NCBI RefSeq assembly: GCF_014267175.1
Contig: NZ_JACMTR010000002.1
Coordinates: 1,562,001 to 1,626,000 of the forward strand
From: Pseudonocardia sp. C8
GTDB taxonomy: Bacteria > Actinomycetota > Actinomycetes > Mycobacteriales > Pseudonocardiaceae
DNA: 64,000 nucleotides
Reading direction: 5' to 3'
Part shown: in pieces, positions 1 through 64,000 of the stretch
How the letters are laid out: each line of letters opens with the position of its first letter
How positions within the stretch are numbered: position 1 is the stretch's first letter
Translations under genes and position numbers: made by a program
Notes under the pieces: generated by a model
Told to the model about the DNA's origin: nothing
The model's input: only the letters and a program-made list of their open reading frames with translations
The model's database searches: none

Positions 1-2097
1 ACGACCGAGGTCCCCCCGGCCGTAATCGCGGCTGTGGCCTCCGAACTCCGCGCGCTGTCCGTGACCGGCCGGCGGGCCGCGGGGGCGGCCGCCGTCGCGG
101 GCGACCCCTTCGACGTCGGCCTGGCCGCCGCGATCGCCCGGGTCGGCGTTGAGGAGTTCCTCGGTGCGGTGGACGAGCTGGTCGGCAAGGCCGTGATCGA
201 GCCCACCGATGTCCCGGCTCGTTTCCGGTTCCGCCACCCGATCGTCCGTCGCGCGGTCTACGAGGGTTGCGGGCAAGGCTGGCGGATCGCGGCGCACGCC
301 CGTGCCGCCGCAGTCCTCGGCGAGCAGGGGTTCTCCGCGCTGCACCGCGCGCACCATCTCGCGCGCAGCGCCGCCGTCGGCGACCTCGATGCCGTCGCGC
401 TGCTTGCCGAGGCCGGCCACGCGGCCGCCCCGGCCGCTCCCGCGGAGGCCGCGCACTGGTTCGAGACCGCGGTCGGTCTCCTGCCCGACGGTCCGGAGCA
501 CGTCACACGCCGGATGGAGCTGCTCGCACCGCTGGCGCTCACCTCGGGCGCGGCCGGGCGGATCGAACCCAGCCGGGCGGCCGTCGACGAGCTGCTTGCG
601 CTCGTTCCCGTTGAGCAGACCCCCGCCCGAGTGCAGCTCGTCGTGCTCCGGGCGTTTCTCGACCACGTCGCGGGCCGCCACGACGCCGCCCAGAGGATCA
701 TTGAGTGGGAGCAGGCCCGGGTGCCTCCGCACCAGCACGCCGAGCACGCCGTGCTGGAGGCCCACCTCGCGATCAGTGCGTTCGTCCGGGCTGACGACCG
801 GGCCTTGGCCGCACACGGGACTCGGGCACTCGTAGGCGCCCGCAACGCCGGACGCGGACCGCTGCTGGCACTCGCGGCCGCGCTCGCCGCTCTCGGGGAG
901 TACTTCGCCGGGCACCTCGACGCGGCCACCGCGGAGCTGGCGGAGGCGGCGGCGCTGGTCGACGCGATGCCGGACGAGGTGCTCGCCACGCAGCTGGATG
1001 CGCCGCTGATGCTTGCCACCACCGAGTTCAACCTCGACCGGCACACCGATGCGATCCGGCACTGCAGCCGCGGGCTCGAGCTGGCCATCGCGACCGGCCA
1101 GGTCCTGATGGTGCCGTGGCTGTACCTGACCCGAGCCTTGTCGCGGGCCTACACCGGCGACCTGGACTCTGCGCTGGCCGACGCCTCGACCTCCTACGAC
1201 GCGAGTGTCATGAGCGGGAACAGCTTCACCGTCAGCCTTGCACTCGGGCTCACCGGCTGGATGCACCTGTGGCGCGACGAGCTCGGAGCCGCGCGTCAAT
1301 GCCTCGACGAGGCGCTGCGGACATGCGCCTCCGTCCCCGCGGTGACGAGCACTGGCGGCGTGCGGCTCTTCCACGCCGAGACGATGCTGGAGACCGGTCA
1401 CGCCGGCCAGGTGCCCGAGCTCCTGGTGGCCGGGGGGTCCCTGCCGCAGCGCCCGTGGCGAGGGCGGGCCTACCAGGTGCTCGTCCGGGCCGCACTCGTG
1501 GCTGGAGACCGCGCCGCGGCACGATCATGGCTGACTCGAGCGTGGGGCGAGCTCGGTGACGTCGCGGTCGACGCCCGCCAGACGGACCTCTGGCACGCGG
1601 AGGCAATGGTGCTGATCGACGCCGGCGCAGGGCCGGCCGCGGTGGCGGCCGCGCGGCGTGCCGTCGAGCTGGCCGACCGGGGCGGCGTCCCCGTGGAGGC
1701 CGGCCGGGCGCGCACGCTCGCCGGCCGTGCGCTCGTACTCGCCGGCGAACGGGCAGCGGGTGTGGAACTTCTCCAGTGCGCCGAGCGTGACCTCGCCGCG
1801 CTCGGCGCGTACCGCTACCGGGCCGAGGCGGTCCGCGAGCTGCGTCGGCTGGGCCGCCGGGTACGACGCCCGGTAGGGGCCGAGGCGACGGTCTCCACGC
1901 TGTCCGGGCGCGAGCACGAGGTCGCGCTGCTCGTGGCGCGGGGTCAGTCGAACCGACAGATCGCCACGCAGCTCGTGCTCAGCGAGAAGACCGTCGAGGC
2001 GCACGTGACCGCCGTGCTGCGCAAGCTCGGCGTGCCCAGCCGCGCAGCGGTCGGCGCAGCCGTTCTCGGCGGCGCCGACGTCCCGGCTCCTTGGTGA
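1..2097 (+). CDS. LuxR-family transcriptional regulator, large (LAL-like), 5' end outside the window
   Basis: The frame is open from the first base, so the N-terminus is missing; an internal GTG at 34 is not taken as the start. The visible 698 residues are an alanine/leucine-rich alpha-helical repeat region typical of the TPR-like middle of large ATP-dependent LuxR (LAL) regulators. They end in a clear LuxR/GerE helix-turn-helix over about the last 65 residues ([20 protein letters not shown], then [15 protein letters not shown] and LRKLGVPSR). An N-terminal AAA ATPase with Walker motifs is expected upstream but cannot be seen. It probably binds DNA as a signal-responsive activator; ligand and targets are unknown. 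Family call is firm, subfamily is inferred. Confidence 0.9.
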
Positions 2098-2932
2098 CGG
2101 CTTCCCGCCCGCGAGGACTCACGTCCACCGCCGGCGCGGCGCCCTCACCAGGTGGGCCGTTTGTCGTGCGCGGGCTGGGCGATGCGCGAGCCGGACCGCC
2201 GCGCAGCGCATCGCCTCGGGTGGCGCCGCCTATCAGAGGACACGACGAGGACCACCACAGACCAGCGACGCGACGAGGCCCAGATTGTCCTTCCGGGTCG
2301 GTCGGGGCCTCGACGAACGCGTCGCCGAGACCCTCGGCCGGATCCGCGCACTCGATGAACTGACCGCGGCTCTGCTGCACGAGGACGACATCGCCCGGGC
2401 GGACGTGCTGCCCGGCGTTGTGAAGACGCATCCGCCGATCGTCGAGCTGCTCATCGAGCAACGGCAGGACGACGGGTCGGTGAGCCGTGGCAGACCAGCG
2501 ATCGCCGCTGCCTCGGCAAGACCACCATGGCCCTGCTCGCCCCCGTCCCCACCGAGGAGGTGGCCAGCCGAGCTCATCACGGCACGATCCGACCTCCAGA
2601 GGACCCCGCGAGCGACTTACCCCACCCGAGGGGACGCCATCGTGTGTGGCGGAGGTGATGGGAAGTTGAGCCACGCACCGGGCGGAGGCCGTGTCGCAGC
2701 CCGACTCACCGGCTTGGTGCCGTCAGGAGGTGCATCGTCGAGGGTATGCCAACGCTTCGGCCGGTCTGTACTGATCTTGGTCGAGCACGGCTCGACATCT
2801 ACATCGCTCGTGACCAGGATCGATGTGGACCGCTGACCACCGGTGACGACCATCGCAGAGCCCACCGGGGATCGGTCAGGTCGTCGGTGGGCTCCCGACC
2901 CGCCCACATCAGTGCAGGTCAGCAGCTTGTGA
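2098..2932. other. Gene-poor stretch after the LuxR gene
   Basis: No open frame here has both a ribosome site and convincing composition. One plus-strand frame (2285-2836) begins with a plausible helical stretch (residues about 14-64, containing VVKTHPPIVELLIEQ) and then turns into arginine/proline/serine noise. It may be a remnant of a gene, but I could not recognise it. I see no RNA gene or strong hairpin. Confidence 0.4.
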
Positions 2933-3137
2933 TCAGTACTGGCCTGCGGGTAGCAGCTCAGCGCCTCGCTGCCGCTCAGCACCCGGCTGCTGATCCGGCT
3001 GCGGCTGGCCGTCGGGCTGCTGTTCACCGCCGAGCGGCTGCGCCACCGGGCTGCTCGTCACCGGGCGCAGACAAGACCAAGGCGCTCGATACCGTGAGCC
3101 CGCCGGCCGCGACAACTGTGGCGACCCAGCGGGGCAT
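2933..3137 (-). pseudogene. Possible frameshifted small secreted protein with Q/P-rich tail
   Basis: On the minus strand an ATG at 3137, preceded by GAGG, opens a signal-peptide-like start (MPRWVATVVAAGGLTVSSAL) that stops after 37 codons at 3024. A neighbouring minus frame then continues to 2933 with a Q/P/G-rich stretch (GGEQQPDGQPQPDQQPGA). That stretch resembles the tail of the DUF6777 protein encoded at 5221-6855. The two halves read as one roughly 70-residue secreted protein broken by a one-base shift, or as two chance frames. The lower half could be a copy of the nearby repeat. Low confidence. Confidence 0.3.
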
Positions 3138-3269
3138 GTTCCTCACCGATCCGGCGAGCGGTACCGGTGGTGCTGACGGCCCAGCCGTAGAACATCCAGG
3201 CCTGACTGGCGCCGTCGGGAGCTCGCGGCTCCTCCCGGCGGTCGGCCGCGGAGAGTCATCGGCCGTGTG

Positions 3270-3998
3270 CTATCCGGTGGGGTCGGTGTGCTCGGGCCAG
3301 TCCTGCTGGTCGGTGGGCTCCCCCGAGCTCGAACGGAACTGCGCCTCGTGGCCGCCGACGGACGTGTCCTCAAAGTCGGCAGCGGAGAACAGAGATGCGT
3401 CGTTCGCCTCGGAGGATGCGGCGGTCTGGCCACCGCCGTCGTCCGACGCCGTGCCGGTGCTCGTGTCGTGCTGGTTGGTCTCCCGCTGGAACACCGAACC
3501 GTCCTGGGCTGTGCCTGCGCCCCGGCCGGGGTCCGGCCCGGCCGGCTCGACGATGTCCCGCCCCGGCCCGTACCAATCGATCCGGCCTTCCTCGCCATCT
3601 GGCCCGTCCGGGACCCGCCAGTCCGGGCGCTCGACCTCCGCCACGCCATTCGGGAACTCCGGCACACGGGCGCCGTGCCCCTCGAGCAGGCGGTCCGGCA
3701 TCGGGTCGTCCCGGTCGCCGGTCGGGGCGAACGGTTCGGCGCCGAGCGCGGCGTTCCCGACGGTCGTAGCGGCGAACGACTCGGTCGGCGGGCTCCCGAA
3801 CGGGGACGGACCCGTCGTGGGGATCGGCGTCAGCATTCCGTCCGTGTCGCGGGTGTCGCCTCCCGCCGGAGTGGTGCCGGGCGCCGTCGTGTGGAACGGT
3901 ACCGCTGAGGTGCCGGTCGGCTCCCGGGTCCCGTGCACCACGTGCGGGCCGAACCCGAACATCTTCCCGACACTCTGGAAGAAATCGCCGAGGCCCAT
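3270..3998 (-). CDS. Hypothetical low-complexity acidic protein (242 aa)
   Basis: I chose the ATG at 3998 because GGAGG lies 8 bases upstream; the longer frame from 4130 has no such site. The protein opens with a short amphipathic segment (MGLGDFFQSVGKMFGFGP) and continues as a Pro/Thr/Gly/Asp-rich chain without recognisable domains, cysteines or membrane segments. It is probably largely disordered. I do not recognise the family. It lies in the gene-poor accessory zone, divergent from nothing obvious, and reads toward the putative frameshifted secreted ORF. Function unknown. Confidence 0.6.
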   Translation of the reverse strand: MGLGDFFQSVGKMFGFGPHVVHGTREPTGTSAVPFHTTAPGTTPAGGDTRDTDGMLTPIPTTGPSPFGSPPTESFAATTVGNAALGAEPFAPTGDRDDPMPDRLLEGHGARVPEFPNGVAEVERPDWRVPDGPDGEEGRIDWYGPGRDIVEPAGPDPGRGAGTAQDGSVFQRETNQHDTSTGTASDDGGGQTAASSEANDASLFSAADFEDTSVGGHEAQFRSSSGEPTDQQDWPEHTDPTG

Positions 3999-4231
3999 CG
4001 TCGTCGCCTCCGGATCCGTCGGAGCGGCGTCCGGCCGCACCGGTTGTGAATGCTCGAACGTTGCTCCCCGGAGGTTCTGAGAGCAAGCGGCATCGTCAGG
4101 ATCGGGTACGGCCGGCGTGCGAGCCCGCACAGGTTCGGTAGATCATCCACGGCCTGGGACGTCACGGCCTCCCGTTCAAGGATCGGAGACGTGGGGCGGG
4201 CAGTAACGGGTCGGCCTCCCGGCAGGCGGCC

Positions 4232-4627
4232 TCAGCCGCGTCGGCGGCGGATGGCCCCGGGTCTTGTGGGTGAGCCTTGTGCCCGTCCAGCGACGATTGG
4301 CGCGGACTCGGAGCGTGACCGGCGTCTGTCAGCAGCGTCGGGTTCTCGGGCGTCGATACCGAGGTTTACGACCTTTGCGGTGTCGCTGCGGAGAAGCCGC
4401 TGGTCGCAGGTGGAAGCGGTCAGGGTGCCGTTTTGCTGCTGCACCACGGCGAGTTCGTCGCGCGCTCTGGTCGCTGCGACATACACCAACGACCGTGTGC
4501 GCAGTTCGGCGTCGGCGCGTTCGGTCTGGGCGAGCTCGGAGGCGCGCTGTCGTTCCGCTGCGGACTGCGTGCCGACGTCGGCGAGAACGAGCTAGGAGTA
4601 CTCCATGCCCTTAGCGTGGTGCGTCGG
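4232..4627 (-). pseudogene. Decayed C-terminal fragment of a UvrD/Rep-type helicase
   Basis: Read on the minus strand from 4627, the frame gives THHAKGMEYS, an in-frame TAG at 4592-4594, then LVLADVGTQSAAERQRAS and, further on, LVYVAATRARDELAVV. HAKGMEY matches UvrD helicase motif V and YVAATRARDEL matches motif VI, in the right order and spacing. The upstream ATPase half is absent and the frame is closed by TAA at 4628-4630. This is therefore a broken fragment of a superfamily 1 helicase, not a working gene. The fragment ends at 4232 with degenerate Arg/Ser-rich sequence. Confidence 0.75.
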
Positions 4628-4920
4628 TTATCACCGCTACAGGTCCCGGTCGGGGTGTCGCGGTCGAGGGGCGGCGCCGGCCATCCTGGCCGGTTCGCCC
4701 GCGTCGATCTCGACGGCGGCCGTCCCGGTGAGTTTGGTCAAGGCTGTGATACCTCAGTGAGCGGCGACGGGTTACGACAGATCGTCTATCGACGACTTGC
4801 CTCGGCGTGACACCACTCATGACACGAACTCGAGTTAAAGGACGTGGCGTCCACCCTCTGCCGAGGACGATGCGGCGAATGTCGTCGCAGGTCGTGGCCG
4901 TGGTGGAGGTCGTCAGCGCT

Positions 4921-4966
4921 CTTTACACCCGAGCGGTCGCAGGTTCGAACCCTGCCGCGCCCACCA
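4921..4966 (+). tRNA. 3' half of a tRNA-Val(TAC), likely integration (att) scar
   Basis: The segment reads as the 3' side of a tRNA. It has an anticodon loop TTTACAC (anticodon TAC) at 4922-4928, the 3' anticodon strand CCGAG, and a 5-base variable loop. A perfect T arm follows (GCAGG at 4939, loop TTCGAAC, CCTGC at 4951), then acceptor strand CGCGCCC, discriminator A and encoded CCA. The matching 5' half is absent upstream: no GGGCGCG acceptor strand, no D arm, and no anticodon-stem partner. Such 3' halves starting at the anticodon loop are the usual att duplicate left by tRNA-targeting integrative elements. It is not a functional tRNA. Confidence 0.75.
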
Positions 4967-5220
4967 GCACAGCGGCCCTTCCCCCGCATCGTGGGCCGCT
5001 AGGCACTGCCCCGGGTTCATTCGACCCGATCTCGGTAGGTGGTTCAGGCCGCGTGGGCGGTCCTTGGGGCCACGTGACCGGAGTATGCAGAACGGGCCCC
5101 TCGTGGCTCCGGTCCGACAACCGGAGCCACGAGGGGCCCTCTCGTTCTGTGCTGCTGATGCGGGAGGCGGCTGCCCCGCCGGGACGGAACCTCCTCAGAT
5201 CGAGTTGTCGGGCGAGGTCA
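4967..5220. other. Intergenic segment between the tRNA fragment and the DUF6777 gene end
   Basis: No supported gene. The main content is the long hairpin at 5095-5138, listed separately. Confidence 0.5.
5095..5138 (-). terminator. Strong hairpin terminator of the DUF6777 gene
   Basis: A perfect 19-bp GC-rich stem (left arm 5095-5113, right arm 5120-5138) closes a 6-base loop CCGACA, and flanking bases extend the pairing partly. It lies about 80 bases past the stop of the minus-strand gene ending at 5221. There is no clear U-tract on either side, as is common in actinomycete terminators. Confidence 0.75.
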
Positions 5221-5620
5221 TCACTGGCCGTCTCCTCCGGCGGGCTGCTCCGGTCGGGGCTCCTGCTGGCCGGGCTGCTCACCGGCGGCCTGCTCACCGC
5301 CGGCCTGTCCGCCGGGCTGCTGCCCACCGCCGGGTTCGTGCCCACCGCCGGGCTGCGGCTCGCCGCCGGGCTCCTGGCCACCGCCGGGCTGCTGCTCGCC
5401 GCCGGCCTGCTGCTCGCCGCCCGCAATCTGCTCGCCGTTGGGCTGCTGCTCGCCGGCAACGAGCTGCTCGCCGTCGGGTTCCTGCGCTCCGGGCTGCTGC
5501 TCGCCGGCCAGCTGCTGGTCCGGCTGCTGTTCGTCGGGCTGCTGTTCGGCGGGCTGCTGGACGAGGTCGGGTTGTGCCGGGTCCGGCTGCTGCGGGCCGA
5601 GCAGCTGCTGGGCGTCACGC
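5221..5620 (-). repeat. Degenerate tandem repeat coding for the Q/G/P/E-rich tail
   Basis: The last 130 or so codons of the DUF6777 gene are built from short variants of GEQQPGG, GEQQPDE, GGGQEPG and similar. In DNA this appears as repeated GGGCTGCTGCTCGCCG-like blocks on the plus strand. The copies vary in length from 4 to 9 codons and keep the frame. Such tracts are prone to slippage and length change. Confidence 0.8.
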
Positions 5621-6855
5621 TGTTGCGGCGTGGCGGGCGGCGACGGCAGCCCGGCCTTCTTCTCCTTCTCCCGTGCCTGCCGGTCGAGCTCGGCGGCTTC
5701 GGCGTCGGTCTTGGTCTTCTCGGCGTCGGCCTTGTCCTTGTTCTGTGCGGCCGCGCCGGCATCCTTGAGCGCGGTGACGATGCGGCTGCTGAGCCCGTTG
5801 GGGCCGTTGTCGTTGAGCTGGGCCTGAGCGGCCAGTCGATCGAGCAGGGGCTTGGTCGGGTCGTTGGCGATCGCGATGAGCCGCTGCTGTTCGGCGCGCA
5901 GGTTGTCCAGGCGTTGGCGAGCCTCGCGCAGCCCGGTGTCGGCGATCCGGGCCGCCGTGGCCGCGTCGGCGGCCCGCGCCTTGGCGGCGTCGGCCTCCAC
6001 GCGGGCCAGCACGGCCGCCTTCACCAGGGCCGGATCGATCTTGGCCCCCGGTCCTGGGCCCGGCCCGGGGTTGGGGTTCGGCCCGGGGTTGGGTCGGGGG
6101 TTCGGGTTGGGGTTCGGGCCGGGGACGGGCTTCGGGTCCGGCTTCCCGGGCACCGCGACCACGGCACCCGTGGTGATGTTGACGAAGGTGTTGGTCGTGA
6201 TCGGGGTCCGCGCCGGGGCGATGACGGTGACCTCGGGATCGCTGCTGGTGCCCTGGGTCAACGGGTTGCCGTTGTAGCACTTCACGGTCGGCTCACCGTA
6301 GCTGTTGATGAACACCGCGGTTCCCGGTGCGAGCACTGCCGGGCGGGCCACGAACGTGCCGTCGCGGTAGCCGTGGTCGACGACCGCGGTGTCGGCCCGC
6401 AGCACGACCGGGGTGAGGCTGTCCACGAACGCGGGGATGCCGGCCGGGGCGACCCCGAGCACCTGCGCCCAGGCGGCCGCCTTGGCCGGGTCGGCCTGCA
6501 GATTGGCGATCAACGCGGCGGCATCGCAGGCCGGTCGGGCCGGGTCCTGGGCGTACAGGCCGGGTGTGCCGCCCGCTTGTGGCCCACCGGCGGCCACGGA
6601 AGTGATCTCGGGCTGGTCGGTGCCGACCGGGGTCATGAACGGGTTGTCCCCGGCGTAGGAGACGGGCTGGAGCTCCTCACCCCCGGACCACCCGACGGTG
6701 GCCAGCGCCGCCCCGCCGCCCGCCGCCAGTACCACGGCGGCGACACCGGCGACGATCTTGCTGCGCGTACTGAACCCGGGCCGAGGCGGCGGATGAGGAT
6801 GAGCGGTCGGCATTCCGTAGTGCTGTGCGGCAGGATCGCCAGGCGGGTAATTCAT
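5221..6855 (-). CDS. DUF6777-type membrane-anchored protein with coiled coil and Q/G/P repeat tail (544 aa)
   Basis: Short cytoplasmic proline-rich N-terminus, one transmembrane helix at about residues 33-53 (KIVAGVAAVVLAAGGGAAL), then an extracytoplasmic domain. That domain matches my memory of actinobacterial DUF6777: NPFMTPVG, TPGLYAQD, KAAAWAQVLGV, LTPVVLRADT, GTAVFINSYGEP and KCYNGNPLT. Next comes an Asn/Gly-Pro tract (about residues 242-268), a charged Ala/Arg/Glu helical region likely to form a coiled coil (about 270-410), and a C-terminal tail of degenerate GEQQPGG-like units. The domain has no known biochemical role. ATG chosen at 6855. Probably surface-exposed; transcribed alone toward the hairpin at 5095-5138. 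Confidence 0.8.
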   Translation of the reverse strand: MNYPPGDPAAQHYGMPTAHPHPPPRPGFSTRSKIVAGVAAVVLAAGGGAALATVGWSGGEELQPVSYAGDNPFMTPVGTDQPEITSVAAGGPQAGGTPGLYAQDPARPACDAAALIANLQADPAKAAAWAQVLGVAPAGIPAFVDSLTPVVLRADTAVVDHGYRDGTFVARPAVLAPGTAVFINSYGEPTVKCYNGNPLTQGTSSDPEVTVIAPARTPITTNTFVNITTGAVVAVPGKPDPKPVPGPNPNPNPRPNPGPNPNPGPGPGPGAKIDPALVKAAVLARVEADAAKARAADAATAARIADTGLREARQRLDNLRAEQQRLIAIANDPTKPLLDRLAAQAQLNDNGPNGLSSRIVTALKDAGAAAQNKDKADAEKTKTDAEAAELDRQAREKEKKAGLPSPPATPQQRDAQQLLGPQQPDPAQPDLVQQPAEQQPDEQQPDQQLAGEQQPGAQEPDGEQLVAGEQQPNGEQIAGGEQQAGGEQQPGGGQEPGGEPQPGGGHEPGGGQQPGGQAGGEQAAGEQPGQQEPRPEQPAGGDGQ

Positions 6856-7263
6856 CTCGGCTCACTTCTCGGTGTTGTCCGAATCGTTGTTGGCCACGGG
6901 CTGTTCCGAGAGCGATTGCCGTGTTCATACGGACTTCGCCGGCCGAAACTTCCTCGTGAGATGCCCAACTGTTCGGCAGTGATGTTGGTGTAGCCATCGG
7001 GTCACCCCCCGAGCTCGGGGTGGTGGCACCACTCCTGACGGCGGAGTTGTCCCTACCGCCCCTGCAATTCCTGATCTCTGGAACGTAAACCGGAGCCCGA
7101 ACGTGGTCCTGGACGAGTGCGCGGTCCCGGTACGAACTGCCCCGAGGAAGTACGGCACGGAGACGACGGACGGCCCGACGGGACCGGGCATCAATCACCT
7201 CGACCGCCTACACGCGATCGCCCACACACGAGTGCCGGGAACGCCCTGCAGGGCGTCGACGGG
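6856..7263. other. Intergenic region upstream of the DUF6777 gene
   Basis: Both flanking genes are on the minus strand, so this should hold the promoter of the DUF6777 gene and the end of the TetR transcript. I see no convincing short gene or strong hairpin in it. Confidence 0.4.
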
Positions 7264-7926
7264 TCAGCTCGTTGCCGGGCGCATGCCGACCATGCGTTCG
7301 GCGAGGGAGACGTAGTGCGCCGCGATCTCCGCAGGCTCCAGTCGCCCCTCGGGTCGGTACCAGCTCACCACCTGCTCGCACATGGTGATCAGGGCGAACG
7401 CCGTGACGGTGACGTCGTCGAGCAGGAAACAACCCGCCTGTACACCACTGCGCAGGATCGCGCGGTACTCCTCCAGCACGGTCCGCTGCAGTGCGGTGAT
7501 CTGCTTCCGATGGTCTGCGGTCAGGGCGCGACCGAGCTGGGCGGCCCGGATCATGATCTCGTAGCGTTCCACGTCGGACCGCCAGCTCAGCTGGAACAGC
7601 ACGTGGTTGCGCACCATCTCGCGGAGGCGGTCGTCCGGGGAGCGGTCCTTGTCGACGGACGCGGCGTCGACGAAGCGTGCGAGGTAGTCCTCGATGATCG
7701 AGAAGAGGATCTCCTCCTTCGAGGCGAAATGCCAGTACAGCGCCGGAGCCTTGATGTCCAGCTGTCGAGCGATCGCCGCGACCGTGGTGCGCTCGTAGCC
7801 GTTCTCCGCGAACATCTTCCGGGCGACGTCGAGCACGCGCTCACGGGTGCTCTGCACGTCCCCGGAGGCAGTCGCCGAACGCTCCGACCCCACCGCGTCC
7901 ACGCCTGCCGGCCGCCCCTTCGTCAT
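7264..7926 (-). CDS. TetR/AcrR-family regulator
   Basis: The 220-residue length and fold signature are typical of the family. An N-terminal helix-turn-helix lies at about residues 30-65 (RKMFAENGYERTTVAAIARQ, then LDIKAPALYWHF), followed by a helical ligand-binding domain. The ATG at 7926 is preferred over one 12 codons upstream because family members rarely carry that leader. It is transcribed divergently from the oxidoreductase-ligase-hydantoinase operon starting at 8053, with 126 bases between starts. It is therefore the likely repressor of that operon, sensing an acyl-CoA or pathway substrate by analogy with KstR2-type relatives. Ligand unknown. Confidence 0.9.
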   Translation of the reverse strand: MTKGRPAGVDAVGSERSATASGDVQSTRERVLDVARKMFAENGYERTTVAAIARQLDIKAPALYWHFASKEEILFSIIEDYLARFVDAASVDKDRSPDDRLREMVRNHVLFQLSWRSDVERYEIMIRAAQLGRALTADHRKQITALQRTVLEEYRAILRSGVQAGCFLLDDVTVTAFALITMCEQVVSWYRPEGRLEPAEIAAHYVSLAERMVGMRPATS

Positions 7927-8023
7927 GCACGCAACGTACGTGCTCGCCCGACGTCGCGGCACCGGCAGGGTTGACAGCCGCCATCGGGCACTCCATTCTC
8001 CGTGTGCCCTTAACGGTATTAAA

Positions 8024-8037
8024 GAAGATCAATCTTC
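8024..8037. promoter_or_regulatory. Candidate TetR operator
   Basis: GAAGAT-CA-ATCTTC is a perfect palindrome in the divergent TetR/oxidoreductase gap, and just upstream lies TTAACGGTATTAA, also near-symmetric. Either could be the operator. It ends 15 bases before the GTG start at 8053. Confidence 0.4.
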
Positions 8038-8052
8038 GGGTGGAGGCACCAG

Positions 8053-9216
8053 GTGCGTGCGGTCGTCGTGGGCGGGGCAGGATGGATGGGGAGCACGGCG
8101 GCGAGGACGGCTGCCGCGTTCCCGGAGTTCGCCGAGATCGTGATCGCGGACCGCAACCGCGGCGAGGCCGAACGCGTTGCCGACCACATCGGCCCGAAGG
8201 CCCGCGCCGTCGCGTTCGACGCCGACCGCGACGACCCCGGCGAGCTCCTCGACGGCTGCTGGGGCGTGCTCAGCACGCTCGGCCCGTTCACCCGCTTCGG
8301 GACGCGCATCCTGGCTGCGGCGATCGAGGCCGGTTGCCGGTACGTCGACATCAACGACGACTGGGAGCCGACGCTCGACGCACTGGAACTCGACGCCCGG
8401 GCCCGCGACCGAGGGGTCACCGCCCTGATCGGAATGGGCGCGAGCCCCGGGGTCACGAACCTCCTGGCCGTCCGCGCCGGCCGGGAGCTCGACGAGACCG
8501 AGGAGCTCATGACCGGCTGGGCCCTGGCGGGCACCAGCCCGGAGGTTCCAGGGAGCGGACCGAGTGCAGCGATGCTCCACTTCGTCCACCAGTGCACCGG
8601 GACGATCCCCGTGGTCGAAAACGGCGACTGGCGCGACGTGTCCCCGTTCCAGGTCGTGTCGCTCGATTACCCCGGGATCGGCGAGATCCGGACGAGGACG
8701 ATCGGGCATCCGGAGGTCGTCACGCTTCCGCGGGCGTTCCCCGGTCTGCGACGCTGCGCGAACCTGATGTCCGGGCCCGAATGGTATTTCGAGCGGGTCC
8801 ACGAGGTCCTGGCCCGGGTCGAGGCCCGGACGCTCACCGACACCGAAGCGGCGGTGCAACTCGACCAACCGCAGGCCCGTCCCGCCGACGCGCCGCCGAC
8901 CGTCCGTACGCCCACGTTGTGGGCCTGGGCTTCCGGAGTCCGCGATGGTCGACCCACCACGGTCGGCGCGGGCCTCACCCGGTGGCCCGCCGGAAAGATG
9001 GCCGGGTCGACCGGGATCCCGGCCGCGATCGGCCTGCGGCTCCTCGCGCGGGGGGACATCACCGCAACCGGCGTGGTCACCCCCGAGACGGCCGTCCCGG
9101 CCGATGCCTTCTTCGCCGAGTTCGATCCGTTCTGCACCCAGCCGGACGGGACCGACGGTGCTCTCGTCTCGGTGACGCGCGGTGAGGTGACCGCGATGCC
9201 GCAGGGGAGTCGCTGA
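8053..9216 (+). CDS. Saccharopine dehydrogenase-like NAD(P)-dependent oxidoreductase
   Basis: The 387-residue protein begins with a Rossmann nucleotide-binding motif (VVVGGAGWMGSTAARTAA) and has the saccharopine dehydrogenase-like middle (STLGPFTRFG, AGCRYVDINDDWEPTLDAL, GMGASPGVTNLLAV). The last residues are family-typical but the catalytic role is not predictable; relatives reduce or oxidise amino-acid-like or lipid substrates. GTG start at 8053 with GGAGG nearby. It is the first gene of an operon with an acyl-CoA synthetase (gap 2 bases) and the HyuA/HyuB pair, probably controlled by the divergent TetR. True lysine metabolism is unlikely in this context. Confidence 0.85.
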   Translation: MRAVVVGGAGWMGSTAARTAAAFPEFAEIVIADRNRGEAERVADHIGPKARAVAFDADRDDPGELLDGCWGVLSTLGPFTRFGTRILAAAIEAGCRYVDINDDWEPTLDALELDARARDRGVTALIGMGASPGVTNLLAVRAGRELDETEELMTGWALAGTSPEVPGSGPSAAMLHFVHQCTGTIPVVENGDWRDVSPFQVVSLDYPGIGEIRTRTIGHPEVVTLPRAFPGLRRCANLMSGPEWYFERVHEVLARVEARTLTDTEAAVQLDQPQARPADAPPTVRTPTLWAWASGVRDGRPTTVGAGLTRWPAGKMAGSTGIPAAIGLRLLARGDITATGVVTPETAVPADAFFAEFDPFCTQPDGTDGALVSVTRGEVTAMPQGSR

Positions 9217-9218
9217 CC

Positions 9219-10742
9219 ATGGTGGACACACTGACCGGCTACGTCGATGCCTGGGCCCGGCACACCCCGGACGCGATCGTCCTCAGCGAGGCGGGGACCG
9301 AGCTCGGCTACGCCGCCCTGCAGCGGCGGATCGACCAGGACGCGGGCAGGCTGCGCGCGCTCGGCGTGGCCCGCGGCGACCGTGTCGCCCTGGCAGGCGT
9401 CAACACGATCGACTGGGTGTGCGCGTTCCTCGGTGCCCTACGGCTGGGTGCCGTCATCGTCCCGCTGAACTCGCGACTCGGCGCGGGGCAGATCCGGCCG
9501 TTGCTCGATCTCCTCGAACCTGCCGTCGTTCTCGCGGACGACACCCAGGAGCCGTTGCTCGAGAGCCTGCCGCCCGGAACGGTTCCGGTGTACCGCATCT
9601 CCGGGAGCGGCGACATGGCCGGCCGGTTCGCGCACGTCCGACCGGAACCGCTGCCCCCGCCGGACATCCGGCCCGAGGACCCCGCCCTGCTCGCGTTCAC
9701 CTCCGGTACCACCGGAGCCCCCAAAGCCGCGATCATCTCGCACGGTTCGCTGCTGGCCTCAGCGCGCAGCTTCCGTCCCCACCTGCGCCTGACGGCCGCA
9801 TCACGGACCACGGTCCTGGTTCCGCTGTTCCACAACACGGGCTACGTGGACCAGCTCGCCCACATGATCGTCGTCGGTGGGCAGGTCGATCTCGTCCGTC
9901 GGTTCGGCCGCAGCGACGCGATCACGGCGATGACCCGACGGCCGCCCGACTACCTGGCGATGGTGCCCAGCATCCTGCGCATGCTCATGCTCACCCCGGA
10001 AGCGGACACGGTGTTCCGCGACTGCACGGTGATCGTGCTGGGCGGTGCCGCGTTGCCCGCGGCATGGAGTGCCGAGATGCGCGCTCGTTGGCCGGAGATC
10101 CGGATCCTGTCGGGCTACGGGCTCACCGAGTTCACCTCGGGGAGCCACGTGCTCCCCGCCGAGATGCTGGGCGCCCACCCCGATGCCGTCGGCTACCCGC
10201 TCGACGGCGTCGGGTGCACCGTCCGCGCGGTGGACGGCACCCCCTGCCGCCCGGGCGAGCCGGGTGAGGTGTGGCTGCGGGGACCGATGCGGATGACCGG
10301 CTACTGGCGCCGCCCGGACGCCACGGCCGCCGCGCTCTCCGGCGAATGGCTTCGAACCGGTGATCTCGGGACGGTCGACGCCGACGGACTGCTGAGACTG
10401 CACGGCCGGATCAACCAGGTGATCAACCGCGGCGGCGAGAAGATCCTCCCCGGTGAACTGGAGGACCTGCTGAGCGCCTCCGACGCCGTCGCCGAGGTCG
10501 CCGTCGTCGGACTCCCGGATCCGCTGCTCGGCGAGCGCGTCGCCGCTGCCGTGGTGCTCAAGTCCGGGCGACGCCTCGACACCGGCCCGTTGCTGCGCCT
10601 CCTCGACGGGAACGTGCCGGACTACGCGATCCCCGAGACCGTCGTCGCGGTCGACGAACTGCCGCGCAACCCGACCGGGAAGGTGGACCGGGCAGGCACC
10701 GCCGAGCTGCTCCGCCACCGCGCCGACCTCTCCACCACCTGA
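9219..10742 (+). CDS. AMP-forming acyl-CoA synthetase (class I adenylate-forming enzyme)
   Basis: The 507-residue protein carries the ATP/AMP signature TSGTTGAPKA at residues 161-170, the YGLTE motif, the GEVWLRG/TGDLG adenylate-binding stretch, and the C-terminal NPTGKVDR with the catalytic lysine. It should activate a carboxylic acid to an acyl-adenylate and then an acyl-CoA. The substrate is unknown; overall it resembles medium/long-chain and aromatic acid ligases. It sits between the saccharopine-dehydrogenase-like gene and the hydantoinase genes, with the next start only 15 bases downstream behind a GGAGGAA site. This suggests one transcript. Confidence 0.92.
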   Translation: MVDTLTGYVDAWARHTPDAIVLSEAGTELGYAALQRRIDQDAGRLRALGVARGDRVALAGVNTIDWVCAFLGALRLGAVIVPLNSRLGAGQIRPLLDLLEPAVVLADDTQEPLLESLPPGTVPVYRISGSGDMAGRFAHVRPEPLPPPDIRPEDPALLAFTSGTTGAPKAAIISHGSLLASARSFRPHLRLTAASRTTVLVPLFHNTGYVDQLAHMIVVGGQVDLVRRFGRSDAITAMTRRPPDYLAMVPSILRMLMLTPEADTVFRDCTVIVLGGAALPAAWSAEMRARWPEIRILSGYGLTEFTSGSHVLPAEMLGAHPDAVGYPLDGVGCTVRAVDGTPCRPGEPGEVWLRGPMRMTGYWRRPDATAAALSGEWLRTGDLGTVDADGLLRLHGRINQVINRGGEKILPGELEDLLSASDAVAEVAVVGLPDPLLGERVAAAVVLKSGRRLDTGPLLRLLDGNVPDYAIPETVVAVDELPRNPTGKVDRAGTAELLRHRADLSTT

Positions 10743-10757
10743 TCCGGAGGAACCTCC

Positions 10758-12833
10758 ATGGGCACACGCATCACCGTCGACACCGGTGGCACCTTCACCG
10801 ACGTCGTCGTCGCGGACGGCTCGGGCTCACTGTCCCTCGGCAAGGCACTCACCGATCAGCAGCGCATCTCCACCAGCATCCGCGAGGGCCTCGCGGCCGC
10901 CTGCGAGCCGCTGGGGCGCTCCGCGGACGACGTGCTCCGGGAGGCGGACGTCTTCGTCTATGCCACCACCCGCGCGACCAACGCCATTCTGGAGGGGACG
11001 ACGGCACGCACCGCGCTGCTGACGACGGCGGGCTTTCCCGACGTCCTCGTCCTGCGCGAGGGCGGACGCAGCGACGCGTTCGACTTCACCGTGCCGTTCC
11101 CCGAGCCGTACATCCCGCGGCGGCTGACCTTCGAGATCACCGAGCGGATCGGCGCCGAAGGCGGGGTGGTCCGCGAGCTCGACGAGGCAGCGGCGGTCGA
11201 GACCATCCGCGGCCTCGCCGAGCGGGGCGTGGAGGCCGTCGCGGTCTGCCTGCTGTGGTCCATCGCGAACCCGGCCCACGAGGTGCGGCTCGGGGAGCTC
11301 CTCGCCGAGCACCTGCCGGGCGTGCCGGTGACGCTCTCGCACAGGCTCAACCCGATCCTGCGGGAGTACCGCCGCGCCTCGGCGACCGCGATCGACGCCT
11401 CGCTCAAGCCACTCATGCAGGCCCACCTCGCCGGCCTCGAGCAGGACCTGCGCGCGCACGGATTCGGCGGTGAGCTGATGGCCGCGACATCCTTCGGCGG
11501 TGTGATGCACGTCGGTGACCTGGCCGAGCGGCCCATCTACAGTGCCCGCTCGGGGCCGTCGATGGCGCCGGTTGCCGGCCGCGCCTACGCGGGCGAGCAG
11601 GCGGCTCGTCACGATGTCATCGTCTGCGACACCGGTGGGACGTCGTTCGACGTGAGCCTCGTGCACAACGGCGAGATCGTCTTCACCAGGGAGACCTGGC
11701 TCGGCGGCACCTACTCCGGCCACCTCACCGGGCTCGCATCGGTCGACGCGCGCAGCATCGGGGCGGGCGGCGGATCGATCGCCTGGGTCGACCCGGGAGG
11801 GCTGCTGCGCGTCGGTCCGCGCAGCGCCGGCTCCGAACCCGGTCCCGCCGCCTACGGCCGTGGCGGAACCCTGCCGACGGTCACCGACGCGGCGACGGTG
11901 CTCGGCTACCTCAACCCGGACACGTTCCACGCAGGCCGGATGCGACTCGACGCCGACGCGGCCCGCGCCGCCGTCGGCAAGCTGGGCGCCGAGCTCGGCC
12001 TCGACACCGAAGCATGCGCGGCGGCGATCTTCGCCATCGCGAACGAGCACATGGTCCGGGCCATCCAGGAGCTGACGGTCAACGAGGGCGTCGATCCCCG
12101 CGACGGGCTCGTCGTCGCCGGGGGTGGCGCGGGTGGCCTCAACACCGTGGCCATCATGCGCGAGCTCGGTTGCCGCCGGGTTCTCGTGCCGCGCACCGCG
12201 GGCGGGCTGAGCGCGTGCGGCGCGCAGTTCTCCGACATCATCCAGGAGTACTCGGCCACCCGGCCGACGTCATCGGCCGCGTTCGACTTCGACGGCGTCG
12301 AGGCGGTACTGGCGGGGCTGCGCCGTCGGGCACAGGACGCGGTCGTCGGACTGCAGGCGCGTGGTTACACCAAGTCCCGGATGCAGCTGGCGGTCGAGGC
12401 GCGCTACCAGCAGCAGAACTGGGAGATCGAGGTTGTCCTGCCGTCGACCGGGATCGCCTCGGCCTCGGACGTGGACGCGCTCGTCACGGCCTTCCACGAC
12501 GAGCACGAGCGCCTCTTCATGGTCCGCGACCCCGACTCGCCCGTCGAATGCCTCGTCTGGCGGCTGCGGCTGGTGATGGAAACCGGCGCCCCGGCTCCCG
12601 CCGCCACGCCCGTCGAAGGTCCGGTCGAGGCCGCCGTTCACGCGCGCAGGCCCGCGGTGTTCGACGGGAGCGTGCACGACACCGCCGTCGTGGCCGGGAC
12701 CGACCTGCGCCCCGGCAACACCCTCGCCGGCCCGGCCGTCATCGAGGAACCCACGACCACGATCGTCCTGCCGCCCGGCGCGACGGCCGTGGTCACCGCC
12801 ACCGGCGACTACCTGATCGAGGTCGGATCATGA
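10758..12833 (+). CDS. hyuA: Hydantoinase/oxoprolinase family protein, subunit A
   Basis: The 691-residue protein has the ASKHA-type phosphate-binding repeats of HyuA enzymes: DTGGTFTDVVV at residues 8-18 and DTGGTSFDVSL near residue 297. It also has the conserved stretches YATTRATNAILEG, LSHRLNPILREYRRASATAI and the GAGGGSIAWVD loop. This family uses ATP to open or carboxylate lactam, hydantoin or ketone substrates together with a B subunit (N-methylhydantoinase, acetone or acetophenone carboxylase, 5-oxoprolinase). Start ATG at 10758 with GGAGGAA. Its stop overlaps the start of the B-subunit gene by ATGA. Neighbouring ligase and TetR suggest a degradation path; exact substrate unknown. Confidence 0.93.
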   Translation: MGTRITVDTGGTFTDVVVADGSGSLSLGKALTDQQRISTSIREGLAAACEPLGRSADDVLREADVFVYATTRATNAILEGTTARTALLTTAGFPDVLVLREGGRSDAFDFTVPFPEPYIPRRLTFEITERIGAEGGVVRELDEAAAVETIRGLAERGVEAVAVCLLWSIANPAHEVRLGELLAEHLPGVPVTLSHRLNPILREYRRASATAIDASLKPLMQAHLAGLEQDLRAHGFGGELMAATSFGGVMHVGDLAERPIYSARSGPSMAPVAGRAYAGEQAARHDVIVCDTGGTSFDVSLVHNGEIVFTRETWLGGTYSGHLTGLASVDARSIGAGGGSIAWVDPGGLLRVGPRSAGSEPGPAAYGRGGTLPTVTDAATVLGYLNPDTFHAGRMRLDADAARAAVGKLGAELGLDTEACAAAIFAIANEHMVRAIQELTVNEGVDPRDGLVVAGGGAGGLNTVAIMRELGCRRVLVPRTAGGLSACGAQFSDIIQEYSATRPTSSAAFDFDGVEAVLAGLRRRAQDAVVGLQARGYTKSRMQLAVEARYQQQNWEIEVVLPSTGIASASDVDALVTAFHDEHERLFMVRDPDSPVECLVWRLRLVMETGAPAPAATPVEGPVEAAVHARRPAVFDGSVHDTAVVAGTDLRPGNTLAGPAVIEEPTTTIVLPPGATAVVTATGDYLIEVGS

Positions 12834-14605
12834 CGCACACCGTCGAGGACCCCACCCTGCTCGCGATCCTCGCCAACCGGCTCGAGGCGATCGGACGCGA
12901 GATGACCAACACGATGCTGCGCACCGCCCGGTCGGCGGTCATCGGCACGGCCAGGGACTTCTCCTGCTCGATCGTCACGGGGGACGACCGGCTGCTGGCC
13001 TCCAGCGCCGGGCTTCCGGTCCACATCTTCGGGTCCCACCTGCAGTCGGCCGCGATGCGGGAGCTGCATCCGGATCTCCGCGACGGCGACGCCTACCTGC
13101 ACAACGACCCGTACCTGGGCAACACCCACCACGCCGACCACACCATCCTGGTGCCGGTCTTCGTCGACGGGGAGCACCTGTTCACGGCCGTCGCGAAGGC
13201 CCACCAGGCCGACATCGGCAACTCGCAACCCACCACGTACATGCCGTTCGCCCGCGACGTCTACGAAGAGGGCGCGATCAGCTTCCCCTGCGTCCGTATC
13301 CAGCGCGACCGGACCGACATCGCGGAGATCATCCGGATGGCGCGCAGGCGCATCCGGGTCCCCGGGGTGTGGTACGGCGACTACCTTGCCGCGTTGGGCG
13401 CGGCCCGTATCGGGGAACGACGGCTCCAGGAGCTCGTCGAGCGCTACGGCGCGGACACGATCCGGCAGTTCGTCGAGAGCTGGTTCGACTACTCCGAGCG
13501 TCGGATGCGGGAGGGCCTTCGGGCCATTCCCTCCGGTCGCTACGTCGGGCGGGCGACCCACGATCCCGTTCCGGGCGTCGAGGAGGGCGTGCCGGTCACC
13601 GTCATCGCGGACGTCGACGCCGAGCACGGCCACGTCGTGATCGACCTGCGGGACAACCCCGACTGCGTGCCTGCCGGGCTGAACCAGAGCGAGGCGACCG
13701 CCACCAACAGCGTCGTCACGGGCCTGTTCAACGTGCTCGACAGCGACATCCCGCACAACGCGGGCAGCTTCCGCTGCATCGAGGTGCTCCTGCGGGAGAA
13801 CTGCGTGGTCGGCATCCCGCTCCACCCCACCTCCTGCTCGATGGCGACCACCAACGTGGCCGACCGGCTGGTGAACGCGACCCAGGCCGCGTTCGCCGAC
13901 GTCGGCGGCCGCGGGCTCGCGCACGGCGGAGCGGCCATGGGCGCGGAGTTCGGCGTCATCTCGGGTACCGATCCGCGCCGGGGCGACGGGCCGTACGTCA
14001 ACCAGATCGTGCTGGGCAACAACGGCGGTGGGGCGGCCGCGGACACCGACGGCTGGCTGACCCTCGCCCTGCCGGTGACCGGCGGGGTGCTGAACCGCGA
14101 CTCGGTCGAGGTGATCGAGGAGAAGTACCCGGTGCTCGTCGAGTCCCTCCGCTTGATCACCGACGGCGGCGGCGCCGGCCGGCGGCGAGGCGCACCACCC
14201 GCCGAGGTCGTCTACGGACCCCGCGAGTCACCGATGTTCGTGGCGTTCGCCGGCGACGGCGCCCACAACCCGGCGAAGGGCGTGTGCGGAGCCCGGGACG
14301 GGCTCGCTGCCACGGCCCAGGTCCTCGGCCGGACGGCGGAACCGATCGACATCCCGACCATCGGCGTCGAGCAGCTCGTCCCCGGCGAGCGCCTGCGGGC
14401 GAACGCCGCGGGCGGCGGAGGATACGGCGACCCGCTCGACCGCGAACCCGAACTGGTCCGCACCGATGTGCTCGAAGGCTGGGTGTCCAGCACCGCCGCG
14501 CACGACGTCTACGGGGTGGTCCTGACCGGGGGCATCGACGACGAGACCCTGGCCGTCGACCGACCCGCGACCACCGAGCTCCGCCGACGACGCCGACCGT
14601 CCTGA
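12830..14605 (+). CDS. hyuB: Hydantoinase/oxoprolinase family protein, subunit B
   Basis: 591 residues from the ATG at 12830, which overlaps the TGA of hyuA by ATGA; longer frames upstream are shadows of hyuA. Family marks include the ARDFSCSIV and DAYLHNDPYLGNTHHADH stretch (about residues 84-105), the GDIGN-like HQADIGNSQP region, and the Gly-rich end (ANAAGGGGYGDPLDRE). HyuB works as a heteromeric partner of HyuA in ATP-dependent hydrolysis or carboxylation. No gamma subunit or third carboxylase subunit is seen nearby, which favours a hydantoinase/oxoprolinase-like role over acetone carboxylase. Last gene of the cluster. Confidence 0.93.
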   Translation: MTHTVEDPTLLAILANRLEAIGREMTNTMLRTARSAVIGTARDFSCSIVTGDDRLLASSAGLPVHIFGSHLQSAAMRELHPDLRDGDAYLHNDPYLGNTHHADHTILVPVFVDGEHLFTAVAKAHQADIGNSQPTTYMPFARDVYEEGAISFPCVRIQRDRTDIAEIIRMARRRIRVPGVWYGDYLAALGAARIGERRLQELVERYGADTIRQFVESWFDYSERRMREGLRAIPSGRYVGRATHDPVPGVEEGVPVTVIADVDAEHGHVVIDLRDNPDCVPAGLNQSEATATNSVVTGLFNVLDSDIPHNAGSFRCIEVLLRENCVVGIPLHPTSCSMATTNVADRLVNATQAAFADVGGRGLAHGGAAMGAEFGVISGTDPRRGDGPYVNQIVLGNNGGGAAADTDGWLTLALPVTGGVLNRDSVEVIEEKYPVLVESLRLITDGGGAGRRRGAPPAEVVYGPRESPMFVAFAGDGAHNPAKGVCGARDGLAATAQVLGRTAEPIDIPTIGVEQLVPGERLRANAAGGGGYGDPLDREPELVRTDVLEGWVSSTAAHDVYGVVLTGGIDDETLAVDRPATTELRRRRRPS

Positions 14606-15176
14606 CCTCACACGTCCGGTCCCAGCTCGGTCACGTTGGACCTCCTCTTCTCCGCGTTGCGGGAACGACGCTTGACAGCGTGTGATGTCCGTCGCAGGAT
14701 TGGTCAATCGACTCAGTCGTGTGGCCAAGCTTGGGTGGGCGTCGAGTGGACCGGACGAGTTCCCCGAAGTCGGAAGGGCCGGATGACCGAAGTGACGCCG
14801 TCCATCGGGACGTCACCTGCGGGTACCGCAGGTACCGACCTCAGGATCGAGGACGGTGCGAGCTCGGTCGTGCGGCTACCGACCGGTGCGCCGGTGAACC
14901 CGAGTGGAGGCCCCTGGGCAGGCTGGATCGCCATCACGTCGTCATGGCCACCGGTGGTCGGGGGCCGGTCGGCACGGTTCCGATCCGATGCCGTCGAGGG
15001 AGAGCAGCTGAGATGGTGATGGCCGAGAAGGCGTCCGGATCCGCGCAGAAGGGCACTGAGTCGTCGGCGCCGGTACGGCAGGTCTGACGGCGGCCACCGT
15101 GACCGGTGAACGTGGCCGTCGGCCGACATTCGCCCCCGGATCCGGACCGGACCCGGCCGGCCGGGTCGCCGCGCCG
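14606..15176. other. Intergenic region between the hydantoinase genes and the TIM-barrel gene
   Basis: No convincing gene. Frames such as 14783-15019 (78 aa) lack a ribosome site and recognisable composition. A sigma-70-like promoter candidate is listed separately at 14672-14700. I saw no strong terminator hairpin for the converging transcripts. Confidence 0.4.
14672..14700 (+). promoter_or_regulatory. Promoter-like TTGACA box without an obvious gene
   Basis: A perfect -35 hexamer TTGACA (14672-14677) is followed after 17 bases by CAGGAT (14695-14700), a weak -10. No supported gene follows for 1.5 kb on this strand, so it may drive a small RNA, an unrecognised short ORF, or nothing. Confidence 0.3.
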
Positions 15177-16100
15177 TCACCCCTCGACGGTGATCAGCGG
15201 ACGCAGCGTGCGGTGGCCGAGTTCGATCCCGGTGCGCACCTGCTCGGGGCCATCGCCCCACACCGGGTCCTCGTGCTCGATGGACACGACGCCGTCGTAG
15301 CCGCCCTCGTGCAGCACGTCGACCAACCGGCGCCAGTCGATCTCTCCGAGGCCGGTCGCCCGGTAGCGCCACCACGGCTCACCCGGTTCGCCGGCTCCCT
15401 CGACCGCGCCGGGGTAGCCGTACCGGTCACGGACGTCCGGGAACGTCTCGACATCCTTGGCCTCGACATGGCGGACCCGGTGGACGTGGGGACGCAGCGC
15501 GGCGATCGGGTCGATGCCCAGCGGCGGCAGGTGGGACGGGTCGAAGTTCAGCCACAGACCGAGGTCGAAGGCCCACTCCCAGAGCTGGGGCGAGTACGCC
15601 AGGTTGCCGGGGTAGCCGTCGGGGTGCCAGTCCGGTTTGGGGCAGTTCTCGACCATGAGGTCGACCCCGAGCTCGCCCGCGTGCTCCACGAGCGGGGTGA
15701 GCACCGTCTCCGCGTCGGCGAGGTCGGCGGCGACACCGACGGACGGGTTGCGGCCCACGAACATGCTGACCGGGGCACCGCCGAGGTCAGCGGCCGCGTC
15801 GATGCACGCGTGGAGGTGGCGGTGCACCCGGGCGCGGCGCGCGGGGTCGGGGTGCAGCGGGTTGTCGTTGTAGGCCAGGGCCGACAACGTCAGATCGTGG
15901 CGGCCGAACAGGCTGCGCACCCGCTCAGCCGTGCCGGGATCGCACCGCGTCGCATCCAGATGGGTCGCCGCGCCCGGTTCGGTCGAGCCCGCCGGCCACG
16001 CCGCCACCTGCAGCGCCTGCAACCCAGAGTCCTCCGCCCAGCGGGCGAGATCCTCCAGCCGCTCGTCGGGTAGCGCTGCTGTCAACATGCCCACACGCAT
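15177..16100 (-). CDS. Sugar phosphate isomerase/epimerase-family TIM barrel protein
   Basis: The 307-residue protein has the xylose-isomerase-like/AP-endonuclease-2 barrel pattern. A metal-site glutamate sits in LMVENCPK, an Asp/His pair in LNFDPSHLP, HVEAKDVETF follows, and a late glutamate lies in SIEHEDP. These residues typically bind one divalent metal for isomerising or epimerising sugars and related polyols. ATG at 16100 has AGGAGGTGG upstream; longer frames lack a site. It stands alone, facing away from the ChaB-like gene at 16282. Substrate unknown, perhaps inositol or another sugar acid by family analogy. Confidence 0.88.
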   Translation of the reverse strand: MRVGMLTAALPDERLEDLARWAEDSGLQALQVAAWPAGSTEPGAATHLDATRCDPGTAERVRSLFGRHDLTLSALAYNDNPLHPDPARRARVHRHLHACIDAAADLGGAPVSMFVGRNPSVGVAADLADAETVLTPLVEHAGELGVDLMVENCPKPDWHPDGYPGNLAYSPQLWEWAFDLGLWLNFDPSHLPPLGIDPIAALRPHVHRVRHVEAKDVETFPDVRDRYGYPGAVEGAGEPGEPWWRYRATGLGEIDWRRLVDVLHEGGYDGVVSIEHEDPVWGDGPEQVRTGIELGHRTLRPLITVEG

Positions 16101-16281
16101 GCACGACCACCTCCTGGTCGGGGCTACCCGCACCGGCGCGCTCCGCACCTCCCCGCGACCGTGGCGCCGTCCGTGATCTGTCCTCGGGCAGGGCGCAGTC
16201 GCCGACGTCCTTCGTCCGAGCGACTCACGGCCGCGGCACCGGGTACCCGCCCGCGACACCGACCTCGAAGAGGTGGGGCAG

Positions 16282-16719
16282 ATGCCGGGCAAGCACGAGC
16301 AGGCCGAACAGATGCGCGACGACGTTCCGTCGACGATCGCGCGTTCGGACGACAAGGCCGTGCGCACCTACAAGAAGGCGTTCGAGTCGGCGGAGGACAC
16401 CTACGGCAGCGGCGAGCGCGCACGTCGCACGGCGTTCTCGGCGTTGAAGCACACGCACGAGAAGGTCGGAGACCACTGGGAGCCCAAGGAGGGCGCGGGT
16501 CCGTCCGACCCGCAGGCCGAGAAGGGCGCCGGCGAGGTCCGCCGCGGCGACAGCAGCGAGACGGCATCCGGGGTGGACACGAACGCCGCGAAGGATCATC
16601 TCGTCGACGTCGCCGAGCGCCTGGGCATCCAGACCCCGCAGAACCTGAAGAAGCCGGACCTCGTCGCCGCGATCGAGAAGGCCAACGCCGGCGCGACCCG
16701 CAGGGCCCGTGAGCGCTAG
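16282..16719 (+). CDS. ChaB-like protein with Rho-N-like C-terminal segment
   Basis: The 145-residue protein has a ChaB-type N-terminal half (DDVPSTIARSDDKAVRTYKK, AFESAEDTYG, then RRTAFSALKHTHEKVGDHW), matching the family's characteristic order. After a charged linker comes a short helical region at about residues 105-140 (LVDVAERLGIQTPQNLKKPD) resembling the Rho N-terminal/SAP-like fold. ChaB proteins have no settled function; they are often stress-linked. ATG at 16282 is preferred over GTG at 16273 because GAGGTGGGG lies just upstream. Monocistronic by position. Confidence 0.85.
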   Translation: MPGKHEQAEQMRDDVPSTIARSDDKAVRTYKKAFESAEDTYGSGERARRTAFSALKHTHEKVGDHWEPKEGAGPSDPQAEKGAGEVRRGDSSETASGVDTNAAKDHLVDVAERLGIQTPQNLKKPDLVAAIEKANAGATRRARER

Positions 16720-16882
16720 CCGGCCGGCGCCAGGTCCGGGTATGACGACGTCGACCCGCCCTCGCAGACCAGCCGCCCGGGCGCGGTCAGCTGCCTGCAA
16801 CTGGTGAGGCAGTGTCGGAGCGGTCCCGCGCGGGTACGACGAGGCCGACCAGAAGACCAGCATCGACGAAGGCAGGACACAC

Positions 16883-17059
16883 ATGGGACTGATGGACAAG
16901 CTGCGTGAGATCTTCAACCGCCCGAGCCGGGCTCCGGAGACCGCGGGGCCCAGAGTCGTCGACGAGCCCGACGCCAAGAGCACCCCGTCCCGCGCCGCCA
17001 CCACCGACGAGCGCACCGTCGGCACCGATACCCGCGTCCGGCGCGACGAAGCGCGCTGA
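16883..17059 (+). CDS. Small hydrophilic protein (58 aa), unknown
   Basis: A short gene starting at the ATG at 16883 behind GGCAGGACAC. It encodes a 58-residue protein with an amphipathic N-terminal helix (MGLMDKLREIFNRPSR) and a charged, Thr/Arg/Asp-rich remainder ending DTRVRRDEAR. No domain recognised; similar short proteins with a start of this sort exist in actinomycetes by impression only. It follows the ChaB-like gene by 163 bases and may share its stress context. Coding is supported by start, ribosome site and clean frame, but not proven. Confidence 0.5.
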   Translation: MGLMDKLREIFNRPSRAPETAGPRVVDEPDAKSTPSRAATTDERTVGTDTRVRRDEAR

Positions 17060-17516
17060 CGACTCCTCGCCACCGGGGCCGCGGCCCACGAAGCCACGCG
17101 GCCGGCGGCCCAGCGGCCTTGCTCGGCGACGTCGACGGGCTCGACACCGCCGGGAGTGCGAGCGCCGTCTCGGCGACCAGTTTCTGGAGTGGGACCTCGC
17201 CATGTCAGGCCGGGGTGCGGGCATCGTCGATCAGAGGTCGCCAGGCGGCGCGGACCCAGGGGGGCGCGCGTGGGTCGGGTCCAACCGCCTTGTCACGACA
17301 TCCTGAAAGGGGTCGCCGAGTAGCTCGAACTCGGCTCCGGCCCGGACACCCGGGCACCGGGAGGGCCGCGGGCGGGCTGTTGCTCGTGCTGGCGGTCGTC
17401 GTCGCGTTCGCCGTCCGTCGGCTGTGGCGCGGTCTGCGACGGTTCGTCGGGAACAACCAGCATCTCCTCAACCGCGCCCGCGACGAGCTGCAGACCCGGA
17501 ACATGTGCGCGCGAGC
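17060..17516. other. Poorly coding stretch with a possible one-helix remnant
   Basis: A plus frame ending at the TGA at 17518-17520 contains a credible transmembrane segment and basic tail (GGLLLVLAVVVAFAVRRLW, GLRRFVGNNQHLLNRARDEL) from about 17370. It has no convincing start or ribosome site. It may be the end of a small membrane protein whose beginning is lost. Its stop overlaps the next start by ATGA, which supports it as a former gene pair. Confidence 0.35.
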
Positions 17517-17639
17517 ATGACAGCGGGCACCGACCGGGACGTCCGAGCGCTGGGCGAGTCCACCTCGGACGGCGCCGCGGCCCTCCGCGCGGGTATCGAG
17601 TTCCTGCAGGCGCAGGTCCGCAGCCGCCCCGATCAATGA
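17517..17639 (+). pseudogene. Small ORF cut off by recombination with a GntR fragment
   Basis: ATG at 17517 overlaps the preceding stop by ATGA and gives a 40-residue chain (MTAGTDRDVRALGESTSDGA, then AALRAGIEFLQAQVRSR). It stops inside GATCAATGAT, which is already part of the reversed GntR-like fragment starting at 17630. The reading frame therefore appears truncated at the junction. Original product unknown. Confidence 0.4.
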
Positions 17640-17767
17640 TGAACGTGTTTCGCGCGGCCGAGCGGAGCGCGAAATGGAACTCGGTATTGAGCCGCCCGAC
17701 GAGAGGTAGGTCGCCCGCGTCGATGGCTTGACGGCATTCGACGAGCGAGAGCGTCATGTTCTCGATG
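17630..17767 (-). pseudogene. Fragment of a GntR/FCD regulator, copy of part of the gene at 21194-21871
   Basis: Read on the minus strand this 138-bp piece matches bases 21537-21672 with only scattered differences (about nine in ten bases by eye). Shared words include GACATCGAGAACATGACGCT, CTCGTCGAATGCCGTCA and GCGCGAAACA. It encodes DIENMTLSLVECRQAIDAGD and then FHFALRSAARNTFIID, the middle of the FCD ligand domain. Start, helix-turn-helix and end are missing. It lies reversed 4 kb from the intact gene. Confidence 0.85.
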
Positions 17768-17774
17768 TCGTCGC

Positions 17775-17880
17775 CCGGCCCACAGGTCCTCGATGTGCAG
17801 TGTCGCCGGGCCCTCGTGCACGCCGATGTCGGCGATCTGGCCATCGGAGCGGACCAGGTCCGCAGCCAGCCCGAAGGCTG
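17775..17880 (-). pseudogene. Fragment resembling a zinc-dependent alcohol dehydrogenase
   Basis: The minus strand reads AFGLAADLVRSDGQIADIGV followed by HEGPATLHIEDLWA. This corresponds to the cofactor-domain stretch of medium-chain Zn alcohol dehydrogenases, usually of the form LVRPGGHVANIGVHG then PATLHLEDLW. Only about 35 residues match, in a different frame from the adjacent GntR piece, and no catalytic zinc motif is seen. It is debris, recognised from memory of the family, so moderate confidence. Confidence 0.5.
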
Positions 17881-18220
17881 CCAGAACCTGGGTGTTCCGT
17901 CGCCACCGGACAACGGGGTGCCGGTCGTCGGAAGCACGCAGCTTCCGAGCTCCGACGGCTGTCATGTCCAGGTAGCCGTTACGCAGGGTGCAGATTCGGG
18001 CCGTGCCGGCGTTCTCGCCAACCTGTCGTGGTGACCGTCGGCCTGAGCTCTCCCGGTTTACCGGAGTCCGGTGCGGAGGCGTCCTGCACCGAGGCCAGCC
18101 ACAGCGCGCCTTCCCCGATGACCAGCCGCGTGAGACCGGCGCCCCAGTCGTTCCGGCGACGGTGACCCGCCGGGCTGACGACCAGATCACCACGAGATCC
18201 GTTGCGGTTGCAGGCAACCA

Positions 18221-18230
18221 GTGTATACAC
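18221..18230. promoter_or_regulatory. Palindrome GTGTATACAC, possible GntR/FCD operator
   Basis: A perfect 10-bp palindrome of the TGTATACA type used by FadR-subfamily GntR regulators. It lies 138 bases before the allantoicase start and just upstream of the promoter candidate. The intact GntR gene at 21194-21871 is the obvious candidate binder. Confidence 0.35.
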
Positions 18231-18238
18231 GCCGCCCG

Positions 18239-18268
18239 TTGACGAGTCGGACAATACTCGGCGACTAT
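18239..18268 (+). promoter_or_regulatory. Candidate promoter of the allantoicase gene
   Basis: TTGACG (18239-18244), an 18-base spacer and GACTAT (18263-18268) resemble a sigma-70-type promoter. The spacer contains a CGAGT...ACTCG inverted repeat. Position about 100 bases before the ATG suits a leader of moderate length. Confidence 0.3.
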
Positions 18269-18368
18269 CCGTGTCATCTGCGCAGCCGAGTTGCATACCC
18301 GGTCCGCAGTGACACTCGCCGCTTCACATGTGCACCGGTGCACATCCACTCGGAATGAGGGCCAGAGC

Positions 18369-19577
18369 ATGACCGACTTCACCGACCTCGTCGACATGGC
18401 GTCACGCAAAATCGGCGGCCGGGTGGTGTCCACGAACGACGAGTTCTTCGTCGAGAAGGAAAACCTCATCAAACCGGAGGCTCCGGTCTCGTGCAAGGGA
18501 ATTTCCGGGAATCGAGGCGGTGTCTACGACGGGTGGGAGACGCGCCGTCGCCGGCAGCCGGGACACGACTGGGTCATCGTGCGTCTCGGGGCGCCCGGAG
18601 TCATCGACGGGGTCGTGGTCGACACCGCGTTCTTCCGGGGGAACTACCCTGACCGGATCTCGATCGACGCCTACGGCTTCGAGGACGGTGTCTCCGACGA
18701 GGAAGTCAACGATCCGGCCGTCGACTGGGTCCGCATCGTCCCCGAGACGAGCTGTCAGGGAGACACCGAGAACCAGTTCGGAGTCACCGACGACCGCCGA
18801 TACACGCACGTAAGGCTCAATATTCACCCGGACGGCGGTGTCGCCCGACTCCGGGTGTACGGACACGTGATTCCGGACCCCCGCCATCTCGACCGCATCT
18901 CGTCCGATCTGGCGGCCGTGGAGAACGGTGCCGTCGTCGTCGACGCCAGCGACAAGTTCTTCAACCCTGCCGACAACGTGATCATGCCGGGGACGGCGCG
19001 CACCACGAAGGACGGCTGGGAGACCAAGCGCCGGCGTGACGACGGGCACGACTGGCTGGTGGTGCAGCTGGCTGCGCCGGGACACATCCGGCAGGCCATC
19101 GTCGACACGTCCCGCTACATCGGCAACGCTCCCGACCGCTGCTCCCTGCAGGGGTGTGACGCGACCCGCGACGATGTCGACGACCCGACCGCATGGTGGG
19201 AGTTGTTGCCCGCCACCGCAGTGCAGCCGGACACCATCCACCGGATTCCGGTCCGGGGACCGGATCGTCAGGTCACGCACGTGCGACTCAACATCCTCCC
19301 CGACGGTGGCCTCGCCCGGCTCCGGCTGGTCGGCTACGCCACCGACACCGGACGAGCCCACCTCGGTACCCGGTGGTTCGACCATCTGCCCGAGCATCAG
19401 GCGACGCGGGTCCTCACCGATCTGGGGCTCACCGAGGGTCACGCAGGGACGCTCGTCGCCGCGCGCCCGTCCGGTGACACCGGCGCGGTGCTGTCCGCGC
19501 TGGACGAGATGGCCCCCGAGCTCGACGATGCGCTGGTGACCGCGATCCGAGAGCTGCTGCTCGGCCCCCGTACGTGA
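18369..19577 (+). CDS. alc: Allantoicase
   Basis: Hydrolyses allantoate to ureidoglycolate and urea in purine breakdown. The 402-residue protein shows the family's two similar beta-sandwich repeats: GGRVVSTNDEFF with YDGWETRRRR and GHDWVIVRLG, then VVVDASDKFF with DGWETKRRR and GHDWLVVQLA. Each ends in a THVRLNI-PDGG-ARLR stretch. The ATG at 18369 gives the typical N-terminus. Compared with usual allantoicases (about 340 residues), about 65 extra residues follow, starting near RWFDHLPEHQ. These look like the first helices of OHCU decarboxylase, without its catalytic HPRIG-type motif. It precedes a DctA-like carrier by 29 bases, probably one transcript. Confidence 0.93.
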   Translation: MTDFTDLVDMASRKIGGRVVSTNDEFFVEKENLIKPEAPVSCKGISGNRGGVYDGWETRRRRQPGHDWVIVRLGAPGVIDGVVVDTAFFRGNYPDRISIDAYGFEDGVSDEEVNDPAVDWVRIVPETSCQGDTENQFGVTDDRRYTHVRLNIHPDGGVARLRVYGHVIPDPRHLDRISSDLAAVENGAVVVDASDKFFNPADNVIMPGTARTTKDGWETKRRRDDGHDWLVVQLAAPGHIRQAIVDTSRYIGNAPDRCSLQGCDATRDDVDDPTAWWELLPATAVQPDTIHRIPVRGPDRQVTHVRLNILPDGGLARLRLVGYATDTGRAHLGTRWFDHLPEHQATRVLTDLGLTEGHAGTLVAARPSGDTGAVLSALDEMAPELDDALVTAIRELLLGPRT

Positions 19578-19606
19578 AGCCCGGTCGGCGAAGGAGGTCA
19601 GAGACG

Positions 19607-20962
19607 ATGTCCATTCCCGAAGGCTCCACGGGCCGAAAGAAGCAGCCCTTCTATCGGTCGCTCTTCTTCCAGGTAATAGCAGGGTTGATCCTCGGCCTCG
19701 TGGTCGGGTTCCTCTGGCCGGCGTTCGGTTCGGCACTCAAGCCACTCGGCGACGGATTCATCAACCTCATCAAGATGATCGTCGCGCCGCTGGTCTTCTG
19801 CGTCGTCGTCACCGGAATCGCCGGAACCAGTGACATGGCGGCATTGCGGAGGATCGGGGTGAAGGCCCTGATCTACTTCGAGGTCGTCACGACGATCGCG
19901 CTCGTCCTCGGCCTCGTCATCGCCGAGGTCTTTGCGCCCGGTCGGGGCATGCACATCGACCCGCGCACCCTCGACGCCGGTGCCGTCGAGGAGAAGACCG
20001 GCGGCGCGGAGCTGAGCGCGGGGCAGTTCATCCTCGACATCATCCCGGTGAGCGTCGTGGACTCGTTCGCGCAGAACAACCTCCTGCAGGTGCTGCTGTT
20101 CTCGTTGATCAGTGGTGTCGCCCTGGTGGCGCTCGGCGACCGTGGCAAGCCGTTCATGACTCTCCTGCAGAGTTTCCAGGAACTGATCTTCCAGATCGTC
20201 GGCTATGTGATGAAATTGGCGCCCCTCGCGACGTTCGGGGTGGCCGCGTTCACCGTCGGCGAGTACGGCGTGGACTCGCTGCTCGGCTTCGGGAAGATGA
20301 TCGGGACGTTCTATGTCGCGGTTGCCGCATTCCTGGTGTTCCTGGCCGTGCTGGTGCGACTCACGGTCGGTGTCGGCCTGTTTCGCGTGGTCAACTACGT
20401 GCGCGAGGAAGTCGCCCTCGCCGCGTTCACCGGTTCGTCGGAAGCGGTCCTTCCCCAGCTGACGGAGAAGTTGGAGCGGGCGGGCTGTTCCCGATCGGTC
20501 GTCGGGATCGTCCTGCCCGCAGGTTACTCGTTCAACCTGGACGGGGCCTCGCTCTTTCTCACCGCATCGGTGGTGTTCCTGGCCCAGGCTCTCGATGTCG
20601 ACCTGACACTCACCCAGCAGGTGACCATCATTCTGGTCGCCATCGTCACGTCGAAGGGAATGGCGGGTGTGGCCGGCTCGGCCTTTGTCGCGCTGACCGC
20701 GACACTGGGCGTGGTCGGCGGAATTCCGGCGGCCGCGGCGGCGCTGATCCTCGGACCCGACCGGATCATCGGCAAGGGTCGCACCGCGACGAACACCATC
20801 GGGTACGTGATCGCGACGCTGGTGATCGCGCGATGGGAAAAGCAGCTGGATCGGGAGCAGCTCCGGAAGGCCCTCAGCCGTCGTCCGCAACCGGAACAGG
20901 CAGTCCAGCCCGATAGCGGTACTCCTGCAACCGCTGACGTGGCGAGCTCGTCCGATCGATGA
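19607..20962 (+). CDS. dctA: Dicarboxylate/amino acid:cation symporter (DctA/GltP family)
   Basis: A 451-residue membrane carrier of the DAACS family. Visible marks are the TM1 region, the serine-rich re-entrant loop (FTGSSEAVLPQL), the second hairpin GYSFNLDGASLFL and the TSKGMAGVAGSAFVALTATL stretch. These bind substrate and sodium or protons. ATG at 19607 is chosen because AAGGAGGT lies 6 bases upstream. Substrate is likely a C4-dicarboxylate or acidic amino acid; after allantoicase, an acidic intermediate of purine degradation such as allantoate or oxalurate is possible. A hairpin follows directly. Confidence 0.92.
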   Translation: MSIPEGSTGRKKQPFYRSLFFQVIAGLILGLVVGFLWPAFGSALKPLGDGFINLIKMIVAPLVFCVVVTGIAGTSDMAALRRIGVKALIYFEVVTTIALVLGLVIAEVFAPGRGMHIDPRTLDAGAVEEKTGGAELSAGQFILDIIPVSVVDSFAQNNLLQVLLFSLISGVALVALGDRGKPFMTLLQSFQELIFQIVGYVMKLAPLATFGVAAFTVGEYGVDSLLGFGKMIGTFYVAVAAFLVFLAVLVRLTVGVGLFRVVNYVREEVALAAFTGSSEAVLPQLTEKLERAGCSRSVVGIVLPAGYSFNLDGASLFLTASVVFLAQALDVDLTLTQQVTIILVAIVTSKGMAGVAGSAFVALTATLGVVGGIPAAAAALILGPDRIIGKGRTATNTIGYVIATLVIARWEKQLDREQLRKALSRRPQPEQAVQPDSGTPATADVASSSDR

Positions 20963-20970
20963 TTCTGTAT

Positions 20971-21005
20971 CGGGCCACCCGGCACGCCACCTGCCGGGTG
21001 GCCCG
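20971..21005 (+). terminator. Terminator after the dctA-like gene
   Basis: Perfect 14-bp stem (20971-20984 with 20992-21005, core GGGCCACCCGG) and a 7-base loop CGCCACC, 9 bases after the stop. It closes the allantoicase-carrier transcript. Confidence 0.75.
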
Positions 21006-21193
21006 TGGACGAGACCGAACGCCGGACGCAACGGCAGGTCGCGCCGGCGTCGGTCCTGATCGGGCTACGCAAGTGGTGAACACAGGTCGGCTCCTCCAGT
21101 GCCGCAGCGCTACGCTTGCTCCCCGAGTGAAGTACGGCATAGAATTGCCCGATTCGGATGCGACTGCAGCGATGCAACGTCCAGGAGGCACTG

Positions 21194-21871
21194 GTGGGAG
21201 CCGATCGGTTCACTATGCCGGCGCCGCCGGACAAGGCCACCGCGTTGCGCGATTGGGTGCGGTCCGAGATTCGCGCACGGATTTCCGACGGGCGGCTCCA
21301 GCCCGGGGAGCGAGTGCTGGAGCGAGAAGTCTGCGAAGGCCTCATGGTCTCGCGTGTTCCGGTACGGGAAGCGATCAGGTTGCTGGAGGCGGACGGGTAC
21401 CTGCGCGTCGTCCCTAATCGAGGTGTCGTTGTCAACGAACTCACCCCCGACGAGATCGAGCAGATCTTCGACGTCCGCGAGGCGCTCGAAACGCTGGCGG
21501 CACGCCTTGCCGCGCGACATTCGGACCAGGGTGACATCGAGAACATGACGCTCTTGCTCGTCGAATGCCGTCAGGCCATCGACGCGGGCGACCTGGCGCT
21601 CGTGGGGCGGCTCAACGCGGAGTTTCATTTCGCGCTGCGTTCGGCCGCGCGAAACAAGTTCATCATTGATCGTGAGGAACCACTCATCGGTCGCCTGCAC
21701 TGGGTGTTCCAGCGCAGCCCCGATCCGGAACGGGTCTGGCGCGGGCACCGTTCGTTGCTCGACGCCGTCATCGCGGGGGACGAGGAAGCCGCGGCGGCTG
21801 CGGCTGTCCTGGACAACGAGCACAACCGACAGATCGCTCTCACCAGGGTGCGGGCAGAACCGCGAGCGTAA
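21194..21871 (+). CDS. GntR-family regulator, FadR/FCD subfamily
   Basis: The 225-residue regulator has an N-terminal winged helix-turn-helix (about residues 14-75: RISDGRLQPGERVLEREVCE, SRVPVREAIRLLEADGYL) and a C-terminal FCD helical domain. The latter contains metal/ligand-site residues within LVGRLNAEFHFALRSAA and later histidines. GTG at 21194 has AGGAGG 5 bases upstream, better than the ATG at 21158. It is the parent of the 138-bp fragment at 17630-17767. Located after the allantoicase and carrier genes, it probably controls purine-derived substrate use. A TGTATACA-type palindrome upstream of allantoicase is a candidate target. Confidence 0.9.
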   Translation: MGADRFTMPAPPDKATALRDWVRSEIRARISDGRLQPGERVLEREVCEGLMVSRVPVREAIRLLEADGYLRVVPNRGVVVNELTPDEIEQIFDVREALETLAARLAARHSDQGDIENMTLLLVECRQAIDAGDLALVGRLNAEFHFALRSAARNKFIIDREEPLIGRLHWVFQRSPDPERVWRGHRSLLDAVIAGDEEAAAAAAVLDNEHNRQIALTRVRAEPRA

Positions 21872-21981
21872 CCGCTGGATTCGCCGGCCTACGCTTCCTT
21901 GTTCTCATCGACTGGCGCCGACGGCCGGACTGCCGCGGCGAGAGGGAGAGACCGGCCGTGGCGTTGTCGGCGCCCGGCTGT

Positions 21982-22128
21982 TCAGCGCTTGCCGCGGAAC
22001 CGCGACAGCATCTGCTGGGCCTTGGCCCGGTTGCGCGGGTCGCTCGCCATCCGCTTGGCCTGCTCGGTGTACTTGCGTCCCTGCGGGCTCTTCAGGAACG
22101 CCTGGATTCGCTGCACGATGCCTGCCAT
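21982..22128 (-). CDS. Small conserved actinobacterial protein (48 aa)
   Basis: A short minus-strand gene from ATG 22128, with GGTGGAGG upstream, to TGA. It encodes a basic, helical protein: MAGIVQRIQAFLKSPQGRKY, then AKRMASDPRNRAKAQQMLSR and a lysine/arginine end. Short proteins of this pattern are common and conserved in actinomycetes, but no function is known to me. Clean frame, good ribosome site and high codon-position GC support a real gene. Confidence 0.7.
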   Translation of the reverse strand: MAGIVQRIQAFLKSPQGRKYTEQAKRMASDPRNRAKAQQMLSRFRGKR

Positions 22129-22950
22129 CTCGACCTCCACCTGACCGGGCGCCGCCGCGGATCGGGACGTCCGACACCCGAGTGTGCCTGACCGGGCAGT
22201 GGAGTGCGCGAGCCGGCACCGTCCCGCACAGCGGGTGCACCGTGTGGTGTCGTCCGCCGGCCCTCCTCATGGCCCGGGCCGGCGGGGTGCTGATCCGGCG
22301 GCCACGCCGAGACAGCGGTCGACATCACCCGGCTGGCCGGCCTGCGGTCCGGTCGGCTGGCGCAGGTTAACGACGTCCGCCTGTAGTGGACAACGTGCGT
22401 TCAGGTCTGGACGGCGATTGGCCGCACGGTGAGCGGGTGGAACGGCCACACGAGCCGTCCGGCGTCGTGACCAGGGAGGCACTGTCGCGGCCGGCAAGAT
22501 TCATCCTCTGTTCGACGCGCTCGCGGTGGTCACCGCACGGAAGTCGGCTGTAAAGGGTTGTCATCTGTGGGTGAACACGGTCTACTCACAAGGCGTATCG
22601 GATGTGGCCGCGCTCACGCACGGCATCGATGCCCACGCCCTTCGGAGGTCCAGAGATGTCGACCGGCGAGGCCCTCAGCTCGACGACCCCGGCTGCGACG
22701 CCGTCATCCACGAGCCCGAAACGACCTCGACGAGGACCAGGCCGGCCCGGTCGTTTCCAGCCGTGTCGGTCTGCGGTGCGGGTCAGGGGAGGTGGCCTCG
22801 CGGTCACGTCAGGGAGCTCGGCGCTGCTCCGGCGTGGCCACGGAACGTCGTGTTGACGACGACGTCCCGATGGCGGGCGGATCGATGCCGGCGACCGACA
22901 GCCGCATCGACCGTCCTGTCGGAGTTCGGCATCGACAGCGGGGATGACGC
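22129..22950. other. Long non-coding stretch before the symporter gene
   Basis: About 820 bases without a supported gene. Open frames on both strands look like GC-driven shadows without ribosome sites. A weak promoter-like pair TTGTCA-N17-TCTACT lies at 22558-22586 on the plus strand and could serve the symporter. No tRNA, hairpin or repeat stands out. Confidence 0.4.
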
Positions 22951-24618
22951 ATGGACTTGGTGAGGTTCAACGGGCCGACCACGATCGTGATTCTGGTCGG
23001 GTTCTTCGGCGCGATGCTGTATGTCGTCCGGAAGATCGCCAAGAAGCAGGAAGATGCCGATGCCTACATGACGGCCGGCAACCGTGTCGGGTTCGGGATC
23101 TCGGCGGGCAGCATGACCGCGACCTGGATCTGGGCGTCGTCGATGTACGCATCGGCGACCTCGGGATATCTCTACGGGGTGTCCGGCCCGATCCACTACG
23201 GGTTGTGGGGTGCCCTGATGATCCTCTTCATCTACCCCTTCGGACGCAGGATCCGAGCGGTGGCACCGAAGGCGCACACGCTGGCCGAGGTGATGTATGC
23301 CCGGCACGGGCGTTCGAGCCAGCTGATGCTCGCGGCCTCCAACGTGGTCGGAAGCGTGATCAGCCTGACGTCGAACCTGATCGCCGGAGGTGTGCTGATC
23401 GGCCTGCTGACCCCGCTCGGGTTCACCCAGGGCGTCGTTTCGATCGCAATCGGGTTGCTCGTCTACACGGTGTGGTCCGGCTTCCGTGCCTCGGTGCTGA
23501 CCGACTTCATCCAGGTCGTCGCAATGCTCGGGGTGGTGATCGTGCTCATCCCGGCGGTCTTCTACCTCGCCGGCTTCCCGGACGCGTTCTCGTCCGGCGC
23601 AGGCAACGTGAGCCCGGAGCAGAGCAACTTCTTCTCCAGCGAGGCGTTCCTGCAGCAGGGCGCGCCCTACATTGCGGCGGTGCTCGCCTACGCGATCGGT
23701 AACCAGACGATCGCGCAACGCCTCTTCGCGGTCCGCGAGGACCTCATCCGGAGGACGTTCGTGACGGCCACGCTCGGCTACGGCGGGACGGTGATCGGGA
23801 TGGGCATGTTCGGGGTGATGGCGCTGTACCTGGGCATGGAGCCGCTGGACGGCGACCCGAACAACATCATCCCCCAGCTGGCGGCGACCTACCTGCCGGT
23901 CGGGCTCCTGGTCGGATTCTTCGTCCTGATCATCGGGTCGCTGTGCTCCACCGGGGATTCGGACCTGTCGGCGCTTTCCTCGATCGCGATGGCCGACATC
24001 TACGGGCAGAACATCGCGGGGAAGGACAAGGCGAATCCCCGTGTGATGCTGCTGATCGGGCGGCTGACGATGGTGGCGGCGACCGCGGTGGCGCTGGTGT
24101 TCGCCAGCATGCAGCTCGACATCCTGGACATGCTGGTCTTCGTCGGTGCGCTCTGGGGTGCGCTGGTGTTCCCGGTGATCGCCAGCTTCTACTGGGGGAA
24201 GGTGACGAACGCGGCCTTCACGACTGCTGTGCTCGTGGCCCTGGTGTTGTTCATCCCGATCCGCTTCCAACTCGTCGACCTCGGCGGTGGGCTCTGGCTC
24301 GCGGTCGACGTTCTCGCCATCGTCGGAGTGGGGGTCGTCGCGGGGCTGATGGCGTTCGGCTTCTTCGGGCTGCGGGCCGGCAAGGTCGTCGGGACCGCGG
24401 CGGCGCTCGTGGTCACGCCGTTCGCGTTCGGCGCCGTGCACGAGTACCACGTCCTGTCGGCGTCACTGATCGCCTATGCGGTGAGCACCGTCGTGTGTTT
24501 CCTGATGTCGGTCAGGTCCGGCCAGTCGTTCGACTTCGCGGTCATCAAGCGCGTGACCGGAAACTTCGACGAGAAGGAGGCGCTGAAGCCTCGCGAGGAC
24601 CCCCTGCCCGATCCCTGA
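22951..24618 (+). CDS. Sodium:solute symporter family transporter
   Basis: The 555-residue, roughly 13-14-helix membrane protein has SSS family features: AYMTAGNRVGFGISAGSMTA near residues 39-60, WIWASSMYASA, and the later SGFRASVLTDFIQVVAMLG stretch typical of the sodium/substrate region. It imports an organic solute with sodium. The order and neighbours (allantoicase, GntR) make urea, allantoin or a nitrogenous acid plausible substrates; some close homologues are urea/polyamine-type carriers. It is followed 44 bases later by a 43-residue membrane protein, which is usual for certain SSS carriers. Confidence 0.9.
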   Translation: MDLVRFNGPTTIVILVGFFGAMLYVVRKIAKKQEDADAYMTAGNRVGFGISAGSMTATWIWASSMYASATSGYLYGVSGPIHYGLWGALMILFIYPFGRRIRAVAPKAHTLAEVMYARHGRSSQLMLAASNVVGSVISLTSNLIAGGVLIGLLTPLGFTQGVVSIAIGLLVYTVWSGFRASVLTDFIQVVAMLGVVIVLIPAVFYLAGFPDAFSSGAGNVSPEQSNFFSSEAFLQQGAPYIAAVLAYAIGNQTIAQRLFAVREDLIRRTFVTATLGYGGTVIGMGMFGVMALYLGMEPLDGDPNNIIPQLAATYLPVGLLVGFFVLIIGSLCSTGDSDLSALSSIAMADIYGQNIAGKDKANPRVMLLIGRLTMVAATAVALVFASMQLDILDMLVFVGALWGALVFPVIASFYWGKVTNAAFTTAVLVALVLFIPIRFQLVDLGGGLWLAVDVLAIVGVGVVAGLMAFGFFGLRAGKVVGTAAALVVTPFAFGAVHEYHVLSASLIAYAVSTVVCFLMSVRSGQSFDFAVIKRVTGNFDEKEALKPREDPLPDP

Positions 24619-24662
24619 CCACCCGGACCCGGACGCGGTCCGAGGGAGAAACGGAGCACCGA

Positions 24663-24794
24663 ATGGACGTCATCTGGCTGAGTGGCTACGTGCTGGTCTG
24701 GCCGGCGCTGGTCGCAGGCATCCTGTTCGTCATCTCCCGGGCCTTCATCACCGAATGGCGAGAAGCGCGCCGCGAAGGGCGAGACATCATCTGA
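24663..24794 (+). CDS. Putative transporter small subunit (43 aa, one membrane helix)
   Basis: Starts at ATG 24663 with CGGAG upstream and encodes one transmembrane helix (WLSGYVLVWPALVAGILFVI) followed by a charged tail ITEWREARREGRDII. Tiny proteins of exactly this design are found next to SSS symporters in actinomycetes and are called putative transporter small subunits. It probably assists folding or activity of the adjacent symporter. Too short to be verified by domain. Confidence 0.75.
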   Translation: MDVIWLSGYVLVWPALVAGILFVISRAFITEWREARREGRDII

Positions 24795-24957
24795 CACGGA
24801 GGTGCGGCGGCCCCGGGCCCCGGGTGCGGGCCGGGAGCCGATCGACGGCCACATCCTGGCGCCGGGGATCGGGCCACGCGCTCGGCGTTGCGTCCCCGCC
24901 GGGCTACCGTCGTCAGTACGGCGGGGCGCCTGCGGTGGGCGCCGGGGCGGTGACGAC

Positions 24958-25575
24958 ATGGACACGACCGCGACGACGACCGCGTCCTCGGACGCGGGGG
25001 AGCGGCTGACCGAGCAGGCCTGGCGGGATGTGATCGCGCAGCTGCGCGCCTTCGTCCGGCGGCGCATCGCCGACCCGGACCGCGCCGACGACCTGGTCGG
25101 GGAGATCCTGCTGCGGGTCCACCAGGGTATCGGCACGGTCGACGACCGCGAGCGGCTCGCGCACTGGGTGTTCCGGGTGGCCCGCAACGCGGTCATCGAC
25201 GAGTACCGCCGCGGCGGGCGCGACCGCGAACGCCTGGTGCCGGAGCAGGTCGAGGCGACCGACGACGGCCCCGTGCCCGGGGACGAGGACCCGGACGCGG
25301 CGCTGGGGGAGCTGTCGCACTGCCTGCGCCCGCTGCTCGTGGGGCTGCCGCCGGACCAGCGGCGGGCGGTGGAGCTGATCGATCTCGATGGGTGGCCGCA
25401 GGCCCGCGCGGCGCGCAGCGAGGGTGTCTCGCTGTCCGGGATGAAGTCCCGCGTGCAGCGCGGCCGGCGCCGGCTCGCAGACCTGCTCGGGCAGTGTTGC
25501 GCGCTCACCCTGGACGCCCGCGGCGTGCCCATGGACTACGCGCCGTCGCGGCCCTGCGACTGCGGGAACTCCTGA
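24958..25575 (+). CDS. sigZ: RNA polymerase sigma factor, SigZ-like ECF
   Basis: 205 residues with sigma region 2 (DDLVGEILLRVHQGIGTVDD, then LAHWVFRVARNAVIDEYRR) and region 4 helix-turn-helix (LPPDQRRAVELIDLDGWPQA, then GVSLSGMKSRVQRGRRRLAD). The C-terminal tail with paired cysteines (CCALTLDARG) and a final CDCG matches SigZ-type factors, whose tail cysteines are thought to sense metal or redox state. ATG at 24958 is chosen. No anti-sigma gene is adjacent. It converges on the ArsI/CadI-like gene with a shared terminator; a functional link to metal stress is an inference only. Confidence 0.85.
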   Translation: MDTTATTTASSDAGERLTEQAWRDVIAQLRAFVRRRIADPDRADDLVGEILLRVHQGIGTVDDRERLAHWVFRVARNAVIDEYRRGGRDRERLVPEQVEATDDGPVPGDEDPDAALGELSHCLRPLLVGLPPDQRRAVELIDLDGWPQARAARSEGVSLSGMKSRVQRGRRRLADLLGQCCALTLDARGVPMDYAPSRPCDCGNS

Positions 25576-25583
25576 GCGCGTCG

Positions 25584-25616
25584 GGGCGGCGGCCGGCCAC
25601 CGGCCGGCCGCCGCCC
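25584..25616. terminator. Bidirectional terminator between sigZ and arsI
   Basis: A perfect 15-bp stem (25584-25598 with 25602-25616, built on GGCCGGCC) around a 3-base loop ACC. It lies 9 bases after the sigZ stop and 9 before the stop of the converging gene. Confidence 0.8.
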
Positions 25617-25624
25617 GCGTCCGG

Positions 25625-26086
25625 TCAGCCGCAGCAGGTGCTGTCGGCGGTGTCCCGGGCGGCACAGCTCACCGCGCACACGGACGTGCTCGCGCCGTCC
25701 GGGTTCGACGGGTCGTCGTCGGTGACGGCGTAGTACTCCCACCAACCGTGCGGGACGTCCGGCGCGGCGACGAACACCTTGTCCTGCACCGCGTGGCAGC
25801 ACACGTCCTGCTCGGCGACGGTCGTGTCCAACCCGGCGGCGGTGAACCGGGCGAGCGCGGCGGTGACGTCGCCGGCGGTGGGGGCCTCGACACCGAGGTG
25901 GTTGAGCCGCTCGGGCGCACCGGGGTTCTCGATGAGCACGAGCTTGAGCGGCGGGTCGGTGACGACGAAGTTGGCGTACCCGGCGCGCACCTTGTGCGGT
26001 GGCACGCCGAACAGCCGGGTGTAGAAGGCGGTCGCCTCGCCGATGTCGTCGACGTTGAGCGCGAGCTGGATCCGCGTGCCGGTCAT
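25625..26086 (-). CDS. arsI: ArsI/CadI-family VOC metalloenzyme
   Basis: A 153-residue vicinal-oxygen-chelate protein. The CCH cluster at residues 96-98 is the hallmark of ArsI (C-As lyase for trivalent methyl- and aryl-arsenicals) and the cadmium-induced CadI. Likely iron ligands are Gln7, His63 (LNHLG) and Glu117 (WWEYY), by family analogy. The tail is cysteine-rich (CAVSCAA, CCG end), which may help bind metal. It converges with the SigZ-like gene and shares its terminator. No arsR or other ars genes are nearby, so CadI-like metal stress is an alternative role. Confidence 0.85.
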   Translation of the reverse strand: MTGTRIQLALNVDDIGEATAFYTRLFGVPPHKVRAGYANFVVTDPPLKLVLIENPGAPERLNHLGVEAPTAGDVTAALARFTAAGLDTTVAEQDVCCHAVQDKVFVAAPDVPHGWWEYYAVTDDDPSNPDGASTSVCAVSCAARDTADSTCCG

Positions 26087-26235
26087 GGTCGGAACTCCTT
26101 GGTCGAGAGGGCTTGCCGAACGCCCCTCATGACGCGTGCGCGGCCGGCAGGACGCATCCCGCCCGGGTGCTGCGTCCCGTCGACGCGGACGTCGTCAGTC
26201 ACGGGGTCATCGGCACACGACCCTGGGAGGACCAG

Positions 26236-27081
26236 ATGACGACCACGACCCCCGAGCAGGACGCCGACCGGGCCCTGAAGGCGAAGCACCGGGCGCTGTG
26301 GGCGGCGGGCGACTACCCGCGGATCGCGACCGAGCTGATCCCGCAGTTCGGCCCGCTGCTCGTTGACGCAGCCGGTGTCCGTCCGGGGCAGCGGGTGCTC
26401 GACGTCGCTGCCGGCACGGGCAACGCCGCCGTCCCGGCCGCGGAGCGCGGCGCCGTGGTGACGGCGTCGGACCTGACCCCCGAGCTGTTCGAGGCCGGCC
26501 GCCGGACCGCCGGCGAGCGCGGTGTCGACCTGGAGTGGGTGGAGGCCGACGCCGAGGCGCTGCCGTTCCCCGACGACGCGTACGACGTCGTGCTGTCCAG
26601 TGTGGGCGCGATGTTCGCGCCGCGGCACCAGGTCGTCGCCGACGAGCTCGTGCGGGTCACGGCGCCGGGCGGCACGATCGCGATGATCAACTGGACGCCG
26701 GACGGCTTCATCGGGCAGCTGTTCCGCACGATGGCGCCGTACGCGCCGCCGCCCCCGCCCGGCGCGAGCCCGCCGCCGCTGTGGGGCGACGAGGGACACG
26801 TGCGGGAGCTGTTCGGCGACCGCGTCACCGACCTGCGGGCCCGGCGCGCCCGGATCGTCATGCAGCACGACGGGGACCCGGCCGGGTTCCGCGACTACTG
26901 GAAGCAGCACTACGGCCCGACGATCGCGGTGTACCGGTTCAACGCCGACCGGCCGGACCGGGTGGCCGACCTCGACCGCGACTTCCTGGCGTTCCTCACC
27001 GACCGGAACCGCGGCACCACCGGCCGCGCGACGTACGACGCCGAGTACCTGGTCGTCACCGCGCGCAAGCGGGAGGGGTGA
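26236..27081 (+). CDS. Class I SAM-dependent methyltransferase
   Basis: 281 residues with the SAM-binding motif I (VLDVAAGTGNAAVPAA, about residues 55-70), an acidic end to strand 2 (TASDLTPELF), and the UbiE/methyltransferase-11 pattern EADAEALPFPDDAYDVVLSS. It probably methylates a small molecule; substrate unknown. ATG at 26236 has GGGAGGACC upstream; a longer frame from 26113 lacks a site. It is divergent from the ArsI-like gene and 3 bases from azlC. It could be arsenic-related by location, but it lacks the ArsM-type cysteine pattern. Confidence 0.88.
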   Translation: MTTTTPEQDADRALKAKHRALWAAGDYPRIATELIPQFGPLLVDAAGVRPGQRVLDVAAGTGNAAVPAAERGAVVTASDLTPELFEAGRRTAGERGVDLEWVEADAEALPFPDDAYDVVLSSVGAMFAPRHQVVADELVRVTAPGGTIAMINWTPDGFIGQLFRTMAPYAPPPPPGASPPPLWGDEGHVRELFGDRVTDLRARRARIVMQHDGDPAGFRDYWKQHYGPTIAVYRFNADRPDRVADLDRDFLAFLTDRNRGTTGRATYDAEYLVVTARKREG

Positions 27082-27084
27082 CCG

Positions 27085-27810
27085 ATGTCCCGGCTGCCCG
27101 CCTCGGCACCGGCGGCGTCGGTCGAGTGGCCCGCGGCGCGCGCGGGCAGCCGGGACGCCGTCGCGGTGATCGTCGCGTACACGCCGTTCGGGATGGCGCT
27201 CGGCGCCACCCTGGCGGCGGGCGGCGTGGACCCGCTCGTCGCATGGGCGTCGTCGCCGCTGCTGTTCGGCGGCGCCGCCCAGCTGCTCGCCGTGCAGATG
27301 CTCGGCTCCGGGGCGAGTGCCCCGGTCGTCGTCGCGGCCGCGCTCGTGGTCAACGCCCGGATGCTGCTGTACAGCGCCTCGCTGGCCCCGCACGCCCGTG
27401 ACTGGCCCGCGCGGTGGCGCTGGCCGGCCGCCTACCTGCTGGCCGACCCGGTGTACGCCCTGGCGATCGCCCGGTTCGGCCGTCCCGACGGCGGCGGGGG
27501 ACCGCGCGCCCGGCTGGCCTACTACCTGGGGGTCGGGCTGACCTTGTGGCCCGCCTGGCAGCTGATCACCGCCGCCGGGACCGTGCTGGCCGGCGCGCTG
27601 CCCGCCGCCGTCCCGCTCGAGCTCGCCGGGCCGCTGACGTTCCTGCTCCTGCTGCTGCCCATGCTCGCGAGCCGGGCGGCCTACGGCGCCGCGGCCGTCG
27701 GCGCGGGCGTCGCCGTCGCGGCCTCCGGCCTCCCGCTGGGGCTCGGCGTGCTGGCCGGAGCCGCGGCGGGGACGGCCGCCGGCGCGATGCTGGAGGCCCA
27801 CGATGCGTGA
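27085..27810 (+). CDS. azlC: AzlC-like branched-chain amino acid exporter subunit
   Basis: The 241-residue multi-pass membrane protein has AzlC signatures (YTPFGMALGATLAAGG, SPLLFGGAAQLLAVQMLGSG, VVNARMLLYSASLAPH, LADPVYALAIA). Together with AzlD it exports branched-chain amino acids or related compounds such as azaleucine. The overlap of 8 bases with the AzlD-like gene supports translation coupling. It follows the methyltransferase by 3 bases. Confidence 0.92.
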   Translation: MSRLPASAPAASVEWPAARAGSRDAVAVIVAYTPFGMALGATLAAGGVDPLVAWASSPLLFGGAAQLLAVQMLGSGASAPVVVAAALVVNARMLLYSASLAPHARDWPARWRWPAAYLLADPVYALAIARFGRPDGGGGPRARLAYYLGVGLTLWPAWQLITAAGTVLAGALPAAVPLELAGPLTFLLLLLPMLASRAAYGAAAVGAGVAVAASGLPLGLGVLAGAAAGTAAGAMLEAHDA

Positions 27811-28120
27811 GCTGCTCGTCCTCGTCGCGATCGGGCTCGGCACCTACGCGTTGCGCGCGGCGTTCCTGGTGACCTCCCGGGCCGCACCGCCGGCGCCGGC
27901 CCGGCTGCTGCCGCACGTCGGGCCGGCGGTGCTCGCCGCGATCACGCTGCCCGCCCTGCTGGCCCCGCGCGGCGTCGTCGGCGGCGCGGAGAGCCTGCCC
28001 GCACTCGTCGCCGCGGCCCTCACCTGGCTGCTGTGGCGTCGCACCGCCCGGCTGCCGGTCGCGCTCTTCGGCGGGCTCGGAGCCTGGTGGCTCGCCGTCG
28101 CCGCCGTCGCCGCGTTCTGA
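27803..28120 (+). CDS. azlD: AzlD-like branched-chain amino acid transport subunit
   Basis: 105 residues, about four helices, with the AzlD pattern RELLVLVAIGLGTYALRAAF and the GPAVLAAITLPALLAP stretch. It is the small partner of AzlC and overlaps its end by 8 bases. No regulatory site is evident. Confidence 0.92.
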   Translation: MRELLVLVAIGLGTYALRAAFLVTSRAAPPAPARLLPHVGPAVLAAITLPALLAPRGVVGGAESLPALVAAALTWLLWRRTARLPVALFGGLGAWWLAVAAVAAF

Positions 28121-28184
28121 CCCCGGGTGCATCCCCGAACCCGCCCCGTCGTCAGACAGGGCCCGTGACTACCAGGAGGATCCG

Positions 28185-28925
28185 ATGAACCCGCACCTCG
28201 ACCCGATGCCCGACGACTGGGACCGCGCACTGGCCGTCGTCGCCCATCCCGACGATCTCGAGTACGGCGCCGCGAGCGCGGTCGCGCGCTGGACCCGCGC
28301 CGGCAAGACCGTCGCCTACGTCATCGTCACCGACGGCGAGGCCGGAATCGACGGGATCGCCCCGGGCGACGCCGCGGTCCTGCGGCAGAAGGAGCAGCTC
28401 GCGAGCGCCGCGATCGTCGGCGTCTCGGACGTGACCTTCCTGCACCACCCCGACGGGGTCGTGCGGTACGGCCCCGAGCTGCGCCGCGACATCGCCCGCC
28501 ACGTCCGCCGGACCCGCCCCGACATCGTGCTCAGCACGACCAGCGAGCTGACCTTCCGCATGGGCGGGCGGCGGCTCCTCAACCAGGCCGACCACCGCAC
28601 CGTCGGCGTCGCCGCGCTCGACGCCGCCCGCGATGCCGGCAATCGGTGGATCTTCCCGGAGCTGCTCGACGACGGTCTCGACGCGTGGGCAGGCACTGCC
28701 GACGCCTACCTGTTCGGGTCCGGCTCACCGAGCCACGGCGTCGACGTCGGTGACGGCCTCGCGGCCGGTGTCGAGTCGCTCCGCGCGCACCGCGCCTACC
28801 TCGACGGCCTCGGCCGCGACTTCGACCCCGACCAGTTCCTGCGCCACGTCACCGCCGCCGCCGGCGAGCGGCTCGGCGTCCCGCACGCCGTCGCGTTCGA
28901 GCGCATCGGCCTGCACGGCATCTGA
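28185..28925 (+). CDS. PIG-L/LmbE-family deacetylase
   Basis: 246 residues with the zinc-binding motif AHPDDLEYG at residues 20-28, the second acidic/histidine region HHPDGVVRYG, and the late histidine in LNQADHRTVG. These enzymes remove N-acetyl groups from glucosamine-type substrates, for example in mycothiol biosynthesis (MshB) or detoxification of its conjugates (Mca). This copy stands outside a mycothiol locus; a general sugar deacetylase is as likely. ATG at 28185 has AGGAGG upstream. A GNAT acetyltransferase follows 16 bases later. Confidence 0.9.
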   Translation: MNPHLDPMPDDWDRALAVVAHPDDLEYGAASAVARWTRAGKTVAYVIVTDGEAGIDGIAPGDAAVLRQKEQLASAAIVGVSDVTFLHHPDGVVRYGPELRRDIARHVRRTRPDIVLSTTSELTFRMGGRRLLNQADHRTVGVAALDAARDAGNRWIFPELLDDGLDAWAGTADAYLFGSGSPSHGVDVGDGLAAGVESLRAHRAYLDGLGRDFDPDQFLRHVTAAAGERLGVPHAVAFERIGLHGI

Positions 28926-28941
28926 GAACCCGGAGGACCCG

Positions 28942-29508
28942 ATGCACCGACCCACCAGGAGCGCGCCCGCCGACACCGCCCGGATCGCCCTGCGCGACCT
29001 GCGGCCCGACGAGGCCGGCCTGCTCGACACGCTCATGGCCGGGCTGTCGCCCCGCAGCCGCTACCTGCGGTTCCACACCCCGACGCCCGCGCTCAGCACC
29101 CGGATGCGCCGTGCCCTGCTCGACGTCGACGGCCACGACCGCGTCGCACTGGTCGCCGAGACCGACGCCGGCACCCCGGTCGGGATCGCCCGTGCCATCC
29201 GCGACCACCGGCACCCGGACGAGGCCGAGATCGCCGTCGCGGTCGTCGACGCCTGGCACCGGCGCGGCGTCGGCCGGCGGCTCCTCACCGCCCTCGCCGA
29301 GCGGGCCCGCGCCGGAGGCGTGCGCCGGCTGACCGCCCGCGTCCTGCCGGAGAACGCCGCCGCGCTCGGGCTCGTCCGCGACCTGTTCCCGGTCACGGTC
29401 ACCCGCCGGGACGACGACGCGCTCGTCCTCACCGCCGTGCTCGACACCGGGCGGCCCGACGACTGGACGATCACGATGGACGACATCCTCGCCGACCTCG
29501 CGGCATGA
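28942..29508 (+). CDS. GNAT-family N-acetyltransferase
   Basis: 188 residues with the acetyl-CoA binding loop HRRGVGRRLLTAL (about residues 107-119), preceded by IAVAVVDAW and followed by RRLTARVLPENAAALGL, all GNAT features. Substrate unknown. ATG at 28942, behind CGGAGG, is taken because a longer frame overlaps the deacetylase. The deacetylase/acetyltransferase pairing in one transcript suggests opposing action or unrelated substrates; no evidence decides. Confidence 0.88.
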   Translation: MHRPTRSAPADTARIALRDLRPDEAGLLDTLMAGLSPRSRYLRFHTPTPALSTRMRRALLDVDGHDRVALVAETDAGTPVGIARAIRDHRHPDEAEIAVAVVDAWHRRGVGRRLLTALAERARAGGVRRLTARVLPENAAALGLVRDLFPVTVTRRDDDALVLTAVLDTGRPDDWTITMDDILADLAA

Positions 29509-29643
29509 ACCTGGCGATCGTCAGTGTCGTTCAGGCGGAGCGGATCGGATTCGGTGTCCATCCCGACCGAGCAGAACGGGTGCGCCACCGCCACCGACCA
29601 CCCCCTTCGGTGTCACCTTGCTGCGGATTCGGTCAACCCCAGG

Positions 29644-30783
29644 TCATCCGGCCGTGCTCTCGCGGCCCAGGTATGTCGCAACGGACTTTCTCAGGGTGTC
29701 GGCGTGGGTGTAGATGTCCTGAGCCGAGTCGATCGCATGCCGGGTCTCGGTCTTGTTCTCGTCGAACACGCCGAGGTACTTCTGGGTGCGGTTGAACCAG
29801 AGCCGGGCGATCGGCTTGCGGTTGTTGTCATCGAGCAGGATGCCGAAGTAGGTCTGGGTGTCGCGGGCAGCGACCCGGTCGACCGAGACCTCGCTGCACA
29901 CGATCGCCCGCACGATCTGGAAACCCTCGATCTCGTCGTCGGTGGTGACGACAACTCTGGTCGGCTTCGGCCCCTCGGCATCGTCGGGTTCGTCCTCGAC
30001 AGCGGCGGCGATGGTGGTGGTGCGCTCCGGTACGGGCGCTGTGGATGTCGCAGTGACGGTGTCGGCTCCGTTGCCGAGCGCCGTCTTCAGGCGCTCGTTG
30101 ACCTGCTCGTTCAGGAACTGGGTCGCGGCCTTCGGGACAAGGACCTCGAACTGCTCGCGGACCTTGGAAGTCACGTTCTTCTCATAGACCCGGGAGGCGA
30201 AGAACTTGATCCACTCAAGGCTGGGGTTGCGGAACTCGGCGGCCAGGGCGCGTTTGATCTGGCCGATGTACTTGAGCTCGCCGGCGGCGTTGATGACCGA
30301 GTCGAGGTCGAACGACTCCTTGGTCAGCTTCGCGAGCTCGGGGAGCAGGGTCGTGTCGACGGCGGCGAGATCGAGGACGAGGAAGGGCTTCTCGTCCATC
30401 TTGTTGGGTGCGTCGAGGTCGGTATAGAACTCGAAGCACTCGCCATTGGTCAGGACTGCGACGCGGGCGTTGGTGACCGCGAAGTAGCGGAACAGCTGCG
30501 AGGAGTGCTCGATCCTGAGCGGCTCGGCGACCTTCTTGGCCTCCACCAGGATCTGGACCTGGCCACCGTGCACCAGGGCGTAGTCGATCTTTTCCCCCTT
30601 CTTCACGCCGACGTCGGCGGTGAACTCCGGGATGACCTCCGAGGGATTGAAGACGTCGTAGCCCAGCACGGAGCCGATGAACGGCATCACGAACGCGTTC
30701 TTGGTCGCCTCCTCGGTCTCGATGGCGGCCTTCTGCTGACGGACCTTGTTCGCCAGGTCGTAGACGCGATCGTTGATGCTCAC
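29644..30783 (-). CDS. Stand-alone restriction-type endonuclease (HSDR N-like PD-(D/E)XK)
   Basis: 379 residues whose N-terminal half carries a PD-(D/E)XK core: Asp67 (GEKIDYALV), Glu81 and Lys83 (QILVEAKK), plus the preceding helix with Glu24/Glu25. It resembles the nuclease domain of type I restriction R subunits (COG4748-like). The C-terminal part is a second unrecognised domain (TQTYFGILLDDNNRKPIARL, LWFNRTQKYLGVFD). No helicase, methylase or specificity gene is adjacent. GTG at 30783 has GGAGGG upstream; an ATG 15 bases upstream overlaps that site. A role in DNA defence is inferred from family; a different nucleic-acid role is possible. Confidence 0.8.
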   Translation of the reverse strand: MSINDRVYDLANKVRQQKAAIETEEATKNAFVMPFIGSVLGYDVFNPSEVIPEFTADVGVKKGEKIDYALVHGGQVQILVEAKKVAEPLRIEHSSQLFRYFAVTNARVAVLTNGECFEFYTDLDAPNKMDEKPFLVLDLAAVDTTLLPELAKLTKESFDLDSVINAAGELKYIGQIKRALAAEFRNPSLEWIKFFASRVYEKNVTSKVREQFEVLVPKAATQFLNEQVNERLKTALGNGADTVTATSTAPVPERTTTIAAAVEDEPDDAEGPKPTRVVVTTDDEIEGFQIVRAIVCSEVSVDRVAARDTQTYFGILLDDNNRKPIARLWFNRTQKYLGVFDENKTETRHAIDSAQDIYTHADTLRKSVATYLGRESTAG

Positions 30784-30962
30784 CGGGTCTCCCTCCATCC
30801 GCGCGAGGCCCCGACGGTGAGGGCCTGTCGCAGAGTGGTCGGTCACACGGGCAGTATGTGTTACGTCACTGTCCGTTCATCACCAAGACTGGTGAGGGTG
30901 ATCGGTCGGTGGCCGCGGAACTCAGGGGACGGCACGGCGGGCAGCCCCGTAACGTCCCGCCC

Positions 30963-31751
30963 ATGTCGAAGATCGCCGAGACCTTCCGGGCCCTGCACGT
31001 GCCGGGGCGCCCGCTGCTCATGCCCAACCCGTGGGATGCCGGATCGGCCCGCCTACTCACCTCCCTCGGCTTCGGGGCACTCGCGACCACCAGCGGCGGG
31101 CACGCGGGCACCCTGGGCCGCCTCGACGGCCAGGTCGCCCGTGACGAGGCGCTCGCGCACGCCGCCGAGCTCGTCGCGGCCGTCGACGTGCCGGTCTCGG
31201 CGGACCTGGAGAACGGCTTCGGTCCCGATCTCGACGCCGTGCGCCGCACCGTGCAGGGGGCGGCCGGTGTGGGACTCGCGGGCTGCTCGATCGAGGACTT
31301 CGACCCCGAGGCGGGCCTCTACCCGATCGACGTCGCCGCGGAGCGCGTCGCGGCCGCGGTGGGCGAGGCCGACGGCATGGTGATCACCGCGCGAGCGGAG
31401 AACCACCTCCGCGGCCACCCCGACCTGGACGACACCATCGCCCGCCTGCGCGCCTACGCCGATGCGGGCGCCGACGTCGTCTACGCGCCGGGGCTGGCCG
31501 AGCTCGCCGACATCGAACGGGTCGTCGGATCGGTCGATCGCCCGGTGAACGTCCTGGTGCACGCGGCGGCCCCCACGGTCGCCGAGCTGGCGTCGGTGGG
31601 TGTGGCGCGGATCTCGGTGGGCAGCGCGTTCTTCCACGTGGCGATGGGTGCGCTGGCCCGGGCGGGGCATGAGCTGCTGGAGGAGGGCACCTACGGCTAC
31701 TCGGGCGTGGCGGCCGACGGCCGTCGCGAGTCGACCGCCGCGTTCTCGTGA
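30963..31751 (+). CDS. Isocitrate lyase/PEP mutase superfamily enzyme
   Basis: 262 residues with family marks: LLMPNPWDAGSARLL, VSADLENGFG with metal-site Asp/Glu, and the IEDFDPEAGLYPID loop. Members cleave or rearrange 2-hydroxy- or oxaloacetate-like acids (oxaloacetate decarboxylase, methylisocitrate lyase, PEP mutase). The absence of phosphonate genes nearby makes PEP mutase unlikely. ATG at 30963 chosen. It is divergent from the nuclease gene. Confidence 0.88.
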   Translation: MSKIAETFRALHVPGRPLLMPNPWDAGSARLLTSLGFGALATTSGGHAGTLGRLDGQVARDEALAHAAELVAAVDVPVSADLENGFGPDLDAVRRTVQGAAGVGLAGCSIEDFDPEAGLYPIDVAAERVAAAVGEADGMVITARAENHLRGHPDLDDTIARLRAYADAGADVVYAPGLAELADIERVVGSVDRPVNVLVHAAAPTVAELASVGVARISVGSAFFHVAMGALARAGHELLEEGTYGYSGVAADGRRESTAAFS

Positions 31752-31837
31752 ACCTCGCCGGGCCGGGGAGCGGGTAACGATCGCCCCCTCCGCGCGAGCA
31801 CCCCGGTGTCCGCCCCTCCGGGACCTGGTGGTCGATC

Positions 31838-32941
31838 ATGCAGCTCGCAGTGTTCATGGACGGTACGTGGAACGACCCGGCCGACGACACCAACGTCGAC
31901 CAGCTCGCCGGCCGGATGCCCGAGGTCGAGCGGGGACCCGGCGGCCGAGGACAGCGGACGCACTACATCAAAGGGGTCGGGAACGGCCCCTGGGACCGGC
32001 TGCGCGGCGGCATCCTCGGCCGCGGTGTCGACGACAACATCCGTGAGGGCTACGCGTTCATCGTCGACAACCACCGGCCCGGTGACCAGATCTTCCTCGT
32101 CGGGTACAGCCGCGGAGCGTTCACGGCGCGCAGCCTGGCCGGGATGATCACGAAGTGCGGGCTGATCCCGCCGGACGTTCTCGGCGCGGACGCCGTGTTC
32201 GAGCGGTATCGCGACCGCGCCCGGCCGGGCCTGCGGGAGATGCAGCACGACGAGGACGATCCCGGCCGGCGCACGGACCAGGACCGGACGGTGCTGGCGC
32301 ACGCGCGGCTCGAGCGCATCCGCTTCATCGGCGTCTTCGACACCGTCGGCAGCCTCGGCATCCCGGGCGACATCGGGAAGGTCTTCGCCCGCAGGTACCA
32401 GTTCCACAACACCGCCCTGAGCGGATACGTCGACATCGCCCGGCACGCGGTCGCCATCGACGAGAACCGTCCCGAGTTCGAGCCGACGCTCTGGACCGCC
32501 GTCCCGATCCCGATTCCGGGTCACCACACCTCGATCGAGCAGCGGTGGTTCGTCGGCGCCCACTCCGACGTCGGCGGCGGTGGGGAGCGAGCCCGGGAGC
32601 GTGCCCCGCTGTCGGCGCTGGCCCGCGAGTGGATCGCGGACGAGGCCCGGACGGCCGGTCTGCACGTCGAGGCGCCTCGGGCACCGCTCACCGGTGACGA
32701 GTGGAGGTCGCCGTACCGGGGCTCGTTCGCGACGTGGCTGCGTGCCCTCACCTGGCTCGCGCCGTGGCGCAGGCCGTACCTGCGTCCGGTGCACACCTCC
32801 GAGGGAGAGAAGCTCGCCCCGTCGGTGCTGCAGCGGTGGAACGGCGATCCCGCGTACCGGCCGCGGAACCCCAACCTCGCCCCGTGGGTGAAACGGCTGT
32901 CGACGGGCGGGGGAGCCCGGCCGCCCGGCGGACACGTGTGA
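31838..32941 (+). CDS. DUF2235-family alpha/beta hydrolase
   Basis: 367 residues with the DUF2235 layout: FMDGTWNDP at the start, the nucleophile motif GYSRGAF with Ser91, an acid in FIGVFDTVGSLG, and a histidine in FVGAHSDVGGG. The family includes Tle1 phospholipase effectors of type VI secretion and many stand-alone enzymes. No secretion genes or immunity gene are visible here, so a housekeeping esterase/phospholipase is more likely. No signal peptide. ATG at 31838. Confidence 0.87.
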   Translation: MQLAVFMDGTWNDPADDTNVDQLAGRMPEVERGPGGRGQRTHYIKGVGNGPWDRLRGGILGRGVDDNIREGYAFIVDNHRPGDQIFLVGYSRGAFTARSLAGMITKCGLIPPDVLGADAVFERYRDRARPGLREMQHDEDDPGRRTDQDRTVLAHARLERIRFIGVFDTVGSLGIPGDIGKVFARRYQFHNTALSGYVDIARHAVAIDENRPEFEPTLWTAVPIPIPGHHTSIEQRWFVGAHSDVGGGGERARERAPLSALAREWIADEARTAGLHVEAPRAPLTGDEWRSPYRGSFATWLRALTWLAPWRRPYLRPVHTSEGEKLAPSVLQRWNGDPAYRPRNPNLAPWVKRLSTGGGARPPGGHV

Positions 32942-33017
32942 GTGACGCGGGATCGGGGTAGAAACGGGGTCAGCAACTGACTGCTGCGTGCCGGCGGCGC
33001 GGAGCGCGGAGGCGCAG

Positions 33018-33410
33018 ATGGCTGATCGGGAACCGGACCTCTACGAGGTGCTCGGTGTTCGCCCGGACGCGGACGCCGACGAGCTCAGCCGCGCCTACCG
33101 CCGCCGGCTGCGCCAGCTGCATCCCGACACGCGAGCTGGCCAGGGGGCGGGCCCCGCCGCGGACGACCGGGACGGGCTCGCCCGGGTCCTCGACGCCTAC
33201 GAGGTCCTGCGGGACCCGCAGCGCCGCGCCGACTACGACGCCGAACGTGCCGCCCGGGCCCGCCGCAGCCCACCGCCACGCGATCCCCGGTACCGGTACC
33301 GGGCCGACGGGACACCCGTCCCGGGCTACCGGCCGCCGGCCCGCTCCCGGCGGGTGGTGGTCGACCTCGGGTTCGTGCGCCTGAGGATCGATCTCGGCGA
33401 CCTGCCTTAG
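33018..33410 (+). CDS. Short DnaJ-domain protein
   Basis: 130 residues with a J domain at the N-terminus (LYEVLGVRPDADADELSRAY, HPD motif at 35-37 in RQLHPDTRA, DAYEVLRDPQRRADYD). A Pro/Arg-rich linker and a short hydrophobic end RVVVDLGFVRLRIDLGDLP follow. It may recruit Hsp70 to a client. ATG at 33018 with GGAGGCGC upstream is preferred to the frame beginning at 32988. It follows the DUF2235 gene by 76 bases and converges on the MHS transporter. Confidence 0.87.
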   Translation: MADREPDLYEVLGVRPDADADELSRAYRRRLRQLHPDTRAGQGAGPAADDRDGLARVLDAYEVLRDPQRRADYDAERAARARRSPPPRDPRYRYRADGTPVPGYRPPARSRRVVVDLGFVRLRIDLGDLP

Positions 33411-33499
33411 GCAACGCACTCGCCGGCGCCCCTCGGCAACGTCCCGACCTCGCAACCGTGGCGATCGACCTGCCGATCAGCGTGGTGGGCGGGCCCGGA

Positions 33500-34855
33500 T
33501 CAGTCGCCGGAGGGTGTCCGCTCCGTGGCGACCGGCCCGGACGACGTCTCGTAGAGGTCGCGCCGGAACCGCTCGCGGATCGTCACGACCGAGATGAAGG
33601 TGAGCACGGCGCACGCCACGATGTAGGCCGACACCGACCACGAACCACCGGTCGCGGCGAGCAGCGCGGTCATGACGAACGGGGCGAGGCCGCCCGCGAA
33701 GACCGAAGCGAACTGGTAGCCGAGCGAGGCACCCGAGAAGCGGACGTCGGCCGGGAACATCTCGGCGTACAGCGTCGCCTGCGGGCCGTACATCGTCGCG
33801 TGGATGGTGAACGCGACCAGCAGGCCGAGGAACACCAGCGGGACCGAGCCCGAGTCGACCAGCCAGAACAGCGGGAACGCGAAGAGTCCCATCAGGACGG
33901 TGCCGATGAGGTACAGCTTCTTGCGGGAGCCCATGCGGTCGGTGAGCGCGCCGAAGAACGGCATGCTGACGACCTGGGTGAGGCCGGCGATCATCACGCA
34001 CCAGAGGATCGCGGTGCGTGACATCCCGACGCTGGTCGTCGCGTAGCTGAGGATGCCGCTGATCAGGATGTAGAAAGTTGCGTTCACGACGAAGAACGCA
34101 CCGGCCGCCTGCAGGATCTCCCGACCGTGCCGGCGGACGGCCTCGACCAGCGGCGCCTTGCGCAGTCCGGCCTCGCGCTTCGATGCGGCGGACTGCTGTT
34201 GCATCTGCCGGAACACCGGGGTGTCCTCGATCTTCAGCTGCACGTAGGCGCCGATCGCGACCAGCACGAGCCCGGACAGGAACGGGATACGCCAGCCCCA
34301 CGCGGCGAACTGTGCGTCGGTGAGCGTGGAGGAGAGTACGAGGAAGAACAGGTTGCCGGCGACGGCGCCGACGATCGCTCCGGTCTGGACCAGGCTGCCG
34401 AAGAAGCCGCGCCGCTCGACCGGCGCGTGCTCGGTCAGCAGCAGCGCCGCACCGCCCCACTGGGCGCCGACCCCGAGACCCTGCACGAGCCGGGCCACCA
34501 CCAGCAGCACCGGTGCCCAGATGCCGATCGAACCGTAGCCGGGCAGCACGCCGATCGCGAACGTCGCCACCCCCATGAGCAGCATCGACGCGACCAGGGG
34601 CGGCTTGCGGCCGAAGCGGTCACCGACGTGGCCGGCGATGACGCCGCCGAGCGGCCGGGCGACGAACCCGACCGCGAACGTCGCGAACGAGGCCAGCGTC
34701 CCGGCCACCGGGCTCACCGAGGGGAAGAACAGCGGCCCGAACACCAGCGCGGCGGCCGTGGCGTAGATCAGGAAGTCGAACCACTCGAGTGCGGTCGCGA
34801 ACACGGCGGCCGTGGCGAGCCTGCCCATCCTCGCCGGTGGTGCGTGCTGGTCCAT
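33500..34855 (-). CDS. MFS transporter, metabolite:H+ symporter (MHS) type
   Basis: 451 residues, 12 helices, with the MHS signature: EWFDFLIYATAAALVFGPLF in helix 1, RPLGGVIAGHVGDRFGRKP in loop 2-3, and QGLGVGAQWGGAALLLTEHA. It imports a carboxylic acid, quaternary amine or aromatic acid with protons. ATG at 34855 has CTGGAGGTGGG upstream. Candidate operator GAACGATCGTTC lies 71 bases upstream, between it and the TetR gene. It is likely the uptake system for the substrate degraded by the operon at 35751-42287, by shared operator. Confidence 0.9.
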   Translation of the reverse strand: MDQHAPPARMGRLATAAVFATALEWFDFLIYATAAALVFGPLFFPSVSPVAGTLASFATFAVGFVARPLGGVIAGHVGDRFGRKPPLVASMLLMGVATFAIGVLPGYGSIGIWAPVLLVVARLVQGLGVGAQWGGAALLLTEHAPVERRGFFGSLVQTGAIVGAVAGNLFFLVLSSTLTDAQFAAWGWRIPFLSGLVLVAIGAYVQLKIEDTPVFRQMQQQSAASKREAGLRKAPLVEAVRRHGREILQAAGAFFVVNATFYILISGILSYATTSVGMSRTAILWCVMIAGLTQVVSMPFFGALTDRMGSRKKLYLIGTVLMGLFAFPLFWLVDSGSVPLVFLGLLVAFTIHATMYGPQATLYAEMFPADVRFSGASLGYQFASVFAGGLAPFVMTALLAATGGSWSVSAYIVACAVLTFISVVTIRERFRRDLYETSSGPVATERTPSGD

Positions 34856-34925
34856 GCGGAGCCCACCTCCAGGCCGCTGCGGTGCGGCCGTGCAGCGCCG
34901 GCCACGAGCGGCTCGGCAAAGGTAC

Positions 34926-34937
34926 GAACGATCGTTC
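34926..34937. promoter_or_regulatory. TetR operator candidate, site 1
   Basis: Perfect palindrome GAACGATCGTTC inside the wider GTACGAACGATCGTTCAGG. It sits between the tetR stop and the transporter start and matches the site at 35673-35684 in 11 of 12 bases. Confidence 0.65.
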
Positions 34938-34973
34938 AGGAACGTAGCGAGCGACCTCCGCCGGGGCAAGGGG

Positions 34974-35591
34974 TCAGCGTGGGAGTGGACCCTCCAGGAG
35001 GGCCAGCGCGAACCGCGCGTACTGCTCGGCGAGCTGCCCGCGGCTGAGTGGTCCGTCCGGCCGGTACCAGGCCGCGATCGCGCCGACGGCACTCAGGATG
35101 GCGCGGGCGGCGTCGTCGGCGTAGGGCGTGCGGAAGGTCCCGTCGCCCGCGCCCTGGGTGATGATCCGTTCGAAGACGGCCTGGGTGGCGTCCCGGTCGA
35201 CGACGAGCGCGGCCCGGTCCACCGGGTCGAGGTAGCGCACCTCGTTGGTGGACACCAGCATCGCGACCTGGTGGTCGACCACGAAACCCACGTACGACCG
35301 GACGGCCTCGCGCAGCCGGGACGGCGGGTCGTCCCCGGCATGGTCGACCGCCTCGGCCACCCGCCGCTGCAGTTCGTCGTTGGCGTGCCGCAGCACCGAC
35401 GCGAGCAGCTTCGACTTCGAGGGGAAGTAGTTGTAGAGGTTCGAGAGGCTGGTGCTCGCACCCTTCGCGACGTCGCGCATGGAGGCGCCGTTGAATCCCT
35501 TGGTCCCGAATGCGTGCAGTGCGGCGTTGAGGATCGCCGCCTCGTTCCCGCGGCCGGTGTCGGCGACCAAGGCCGCAGAACGGGTGTTCAT
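34974..35591 (-). CDS. TetR/AcrR-family regulator
   Basis: 205 residues with the TetR helix-turn-helix (AILNAALHAFGTKGFNGASM, RDVAKGASTSLSNLYNYFPS) and a helical effector domain. ATG at 35591 chosen. It is divergent from the MaoC-SCP2 operon and upstream of the MHS transporter; near-identical sites in both gaps (34926-34937 and 35673-35684) suggest it represses both and itself. Likely effector is an acyl-CoA or the imported acid. Strong context, unknown ligand. Confidence 0.9.
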   Translation of the reverse strand: MNTRSAALVADTGRGNEAAILNAALHAFGTKGFNGASMRDVAKGASTSLSNLYNYFPSKSKLLASVLRHANDELQRRVAEAVDHAGDDPPSRLREAVRSYVGFVVDHQVAMLVSTNEVRYLDPVDRAALVVDRDATQAVFERIITQGAGDGTFRTPYADDAARAILSAVGAIAAWYRPDGPLSRGQLAEQYARFALALLEGPLPR

Positions 35592-35672
35592 GTGAGCCAG
35601 GGTAGCCCACCGGAGGTTGCGCCCCGGTGCGGCTTGACCCCGCTGTGAGGCCCGGTCTAGCGTGATTCGTAA

Positions 35673-35684
35673 GAACGTTCGTTC
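35673..35684. promoter_or_regulatory. TetR operator candidate, site 2
   Basis: GAACGTTCGTTC in the divergent tetR/MaoC-SCP2 gap, preceded by GTAA and followed by GTG. One base differs from the palindrome at 34926-34937. It lies 67 bases before the operon start and 82 before the tetR start. Confidence 0.65.
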
Positions 35685-35750
35685 GTGTTCGCGTCGGCGA
35701 CACGACGGGACGGCGCCGCCCGTGACGGCCGGGGCCGGAGAGGACGATCC

Positions 35751-36647
35751 ATGACGAACGGCACCACCGTCGGTGCGCCCGCGCCACCGGAGTCCCCGCC
35801 CCGGACCGGGCACTGGTTCGAGGACTTCGCGGTCGGGCAGGTCTTCACCGGCCCGCCGCGCACGTTCGGCCCCGACGTCGTCGCGGCGTTCGCCGAGATC
35901 AGCGGCGACCGGGCTGCCCTGCACACCGAGCACGGCCACACCCCGGACGGGCGGCCGCTGGTCCACGGCCCGCTCGGCGAGGCCGGCTTCTTCGGCTGGC
36001 ACCACGAGCTCGGCCTCTCCGAGCACGTCGAGGCCGCCCTCGACACGCGCTGGGAGTACCTCGCCCCGATCCACGTCGGGGACACCGTCACCTACGAGAT
36101 GACCGTGGTGCGGGCCCGGCGCACCTCGGCGCTGCGCAACGGCGTGGTCGGCCGGTCCGTCGTCGTGCGCAACCAGGACGGCGCCGTCGTCCAGCGGGGG
36201 CGCACGTCCGCTCTGGTCACCGCGCGCGCCGCCGTCGACGACCACGCCGACCGGGTCGGCCGGGCGTTCGCGACCACCGGGTGGGCACGCGCACTCGGGG
36301 ATCGGCTGGACGCGTCGGGCCCGTTCACCCGGGCCACCGCGACGTGGGACGGCACGATCGGGCTGCGGATCGGCGACGACGTGGTGCAGTTCCGCGTCTA
36401 CCGTGGCCGGGTGCTCGAGTGCGGGCGCCGCACCCCGCACGGCCCCACGTTCGTCCTCGGTGCCTCCGACCTGACGTGGGTGCAGCTGTTGACCGGCCCG
36501 GTGAACGACTTCACCGCGCGGACCATGCGGGACGAGTTCACCACCGACGGTGACGCCTACGAGTACCTCCGGATGACCGCCGCCCTCGTCGCACTGGTCG
36601 ACGAGGCCCGGGCTCTCGCCGGGGCCTGCGGGAAGGACGACCGATGA
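35751..36647 (+). CDS. MaoC-like hydratase/dehydratase fused to an SCP2-like domain
   Basis: 298 residues. The N-terminal half is a MaoC hot-dog domain (FEDFAVGQVFTGPPRTFGPD; catalytic Asp/His in ISGDRAALHTEHG and VHGPLGEA), which hydrates or dehydrates enoyl/hydroxyacyl-CoA. The C-terminal 100 residues resemble a sterol-carrier-protein-2 fold (TIGLRIGDDVVQFRVYRG, LVALVDEARALAG), perhaps holding the acyl chain. The fusion is unusual but I recall similar ones in actinomycetes. ATG at 35751. First gene of a tightly packed operon, translationally coupled to the hydrolase by ATGA. Confidence 0.82.
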   Translation: MTNGTTVGAPAPPESPPRTGHWFEDFAVGQVFTGPPRTFGPDVVAAFAEISGDRAALHTEHGHTPDGRPLVHGPLGEAGFFGWHHELGLSEHVEAALDTRWEYLAPIHVGDTVTYEMTVVRARRTSALRNGVVGRSVVVRNQDGAVVQRGRTSALVTARAAVDDHADRVGRAFATTGWARALGDRLDASGPFTRATATWDGTIGLRIGDDVVQFRVYRGRVLECGRRTPHGPTFVLGASDLTWVQLLTGPVNDFTARTMRDEFTTDGDAYEYLRMTAALVALVDEARALAGACGKDDR

Positions 36648-37465
36648 GGGCCGACTACGTCGAGGTGGGCGGCACGCGCACGTTCGTGCTCTCCGAGGGG
36701 GAGGGGCCGGGCGTGGTGTGCCTGCACACCGCGGGCCAGAACGGGGTCCAGTGGCGCGACACCCAGTCCGCGCTGGCCGCCCGCGGCTACCGGGTGGTCG
36801 TCCCCGACCTGCCCGGACACGGCCGGTCGGAGCCTGCGTCGGGCGGGCCGGTCCGCGATCTCGCGGACTACGCGTCCTGGTGCGAGGAGCTGGTCGGCGC
36901 GCTCGGGATGGAGCGGCCGTTCGTGGTCGGCTGCTCGATCGGCGGCGCGATCGCCCTGCAGCTGGCGGTGCGCTGCGGCGACCGGCTCGCAGGGGCGGTC
37001 GCGATGGCCGCGCACGGCGGGACCGACACGCCGGGCCTGAGCGTGCGGGGCCTGGAGCGCGAGCTCAGCGACACCGCCGCACCGAGCCGCTCGGACCGCA
37101 CCTACTTCGGCACGCTCGCCGTGGTGGGCAGCGGGGTGCCGGCCGCGCGTGCCGAGCTGATCGCGCGCATGCACCGCCGGGAGGACCCCGAGATCTCCAC
37201 CAGCGACCTCATCGGCTGGGCGACCCACGACGTCCGGGACGGGCTCGGCGGGGTCGCCTGCCCGGTCCGGCTCGTGGTCGGATCGGACGACCTGTGGGTG
37301 GACCCGGCCGACGCCCGCCGTGCCGCCGACGCGATCCCCGACGCCCGGTACACGCTGCTCGACGGCATCGGGCACTACCCGATGGAGGAGCTCGACGACT
37401 TCGCCGCGATCCTCGACGGCTGGCTGCGCGAGCTGGCCGCCCGGCCGGCGGGGGTGACCGCATGA
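36644..37465 (+). CDS. Alpha/beta-hydrolase
   Basis: 273 residues with the hydrolase fold: oxyanion region LHTAGQNGVQWRDTQ, nucleophile elbow GCSIGGAIAL (Ser near residue 86), acid in VGSDDLWVDP and histidine in LDGIGHYPMEE. Probably hydrolyses a C-C bond, ester or lactone in the pathway; the enol-lactone hydrolase/C-C hydrolase subtype is possible. ATG overlaps the MaoC-SCP2 stop and its own stop overlaps the ligase start by ATGA. Confidence 0.87.
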   Translation: MRADYVEVGGTRTFVLSEGEGPGVVCLHTAGQNGVQWRDTQSALAARGYRVVVPDLPGHGRSEPASGGPVRDLADYASWCEELVGALGMERPFVVGCSIGGAIALQLAVRCGDRLAGAVAMAAHGGTDTPGLSVRGLERELSDTAAPSRSDRTYFGTLAVVGSGVPAARAELIARMHRREDPEISTSDLIGWATHDVRDGLGGVACPVRLVVGSDDLWVDPADARRAADAIPDARYTLLDGIGHYPMEELDDFAAILDGWLRELAARPAGVTA

Positions 37466-39099
37466 GCCGCGAGACCCTGACCGGACTGCTCACCGACACC
37501 GTCGCCGGCGCACCCGGCTCGGTCGTGGTCGTCGACGGTGGCCCCGAGCCGCGCCGGGTGACCCGCGACGAGCTGTGGCGGCGCACCGTCGCCCTGCGGG
37601 ACGACCTGCGCGGTCGCGGGGTCGGGGAGGGCGACTGCGTCGGGGTGTGGCTGCCGAACTGGTCCGACGCCGTCGTCGCCCAGTTCGCGGCCGCCGCGCT
37701 CGGGGCGCACGTCATCGGCATCAACACCCGCTACGGTGTCGCCGACGTCGTCCACGTCCTGCGGCACGCCCGCCCGGCGGTCGTGCTCGTCGCGCACGGG
37801 TTCCTAAGCCTCGACCTCGCCGCGACGCTGCACGCCGCTGTCTCCGAGGCCGGGGTCGCGGCACCGTCGGTCGGGGTCGTCACCGGTCCCGGAGCCGCCC
37901 CGGCGACCGACACCGACGCGGCCGGCTACGACGTGGGCGCCGGCGCGTGGGTGCCGGCACCGCCCGCGTCCGGTGCCCTGGACCTGACGGCGCTGTCGGG
38001 CGCACCGGACGCGCTCGCCGTGGCGTTCACGACGTCCGGCTCGACCGGGATGCCCAAGCTCGCCGCCCACCTCGGCAGCGCGGTCGCCGCGCACGCCCGC
38101 CACGTCGCCGCGGCCGGCCGCTGGGACGCCGGTTCGGTCAGCCTGGTCGTGCTCCCGCTGTCCGGCGTGTTCGGCTACGTCCCGGCGATGACGGCGATCG
38201 CGGCCGGTGGCGCGGCGCTGCTGGAGCCGGTGTTCGACACCGGGCTCGTGTTGGCGCACATGGCCGAGTTCGCCGTGACCCACCTGGCCTGCGCCGACGA
38301 CGTCGCCGGCCGGCTGATGGCGCAGTGGCGCGATGGCCCGGTCGATCTCGATGCATGGCGCATGCTGCTGATCGGCGACTTCTACGGCAACTCGATGCAG
38401 GTGTCGGCGTGGGCGGAGGACGAGACCGGCACCCCGGCGCTGGGTATCTACGGCTCGAGCGAGGTGTTCGCGCTGACCTCGTTCTGGCGCGAGCACGACC
38501 CGGTCCCGGCCCGGCGGCGCGCCGGCGGGCGGCCGGTCTCCGCCGGGATCGAGGTGCGGGCCGCCGACCCGGTCACCGGCGGGCCCTCGCCGGACGGCGA
38601 GCCGGGCGAGCTGCAGTTCCGGGGTTACCACGTCGTCGACGCCTACCTCGGCGACGACGGGTCGATCCGGGCGCGCTCGTTCACCGACGACGGCTGGTTC
38701 CGCTCCGGCGACCTCGGGTCGGTGCACCCGGACGGCTCATTCGACTACCTGTGCCGGATGGGGGACTCGCTGCGCCTGCGGGGGTTCCTGGTCGAGCCCG
38801 CGGAGATCGAGACGCGGCTGGCGGAGCACCCCGCGGTGGCCCGCACCAAGGTCGTCGGCGTCACCGCCGACGGCGACACCCGGGCGGTCGCGTTCGTGGA
38901 AGCGGTGCCCGGGAGCGACCCGGACCCGGCCGCGCTGCGGGACTGGTGCGCGTCGGCGCTGGCCCGGTTCAAGGTCCCCGACTCGGTGCACGTGATCGAC
39001 GAGATGCCGACGACGGTCGGCACGAACGGTTCGAAGATCCGGGCGGACGCGCTGCGCGAGCTCGCCCGGCAGTTGACGACCCGGGAGGCCCGGCCGTGA
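37462..39099 (+). CDS. AMP-forming acyl-CoA synthetase
   Basis: 545 residues with the AMP-binding motif TTSGSTGMPK at about residue 192, YGSSE, the GELQFRGYHVVDAYLG stretch, DGWFRSGDLG, and the final lysine in TVGTNGSKIR. It activates the pathway acid to its CoA ester, perhaps after import by the MHS transporter. Start at ATG 37462 overlapping the previous stop. Fourth-base overlap with thiolase at its end. Substrate unknown. Confidence 0.92.
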   Translation: MSRETLTGLLTDTVAGAPGSVVVVDGGPEPRRVTRDELWRRTVALRDDLRGRGVGEGDCVGVWLPNWSDAVVAQFAAAALGAHVIGINTRYGVADVVHVLRHARPAVVLVAHGFLSLDLAATLHAAVSEAGVAAPSVGVVTGPGAAPATDTDAAGYDVGAGAWVPAPPASGALDLTALSGAPDALAVAFTTSGSTGMPKLAAHLGSAVAAHARHVAAAGRWDAGSVSLVVLPLSGVFGYVPAMTAIAAGGAALLEPVFDTGLVLAHMAEFAVTHLACADDVAGRLMAQWRDGPVDLDAWRMLLIGDFYGNSMQVSAWAEDETGTPALGIYGSSEVFALTSFWREHDPVPARRRAGGRPVSAGIEVRAADPVTGGPSPDGEPGELQFRGYHVVDAYLGDDGSIRARSFTDDGWFRSGDLGSVHPDGSFDYLCRMGDSLRLRGFLVEPAEIETRLAEHPAVARTKVVGVTADGDTRAVAFVEAVPGSDPDPAALRDWCASALARFKVPDSVHVIDEMPTTVGTNGSKIRADALRELARQLTTREARP

Positions 39100-40322
39100 A
39101 CGCGCTGTCCGACGTGGTGATCTGCGACCCGGTACGCACGCCGGTCGGCGCCGACGGCGGGGTGTTCGCCGGTCTCACCGCCGCCGACCTCGCCACCCAC
39201 GCGCTGCGGGGGCTGCGGTCGCGGACCGGCCTCGGCGAGGGCGACGTCGACGATGTCGTGCTCGGCTACTGCTACCCGACCAGCGAGGCACCGGCGATCG
39301 GCCGAGTCGCGGCGCTGAACGCCGGGCTCGGGGTCGGCGTCGGCGGGATGCAGCTCGACCGGCGCTGCGGCTCCGGGCTGCAGGCGATCCTGCAGGCCGC
39401 GCTGACCGTCGGCCAGGGCTGGGCCGACGTCGTCGTCGCAGGTGGGGTGGAGGCGATGAGCCAGGCCGAGTACTACGCGCTCGGCCTGAAGAAGGGGATC
39501 CGGGCCGACGAGCTGACCCTGGTCAACCGGATCGCCCGCGGCCGCACGACGGCGGGCGGCACCGACTTCCCGGTCCCCGGCGGCATGCTGGAGACGGCGG
39601 AGAACCTGCGCGCCGAGTATCGGATCGGCCGGACGGAGCAGGACGAGTTCGCGCTGGCGTCGCAGGAGAAGGCTGTCGCCGCGACGAAGGAGGGCCGGTT
39701 CGCCGACGAGATCGTGCCGGTGACGGTGCCCGGCACCCGTCGCACGCCGGAGACGACGGTGACGCTCGACGAGCACCCCCGGCCCGGCCTCACGATGGAC
39801 GACCTGGCCCGGCTGCGGCCGGTGCGCGGCGACGTCGACCCGGACGCCACCGTCACCGCGGGCAACGCCTGCGGGCAGAGCGACGGCGCCGCAGCCTGCG
39901 TCGTCACTACGACCGGCCGGGCGGCGGAGCTCGGCCTGACCCCGTACCTGCGGATCGTGTCGTCCGCGCTGGCGGGGGTACCGCCGCGCACGATGGGCAT
40001 CGGCCCGGTCCCCGCCGTCGCGCGGGCGCTCGACCGGGCCGGGCTGACGCTGGCCGACATCGACCTGATCGAGATCAACGAGGCGTTCGCCGCGCAGGTC
40101 ATCGCGTGCCTGCGGGAGTGGCGGTTCACCCCGGCCGATGACGAGCGGCTCAACGTGAACGGCTCCGGGATCTCGCTCGGCCACCCCGCGGGTGCCACCG
40201 GCGGGCGGATCCTCGCGACGCTGGCCCACGAGATGCGCCGGCGCGGCAGCCGCTACGGCATCGAGACCATGTGCATGGGCGGCGGCCAGGGGCTGGCGGC
40301 GATCGTGGAGCGTGTCGGATGA
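39096..40322 (+). CDS. Thiolase (acetyl-CoA acyltransferase)
   Basis: 408 residues with all catalytic blocks: active Cys91 in DRRCGSGLQA, NEAFA, the GHPAGATG histidine loop and the C-terminal CMGGGQG cysteine. In a degradation operon it cleaves 3-ketoacyl-CoA with CoA, releasing acetyl-CoA. GTG start at 39096, within the ligase stop, no separate site needed. Its stop overlaps the next ATG. Confidence 0.95.
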   Translation: MNALSDVVICDPVRTPVGADGGVFAGLTAADLATHALRGLRSRTGLGEGDVDDVVLGYCYPTSEAPAIGRVAALNAGLGVGVGGMQLDRRCGSGLQAILQAALTVGQGWADVVVAGGVEAMSQAEYYALGLKKGIRADELTLVNRIARGRTTAGGTDFPVPGGMLETAENLRAEYRIGRTEQDEFALASQEKAVAATKEGRFADEIVPVTVPGTRRTPETTVTLDEHPRPGLTMDDLARLRPVRGDVDPDATVTAGNACGQSDGAAACVVTTTGRAAELGLTPYLRIVSSALAGVPPRTMGIGPVPAVARALDRAGLTLADIDLIEINEAFAAQVIACLREWRFTPADDERLNVNGSGISLGHPAGATGGRILATLAHEMRRRGSRYGIETMCMGGGQGLAAIVERVG

Positions 40323-41125
40323 ACGTGCTGTGGGTCTTCGCCCATCCCGAGCCGCGCTCGCTCGGCGGCGCGCTGCGCGACGACGCGGTCCGGGCCCTCG
40401 AGGCGGCCGGGCACTCGGTCACGCACTCGGACCTGTACGCCATGGACTGGAACGCGGTCGTGACCGCCGCCGACTACGGCCACGACCCGGCGGAGCGGTT
40501 CCGGGTCGGGCCCGTGTCCGGCACCGCGCTGGAACGCGGGACGCTGAGCGATGACGTGCTCGCCGAGCAGGACAAGATCAAGTCGGCGGACGCCGTCGTC
40601 CTCCAGTTCCCGCTCTGGTGGTACTCGGTGCCGGCGATCCTCAAGGGCTGGATCGACCGCGTCTTCGTGAAGGACTTCGCCTACGGGATCGCCGACCCGC
40701 AGCACCCGGGCCGCACGCTGCGTTACGGCGACGGCAACCTCGCAGGCCGGCGGGCACTCGTCGTCACCACGGCAGGCGGGCGGGAGGCGGCACTCGGACC
40801 GCGCGGCGTGAACGGCGACCTCGACGAGCTGCTGTTCCCGCTCACCCACGGGACGCTGTTCTACGTGGGCATGGACGTGCTGCCGACGGTCGCGGTGCCC
40901 GGCGCCAACCGGGTGTCCGACGACGAGTTCCGGGCCGCGGCGGCGCGCCTTCGCGAGCGGGTACTCGCGATCCCGGACACCGAGCCGATCGCGTTCCGCA
41001 GCCAGAACGGCGGCGACTACGACGACGACCTGGTCCTGCGCGACCACCACGCCCCCGGCCGCACCGGGCTCGGCGTGCACGTCGCACCGGCCCCGACCCG
41101 CAGGAGCGACGATGACGGCCACTGA
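40319..41125 (+). CDS. NAD(P)H quinone reductase-like flavoprotein
   Basis: 268 residues of the flavodoxin-like NQO1/KefF family: LWVFAHPEPRSLGGALRDDA at the start, the FMN/FAD stretch LQFPLWWYSVPAILKGWIDR and VTTAGGREAALG. It reduces quinones or an aromatic/enoyl intermediate with NAD(P)H. An acyl-CoA operon rarely contains one, which may hint at an aromatic or quinonoid substrate. ATG overlaps thiolase stop by ATGA. Confidence 0.88.
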   Translation: MNVLWVFAHPEPRSLGGALRDDAVRALEAAGHSVTHSDLYAMDWNAVVTAADYGHDPAERFRVGPVSGTALERGTLSDDVLAEQDKIKSADAVVLQFPLWWYSVPAILKGWIDRVFVKDFAYGIADPQHPGRTLRYGDGNLAGRRALVVTTAGGREAALGPRGVNGDLDELLFPLTHGTLFYVGMDVLPTVAVPGANRVSDDEFRAAAARLRERVLAIPDTEPIAFRSQNGGDYDDDLVLRDHHAPGRTGLGVHVAPAPTRRSDDDGH

Positions 41126-42287
41126 GGCACCAGGGCCCTTCCTCACCGAGGACCGCTTGGCGATCCGCGACCTGGCGCGCGAGTTCGCCACCAAGGAGGT
41201 CCTGCCGGTCGCGAACGAGCTCGACCCGGTGCAGGGCGAGATTCCGATGGAGCTCCGCGCGAAGATGGCCGAGCTGGGCTTCTTCGGGATCCTGATCCCG
41301 GAGGAGTACGGCGGCCTGGGGCTCGGGCTGTCCGAGTACGCCGTCGTCGTCGAGGAACTGGCCCGGGCCTGGATGAGCGTGGCCAGCCTGATCGCCCGCG
41401 GCCAGCAGTTCACGGCCGGGTTCGACGAGGGCCAGCGCCGCCGCTACCTGCCGGCGATGGCACGGGGCGAATTCCTCAGCGCGTTCGCGCTGTCCGAGGC
41501 CGAGGCCGGCTCCGACGTCGCGAACCTGAGCTGTCGGGCCACCCCGGACGGCGACGGCTGGCGGATCGACGGCCAGAAGATGTGGTGCACGTTCGCCGAC
41601 GGCTCCGACTACCTGCAGGTGTTCGCCCGGACCTCGCCGGTCGATCCGGCGCACCGCTCCCGCGGCGTGACCTGCTTCCTGATGCCCAAGCAGCGGGGCA
41701 CGCTCCCCGATGGCGTGACCGGCACGCCGGTGCGCAAGATCGGTTACCACGGCTGGAAGACCTGGGAGCTGTCGTTCGACGGCGCCATGGCCCGCGAGGT
41801 CGTGGGGGAGGTCGGACAGGGCTTCCGGATCGCGATGGGTGATCTCGACACGGCCCGGATCCACACCGCCGCCCGCGCGATCGGTCTGGCCCGCGGAGCG
41901 CTGGAGGACGCGATCGCCTACGCCGGTCAGCGCGTCCAGTTCGGACGCCCGATCGGGGAGAACCAGGCGATCCGGTTCACGATCGCGGACATGGCGGCGC
42001 AGATCGAGGCGTCGCGGGCGTTGATGTACCAGGTCTGCACGGCCGTCGACGCGGGCATGCCCAGCCCGGTGCAGGCGTCGATGGTCAAGCTCGTCGCCTC
42101 CGAGATGGCGGAGCGGGTGACGAGCTCGGGCGTGCAGATCCACGGCGGTGCGGGGTACACCTCGGACTTCCCGGCCGAGCGCTACTGGCGCGACGCCCGC
42201 CTGACGAAGATCTTCGAGGGGACGTCCGAGATCCAGATGCGGATCATCTCCGACGCGTTGCTGGGGCGCCCGGAGGCGCGGGCCTGA
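41112..42287 (+). CDS. Acyl-CoA dehydrogenase
   Basis: 391 residues, complete: FAD/substrate signature AFALSEAEAGSDVANLSC near residue 126, ATP/FAD loop RIDGQKMWCTFAD, the QFGRPIGENQAIRF stretch and the catalytic base Glu in KIFEGTSEIQ. It oxidises a saturated acyl-CoA to enoyl-CoA for the MaoC domain to hydrate. Last gene of the operon, overlapping the quinone reductase end by 14 bases. The flavin electrons presumably go to ETF. Confidence 0.95.
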   Translation: MTATEAPGPFLTEDRLAIRDLAREFATKEVLPVANELDPVQGEIPMELRAKMAELGFFGILIPEEYGGLGLGLSEYAVVVEELARAWMSVASLIARGQQFTAGFDEGQRRRYLPAMARGEFLSAFALSEAEAGSDVANLSCRATPDGDGWRIDGQKMWCTFADGSDYLQVFARTSPVDPAHRSRGVTCFLMPKQRGTLPDGVTGTPVRKIGYHGWKTWELSFDGAMAREVVGEVGQGFRIAMGDLDTARIHTAARAIGLARGALEDAIAYAGQRVQFGRPIGENQAIRFTIADMAAQIEASRALMYQVCTAVDAGMPSPVQASMVKLVASEMAERVTSSGVQIHGGAGYTSDFPAERYWRDARLTKIFEGTSEIQMRIISDALLGRPEARA

Positions 42288-42382
42288 GCTGGCCGCCTTC
42301 CGGCCATTGCCTCAGCCGCGGCCTCCCCGGTGCCGCGCGGTACGGTCCCCATCCTGGTGGGCGGGTCCGGCCGGGAGGACAC

Positions 42383-43273
42383 GTGGAGCTGCGACAGCTG
42401 GTCGCGTTCGTCGCAGTGGGCGAGGAACTGCACTTCGGACGCGCGGCGGCCCGCCTGCACGTCGCCCAGTCCCCGCTCAGCCGCCAGATCCGGGCTCTCG
42501 AACGCCGGCTCGGGACGACGCTGTTCGAACGCAGCACGCGCAGCGTCCGGCTCACCGCCGAGGGTGAGGCGCTGTTGCACCACGCCCGCCGTGTACTCGA
42601 CGAGGTCGCGCTCGCGGAGCGGTCGGTCCGGGCCGCGGGGGAGGGCGCGGTGGGCCGGGTCAGCATCGGCTTCGCCGGCGCGAGCAGCTACGACGTCCTC
42701 CCGCGGCTGACCCGCGCGGTGACGTCCGACCTCCCCGGCGTCGAGCTCGTCCTGCAGGGACAGACGTACTCCGGGCAGGCGCTGAACGAGGTCGCCGACT
42801 CCGAGCTCGACATCGGGTTCGTCGCGATGCCGGTCCGCGCCGGCATCAGCGCCCGGGTGGTGCGACTCGAGACGCTCACGGTGGCCCTGCCGGACACCCA
42901 CCCGCTGGCGGCGCGGGAGTCCGTCGCGCTTCCGGAACTTGCGGGGGAGTCGTTCGTGTCGTTCCCGGCCGGCCGTGGTTCGGCCGTGCGCGCCACCGCC
43001 GACCGGGCCTGCTTCGACGCGGGATTCACGCCGCGGGTGGCTCAGGAGGTTCCCGACTCGTACACGCTCCTCACGCTGGTCGGGGCCGAGGTCGGGGTGG
43101 CACTGGTGGTCTCGTCGGCGCGGCGGATCCGCACCGACCATGTCGTGTTCCGGCCGATCGGCGACGGGGCGCCCGTCATGCCGATCGCGCTCGCGTGGCG
43201 TGCGGACAACCCGTCGCGGGCGGTGCGCGCCGTCCTCTCCGTCGCCGAACGCGTCCTGCCGACTCCTACCTGA
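42383..43273 (+). CDS. LysR-family regulator
   Basis: 296 residues with an N-terminal LysR helix-turn-helix (ELRQLVAFVAVGEELHFGRA, LHVAQSPLSRQIRALERRLG) and an effector-binding domain of the PBP type. GTG at 42383 with GGGAGGAC upstream. It precedes, in the same direction, the second MHS-AidB-CaiB operon starting at 43424, which it likely controls. No ATC-N9-GAT pair was noticed in the intervening 150 bases. Confidence 0.92.
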   Translation: MELRQLVAFVAVGEELHFGRAAARLHVAQSPLSRQIRALERRLGTTLFERSTRSVRLTAEGEALLHHARRVLDEVALAERSVRAAGEGAVGRVSIGFAGASSYDVLPRLTRAVTSDLPGVELVLQGQTYSGQALNEVADSELDIGFVAMPVRAGISARVVRLETLTVALPDTHPLAARESVALPELAGESFVSFPAGRGSAVRATADRACFDAGFTPRVAQEVPDSYTLLTLVGAEVGVALVVSSARRIRTDHVVFRPIGDGAPVMPIALAWRADNPSRAVRAVLSVAERVLPTPT

Positions 43274-43423
43274 CACCACTATGCCCGATCAGGTCTCAGT
43301 GCGTGCCTGAAAAGGTCCTTGACCGGCCATAATGCGCGTTGCCACAGTCGTGGCACTCCTCCTTCCGCGCGTTCGCCGGCGAGCGTTCGTGGCCGAGGAC
43401 CGTCCGCGACAAGGAAGTCAGGG

Positions 43424-44743
43424 ATGACCGAACCAGCAGATCCGGTACGGACGAACGAGACCGCGGCCCCGGACGGGATGCCCCGCGAGGCGAAGAAGGC
43501 CGGGGTCACCGCTTTCATCGGAACCACCGTCGAATGGTTCGACTTCTACATCTACGGGACCGCGTCGGCGTTGGTCTTCGGCAGGCTGTTCTTCCCCGAG
43601 ATGACGCCGGCGATCGGCACGCTGGCCGCGTTCGGCACCTTCTGGGTCGGGTTCCTCGCCCGCCCGCTGGGCGGCGTGATCTTCGGTCACATCGGTGACC
43701 GGATCGGCCGCAAGAAGGCGCTGATCACGACGCTGACGATGATGGCCGTCGCGACGACGGGTGTCGGGTTGCTGCCGACCTATGCGCAGATCGGCATCGC
43801 TGCGCCCGTCCTGCTGATCGTGCTGCGCATGATCCAGGGCGTGGCGATGGGCGGTGAGTGGGGCGGCGCGGTCCTGATCGCCACCGAGTACGCCCCGCGG
43901 CACAAGAGGATCCTCTACGGGGCGTTCGCCCAGCAGGGCTCGCCGGTGGGCAACCTGCTGGCGACCGTCTCGTTCCTCGGGATCGCCCAGCTGTCCGAGC
44001 CGGCGTTCGAGTCGTGGGGCTGGCGGGTTCCGTTCCTGTCCTCGCTGGTTCTCCTCATGGTCGGGCTGTTCATCCGCCTGCGCATGGCCGAGACCCCGGA
44101 GATGACCCGGCTGCTGGAGTCGAAGCGCACGGCGAAGCTCCCGATCCGGGACGTGCTGCGCCATCACCGCCTGCTCGTCGCGCTGGGTGTCGGCGCGGGC
44201 GCGGCCGGCGTCGCGATCACCTACGTGAAGACGACCTTCGCGCTGTCCTGGGCCACCACCGAGCTGACGTTCGACCGCAGCACGTTCCTCACCGTCATCA
44301 CCGTCGCCCTGGTCGTCCAGGTGGTCGTCCAGCCCTTCGGTGCCGTGCTCGCGAGCCGGATCGATCTCCGGCGCGCGGTCCTGTGGATGCTGTTGCCCGA
44401 GATCGTGCTGCTGCCCCTGATGTTCGTCCTGCTGCAGACCGGGTCGACCGGGCTGGCGATGATCGGCATGGCACTCGCGACCGTCCCGCACGCGATGTTC
44501 TACGCGGCGCTGGCCGGGATCCTGTCCGAGGTCTTCCCGGTCGACGTCCGGTACACGGCCACCTCGCTCGCCTACCAGCTCTGCACGACGATCTTCGCGG
44601 GCACCGCGCCGCTGGCGTCGCAGACGCTGCTCACCGCGACCGGCTCCATCTGGGCCGTCGTCGGGCTCGGTCTCGGGTTCGTCCTCGTCTCGATCGTCTG
44701 CACCGGTGCGCTGATCCGCCGCAGCACCTGGTCGACCGCGTGA
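43424..44743 (+). CDS. MFS transporter, MHS type
   Basis: 439 residues, 12 helices, MHS marks VEWFDFYIYGTASALVFG, RPLGGVIFGHIGDRIGRKKA and VAMGGEWGGAVLIATEYAP. Likely imports an organic acid or amine with protons. ATG at 43424. Its final bases are close to the next coding start, suggesting one transcript with the AidB-like dehydrogenase and CaiB. Confidence 0.92.
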   Translation: MTEPADPVRTNETAAPDGMPREAKKAGVTAFIGTTVEWFDFYIYGTASALVFGRLFFPEMTPAIGTLAAFGTFWVGFLARPLGGVIFGHIGDRIGRKKALITTLTMMAVATTGVGLLPTYAQIGIAAPVLLIVLRMIQGVAMGGEWGGAVLIATEYAPRHKRILYGAFAQQGSPVGNLLATVSFLGIAQLSEPAFESWGWRVPFLSSLVLLMVGLFIRLRMAETPEMTRLLESKRTAKLPIRDVLRHHRLLVALGVGAGAAGVAITYVKTTFALSWATTELTFDRSTFLTVITVALVVQVVVQPFGAVLASRIDLRRAVLWMLLPEIVLLPLMFVLLQTGSTGLAMIGMALATVPHAMFYAALAGILSEVFPVDVRYTATSLAYQLCTTIFAGTAPLASQTLLTATGSIWAVVGLGLGFVLVSIVCTGALIRRSTWSTA

Positions 44744-44775
44744 CCACCACGCCGTACCGCTCGGAAGGAACGCTC

Positions 44776-46527
44776 GTGAACTACGCCGACCGGGACCCCG
44801 CGCTCAAGCCGATGCTCGACCGCGTGCTGTCCACGGAGGACCGCAACCGGCTCGAGCCGCTGCTCGACGCGATGGGCACCGCCGCACCGGCCGAGGTCGA
44901 CCCCCTCGCCCGGACCGCCGACCGCCATCCCCCGCGGCACGTGCCGTTCTCCCCGTCCGGCGACCGGATCGACGACGTCGAGTTCCACCCGGCCTACGAC
45001 GGCCTGACCGCGATCGCCTTCCACCGGTTCGGGCTGGCGGCGATGTCGCACCGCGCCGGGGTCAACGGGTGGCCCGGGCGCGCGCCGCACGTCGTCAAGT
45101 ACGCGCTGTCGTACCTGTTCGTGCAGGCCGAGTTCGGTGTCGCCTGCCCGCTGTCCATGACGGACTCGGCAGCCCGGATCCTGCGGCTCTTCGACCCGGA
45201 CCGGTTCGCCGCCGAGATCGACGCGCTGAGCTCGACGGATCCGGCTTCGGCCGCGACCGGGGCGATGTTCATGACCGAGATCGACGGCGGCACCGACGTG
45301 GGCCGGACCGCCACCGAGGCCACCGACCACGGCAGCCACTGGACCTTGCGCGGACGCAAGTGGTTCTGCTCGAACGTCACCGCCGACGTGATCCTCACCC
45401 TGGCCCGGGTGCCGGGGCAGGGTGAGGGCACCCGAGGCCTCGGGATGTTCCTGGTCCCGCGACGCCGGCCGGACGGCAGCCGCAACGCGATCCGGATCGA
45501 CCGCCTCAAGGACAAGCTCGGCACCCGGTCGATGGCCAGCGGCGAGGTCACGCTCGACGACGCCTGGGCGCAGCCGGTCGGGGACCTCTCCCGTGGCTTC
45601 CGGCAGATGGCCGAGATGGTCAACGTCTCGCGGCTGTCGAACGCCATGCGTTCCGCCGCGATCATGCGCCGGGCGGTGCGCGAGGCGGTCGACCACACCC
45701 GGGCGCGCATCGTGTCCGGCCGGGCGCTGTTCGACCAGTCCCTCATGCGGGCCACCCTGCTCCCGCTGCTGCTCGACAGCGAGGCCGCGCTGGCGCTGGT
45801 GCTGGAGTGTGCCGACCGGCTGGACGCCGCCGACGCGGTCACCTTCGCCGACCCCGGCAGCGCCGGACCGTCCGTCGACGACGACCGGGCCCGCTCGCTG
45901 ATCCGGGTCCTCACGCCGTTGGCCAAGTACACGGTGTGCAAGCGGGCCCGCTGGGTGACCGGCGAGACGATGGAGATCCGCGGCGGCAACGGCTACATCG
46001 AGGACTGGGTCGAACCCCGCCTGCTGCGCGACGCGCACCTCGGATCGATCTGGGAGGGCTCGTCGAACGTGATCGCCCTCGACATCCTCCGCTGCCTGCG
46101 CAAGGACGGCGCACACCGGCTGCTGGCCGCGACCTACACCGCCCGGCTCGACGGACTCGGGCACGAGCTCACGGCCACCGCGGCGCGCCGGCTGGCCGAG
46201 CGGTGGGCCCGGCTCGCGGCCGCCGCGGACCGCCTCCTGGGACGGCCCGCCGACGAGCAGGAGATCGGCATCGCCGGGTGGGCCACCGACGTCGCCCACA
46301 CCCTGATGGCCACGCTCCTGCTCGAACAGGCCGAGTACCGGATCGGCGTCACCGGCGACCACCGTGCGCTGCTCGTCGCCGAGGCCGTCCTGCACCGGCT
46401 CGACGACCCGGCCGCGACCCCGGGTGCCGCGCTGCGACATCTCGGCGAGATCGCCGACGGCGACCCGCTGCCCCAGCCGGTGCGGCTGCCGGACGTGCCG
46501 GCTCAGGGAGGATTGACCCGTGTCTGA
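44776..46527 (+). CDS. AidB-like acyl-CoA dehydrogenase family protein
   Basis: 583 residues, longer than ordinary acyl-CoA dehydrogenases. It matches the AidB branch: MTEIDGGTDVGRTATEATD near residue 172, LRGRKWFCSNVTADV, DRLKDKLGTRSMASGEVTLD, ETMEIRGGNGYIEDWV and the late SIWEGSSNVIALDILRCL. AidB-like enzymes bind FAD but may act in DNA or alkyl detoxification; pairing with an MHS carrier and CaiB suggests acyl-CoA oxidation here. GTG at 44776 is chosen (GGAAGGAAC upstream); GTG 44740 is possible. Confidence 0.85.
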   Translation: MNYADRDPALKPMLDRVLSTEDRNRLEPLLDAMGTAAPAEVDPLARTADRHPPRHVPFSPSGDRIDDVEFHPAYDGLTAIAFHRFGLAAMSHRAGVNGWPGRAPHVVKYALSYLFVQAEFGVACPLSMTDSAARILRLFDPDRFAAEIDALSSTDPASAATGAMFMTEIDGGTDVGRTATEATDHGSHWTLRGRKWFCSNVTADVILTLARVPGQGEGTRGLGMFLVPRRRPDGSRNAIRIDRLKDKLGTRSMASGEVTLDDAWAQPVGDLSRGFRQMAEMVNVSRLSNAMRSAAIMRRAVREAVDHTRARIVSGRALFDQSLMRATLLPLLLDSEAALALVLECADRLDAADAVTFADPGSAGPSVDDDRARSLIRVLTPLAKYTVCKRARWVTGETMEIRGGNGYIEDWVEPRLLRDAHLGSIWEGSSNVIALDILRCLRKDGAHRLLAATYTARLDGLGHELTATAARRLAERWARLAAAADRLLGRPADEQEIGIAGWATDVAHTLMATLLLEQAEYRIGVTGDHRALLVAEAVLHRLDDPAATPGAALRHLGEIADGDPLPQPVRLPDVPAQGGLTRV

Positions 46528-47695
46528 GTCACCCCGCACCGCACGGCCGCTGGCCGGCATCCGCGTCGTCGACCTGTCCAAGATCCTCGCCGGGCCCTAC
46601 GTCGGCATGACCCTGGCCGACCTCGGGGCCGACGTGATCAAGGTCGAGCACCCCGACGGCGGGGACCCGACCCGGCAGTGGGGCCCGCCGTTCCAGGGGG
46701 AGGACGCCACCTACTACCTCGCGACCAACCGCAACAAGCGCTCGGTGACCGTCGATCTCAAGTCCGAGGCCGGCCGGGACACGGTGGACCGGTTGCTGCG
46801 CGAGGCCGACGTCGTCGTGGAGAACTTCCGGCCGGGAAGCAGCCTGCAACGGCTGTACGACTACCGGGACCTGTCCGAGCGGCATCCGCACCTGATCGTG
46901 CTGCACATCTCGGCGTTCGGCGACCACGGTCCGATGCGCGACGAGCCCGGCTACGACATGGTCGCCCAGGCCGCGGCCGGGTTGATGTCCCTGACCGGGG
47001 AGCCCGACGGCCCGCCGGTGAAGGCCGGCTACGCGATGGGTGACCTGGGGGCCGCCCTGTTCGGGGCGATCGGGGTGCTGTCCGCGCTGGTCGAACGGGC
47101 CCGCACCGGGCTCGGGCAGTACCTGACGACGTCGTTGTACGAGACGCAGCTCGCGCTGCACATCAACTGGGCGACCGGCTACTTCGCCACGGGGCAGACG
47201 CCGCACCGGCTCGGGTCCGGGCACCCGAACCTGGTGCCGTACCAGGCGTTCCCGGCGGCGGACGGGTACGTGGTGATCGCCGTCGGCAACGACTCGTTGT
47301 GGACACGGCTGTGCGGAGTCCTCGACCGCGCGGCGCTGGCGGACGACCCGCGCTTCCGCACCAACGCCGACCGGGTGACCAACCGGGACGACCTGGTCGC
47401 GCTGATCGAGGACGCGCTGGCCGCGCGGACCGTCGCCGAGTGGTGCGCGGTGCTGCAGGAGGCCGGGGTGCCGGCCGCGCCGATCCGGGACCTGCACGAG
47501 GTCTACACCAGTCCGCACACCGAGGCACTCGGCATCGTCTCGACGGTCGAGCACCCGACCGCGGGCCCGATCCGCCAGGTCGGGTTCCCGGTGAACTACC
47601 ACGGCCGGCGTCCCGAGGTCCGGACGGCGCCGCCCCTGCTCGGCCAGCACACCGACGACGTGTGGGAGGAGCTGCACGCCCGATCGGGGGAGTAG
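46520..47695 (+). CDS. CaiB/BaiF-type CoA-transferase
   Basis: 391 residues with class III CoA-transferase pattern: VVDLSKILAGPYVGMTLADL, DVIKVEHPDGGDPTR, NKRSVTVDLKSEAGRD, and GYDMVAQAAAGLMSLTG followed by YAMGDLGAALF, which holds the catalytic Asp. It moves CoA between organic acids without ATP. GTG at 46520 overlaps the previous stop by 8 bases, so one transcript. It presumably activates the acid imported by the MHS carrier for the AidB-like enzyme. Confidence 0.93.
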   Translation: MSESPRTARPLAGIRVVDLSKILAGPYVGMTLADLGADVIKVEHPDGGDPTRQWGPPFQGEDATYYLATNRNKRSVTVDLKSEAGRDTVDRLLREADVVVENFRPGSSLQRLYDYRDLSERHPHLIVLHISAFGDHGPMRDEPGYDMVAQAAAGLMSLTGEPDGPPVKAGYAMGDLGAALFGAIGVLSALVERARTGLGQYLTTSLYETQLALHINWATGYFATGQTPHRLGSGHPNLVPYQAFPAADGYVVIAVGNDSLWTRLCGVLDRAALADDPRFRTNADRVTNRDDLVALIEDALAARTVAEWCAVLQEAGVPAAPIRDLHEVYTSPHTEALGIVSTVEHPTAGPIRQVGFPVNYHGRRPEVRTAPPLLGQHTDDVWEELHARSGE

Positions 47696-47838
47696 CGCTG
47701 CCACGCGGTGGTCGCCAGCAGGCAAGAAGCGCTGGATCGTGAACCTGCTCAGCGCCGGTCCTCGCCGATCGAGCTCGGACCGCGGTCAGATCCCAGGTTG
47801 TACCCGACGCCCCCGGAGCGCGGCGGGCGACGCTGCGG

Positions 47839-48516
47839 TCATTCCGGAGCGGCCGGGCCGTCTCGCGGTTCGGACGGCTGCGGGGGAGGGGGTGCCCGCA
47901 GCCGTGCCGCGATCCTCTGTCGGTGGGGGTCGTCGGCGATCCAGCGGCGGGTGCGGTCGTCCTCGTCGATGGCCGCGAGGATGCGGGTTCGGTGTTCGGT
48001 GCGGAGCTGCGCCCACCCGGCGTCCGCGGCGCGCAGCGCGTAGAACTGCTCGTTCCCGGATGCCGAGCTGCGAATGGAGCGGACGATCGCCGCACCGTCG
48101 GCCAGGGAGGCGTTGCCGGCCATGGCCGCCAGAGCGACGGTCCGGTCCTCGCTGCCCCCGTCGAGCAGGGTGCTGATCTGCGTCGCCGTGAACTCGCCGG
48201 CGTTGGCGCCGGCCTCGACGGCGGCGAGCAGTGCGTCGAAGACCGCGGCGCGGCGCTGGGCGGAGGGGACGAGGCGGCGGACCGCCGAGAGTCCGGTCGC
48301 CGACGACTGCAATGTCGCGTTCAGCTCGCCCAACGAGCGACGGAGGTAGTCCTCGATGTAGGCCAGCGGGGCCAGGAGGAGCACCGAGGCACCGACCTCG
48401 ACGAGGACCGACTGCCACCAGCCGTCGAGCGGAGCGGCGCCGAGCATGAGGCCGACTCCGGCGAGGACGCTCGCGGCGATCACGACGAGGCGCGACGCCG
48501 ACGGTCGCCACGGCAC
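47839..48516 (-). CDS. Hypothetical membrane protein with cytoplasmic helical domain
   Basis: 225 residues from the GTG at 48516; longer starts up to 48642 add a serine/arginine stretch without family character, and the start is uncertain. Two transmembrane helices near the N-terminus (LVVIAASVLAGVGLMLGAA, VLVEVGASVLLLAPLAYI) are followed by a charged, helical domain with alanine-rich repeats and a Pro-rich end. No recognised domain. It could be a membrane-tethered sensor or scaffold, but nothing shows that. Confidence 0.6.
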   Translation of the reverse strand: MPWRPSASRLVVIAASVLAGVGLMLGAAPLDGWWQSVLVEVGASVLLLAPLAYIEDYLRRSLGELNATLQSSATGLSAVRRLVPSAQRRAAVFDALLAAVEAGANAGEFTATQISTLLDGGSEDRTVALAAMAGNASLADGAAIVRSIRSSASGNEQFYALRAADAGWAQLRTEHRTRILAAIDEDDRTRRWIADDPHRQRIAARLRAPPPPQPSEPRDGPAAPE

Positions 48517-49064
48517 CCGCCTGCTGGCGGCCGACGAGCTGTACGAGTCCCGTGAGGACAACCATCCACTCCCTCCCGGGGCATACGTACCGCCCCAGAT
48601 CGGTGAGCACCTGCATACCGACCGTAGCAACGTGACCCACACGTGTGGTCACCGTCGGCGGCGAGTGCGTACCCGCCGGCGGCTCGGTCGCCACGGAGGT
48701 GAGCAGCCCGTCGACGACCTCCCATCGCGGACGGTCCGGACGTGTCGAAGCCCGCGATGATCGACGGTTGTGGAGTGCAGCGACCGGCTCGCGAGCGTTC
48801 CGCTCCTGAACCGTCGATCATGGGGTGGTTCTCGAGATCGACATCGCGTCCCGGGTGCGGCGACGACCCGGTCGGGCACGAGACCGATGCGAGCCCGACC
48901 ACCGATGAGCGCGTCGTGCTCAGCTGGCGCCCAGCAGGGGGTTCCCGCAACAGAGGGGCGTGGAGGCGTCTGCTCTGTCGCCTGCCTGTCACATCCGGTC
49001 CGTGCGCGGTGTCGGAGATACAGGCGCGTCGACGCCGAGCACGAGACCGAAAGGGACTCCACCG
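48517..49064. other. Intergenic region with an inverted repeat
   Basis: No supported gene between the hypothetical membrane protein and the DoxX-like gene. Its main structure is the inverted repeat listed at 48757-48821. It should also hold both outward promoters. Confidence 0.4.
48757..48821. repeat. Perfect 13-bp inverted repeat with 39-base spacer
   Basis: ATGATCGACGGTT (48757-48769) pairs perfectly with AACCGTCGATCAT (48809-48821). The spacer is too long for a typical terminator and too short for an insertion element. It might be two half-sites of a regulator, a structured RNA, or a mini-element scar; no target duplication or transposase is seen. Confidence 0.5.
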
Positions 49065-49412
49065 ATGAGCATCACCGCAACCGTCGTCGTCCTCGTGACC
49101 GCAGCGTGGGTCGGGTTCTCGGCCTACGCGGTCTACACCCGCCAGGCGTGGGTGGTCGACAACCTCGCCGACTACGGCGTCCCCCGGAGCTGGTGGGTCT
49201 GGCTCGGGTCGGCGAAGGCGCTCGGCGCGGCCGGCCTCGTGGTCGGGCTGTGGATCCCGGGAATCGGTGTGGCCGCCGCGACCGGTCTGGCCCTGTACTT
49301 CGTGGGTGCCGTCCTCACCGTTCTTCGCGCTCGGGCCTTCTCCCACGTCCCCTTCCCGCTGCTGTACCTCGCACCGGTCGTGCTGGCAGGCATCGTGACG
49401 GCCGGCGCATGA
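49065..49412 (+). CDS. DoxX-like small membrane protein
   Basis: 115 residues, four hydrophobic helices, with DoxX-type features (AVYTRQAWVVDNLADYGVP, WLGSAKALGAAGLVVGLW). Proteins of this kind often accompany redox enzymes, with unclear function; here no partner is adjacent. ATG at 49065 has GGGACTCC nearby, weak. Converges with the AMP-ligase gene. Confidence 0.75.
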   Translation: MSITATVVVLVTAAWVGFSAYAVYTRQAWVVDNLADYGVPRSWWVWLGSAKALGAAGLVVGLWIPGIGVAAATGLALYFVGAVLTVLRARAFSHVPFPLLYLAPVVLAGIVTAGA

Positions 49413-49451
49413 CGCGGCGACCTCCGCCTGCCTCGAGACCTGTGGGGCCGA

Positions 49452-51077
49452 TCAGGAGGACACCGACCGGGATCCTGGTGCTCCCTGCCGGAGCAGGAAG
49501 CGCTGGATCTTGCCGCTCGGGGTCTTCGGCAGCGCGTCGGTGAAGTGGACGGTGCGCGGGTAGGCGTGCTTGGCGTAGTTGTCCTTGACCAGCTGCTGGA
49601 GCTCGCGTTCGAGCTCCAGCGTGCCCTCGGCGCCCGGGGTGAGCACGACGTGGGCTTCGAGCACCTCGCCGCGCAGCGGGTCGGGCCGGCCGACGGCGGC
49701 CGCCTCGGCCACGGCGGGGTGGCTGAGCAGCACGGTCTCCACCTCGAACGGGCCGATCCGGTAGCCGGCCATGAGGATCACGTCGTCGTCCCGCGCGGAG
49801 AAGTGGAAGAAGCCGTCCTCGTCCTGGGTCGCGGTGTCCCCGGTCAGGTACCAGCGGCCGTCGTCGCTGAAGCGGGACGACCCGGTGGCCCGCGCGTAGC
49901 CGCGGAAGCTGGCCAGCGGGCTGTTCGGGACGTCCACGGCCACCTGCCCGACCGTTCCGGCCGGTGCGGGTGTGGTGCTGTCGTCGGCGAGGATCGCGAC
50001 GCTCCAGCCGGGGAACGGCCGGCCCATCGACCCCGGGCGGACCGGTTCACGGATCTCGCCGGCCCAGCCGTTCCCGATCATCATGCCCTGCTCGGTCTGG
50101 CCGTAGTGGTCCCGGACGGTCACCCCGAGCGCCGACTCGGCCCAGGCCGGGACGTCCGGGGTGAGCGGCTCGCCCGCCGATGACAGGCACCGCAGCTCCA
50201 GGCCGGGCGGCACCGGCTGCCCGCGCAGGCTGCGGTAGACCGTCGGCGCGGCAGCGAAGTTGGTGACCCGGAACCGGTCGAGCACCCGCCAGGTGGTCGC
50301 CGGGGCGAAGGGGGCGTGCAGCAGCAGGCTGCGCCGGCCCGCTGCCAGCGGGCCGAGCACGGCGTAGTAGAGGCCGTAGGCCCATCCCGGGTCGGCGGCG
50401 TTCCAGTAGACGTCGTCCGCGCGCAGGTCGAGGCCGAGCTCCAGGTAGCCCAGGATCCCGGCGAGCGCGTGCACCGGGACCTGCACGGCCTTGGGGGCGC
50501 CGGTGGTGCCGGAGGTGAATAGCTCGATCAGCACGCCGTCCGGACCGAGGGCGGCCGGCTCGACCTCGTCGCCGCCGTGCCGGGCCAGGAGCTCGTGGAA
50601 GTCGTCGTGGCCGCCTGCCGGCCCGCCGACGACGACCAGGCGCGGCCCCTGCCCCGGATCCCCGACGAGCTGGTCGAGCTTGGCGCGCTGGTCGGCGTCG
50701 GTGACGACGACCTTCGCACCACTGGCACCGACCCGCAGCTCGATGGCCGGCGGTGCGAACGCGGTGAACAGCGGGACGTGGATCGCGCCGCGCCGCCAGA
50801 TGCCCAGCAGGGCCACGACGAGCTCGGCGGACTTGCCCATCAGCACCGCGACGGCGTCGCCCGGACCCACGCCCAGCCCGGCCAGCGCGGCCGCGAACTT
50901 CGTCGACTCCGTGCGGAGCTCGCCGTAGGTGAGGTCACGGGAGCCGAGGTCCGGTTCGATCACCGTGAACGCCACCGCGTCGGCGGGGTGGCTGTCGCAG
51001 AGCAGGTCGGCCGCGGAGGAGCCGGGCCGGGAGAAGTGCCGGACCAGCTCGTCGACGCGGGTACGCGGGTCGGACAT
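49452..51077 (-). CDS. AMP-forming acyl-CoA synthetase (acetyl-CoA-synthetase-like)
   Basis: 541 residues from ATG 51077. Shows TSGTTGAPKAVQVP at about residue 182, the WNAADPGWAYGLYYAVLGPL stretch of acetyl/acyl-CoA synthetases, GYRIGPFEVET, and the catalytic Lys in LPKTPSGKIQRFLLR. Activates a carboxylic acid to acyl-CoA. It lies 296 bases downstream of the reductase gene on the same strand and may be part of the reductase/di-iron set or independent. Substrate unknown. Confidence 0.92.
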   Translation of the reverse strand: MSDPRTRVDELVRHFSRPGSSAADLLCDSHPADAVAFTVIEPDLGSRDLTYGELRTESTKFAAALAGLGVGPGDAVAVLMGKSAELVVALLGIWRRGAIHVPLFTAFAPPAIELRVGASGAKVVVTDADQRAKLDQLVGDPGQGPRLVVVGGPAGGHDDFHELLARHGGDEVEPAALGPDGVLIELFTSGTTGAPKAVQVPVHALAGILGYLELGLDLRADDVYWNAADPGWAYGLYYAVLGPLAAGRRSLLLHAPFAPATTWRVLDRFRVTNFAAAPTVYRSLRGQPVPPGLELRCLSSAGEPLTPDVPAWAESALGVTVRDHYGQTEQGMMIGNGWAGEIREPVRPGSMGRPFPGWSVAILADDSTTPAPAGTVGQVAVDVPNSPLASFRGYARATGSSRFSDDGRWYLTGDTATQDEDGFFHFSARDDDVILMAGYRIGPFEVETVLLSHPAVAEAAAVGRPDPLRGEVLEAHVVLTPGAEGTLELERELQQLVKDNYAKHAYPRTVHFTDALPKTPSGKIQRFLLRQGAPGSRSVSS

Positions 51078-51373
51078 CGGTGATCGGCCTCCGGGTGCGG
51101 CGGGTGTCGGGCGCGCGGAGCGGCCGTCGGCATCACCTCGATGCTGATCCGCGTCGCGTCCGGAGGCGAGTCTTGGCCATGGAGGCCGTCCAGGACAACC
51201 GTGCGGGCCGTCGATCCGACGCAGCTCTGATATCGCTGTCAGGTTTTGGCGGCGACCGACTGAGAGAACGGATTGCACGATGATGGCTCCGAGTTCGCCC
51301 ACTCCTGCTCGAGCTCACCGGCGACAGTTCCCGAGGAACGGCAGCGACGTCGGCACCGTGCCGCCGAGGTCCG
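51078..51373. other. Gap between ligase and reductase genes
   Basis: About 296 bases, no gene recognised. Both flanking genes read leftward, so it may hold a separate ligase promoter. No strong hairpin seen. Confidence 0.35.
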
Positions 51374-52321
51374 TCACAGGTCCAGAACGAGGATGCCGCC
51401 GCGGGCCCGGGAGACGCACGGCAGCATCACATCGCCGCGGTCGCGCTCGTCGTCGGACAGGACGTCGTCCTGATGGTCCAGCTCGCCCGAGCACACCCGC
51501 ACCTGGCAGGTGCCGCAGATCCCGGCTCGGCAGGAGTTCTCCACGGCGATGCCCGCGCTCTCGATGACGTCCAGCAGCGGCACGTGCTCGGGCACCGTCA
51601 GGCGCACCCCGCTGCGCCGGAGGACGACGTCGAACGCGCCGCCCCCGCCGGTGACGGGCGGAGCGCTGAACCGCTCGCGATGCAGGGTCCCGGCCGGCCA
51701 GTGCGCGGACGCCCGTTCAACCGCGGAGATCAGCGCCTCCGGGCCGCAGCAGTAGACGACCGAGTGCTCGCCCGGCGCGCCTCCGAGGGGCGTCACGAGA
51801 TCGAGCAACCCGGACTCGTCCTGGGGGACGATCTGGAGCTCGCCACCCGGGACCGCGCGGAGCTCGTCGACGAATGCCATGGAGTTCCGGGACCGACCGC
51901 CGTACAACGCCGTCCACGGCCGGTTCAGCGCCGCGACCCGGCGGAGCATCGGCAGGATCGGCGTGATGCCGATCCCGCCGGCGACGAAGACGTAGCGATC
52001 GGCGTCGACGAGCGGGAAATGGTTGCGCGGGCCGCGTACCGGGAGCCTGTCCCCGGCGCGAACGAGGTCGTGGACCCGTTGCGAGCCGCCGCGGCCCGCG
52101 GCCTCGCGCAGCACGGCGATCCGCCACCGGCCGGAGTCGTCAGGGTCCCCGCAGAGGGAGTACTGCCGGACGAACCCGGCGCCGAGATCGACGTCGATGT
52201 GCGCGCCGGGGGCCCAGGACGGCAGCGTCATCCCGCCCGCCGCGGCGAGCGTGATCGCCACGACGTCCGTGGCGCAGGGCTGGACGGACTCGACGGCGAC
52301 CGTGGTCCAGGTACCGGTCAT
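51374..52321 (-). CDS. Ferredoxin-reductase-type oxidoreductase with 2Fe-2S domain (phthalate dioxygenase reductase/VanB family)
   Basis: 315 residues: flavin-binding FVRQYSLCGDPDDSGRW, the NAD-binding VFVAGGIGITPILPML near residue 115, and a C-terminal plant-type 2Fe-2S cluster with CRAGICGTCQVRVC and a later Cys in MLPCVSRA. It transfers electrons from NAD(P)H through flavin to the Fe-S center and then to an oxygenase. The adjacent upstream gene (32 bases away, same strand) encodes a ferritin-like di-iron protein, the obvious electron acceptor. ATG at 52321. Confidence 0.93.
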   Translation of the reverse strand: MTGTWTTVAVESVQPCATDVVAITLAAAGGMTLPSWAPGAHIDVDLGAGFVRQYSLCGDPDDSGRWRIAVLREAAGRGGSQRVHDLVRAGDRLPVRGPRNHFPLVDADRYVFVAGGIGITPILPMLRRVAALNRPWTALYGGRSRNSMAFVDELRAVPGGELQIVPQDESGLLDLVTPLGGAPGEHSVVYCCGPEALISAVERASAHWPAGTLHRERFSAPPVTGGGGAFDVVLRRSGVRLTVPEHVPLLDVIESAGIAVENSCRAGICGTCQVRVCSGELDHQDDVLSDDERDRGDVMLPCVSRARGGILVLDL

Positions 52322-52353
52322 CGTGCCTTCCGGGGTGTGTCGGGCCGGAGCAC

Positions 52354-53043
52354 TCAGGCCCCGGCGGCGCCGACCGACTCTGGGGTGAAGGTCTTCCACG
52401 CGATGTCGCGCATGCCCCGCATCGCGCGGAGGACCTCGTCGCGGTCGTGGTCGTCCGCGACGTAGGTCGAGAGCATCTGGAGTCCGAGCCCGACGTGGAA
52501 CTTCTCGTCGGTCTCGATCCGCTTGTAGATCCGCACGACCTCGTCGAGGCCGTGTCGCTCCGCGCCGCGGAAGGTCGGCTCGAAGCTGCCGGACGCCGAG
52601 GTCTCGGAGAGGTTCCACGCCGCGATCGCGGCGAGGGGATGGCGGTCCAGGCACTGCCAGAGGAATGCGCTCCACGGCTCGGCCTCGGCCGGGACGGACG
52701 TGGGCACGGTGCCACCGAGGGACTCGATGGCCTTTCCGACCATGTCGTAGTGCTCGGCCTCCTGGAAGGACTGCTTCGCGAGCAGCGTGATGTGCCGGCG
52801 CTGGAAGCGCATGCCATAGCGGGCGATCTCCTCGTTCAGCAGGTACACGTAGTCGATCTCTCGCCAGCAGCGCGGAGCGAGCCATGCCGCGAGCCGTGCC
52901 GGGTCCGGGGCCTCGTCGTAGGAGGCGAAGAACGCCTCGGTCGCCGTCGCGGTCGCCTCAACGACCGAGTCGAGCAGCTCATCGATCTCCGCGCGGATCG
53001 GTTCCAGGCCGTCACCGCCACGCACGTTCCGCACATCGACCAT
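52354..53043 (-). CDS. Ferritin-like di-iron protein, putative oxygenase
   Basis: 229 residues, all-helical, with carboxylate/histidine ligands in ferritin-like pattern: YLLNEEIARYG for the first glutamate, ExxH in FQEAEHYDMVG, and a second ExxH in ETDEKFHVGLGL. The two helix pairs are typical of di-iron oxidases such as the hydroxylase or N-oxygenase families; the exact family is not recognised. ATG at 53043 has CGGAGGACGAC upstream. It probably uses electrons from the downstream 2Fe-2S reductase to oxidise a small molecule. A perfect palindrome lies 26 bases upstream. Confidence 0.7.
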   Translation of the reverse strand: MVDVRNVRGGDGLEPIRAEIDELLDSVVEATATATEAFFASYDEAPDPARLAAWLAPRCWREIDYVYLLNEEIARYGMRFQRRHITLLAKQSFQEAEHYDMVGKAIESLGGTVPTSVPAEAEPWSAFLWQCLDRHPLAAIAAWNLSETSASGSFEPTFRGAERHGLDEVVRIYKRIETDEKFHVGLGLQMLSTYVADDHDRDEVLRAMRGMRDIAWKTFTPESVGAAGA

Positions 53044-53068
53044 GTCGTCCTCCGGTTCGTTGGATCCG

Positions 53069-53084
53069 TGTATCCATGGATACA
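53069..53084. promoter_or_regulatory. Perfect 16-bp palindrome, GntR/FCD operator candidate
   Basis: TGTATCCATGGATACA is a perfect palindrome of the TGTAT-N6-ATACA type bound by FadR-subfamily regulators. It lies in the divergent gap between the di-iron gene (26 bases) and the GntR gene at 53246 (about 160 bases). It would repress both. Confidence 0.75.
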
Positions 53085-53245
53085 ATCTGGCGGCGTGCTG
53101 GCTGTCAAGACCGGGCTGATACGAAGGAGCGCGATGACTCGGCCCTGCCACGTCGACGGGCGCGCCCGGGATACGGGTGTGGCGGGGCACGGGATCGCCG
53201 CTCGTCCGGCACGGGCTGCCTACGATGACGGGATGTGAGAGCCAG

Positions 53246-53974
53246 ATGAGCGACGGCATCGTGCACCCGGGGGCCGGGCTCCAAGCCCCGAGCAGCTACG
53301 CGGACCAGATCGCCCGGATCCTCGAGGGTGAGATCCTGGGTGGCCGCTACGCGCGCGGGGAACACCTCCAGCAGGACGAGGTCTGCCGACGGTTCGGTGT
53401 CAGCCGCACGCCGGCCCGCGAGGCGCTGCGCAAGCTGCAGGCCCTCAACCTGGTCGAGCTCATCCCGAACCGAGGAGCCCGGGTCCGGGTGCCGACCCTT
53501 CGCGAGCTCGAGGAGGTCTACCAGGTCCGCGCCGAGCTCGAGGGGTTCGCCGCCGAGCTCGCGGCCGGGGCGACCGACCCCGCGATCACGCGTCGGTTGC
53601 GGGAGGCGCAGCAGGCGCTGGCCGACCTCCTGCCCGCGGCCGTCGCCGCCCTGGACGGCACGGACGAGGATGCCGGTGAGCGGTTGCGCCATTTCAACGA
53701 CAGCTTCCACGGTGTCATCCACGACGCCGGCGGGAACCGGCGGCTCGGGCAGATGATCCAGGAACTGCACCGGTACTTCCCGAAGGACACGGTGCGGCTG
53801 GCCGTCCGGACTCCGGAGGCCCTCCGGGCTCTCTACCTGGACGACCACGACGTCGTCCTGGACCGGATCGCGAACGGGCTCGGTGCGCAGGCCCGGGTGG
53901 CGATGCGTGACCACATCCTGCGGTCCCAGTCGCTGTTGATCGACTACCTGCGTGCGCACGGGCTCGGGGCCTGA
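53246..53974 (+). CDS. GntR-family regulator, FCD subfamily
   Basis: 242 residues with a winged helix (about 20-85: RILEGEILGGRYARGEHLQQ, RRFGVSRTPAREALRKLQAL) and an FCD domain with metal ligands likely in HFNDSFHGVIHDAG. ATG at 53246 chosen; a longer frame is unsupported. Divergent from the di-iron/reductase genes with the 16-bp palindrome between, so probably autoregulates and represses them, released by the substrate. A LysR gene follows 34 bases after in the same direction. Confidence 0.92.
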   Translation: MSDGIVHPGAGLQAPSSYADQIARILEGEILGGRYARGEHLQQDEVCRRFGVSRTPAREALRKLQALNLVELIPNRGARVRVPTLRELEEVYQVRAELEGFAAELAAGATDPAITRRLREAQQALADLLPAAVAALDGTDEDAGERLRHFNDSFHGVIHDAGGNRRLGQMIQELHRYFPKDTVRLAVRTPEALRALYLDDHDVVLDRIANGLGAQARVAMRDHILRSQSLLIDYLRAHGLGA

Positions 53975-54008
53975 CGTTCGCGATGGACGCCGAGCACCGG
54001 GGAATGTC

Positions 54009-54971
54009 GTGACCAGGCAGCCGGACGTGACCCTCACGCAGCTCCGGTACTTCGTGGAGGCGGCCTCGGTGCTGAGCATGACCAAGGCAGCCGAGGAGCT
54101 GCGGGTGGCCCAGTCGGCGGTGTCCGCGGCGGTGGCCCAGCTGGAGCGCCAGGTGGGGACACCGTTGTTCATCCGCCAGCATGCCCGCGGCCTGGTGCTG
54201 ACCGCAGCAGGGGAGGAGCTGCTGCGCGACGTGCGCGGGTTGCTCGCGCACGTCGGCGAGGTGCTGGACGCGGCGCGTGGCCGCGGGGACGATGTTCGCG
54301 GCCGGATCAAGGTGGCCTGCATGGTCACCCTCGTCCCCTTCGTGCTGCCCGATCTGCTCGCGGAACTGAGCGGTCGCTGCCCCGGGCTGGAAGTTGAGGT
54401 GCTCGAGCTCGAGGCGGCCGCGGTGAGCGCCGCACTGCGCAGCGGCGCGGTCGAGGTCGCCATCACCTACGACCTCGGACTCGGGCCGGGAGTCCGACGG
54501 GAGGTCATCGCCGAGGCCCCGCCGTACGTGGTCCTGCCGCCCGGGCACCCGCTCACGGACCGGCCGGAGGTGCGGTTGAGCGACCTGGCCGACGAACCGA
54601 TGGTGCTGCTGGACCTCCCGCACAGCCGCGAGTACTTCCGCGAGCTGCTGGGGACGGCCGGAGCCCAGCCGCGGATTGCCTACCGGTCGGCCAGCGTCGA
54701 GGCGGTACGCGGAATGGTCGCGCGGGGGCTCGGGTTCTCTCTGCTCAACCAGCAGCCGGTGCTGGACGGGACCTACAGCGGTGGGCGCGTCGAGGCGCGG
54801 CCGATCGCCGATGACGGCGTCCCGGCGCTGTCGGTCGTCGTGGCGTGGATGGAGTCGGTGCGGCGCACCGCGCGCGCACGCGCCGTCACCGACACCGCCC
54901 GCGAGGTCGTGCGGCGGCTCCGCTCGGCCACCGGGCGCCCGGGCCCCAGCCGGGGCGGCTCGCAGTCCTGA
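54009..54971 (+). CDS. LysR-family regulator
   Basis: 320 residues with HTH (TLTQLRYFVEAASVLSMTKA, ELRVAQSAVSAAVAQLERQV) and a PBP-type ligand domain. GTG at 54009. Follows the GntR gene closely and precedes the MHS transporter by 185 bases; two TGCATC-N9-GATGCA boxes (54993 and 56574) match the ATC-N9-GAT LysR motif and mark its probable targets, the transporter and the monooxygenase operon. Confidence 0.92.
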   Translation: MTRQPDVTLTQLRYFVEAASVLSMTKAAEELRVAQSAVSAAVAQLERQVGTPLFIRQHARGLVLTAAGEELLRDVRGLLAHVGEVLDAARGRGDDVRGRIKVACMVTLVPFVLPDLLAELSGRCPGLEVEVLELEAAAVSAALRSGAVEVAITYDLGLGPGVRREVIAEAPPYVVLPPGHPLTDRPEVRLSDLADEPMVLLDLPHSREYFRELLGTAGAQPRIAYRSASVEAVRGMVARGLGFSLLNQQPVLDGTYSGGRVEARPIADDGVPALSVVVAWMESVRRTARARAVTDTAREVVRRLRSATGRPGPSRGGSQS

Positions 54972-54992
54972 CCCTCGGATCGAGGCGTCATA

Positions 54993-55013
54993 TGCATCGA
55001 GGAAACCGATGCA
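54993..55013. promoter_or_regulatory. LysR-type operator candidate, site A (TGCATC-N9-GATGCA)
   Basis: TGCATC at 54993-54998 and GATGCA at 55008-55013 separated by nine bases, matching the LysR ATC-N9-GAT core. It lies between the LysR gene and the MHS transporter start at 55157. Confidence 0.7.
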
Positions 55014-55156
55014 CCGAACATATTATCTCTGTTTGATCGATCCCTAAGGCCTGCATAGCGTCGCCTCGCGAACAGCCGCCGCGGTCCGGAGCTGTTCACG
55101 GCAGGGTCGCCGGGCGCGGGCCTGTCGTCGTCTCGCGATGCCCCGCTGGAGGACCC

Positions 55157-56563
55157 GTGTCCGAGCCCACCCCACCTCCCACCACTGACGCCGCGCTCGA
55201 TGCGGCCGTCCAGGTCGATCCCGCCTCGCTGCGCCGGAGCGTGGCCGCCGGCGCGATCGGCGTCTTCGTCCATTGGTTCGACTGGGCCGTCTACGCGTAC
55301 CTCGCCACGACCATCGCGACGGTGTTCTTCCCGTCGGAGAGCGAGGTCGCCGGCGTGCTGTCCGTGTTCGCCGTGTTCGCCGTGTCGTTCGGAATCCGCC
55401 CGCTCGGCGCGCTGGTGCTAGGCCCGCTCGGCGACCGGATCGGCCGGCGGCGCACGCTCTCGATCGTCATCATCGTCATGTCGGTCGCGACGCTCGCGAT
55501 CGGACTGCTGCCCGGGTACGCGACGATCGGGATCGCGGCGCCGATTCTGCTGGTGGCCCTCCGTCTGGTGCAGGGTTTCGCCGCCGGCGGTGAGTTCGGC
55601 AGTGCCGCCAGCTTCCTGGCCGAGTACTCGCCCCGCACCCGGCGCGCGTTCGGGGTGAGCTGGCTCGAGGTCGGATCGCTGCTTGGGTTCCTCGCCGGAT
55701 CGTTCGCGTTCTACCTGCTCTCGGTCTCGTTGACCGACGATCAGATCACCTCGTGGGGGTGGCGGCTCCCGTTCCTGATAGCGGCACCCATGGGCGTGAT
55801 CGGCTACATCATCCGGACGAAGATCGAGGACACCCCGGAGTATCGGACGCTCGAGGCGACCGGCTCGGTGCCGCGCAGCCCGGTCAGGGAACTCTTCCGC
55901 ACGAACGTGCGGCAGATGCTGCAGGCCGCCGGCCTCATGACGATGATGCACGTGCTGTTCTACGCGGTGCTCACCTACCTGGTGACCTACCAGACCGACC
56001 ACCTGGGGCACTCGGCCGAGAGCGCCGCCCTGCTCTCCACGTTCGCCTCGATGCTCGGGTTGATCCTGGTGCCCGCGTTCGGGCTGCTGTCCGACCGGGT
56101 TGGGCGCAAGCCCGTCATGGTCGGAGCCGCCGGCGCGCTGCTGGTCGCGGCGACGCCCGCCTACCTGCTGATGCAGGCGGGAATGATCGGCACTGTCGTC
56201 GCGGCGCTCGGCTTGGCCGTGATCCTCTCGGCGATCCTCGCGACCCACGCCGTCTGGTCCGCCGAGATCTTCCCGACCCGGACTCGCCAGGGCGGTCTGT
56301 CGATCGCCTACAACGTCACCGCCGCGCTGTTCGCCGGCACCGTCCCGTTCTTCATGACCGTTCTCATCTCCGCCACCGGAAGCCTGATCGTCCCCGGTCC
56401 TTACCTGATGGTCGCCGCGGCGCTCGGGCTGGCCGCCGCACTGAGCATGCGGGAGACGGCGGGCAGCAGCCTGCTCCGTGCGCAGGACCTGGGCGCCGCC
56501 GCTCCCGGGGAGGCATCGACGGTGCCGCCGACCCGGGCGTCCGCCGACGGCGTGACGTCCTGA
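55157..56563 (+). CDS. MFS transporter, MHS type
   Basis: 468 residues, 12 helices, MHS marks VFVHWFDWAVYAYLATTIAT, FGIRPLGALVLGPLGDRIGR and FAAGGEFGSAASFLAEYSP. Likely proton-coupled import of an organic acid or related solute. GTG at 55157, behind GGAGGACCC. Site A upstream and site B downstream tie it to the LysR regulator and the monooxygenase operon. Confidence 0.92.
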   Translation: MSEPTPPPTTDAALDAAVQVDPASLRRSVAAGAIGVFVHWFDWAVYAYLATTIATVFFPSESEVAGVLSVFAVFAVSFGIRPLGALVLGPLGDRIGRRRTLSIVIIVMSVATLAIGLLPGYATIGIAAPILLVALRLVQGFAAGGEFGSAASFLAEYSPRTRRAFGVSWLEVGSLLGFLAGSFAFYLLSVSLTDDQITSWGWRLPFLIAAPMGVIGYIIRTKIEDTPEYRTLEATGSVPRSPVRELFRTNVRQMLQAAGLMTMMHVLFYAVLTYLVTYQTDHLGHSAESAALLSTFASMLGLILVPAFGLLSDRVGRKPVMVGAAGALLVAATPAYLLMQAGMIGTVVAALGLAVILSAILATHAVWSAEIFPTRTRQGGLSIAYNVTAALFAGTVPFFMTVLISATGSLIVPGPYLMVAAALGLAAALSMRETAGSSLLRAQDLGAAAPGEASTVPPTRASADGVTS

Positions 56564-56573
56564 GGTACGCCTT

Positions 56574-56594
56574 TGCATCAGCTCACATGATGCA
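56574..56594. promoter_or_regulatory. LysR-type operator candidate, site B (TGCATC-N9-GATGCA)
   Basis: Same hexamers and spacing as site A. The arms extend to 11 bp (CCTTTGCATCA at 56570-56580 with TGATGCAAAGG at 56588-56598), so it could also act as the transporter's terminator. It lies about 180 bases before the flavoprotein start. Confidence 0.65.
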
Positions 56595-56777
56595 AAGGTT
56601 CGAAAACATCCACTGGTCTGTTCTATCGAGACCCCCCAGACTCGGTGCATCGGCGTCCCGTCCGGGCACTCCGCCCCTCCGCCGGTGCCACCCGTCGACC
56701 TGGACGTCATCGCGGCGGGAGGCATGGCGACGTCCTGCGGGAGCGAGCGCGTCGTGATCACTGGAACGGAGGTTGAG

Positions 56778-58118
56778 ATGGCGCACCATGAGACCGAGGT
56801 CCTCGTCGTGGGCGGAGGTCAGGCCGGCGTGGCCATGAGCGAGCATCTGGGTGCACGCGGGATCGGACACCTGGTGCTCGAACGCGATCGGATCGCCGAG
56901 CGCTGGCGGACGGGCCGCTGGGACTCACTCGTGGCGAACGGTCCGGCGTGGCACGACCGCTTTCCGGGGCTCGAGTTCAGCGGCGTCGATCCCGACGGGT
57001 TCGCCTCGAAAGACCAGGTCGCGGACTACTTCGCCGCCTACGCTGAGAAGATCGCCGCACCGGTCCGCTGCGGTGTGGAGGTCCGGCGGGTGCGGAAGCA
57101 CGTCGGGCGCCCCGGTTTCCGGGTCGAGACCTCGGAGGGGACGGTCGACGCGCGCCATGTCGTGGCCGCGACCGGACCGTTCCAGAAGCCGGCAGTCCCC
57201 CCGGTTGTTCCGCGGGACGCGGGTCTGCTGCAGGTCCACTCGAGTTCCTACCGCAACCCGGAGCAGCTACCCGCGGGCGCCGTGCTCGTCGTCGGGGCGG
57301 GATCGTCGGGCGTCCAGATCGCGGACGAGCTGCGGCGCTCCGGCCGGACCGTCTACCTCTCGGTCGGTCCGCACGACCGGCCCCCGCGCCGATACCGGGG
57401 ACGGGACTTCTGCTGGTGGCTCGGGGTCCTCAACAAGTGGGACGCGGTGGCGCCCCCCAGGGGGGCGGAACACGTCACCATCGCGGTTAGCGGAGCCGAC
57501 GGAGGGCGGACCGTCGACTTCCGGGCGCTCGCGGCCGGTGGGATCACCCTGGTGGGCATGACCCGTGCGTTCGCCGACGGCCGGATGCGGTTCGCGGCGG
57601 ACCTGCGCGACAACATCGCCGGCGGGGACGCCGGCTACTTGGCGATGCTCGACGAGGCCGACGCGTATGTCGCGCGCAACGGGCTCGACCTGCCGGAGGA
57701 ACCGGAGGCCCGCGCGTTCGGGCCGGAGCCGGACTGCGTGCTCGACCCGCTTACCGAACTCGACGTGGCGACCGCCGGAGTCACCTCGATCGTCTGGGCG
57801 ACGGGGTTCGTCTCCGACTACGGCTGGCTGGAGGTCGACGCATTCGACGAGGCCGGCCGGCCGCAGCACGCCCGCGGCGTGTCCACCGAGCCAGGCGTCT
57901 ACTTCCTCGGCCTGCCCTGGCAGTCGCGACGCGGATCGAGCTTCATCTGGGGGGTCTGGCACGACGCCGCGTACGTGGCCGACCACATCATGATCCAGCG
58001 CAGCTACCTCGCGTACCCCGGTGTCGCCGACCCGCTCCGCCCGCGTCGGCCGAGCACCGGCGCCGCCCGGCCTGACCATGACACCGCGTGCACCGTCACG
58101 ACCACTGGAGCAGCCTGA
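56778..58118 (+). CDS. Flavin-dependent monooxygenase (FMO/YUCCA-like)
   Basis: 446 residues with FAD motif GGGQAG at residues 12-17, the NADPH motif GAGSSGVQIADELRRSG near residue 172, the FATG-like VWATGF near the end, and the RRYRGRDFCWWLG linker. Oxidises a nitrogen, sulfur or carbonyl substrate with NADPH and oxygen. ATG at 56778 after CGGAGGTTGAG. Stop overlaps the RidA start by one base, so operon. Confidence 0.9.
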   Translation: MAHHETEVLVVGGGQAGVAMSEHLGARGIGHLVLERDRIAERWRTGRWDSLVANGPAWHDRFPGLEFSGVDPDGFASKDQVADYFAAYAEKIAAPVRCGVEVRRVRKHVGRPGFRVETSEGTVDARHVVAATGPFQKPAVPPVVPRDAGLLQVHSSSYRNPEQLPAGAVLVVGAGSSGVQIADELRRSGRTVYLSVGPHDRPPRRYRGRDFCWWLGVLNKWDAVAPPRGAEHVTIAVSGADGGRTVDFRALAAGGITLVGMTRAFADGRMRFAADLRDNIAGGDAGYLAMLDEADAYVARNGLDLPEEPEARAFGPEPDCVLDPLTELDVATAGVTSIVWATGFVSDYGWLEVDAFDEAGRPQHARGVSTEPGVYFLGLPWQSRRGSSFIWGVWHDAAYVADHIMIQRSYLAYPGVADPLRPRRPSTGAARPDHDTACTVTTTGAA

Positions 58119-58540
58119 TGCCGACCCACACCCGGATCCGTCCGTTCAACACCCGCGACACCTATCCTGAGCAGAACCTCGACAACGACCTGTGCCAGGC
58201 CGTCGTCGCCGGCAACACGGTCTATGTCCGCGGCCAGATCGGCCAGGACCTCGACACCAGCGAGTCGGTCGGGATCGGCGACGTCGGAACCCAGGCCGAG
58301 CAGGCGATGGCGAACATCGACATGCTGCTCCGCGAGGCGGGCAGCCGGATGGAACACCTGGTCAAGCTGACCATCTACCTGGTCGACCCGCGCTACCGGG
58401 AGACCGTCTACCAGACCGTGGGGCGCTGGACCAAGGGGGTCCACCCGATCTCCACCGGTGTCGTGGTGTCCGCGCTAGCCCGTCCGGAGTGGCTCTGCGA
58501 GATCGATGCGATCGCCGTCATCCCGGAGGCCGACCGATGA
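58118..58540 (+). CDS. RidA/YjgF family protein
   Basis: 140 residues with the RidA pattern: VAGNTVYVRGQIGQDLDT, TQAEQAMANIDMLLREAGSR, LVKLTIYLVDPRYRETVY and a late conserved Arg/Glu (ARPEWLCEIDAIAV). RidA hydrolyses reactive enamines/imines. Next to a monooxygenase and an M20 hydrolase it may clear an imine made by the oxygenase. Overlaps both neighbours. Confidence 0.92.
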   Translation: MPTHTRIRPFNTRDTYPEQNLDNDLCQAVVAGNTVYVRGQIGQDLDTSESVGIGDVGTQAEQAMANIDMLLREAGSRMEHLVKLTIYLVDPRYRETVYQTVGRWTKGVHPISTGVVVSALARPEWLCEIDAIAVIPEADR

Positions 58541-59202
58541 CCTTCTCCATCGTTGCCCGGCACGAGGGGCGGTTCGGTATGGCCGTCAGCTCCTCCAGTC
58601 CCGCGGTCGCCGCTCGCTGCGTGCACCTGCGGCCCGGCGTCGGGGCCGCCGCGTCGCAGAACGTCACCGACCCCCGGCTGGGCGGGCGGACCCTCGACCG
58701 GCTGGCCGTGCACGGCGACGCCGGACGGGCGTTGAAGGAGGTCGGGGCGAACGCCACCGACCTGGAGTACCGCCAGCTGACAGCGGTCGGACCGGCGGGC
58801 CCGGCCGCCTGGTTCAGCGGGGAACACACCCTCGGTACCCACGGTGCGGCGCTCGGCCCGCACTCGGTTGCCGCCGGCAACATGCTCGTGAGCACCGACC
58901 TGCCGACGATCATGGTCGAGGCGTTCGAGTCCGCCACGGGAGAGTTCGAGGAGCGGTTGCTCGCCGCACTGAGGGCCGGGCACGAGGCGGGCGGTGAGGA
59001 GGGGCCGGTGCACTCGGCTGGCCTAGCCGTCGTCGCGGACGTGGAGTGGCGGGTGACCGACCTGCGGGTCGACTGGGCCGACGCACCGATCGACCGCCTG
59101 GCCGAGGCCGTGGAGACCTGGTTGCCACAGCGTGACGACTACGTCCGACGTGCGCTGCACCCAGCGAGCGCGCCGTCGTACGGCGTCCCGGGGGACCTGT
59201 GA
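58537..59202 (+). CDS. DUF1028 family (Ntn-fold-like) protein
   Basis: 221 residues with DUF1028 marks: TFSIVARHEGRFGMAVSSSS at the start, VGAAASQNVTDPRLG, and the GNMLVSTDL stretch. DUF1028 is suspected to be an Ntn-type hydrolase; it is often found near RidA and M20 genes. ATG at 58537 overlaps RidA's stop by 4 bases. Its role in the operon is unknown. Confidence 0.88.
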   Translation: MTFSIVARHEGRFGMAVSSSSPAVAARCVHLRPGVGAAASQNVTDPRLGGRTLDRLAVHGDAGRALKEVGANATDLEYRQLTAVGPAGPAAWFSGEHTLGTHGAALGPHSVAAGNMLVSTDLPTIMVEAFESATGEFEERLLAALRAGHEAGGEEGPVHSAGLAVVADVEWRVTDLRVDWADAPIDRLAEAVETWLPQRDDYVRRALHPASAPSYGVPGDL

Positions 59203-60338
59203 TCCGCGAGAAGGCTGCGGTCCGCACCGCCGTGGACCGGGCGGCCGACGAGCTGGTCGGATTGTCGACCGCGTTGCACGCACGGCCCGAGACCGCGTGG
59301 GAGGAGCACCACGCCGCGGAGACGGTGCCGGAGCTGCTCGACCGTCGCGGGTTCACCGTGACCCCGGCCTACCTGGGGCTGGAGACCGCGTTCCTCGCCC
59401 GGTACGGCGCGGGGCCGCTGCGGATCGCCCTGTGCGCCGAGTACGACGCGCTGCCGGGACTCGGACACGCCTGCGGACACAACCTCATCGCTGCGTCGTC
59501 GGTCGGTGCCGCCCTCGGTCTGGCCGAGGTGGCCGATGCAATCGGCCTGACCGTCGAGGTGTACGGCACCCCGGCCGAGGAAGGTGGCGGCGGCAAGATC
59601 GAGATGCTGGACCGCGGCGCGTTCCGCGACGTCGACCTCGCGATGATGGTTCACCCGGCACCGGTCGACGTCGCCGAGGCGCGGCCGTTCGCGGTCAGCC
59701 ACTCCCGGATCTCCTACGGCGGCCGGTCCGCGCACGCTGCGGCATATCCCGAGGACGGCGTGAACGCGGCTGACGCGTTCACCGTCGCCCAGGTCGCCAT
59801 CGGCCTGCTGCGCCAGCAGCTCCCGACGAGCTCGCGGGTGCACGGGATCGTCACCTCCGCAGGCTCGGCACCCAACGCAATCCCCGAGAGCTCTGTGGGG
59901 CGGTGGTACGTGCGTGCGGAGAGCCTGGCCGAGCTGGCCGCGATCGAGCCGAAAGTGCTGCGGTGCTTTGAGGCGGGCGCCCTGGCCACCGGCTGCACGT
60001 TGGAGGTGGAGGCCGAGAGCAAGCCCTACGCCGAGTTCCGCACCGACACGCGCACGTTGGAGCACTACCGGGCCAACGCCCTGGAGCTCGGCCGCGAGTT
60101 CGCGCCGGGCGGCCTGGCCGGCCGGATGAACCGAGCGTCCACCGACATGGGCAACGTGTCCCAGGTCGTCCCGGCGATCCACCCGTACATCGGGATCGGA
60201 TCGCTACCCGCGACCAACCACCAGAGGGAGTTCGCCGCGCACTGCATCGGGGCGGAGGCCGAGCGGGCGTTGCTCGACGGCGCGGTCGCGTTGGCCTGGA
60301 CGGCGGTGGACCGGGCACGCGAGGGAGGCCGGTCGTGA
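59199..60338 (+). CDS. M20-family metal-dependent amidohydrolase
   Basis: 379 residues with metal-site motifs: CAEYDALPGLGHACGHN, the Glu pair in TPAEEGGGGK, MMVHPAP with a bridging His, and a late histidine. Cleaves an amide or N-acyl bond, as in aminoacylase/aminobenzoyl-glutamate hydrolases. GTG at 59199 overlaps the DUF1028 stop by 4 bases. It probably releases an amine or acid that the other enzymes process. Last gene of the operon. Confidence 0.92.
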   Translation: MIREKAAVRTAVDRAADELVGLSTALHARPETAWEEHHAAETVPELLDRRGFTVTPAYLGLETAFLARYGAGPLRIALCAEYDALPGLGHACGHNLIAASSVGAALGLAEVADAIGLTVEVYGTPAEEGGGGKIEMLDRGAFRDVDLAMMVHPAPVDVAEARPFAVSHSRISYGGRSAHAAAYPEDGVNAADAFTVAQVAIGLLRQQLPTSSRVHGIVTSAGSAPNAIPESSVGRWYVRAESLAELAAIEPKVLRCFEAGALATGCTLEVEAESKPYAEFRTDTRTLEHYRANALELGREFAPGGLAGRMNRASTDMGNVSQVVPAIHPYIGIGSLPATNHQREFAAHCIGAEAERALLDGAVALAWTAVDRAREGGRS

Positions 60339-60371
60339 TGGTGCAACGGGCCGCCGCCGGGTGCCGACTCG

Positions 60372-63300
60372 CTACGACGCGACGACGCTCGCCGCCCGGA
60401 ATGTTTCCCCCGGCATCGCCCGCCGCAACTTCCAGGTGATCGCGATCGGCTTGCTGCCCTCATGCGAGACGTAGTCACAGGCGCCGAGGCAGAGGAACGG
60501 CGCGCCGGGGCCGATGTCGTCGGCCGGCGAGTCACGCACGAACAGCACGACGTGGCTGCCCTGTTCTCGATGCATGAGGTACCGCCGCCCCATCCCGGTC
60601 TCCGGTGACGCGGCGTTCTGAGACTCCCAGTGGAACACGTCAGGCTGCAGGGCGAAGTCGCGATACATCGTCGTGGGTGAGAAGTCGCGCTCGGTCTTGC
60701 GCAGGTTGACCAGCAGCGCGTCGACCCGGGGACCGTCGGCCCATACGACGCCGCTGGCGTGCCCGGCGGCCTTTCGAGCCAGGGACGCCCAGTCCAGCGC
60801 CGCGAGGATCTCCTCCCGGCGGTAGTGAGCGTGGCTGCGGAGCGGTACGTGCTGCAGCCCCTCACCCAGCGATCGGGGCAGGTGCCGGGCCTGATCGAGG
60901 GTGTAGGCGGTGAGTTCGCGGATCTCCGCACACACCGCGGGGTGGCGCCGGAGGTGGTCGAATCCGGCCGCGTAGCTGCCGAACCCACCCCGGTCGGGCC
61001 AGATCTGGAAGAACAGCATCCGCGCCAGTCGCTGATCGCGCTCGGTCAAGTCGGTGTACGCCGGCCCCTCCGGGTCGGCGACGCGGGCGTACACCTCGGC
61101 GCGTTCGGGGTCGTCGACGTGGCTGAGGTTCGCCAGCCGACGCAGCAGGGCGGTCTCGTCGGGGCCGGCGGCCGGGACGGTCAGCCCGGAGTCGCGGCAG
61201 AGCGCCGTCCACGACCCCTTGCTCCGGTACACGTCGGATAGCTCCCCGCCTGACGCCCGCAGGTAGCGCGCGAGCCCGGGCTCGCCGTGCGAGCGGACAT
61301 CGGCCACGAGATCCTTCCGGGACAAACGCAGCCGGTTGCGGACGTTGTCGAGCACGATCTGCTGTGCCACCGGGTCGAGCACCATCGCCGAACCGGACGG
61401 CAGGTACGGGAAGCCGTCCTCGACGTCCCGTACGACCCCGGTCCGGCTGCTCCCGGTCAGCGCCCGGTAGCGCAGGTCGAATCGGAACTCACGGCGTTGC
61501 TGGCCGATGAAGTCGAGGACGGTCAGCACGGCCTTGTCCGGCGCCCGGCGCAGCCCGCGACCGAGTTGCTGCAGGAAGATCGTTGCGCTCTGGGTGGGGC
61601 GCAGCAGGAGCACCGTGTCGACCTCGGGGACGTCGAGGCCCTCGTTGAAGACATCGACCGCGAACAGGCAGTTCACCTCGCGATCGCGCAGCCGCCGGAG
61701 CGCGTCGTCGCGGTCGTCGCGAGCGGTCCGGCCGCTCACCGCCTCGCTCGGGATACCGGCTGCGGTGAACACCCGCGCCATGTACTCGGCGTGTGCGACC
61801 GACACGCAGAACCCGAGTGCGCGCATCGCGCTGACGTCGGTGACCTTGGCCCGGGTCTCGCGGATGATCTTTGCAGCCCGGGCGTCGTTGCCAGTGTAGA
61901 GCGTGTCGAGGGCGCTGGCGTCGTAGCTGCCACGCGTCCACTCGACGCCCCGCAGGTCGACGTCGTCGGCGAGACCGAAATAGTGGAACGGCACCAGCAG
62001 GTCGGCCGCGAGCGCGTCCCAGAGCCGCAGCTCGGCGGCGCTACGGCCGTCGAAGAAGCGATCGCGGACGTCCACGCCGTCGGAGCGCTCCGGTGTCGCG
62101 GTCAGGCCGAGCAGCTCCGCCGGCCGCAGGTGATCCAGCAGCCGGCGGTAGGTTGCGGCTTCGGCGTGGTGGAACTCGTCGATGACGACGACGTCGAAGT
62201 GGTCGGCGGGGATGTTCTCCACGCCGTAGGCGGCGAGGGACTGCACGGACGCGAACACGTGGGTCCACCGTGTGGGCCGGGCACCGCCGACGTACTTCTC
62301 CCCGAACGCACCATCGGCGAGCACCGCCCGGTACGTGCGCAGCGACTGGTCCAGGATCTCCCTGCGGTGGGCGACGAACAGCAACCTCGGATGCGCGGCG
62401 CGCAGACGCTGGTAGTCGAGGGCGGCGACGACCGTCTTCCCGGTCCCGGTCGCCGCGATCACGAGGTTGCGGTGCCGGTCGTGAACCTCCCGCTCGGTGT
62501 CGAGCGCCTCGAGGAGCTGCTCCTGGTGCGGGAACGGCCGGACCTCGAGCCCGATCAGAGGGGTGTCGGCCTGCCGGGACCTTCCGAGCGCGTCCGCGAG
62601 CCGCTGCGAGTCCGCGGGGACGGCCGGGTCGTAGGAGACGAAGTCCGGTGCGTTCCAGTAGGTGTCGAACGTGGAGGTGAACTTGCGGATCAGGTCGGGC
62701 GTCGCGACCGACGAGAGACGGACGTTCCATTCCAGGCCGTCGACCAGCGCGGAGCGGGAGAGGTTCGAGCTTCCGACGAAGGCGGTATCGAAGCCGGAGT
62801 CGCGGCGGAACAGCCACGCCTTGGCGTGCAGGCGGGTCGTCGCACTCGCATAGTTGATCTTCACCTCGGCGCCGTGGCGCTGCACCAGCTCGTCGACCGC
62901 GCGTTGATCGGTGGCGCCCATGTAGGTCGTGGTGATCACCCGGAACGGGACTCCGCGCTCCCGCAGCACGTCGAGCTCGCGCTCCAGCAGGCGGATGCCG
63001 TGCCACCGGATGAACGCGCACAGCAGATCGACGCGGTCGGCGCTGGCCAGCTCCGACCGCAGCGCGGAATGTAGCTTCGGTTCACCCGCCGCGTTCGTGA
63101 ACAGGGCCGCGTCCGACAAGGGAGTGAGCGGCCGGCGAACCTCGTGGACGCCGGGAAGGACCTCTCGGGTGAGCGCGATGAGCTGTTGCAGGTCCTCGTG
63201 AAGCTGCTCGTCGTGCTCCACGAGCCCCATCAGCTGGTTGACCAGCTCGACGCGCTGCGGGGCATCGCGCTCGGCGAGCGCGTGCTCGACGACTGCGGCC

Positions 63301-63482
63301 ACGTGCCGGGCCAGCACCCGCGGCTGGACGGCCGCGTCGATGTCGTCCCAGCGTGGAGTCAGGTCGGTGACCTCGGCGAGCGCAGCCTCGAGCCGGGTGG
63401 TGCGCAGGCGTTCGTGTGCCCCGGCGCGCAGTGGTTCGGACACGCTTCCCCGTCCGTCGTCGTTCACGATCGGGTGCAGCAT
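60372..63482 (-). CDS. DEAD/DEAH-box helicase with PLD-like nuclease and DUF3427 domain
   Basis: 1036 residues. N-terminal PLD-like region with HxK motif (TTRLHAKAWLFRRDSGFDT then VGSSNLSRSAL, about residue 217), SF2 helicase core with Walker A AATGTGKT near residue 353, DEFHH box, TATPERSDG and motif VI QQLGRGLRRAP, then a C-terminal DUF3427 region. This architecture is known from DNA-repair or phage-defence-associated proteins. ATG at 63482; a GTG at 63443 (VSEPLRAG) is an alternative. It is convergent with the M20 gene and no obvious partner is near. Confidence 0.9.
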   Translation of the reverse strand: MLHPIVNDDGRGSVSEPLRAGAHERLRTTRLEAALAEVTDLTPRWDDIDAAVQPRVLARHVAAVVEHALAERDAPQRVELVNQLMGLVEHDEQLHEDLQQLIALTREVLPGVHEVRRPLTPLSDAALFTNAAGEPKLHSALRSELASADRVDLLCAFIRWHGIRLLERELDVLRERGVPFRVITTTYMGATDQRAVDELVQRHGAEVKINYASATTRLHAKAWLFRRDSGFDTAFVGSSNLSRSALVDGLEWNVRLSSVATPDLIRKFTSTFDTYWNAPDFVSYDPAVPADSQRLADALGRSRQADTPLIGLEVRPFPHQEQLLEALDTEREVHDRHRNLVIAATGTGKTVVAALDYQRLRAAHPRLLFVAHRREILDQSLRTYRAVLADGAFGEKYVGGARPTRWTHVFASVQSLAAYGVENIPADHFDVVVIDEFHHAEAATYRRLLDHLRPAELLGLTATPERSDGVDVRDRFFDGRSAAELRLWDALAADLLVPFHYFGLADDVDLRGVEWTRGSYDASALDTLYTGNDARAAKIIRETRAKVTDVSAMRALGFCVSVAHAEYMARVFTAAGIPSEAVSGRTARDDRDDALRRLRDREVNCLFAVDVFNEGLDVPEVDTVLLLRPTQSATIFLQQLGRGLRRAPDKAVLTVLDFIGQQRREFRFDLRYRALTGSSRTGVVRDVEDGFPYLPSGSAMVLDPVAQQIVLDNVRNRLRLSRKDLVADVRSHGEPGLARYLRASGGELSDVYRSKGSWTALCRDSGLTVPAAGPDETALLRRLANLSHVDDPERAEVYARVADPEGPAYTDLTERDQRLARMLFFQIWPDRGGFGSYAAGFDHLRRHPAVCAEIRELTAYTLDQARHLPRSLGEGLQHVPLRSHAHYRREEILAALDWASLARKAAGHASGVVWADGPRVDALLVNLRKTERDFSPTTMYRDFALQPDVFHWESQNAASPETGMGRRYLMHREQGSHVVLFVRDSPADDIGPGAPFLCLGACDYVSHEGSKPIAITWKLRRAMPGETFRAASVVAS

Positions 63483-63507
63483 GCCGTGCAGCTACGACAG
63501 GTCTCGC

Positions 63508-64000
63508 TCAGGGCGTTCCTTGCCGCCGGCGGCCCGTGAGTGGTTGGGAGGCCCCTGACCCGACGAACCACTCACGGGCGCGGAGCGCGAGCCGGCACGC
63601 CAGCCACGCACCCACCCCGACGACCAGGCAGGCCAGGACGACCACGGGCCCGGGCAGGTGCGCGTGCAGCGCGGCCAGCACCGCGTAGTGCGTCAGGTAG
63701 ATCGTCAGCGACGCCCCGGCCACCAGCGCGGTCAGCTTGGCGAGGGCGTGCGGGAGCAGCATCCGGTCGACACCCAGGATCAGGGCCACCCCGAGCACGA
63801 GCACGGCCGTGCGGGTCGGGTCGGAGAACCCGCCGGGCACGACGAAGGGGAGCAGGCCCAGCACCGCGAGCCGGCGGCCGGGGGTGTCGGCCCGCTGGGC
63901 CAGCCAGCCCAGGGTGAAGATCCAGAACACCTGCTGGGGGGCGAACGGACCGACCGTGAACCCGTTGACCGGCCCGGCCCACGGCCGCATCAGCAGCCCG
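63508..64000 (-). CDS. C-terminal part of an acyltransferase-3-like membrane protein, 5' end outside the window
   Basis: The frame is open through the window edge. Four to five hydrophobic helices with ALTAG-like loops (FWIFTLGWLAQR, LPFVVPGG, LVAGASLTIYLTHYAVLAAL) match membrane acyltransferases of the acyltransferase-3 family, which modify sugars or peptidoglycan. The catalytic N-terminal part is missing. Family call moderate. Confidence 0.65.
   Translation of the reverse strand, partial: GLLMRPWAGPVNGFTVGPFAPQQVFWIFTLGWLAQRADTPGRRLAVLGLLPFVVPGGFSDPTRTAVLVLGVALILGVDRMLLPHALAKLTALVAGASLTIYLTHYAVLAALHAHLPGPVVVLACLVVGVGAWLACRLALRAREWFVGSGASQPLTGRRRQGTP

Follow-up and report, generated by a model that had tools for sequence, protein, structure and literature searches.

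A putative two-component di-iron oxygenase adjoining a VanB-type reductase under a divergent GntR/FCD regulator

VanAB and GbcAB are two-component Rieske demethylases with reductases of the VanB or phthalate-dioxygenase-reductase (PDR) type, and formaldehyde is the by-product of their reactions. The locus analysed here is part of a 64,000-nucleotide stretch of DNA (the window; 71.5% GC) from a 6.24-Mb genome and raises the question of which oxygenase such a reductase serves when its neighbour is not a Rieske protein. The system resembles VanAB and GbcAB in the kind of reductase and, probably, in the by-product, but its oxygenase component appears to be a di-iron-type helical protein. That a GntR-controlled, two-component di-iron oxygenase from an unrecognised family is encoded here, as the original prediction had suggested from sequence features, is well supported by the comparisons below, while the "unknown chemistry" assigned to it can be narrowed to a probable release of formaldehyde.

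The predicted layout, with a reductase gene 32 nt behind the oxygenase gene on the same strand, an acyl-CoA ligase gene further downstream and a divergent GntR/FCD gene, was found as described (Table 1). Comparisons were made with 25 related loci (L004 plus L005 to L028), of which L005 to L011 are referred to as the close actinobacterial loci and L012 to L025 are alphaproteobacterial. Flanks covered ∼8 kb per side and were shorter on one side in L008, L017, L018, L021, and L025. The ligase gene was not supported as part of the unit: no counterpart adjoins the pair in any of the 25 loci, a comparison limited by downstream flanks of less than 2 kb in L004, L008, L027, and L028, and the only hit, a 29%-identical ligase, lies 2.3 kb beyond the reductase gene in L009. 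The ligase was therefore rejected as a partner of the pair.

Table 1. Features of the locus, with positions in the window
Feature	Position	Strand	Basis or remark
Acyl-CoA ligase	49452-51080	-	293 nt beyond reductase
PDR/VanB-type reductase	51374-52321	-	PF00111 and PF00175 above cut-off; motif patterns
Di-iron-type oxygenase component (putative), 229 aa	52354-53043	-	Residue invariance, predicted model, folds, distant relatives
Operator-like palindrome, 16 bp, TGTATCCATGGATACA	53069-53084	.	Exact match; genome scan; recurrence in related loci
-35-like hexamer TTGACA	53103-53108	-	TTGTAT follows after 17 nt and overlaps the palindrome
GntR/FCD regulator, divergent from oxygenase	53246-53974	+	GntR and FCD domains both above cut-off
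LysR-type regulator	53952-54971	+	Longest frame; true start probably more internal
MFS importer, metabolite/H+ symporter type	55157-56563	+	Family scan
Flavin-dependent oxidoreductase	56685-58118	+	Nearest MSMEG_0569 family, 374.9 bits, below its 498.35-bit cut-off
RidA-type protein	58088-58540	+	PF01042; longest frame
DUF1028 protein	58537-59202	+	PF06267; start set at ATG preceding domain
M20-family amidohydrolase	59199-60338	+	PF01546

The oxygenase component and its reductase

The 229-aa protein had been described as ferritin-like with two ExxH motifs. Both motifs, EAEH (95-98) and E180-K-F-H183 within DEKFH, were invariant in all 24 aligned sequences. Ligand-type residues were equally invariant at the candidate positions E62, E95, H98, E147, E180 (or D179), and H183, and the order E, ExxH, E, ExxH, the ferritin-like di-iron pattern, was present in 24/24. 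At the level of sequence, these residues point to a di-iron pocket, the feature on which the original prediction had made its case depend. The two ExxH histidines were the only ones seen in such motifs (further invariant histidines are at 84 and 135), and the place of a third histidine before DExxH appears, by motif comparison, to be taken by an invariant Ile176. Five distant relatives (L030 to L034) keep E62, ExxH, and DExxH, while their counterpart of E147 is shifted by one residue.

The description as ferritin-like proved only partly apt, and a plain fold of that kind was not supported. A seven-helix fold marks the heme-oxygenase-like di-iron enzymes (HDOs). A fold search with the predicted model (pLDDT 93.3) returned heme-oxygenase-like proteins as the nearest solved folds, and the ferritin-like enzymes (aldehyde-deformylating oxygenase [ADO], MiaE, R2, and rubrerythrin) gave lower Z values and fewer aligned residues than CADD; ADO-type matches reached up to 16.8 and MiaE 15.6, both below CADD. 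Most ADO matches start at residue 40-43 and omit helix 14-44, and two start at residues 1 and 21. For the family PF14518 (Haem_oxygenas_2), the window protein scored 16.6 bits against a gathering cut-off of 28.9, and 12 of the 24 family members matched at E ≤ 1 (best 0.0032). A match of the di-iron alignment profile to GntR FCD domains (E 0.03) was judged to be chance helical similarity.

The partner reductase carries the motifs RQYSL (flavin) and GGIGITP (nucleotide) and a C-terminal plant-type 2Fe-2S motif, Cx4Cx2Cx29C. PDR/VanB-type reductases are marked by RxYS, GGxGxTP, and a C-terminal Cx4Cx2C..C in the same roles, and all three patterns were present in 23/23 reductases scanned, that of the window included. 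The Fer2 and NAD_binding_1 domains scored above their cut-offs and FAD_binding_6 below. Conserved linkage between the two genes, which the original prediction required, was observed: in 22 of the 25 related loci (L004 to L025, each more than 60% identical) a reductase gene is adjacent to the oxygenase gene and co-oriented with it. The pairwise distances of one protein are correlated with those of the other (r = 0.86; 20 loci plus the window). No reductase was seen in L026 to L028 (∼50% identity); in L028 the sequence continues for only 0.2 kb beyond the gene. In the distant relatives L030 to L034, the gene is located directly downstream of a ferredoxin-like frame (5/5 by motif; the one scanned exceeded the Fer4 cut-off). 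An electron carrier thus adjoins the gene in near and distant relatives and looks like a family trait.

Rieske proteins and cytochromes P450, the usual partners of such reductases, were not consistently found. A VanA-type Rieske protein in L005 was the only one with a family hit, and its use as a query revealed no other among the 25 loci and positions 44-64 kb of the window, which leaves the di-iron protein as the constant neighbour of the reductase. A motif scan of open frames of at least 200 codons yielded one Rieske-like frame in L016 and two in L017, none of them recurring, and a likewise non-recurring P450-motif frame (10604-12352) starts no more than ∼1 kb past the reductase gene in L007. 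Since these candidates are scattered and none recurs across loci, we rejected a Rieske protein or P450 as the partner. The di-iron protein, a member of an unrecognised family, remains the obvious one, as had been proposed, and the linkage in 22/25 loci suggests that the reductase transfers electrons to it.

HDOs are, as far as the available text of the review PMC13108848 goes, known mainly from biosynthesis and mostly lack a dedicated redox partner. According to the same text, the HDOs examined to date work without a protein effector, one step of MboA does depend on MboB for redox partnership, and BesC releases formaldehyde. The 229-aa protein could be an HDO that breaks a C-C bond and releases formaldehyde, as BesC does on 4-chloro-lysine, with a dedicated reductase added. 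We regard this as unlikely. In contrast to CADD, UndA, HrmI, and BesC with three histidines and three or four carboxylates (3H/3C or 3H/4C), the motif here looks like four carboxylates and two histidines (4C/2H), with Ile176 in the third-histidine place, and the protein stays below the PF14518 cut-off. Moreover, a flavin/2Fe-2S reductase adjoins it, whereas the studied HDOs do without an effector protein, MboB being the one redox partner named in the text available.

A literature search returned no recognised description of the oxygenase/reductase family. Tentatively, and with less confidence than we place in the two-component assignment, it may represent a new class of di-iron oxygenases that bridges a heme-oxygenase-like fold and a ferritin-like 4C/2H site, has its own flavin/2Fe-2S reductase, and possibly takes the place of a Rieske demethylase when small acids with N- or O-methyl groups are degraded. 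If true, it would be a test case for a heme-oxygenase-like scaffold holding a ferritin-type site.

The divergent regulator and the palindrome

The flawless 16-bp palindrome reported for the divergent gap was confirmed as exact. Its perfection is unremarkable, because seven perfect 16-bp palindromes were observed in the window against 3.8 expected. What sets it apart is that none of the other six has at least half A+T. Across the 6.24-Mb genome, moreover, no other site comes within one mismatch of it, and a single one has two mismatches. The palindrome recurs 43-48 nt before the oxygenase gene in 7/7 close actinobacterial loci (41 nt in the window), identical in four of them, with one change each in L005 and L007 and three changes in L011. 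The hexamers TTGACA and TTGTAT are spaced by 17 nt in the window and in six of these seven loci, and by 18 nt, as judged by eye, in L005. These hexamers were not called as a promoter by a sigma-70 scan. A GntR/FCD regulator gene is located beside the oxygenase gene in all seven, and we infer that its product binds the palindrome as an operator. L027 and L028 are recorded as actinobacterial as well and gave no GntR match. Regulator and palindrome form a candidate repressor-operator pair that could be useful for finding the substrate via induction.

In the alphaproteobacterial loci, neither half of the palindrome precedes the gene in any of the 13 examined (all except L021); one half-site occurs in L022, 7.5 kb from the gene. 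A LysR gene of one cluster is present in the flanks of 13/14 of these loci, and the two members scanned were nearest to GcvA, below its cut-off.

Formaldehyde-removal genes in related loci

Genes for formaldehyde removal were identified from tblastn matches spanning over half of the query, followed by family scans, in the 14 alphaproteobacterial loci and in eight actinobacterial ones (L005 to L011 and positions 44-64 kb of the window). L004 (1.9 kb only) and L026 to L028 (no reductase) were left out of the counts, and tblastn found no such genes in them. An S-(hydroxymethyl)glutathione dehydrogenase above the curated cut-off is encoded in 7/14 alphaproteobacterial loci (L013, L015, L017, L018, L022, L023, and L025), Gfa in three (L013, L015, and L018), and an S-formylglutathione hydrolase in two (L022 and L023); Gfa of L015 and the hydrolase of L023 were called by tblastn alone. 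An S-(hydroxymethyl)mycothiol dehydrogenase above the cut-off was found in 3/8 actinobacterial loci (L005, L008, and L009). The expectation per locus is ∼0.5% for the glutathione type (9 copies in 7 genomes) and ∼0.4% for the mycothiol type (11 copies in 6 genomes). After hit loci of like arrangement had been merged, 4/11 (P = 2e-7) and 2/7 (P = 4e-4) remained, respectively; we chose the mergings ourselves, and the P values treat the loci as independent.

From this enrichment in other genomes, there being no such gene in positions 44-64 kb of the window, we consider a formaldehyde-releasing reaction probable, mainly because two different thiol systems agree. Alternatively, the two-component di-iron oxygenase might form no formaldehyde, and the neighbouring genes might serve other reactions or housekeeping. 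Of the 22 loci, 12, with the window among them, lack a formaldehyde gene in the searched stretch, which favours this alternative, and the window's genome encodes two mycothiol-type enzymes elsewhere. The mycothiol enzyme in L005 has the VanA-type Rieske protein, a potential formaldehyde source, and another reductase close by and may belong with these instead. The dehydrogenase in L022 and L023 is the sole genomic copy in the one tested genome (G541, that of L022) and is surrounded by unrelated-looking genes; it may thus be a housekeeping gene placed there by chance. In G537 and G538, by comparison, the neighbouring dehydrogenase is one of two such copies per genome, as expected of a dedicated copy. 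Against this alternative, which we think improbable, six arrangements by our count and two thiol systems recur well above background, and the recurrence persists, though weakened, without L005 (mycothiol signal 1/6, P = 0.026) or without L022 and L023 (alphaproteobacterial glutathione signal 3/10, P = 2e-5).

Taken as a whole, an NAD(P)H-driven, formaldehyde-releasing two-component non-heme di-iron oxygenase that belongs to an accessory catabolic cassette and is repressed by GntR has, in our judgement, about an even chance of being correct. The reductase would pass electrons from NAD(P)H via flavin and the 2Fe-2S cluster to the iron site of its 229-aa partner, which would activate O2 there; the substrate, a small polar acid that the cell imports, would be hydroxylated at a methyl (or hydroxymethyl-like) carbon beside N or O. 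The hydroxylated product would break down to release formaldehyde, to be cleared by the host through its mycothiol or glutathione pathway. Among actinobacteria, the operon would be repressed by the divergent GntR/FCD protein, bound to the promoter-overlapping palindrome, for as long as no acid effector is available. A two-component enzyme of the heme-oxygenase-like fold class that works in catabolism and leaves an identifiable by-product would be a further means of demethylation next to the Rieske and P450 systems.

Substrate and distribution

The genes for the LysR regulator, MFS importer, flavoprotein, RidA, DUF1028, and M20 proteins are common to the window, L006, L007, and L010. L006 and L007 are from Pseudonocardia and L010 is from Prauserella. 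The LysR regulator and the importer perhaps belong to the same pathway as the oxygenase pair. A proline-racemase-family gene and an LldD-like gene recur together in seven of the 14 alphaproteobacterial loci, L017 contains an OCD-family protein, and L011, L012, L016, and L028 contain an aldehyde dehydrogenase, amine oxidase, or class-III aminotransferase. Since the neighbours differ among clades, they do not point to one common substrate; the best fit would be an acid that is small and polar and contains nitrogen. The racemase-family neighbours and the OCD-family protein make hydroxyproline-like substrates a lead only, and leads to homarine, proline-betaine, and a DUF1028/RidA substrate were not confirmed.

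The oxygenase family is rare and patchy. No plasmid-borne copy matched among 72,556 plasmid records. The family occurs in 4/149 relatives (host included), in the host and five distant members among 394 of the class, and in 5/346 and 1/345 members of the families of two alphaproteobacterial hosts (hosts included). A rubrerythrin- or R2-like redox protein that is reduced by the reductase and acts in peroxide detoxification or stress sensing is very unlikely. Local similarity around DExxH to nigerythrin and ribonucleotide reductase R2 speaks for it, although below cut-off or not significant throughout; against it, a rare, patchy gene near importers, catabolic enzymes, and GntR or LysR regulators fits catabolism better than general stress. 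The same distribution fits an accessory catabolic cassette of oxygenase and reductase that may have spread horizontally.

Proline-racemase-family genes in the related loci

All seven proline-racemase-family genes from the alphaproteobacterial loci L013, L014, L015, L018, L019, L020 and L021 encode the motif MCGHGT. The motif DRSPGGTGT is likewise found in 7/7, with Gly at the position of the second catalytic residue. This residue is usually Cys or Thr in the proline-racemase family. Because Gly replaces it here, the activity of these proteins may be unusual. L014 and L024 are located on the same Pseudaminobacter arsenicus contig; the oxygenase-reductase pair occurs there twice, and the genes around the two copies differ.

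Further reductase and ferredoxin-like genes

The second reductase in the Rieske region of the actinobacterial locus L005 is of the same kind as the reductase of the pair (39% identical); the GST-like and NCS2-permease-like frames of this region were assigned by eye. Five distant relatives of the di-iron protein, from the same class as the host, are encoded directly downstream of a ferredoxin-like frame (5/5, by motif), which was confirmed by Pfam Fer4 at one of these loci.

Other genes of the window

The flavoprotein-RidA-DUF1028-M20 set is also found near the pair in two Pseudonocardia records and Prauserella (L006, L007, L010). The PLD/helicase/DUF3427 protein scored 1129 bits against the PADLOC model for type IV methyl-directed restriction enzymes.

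Features in the window and in L005
Feature	Position	Strand	Remark
Flavoprotein-RidA-DUF1028-M20 genes	56685-60338		
PLD/helicase/DUF3427 protein, 1036 aa	60372-63482	-	PADLOC model match
VanA-type Rieske protein, second reductase, GST-like frame, NCS2-permease-like frame	L005:11322-16633		near S-(hydroxymethyl)mycothiol dehydrogenase
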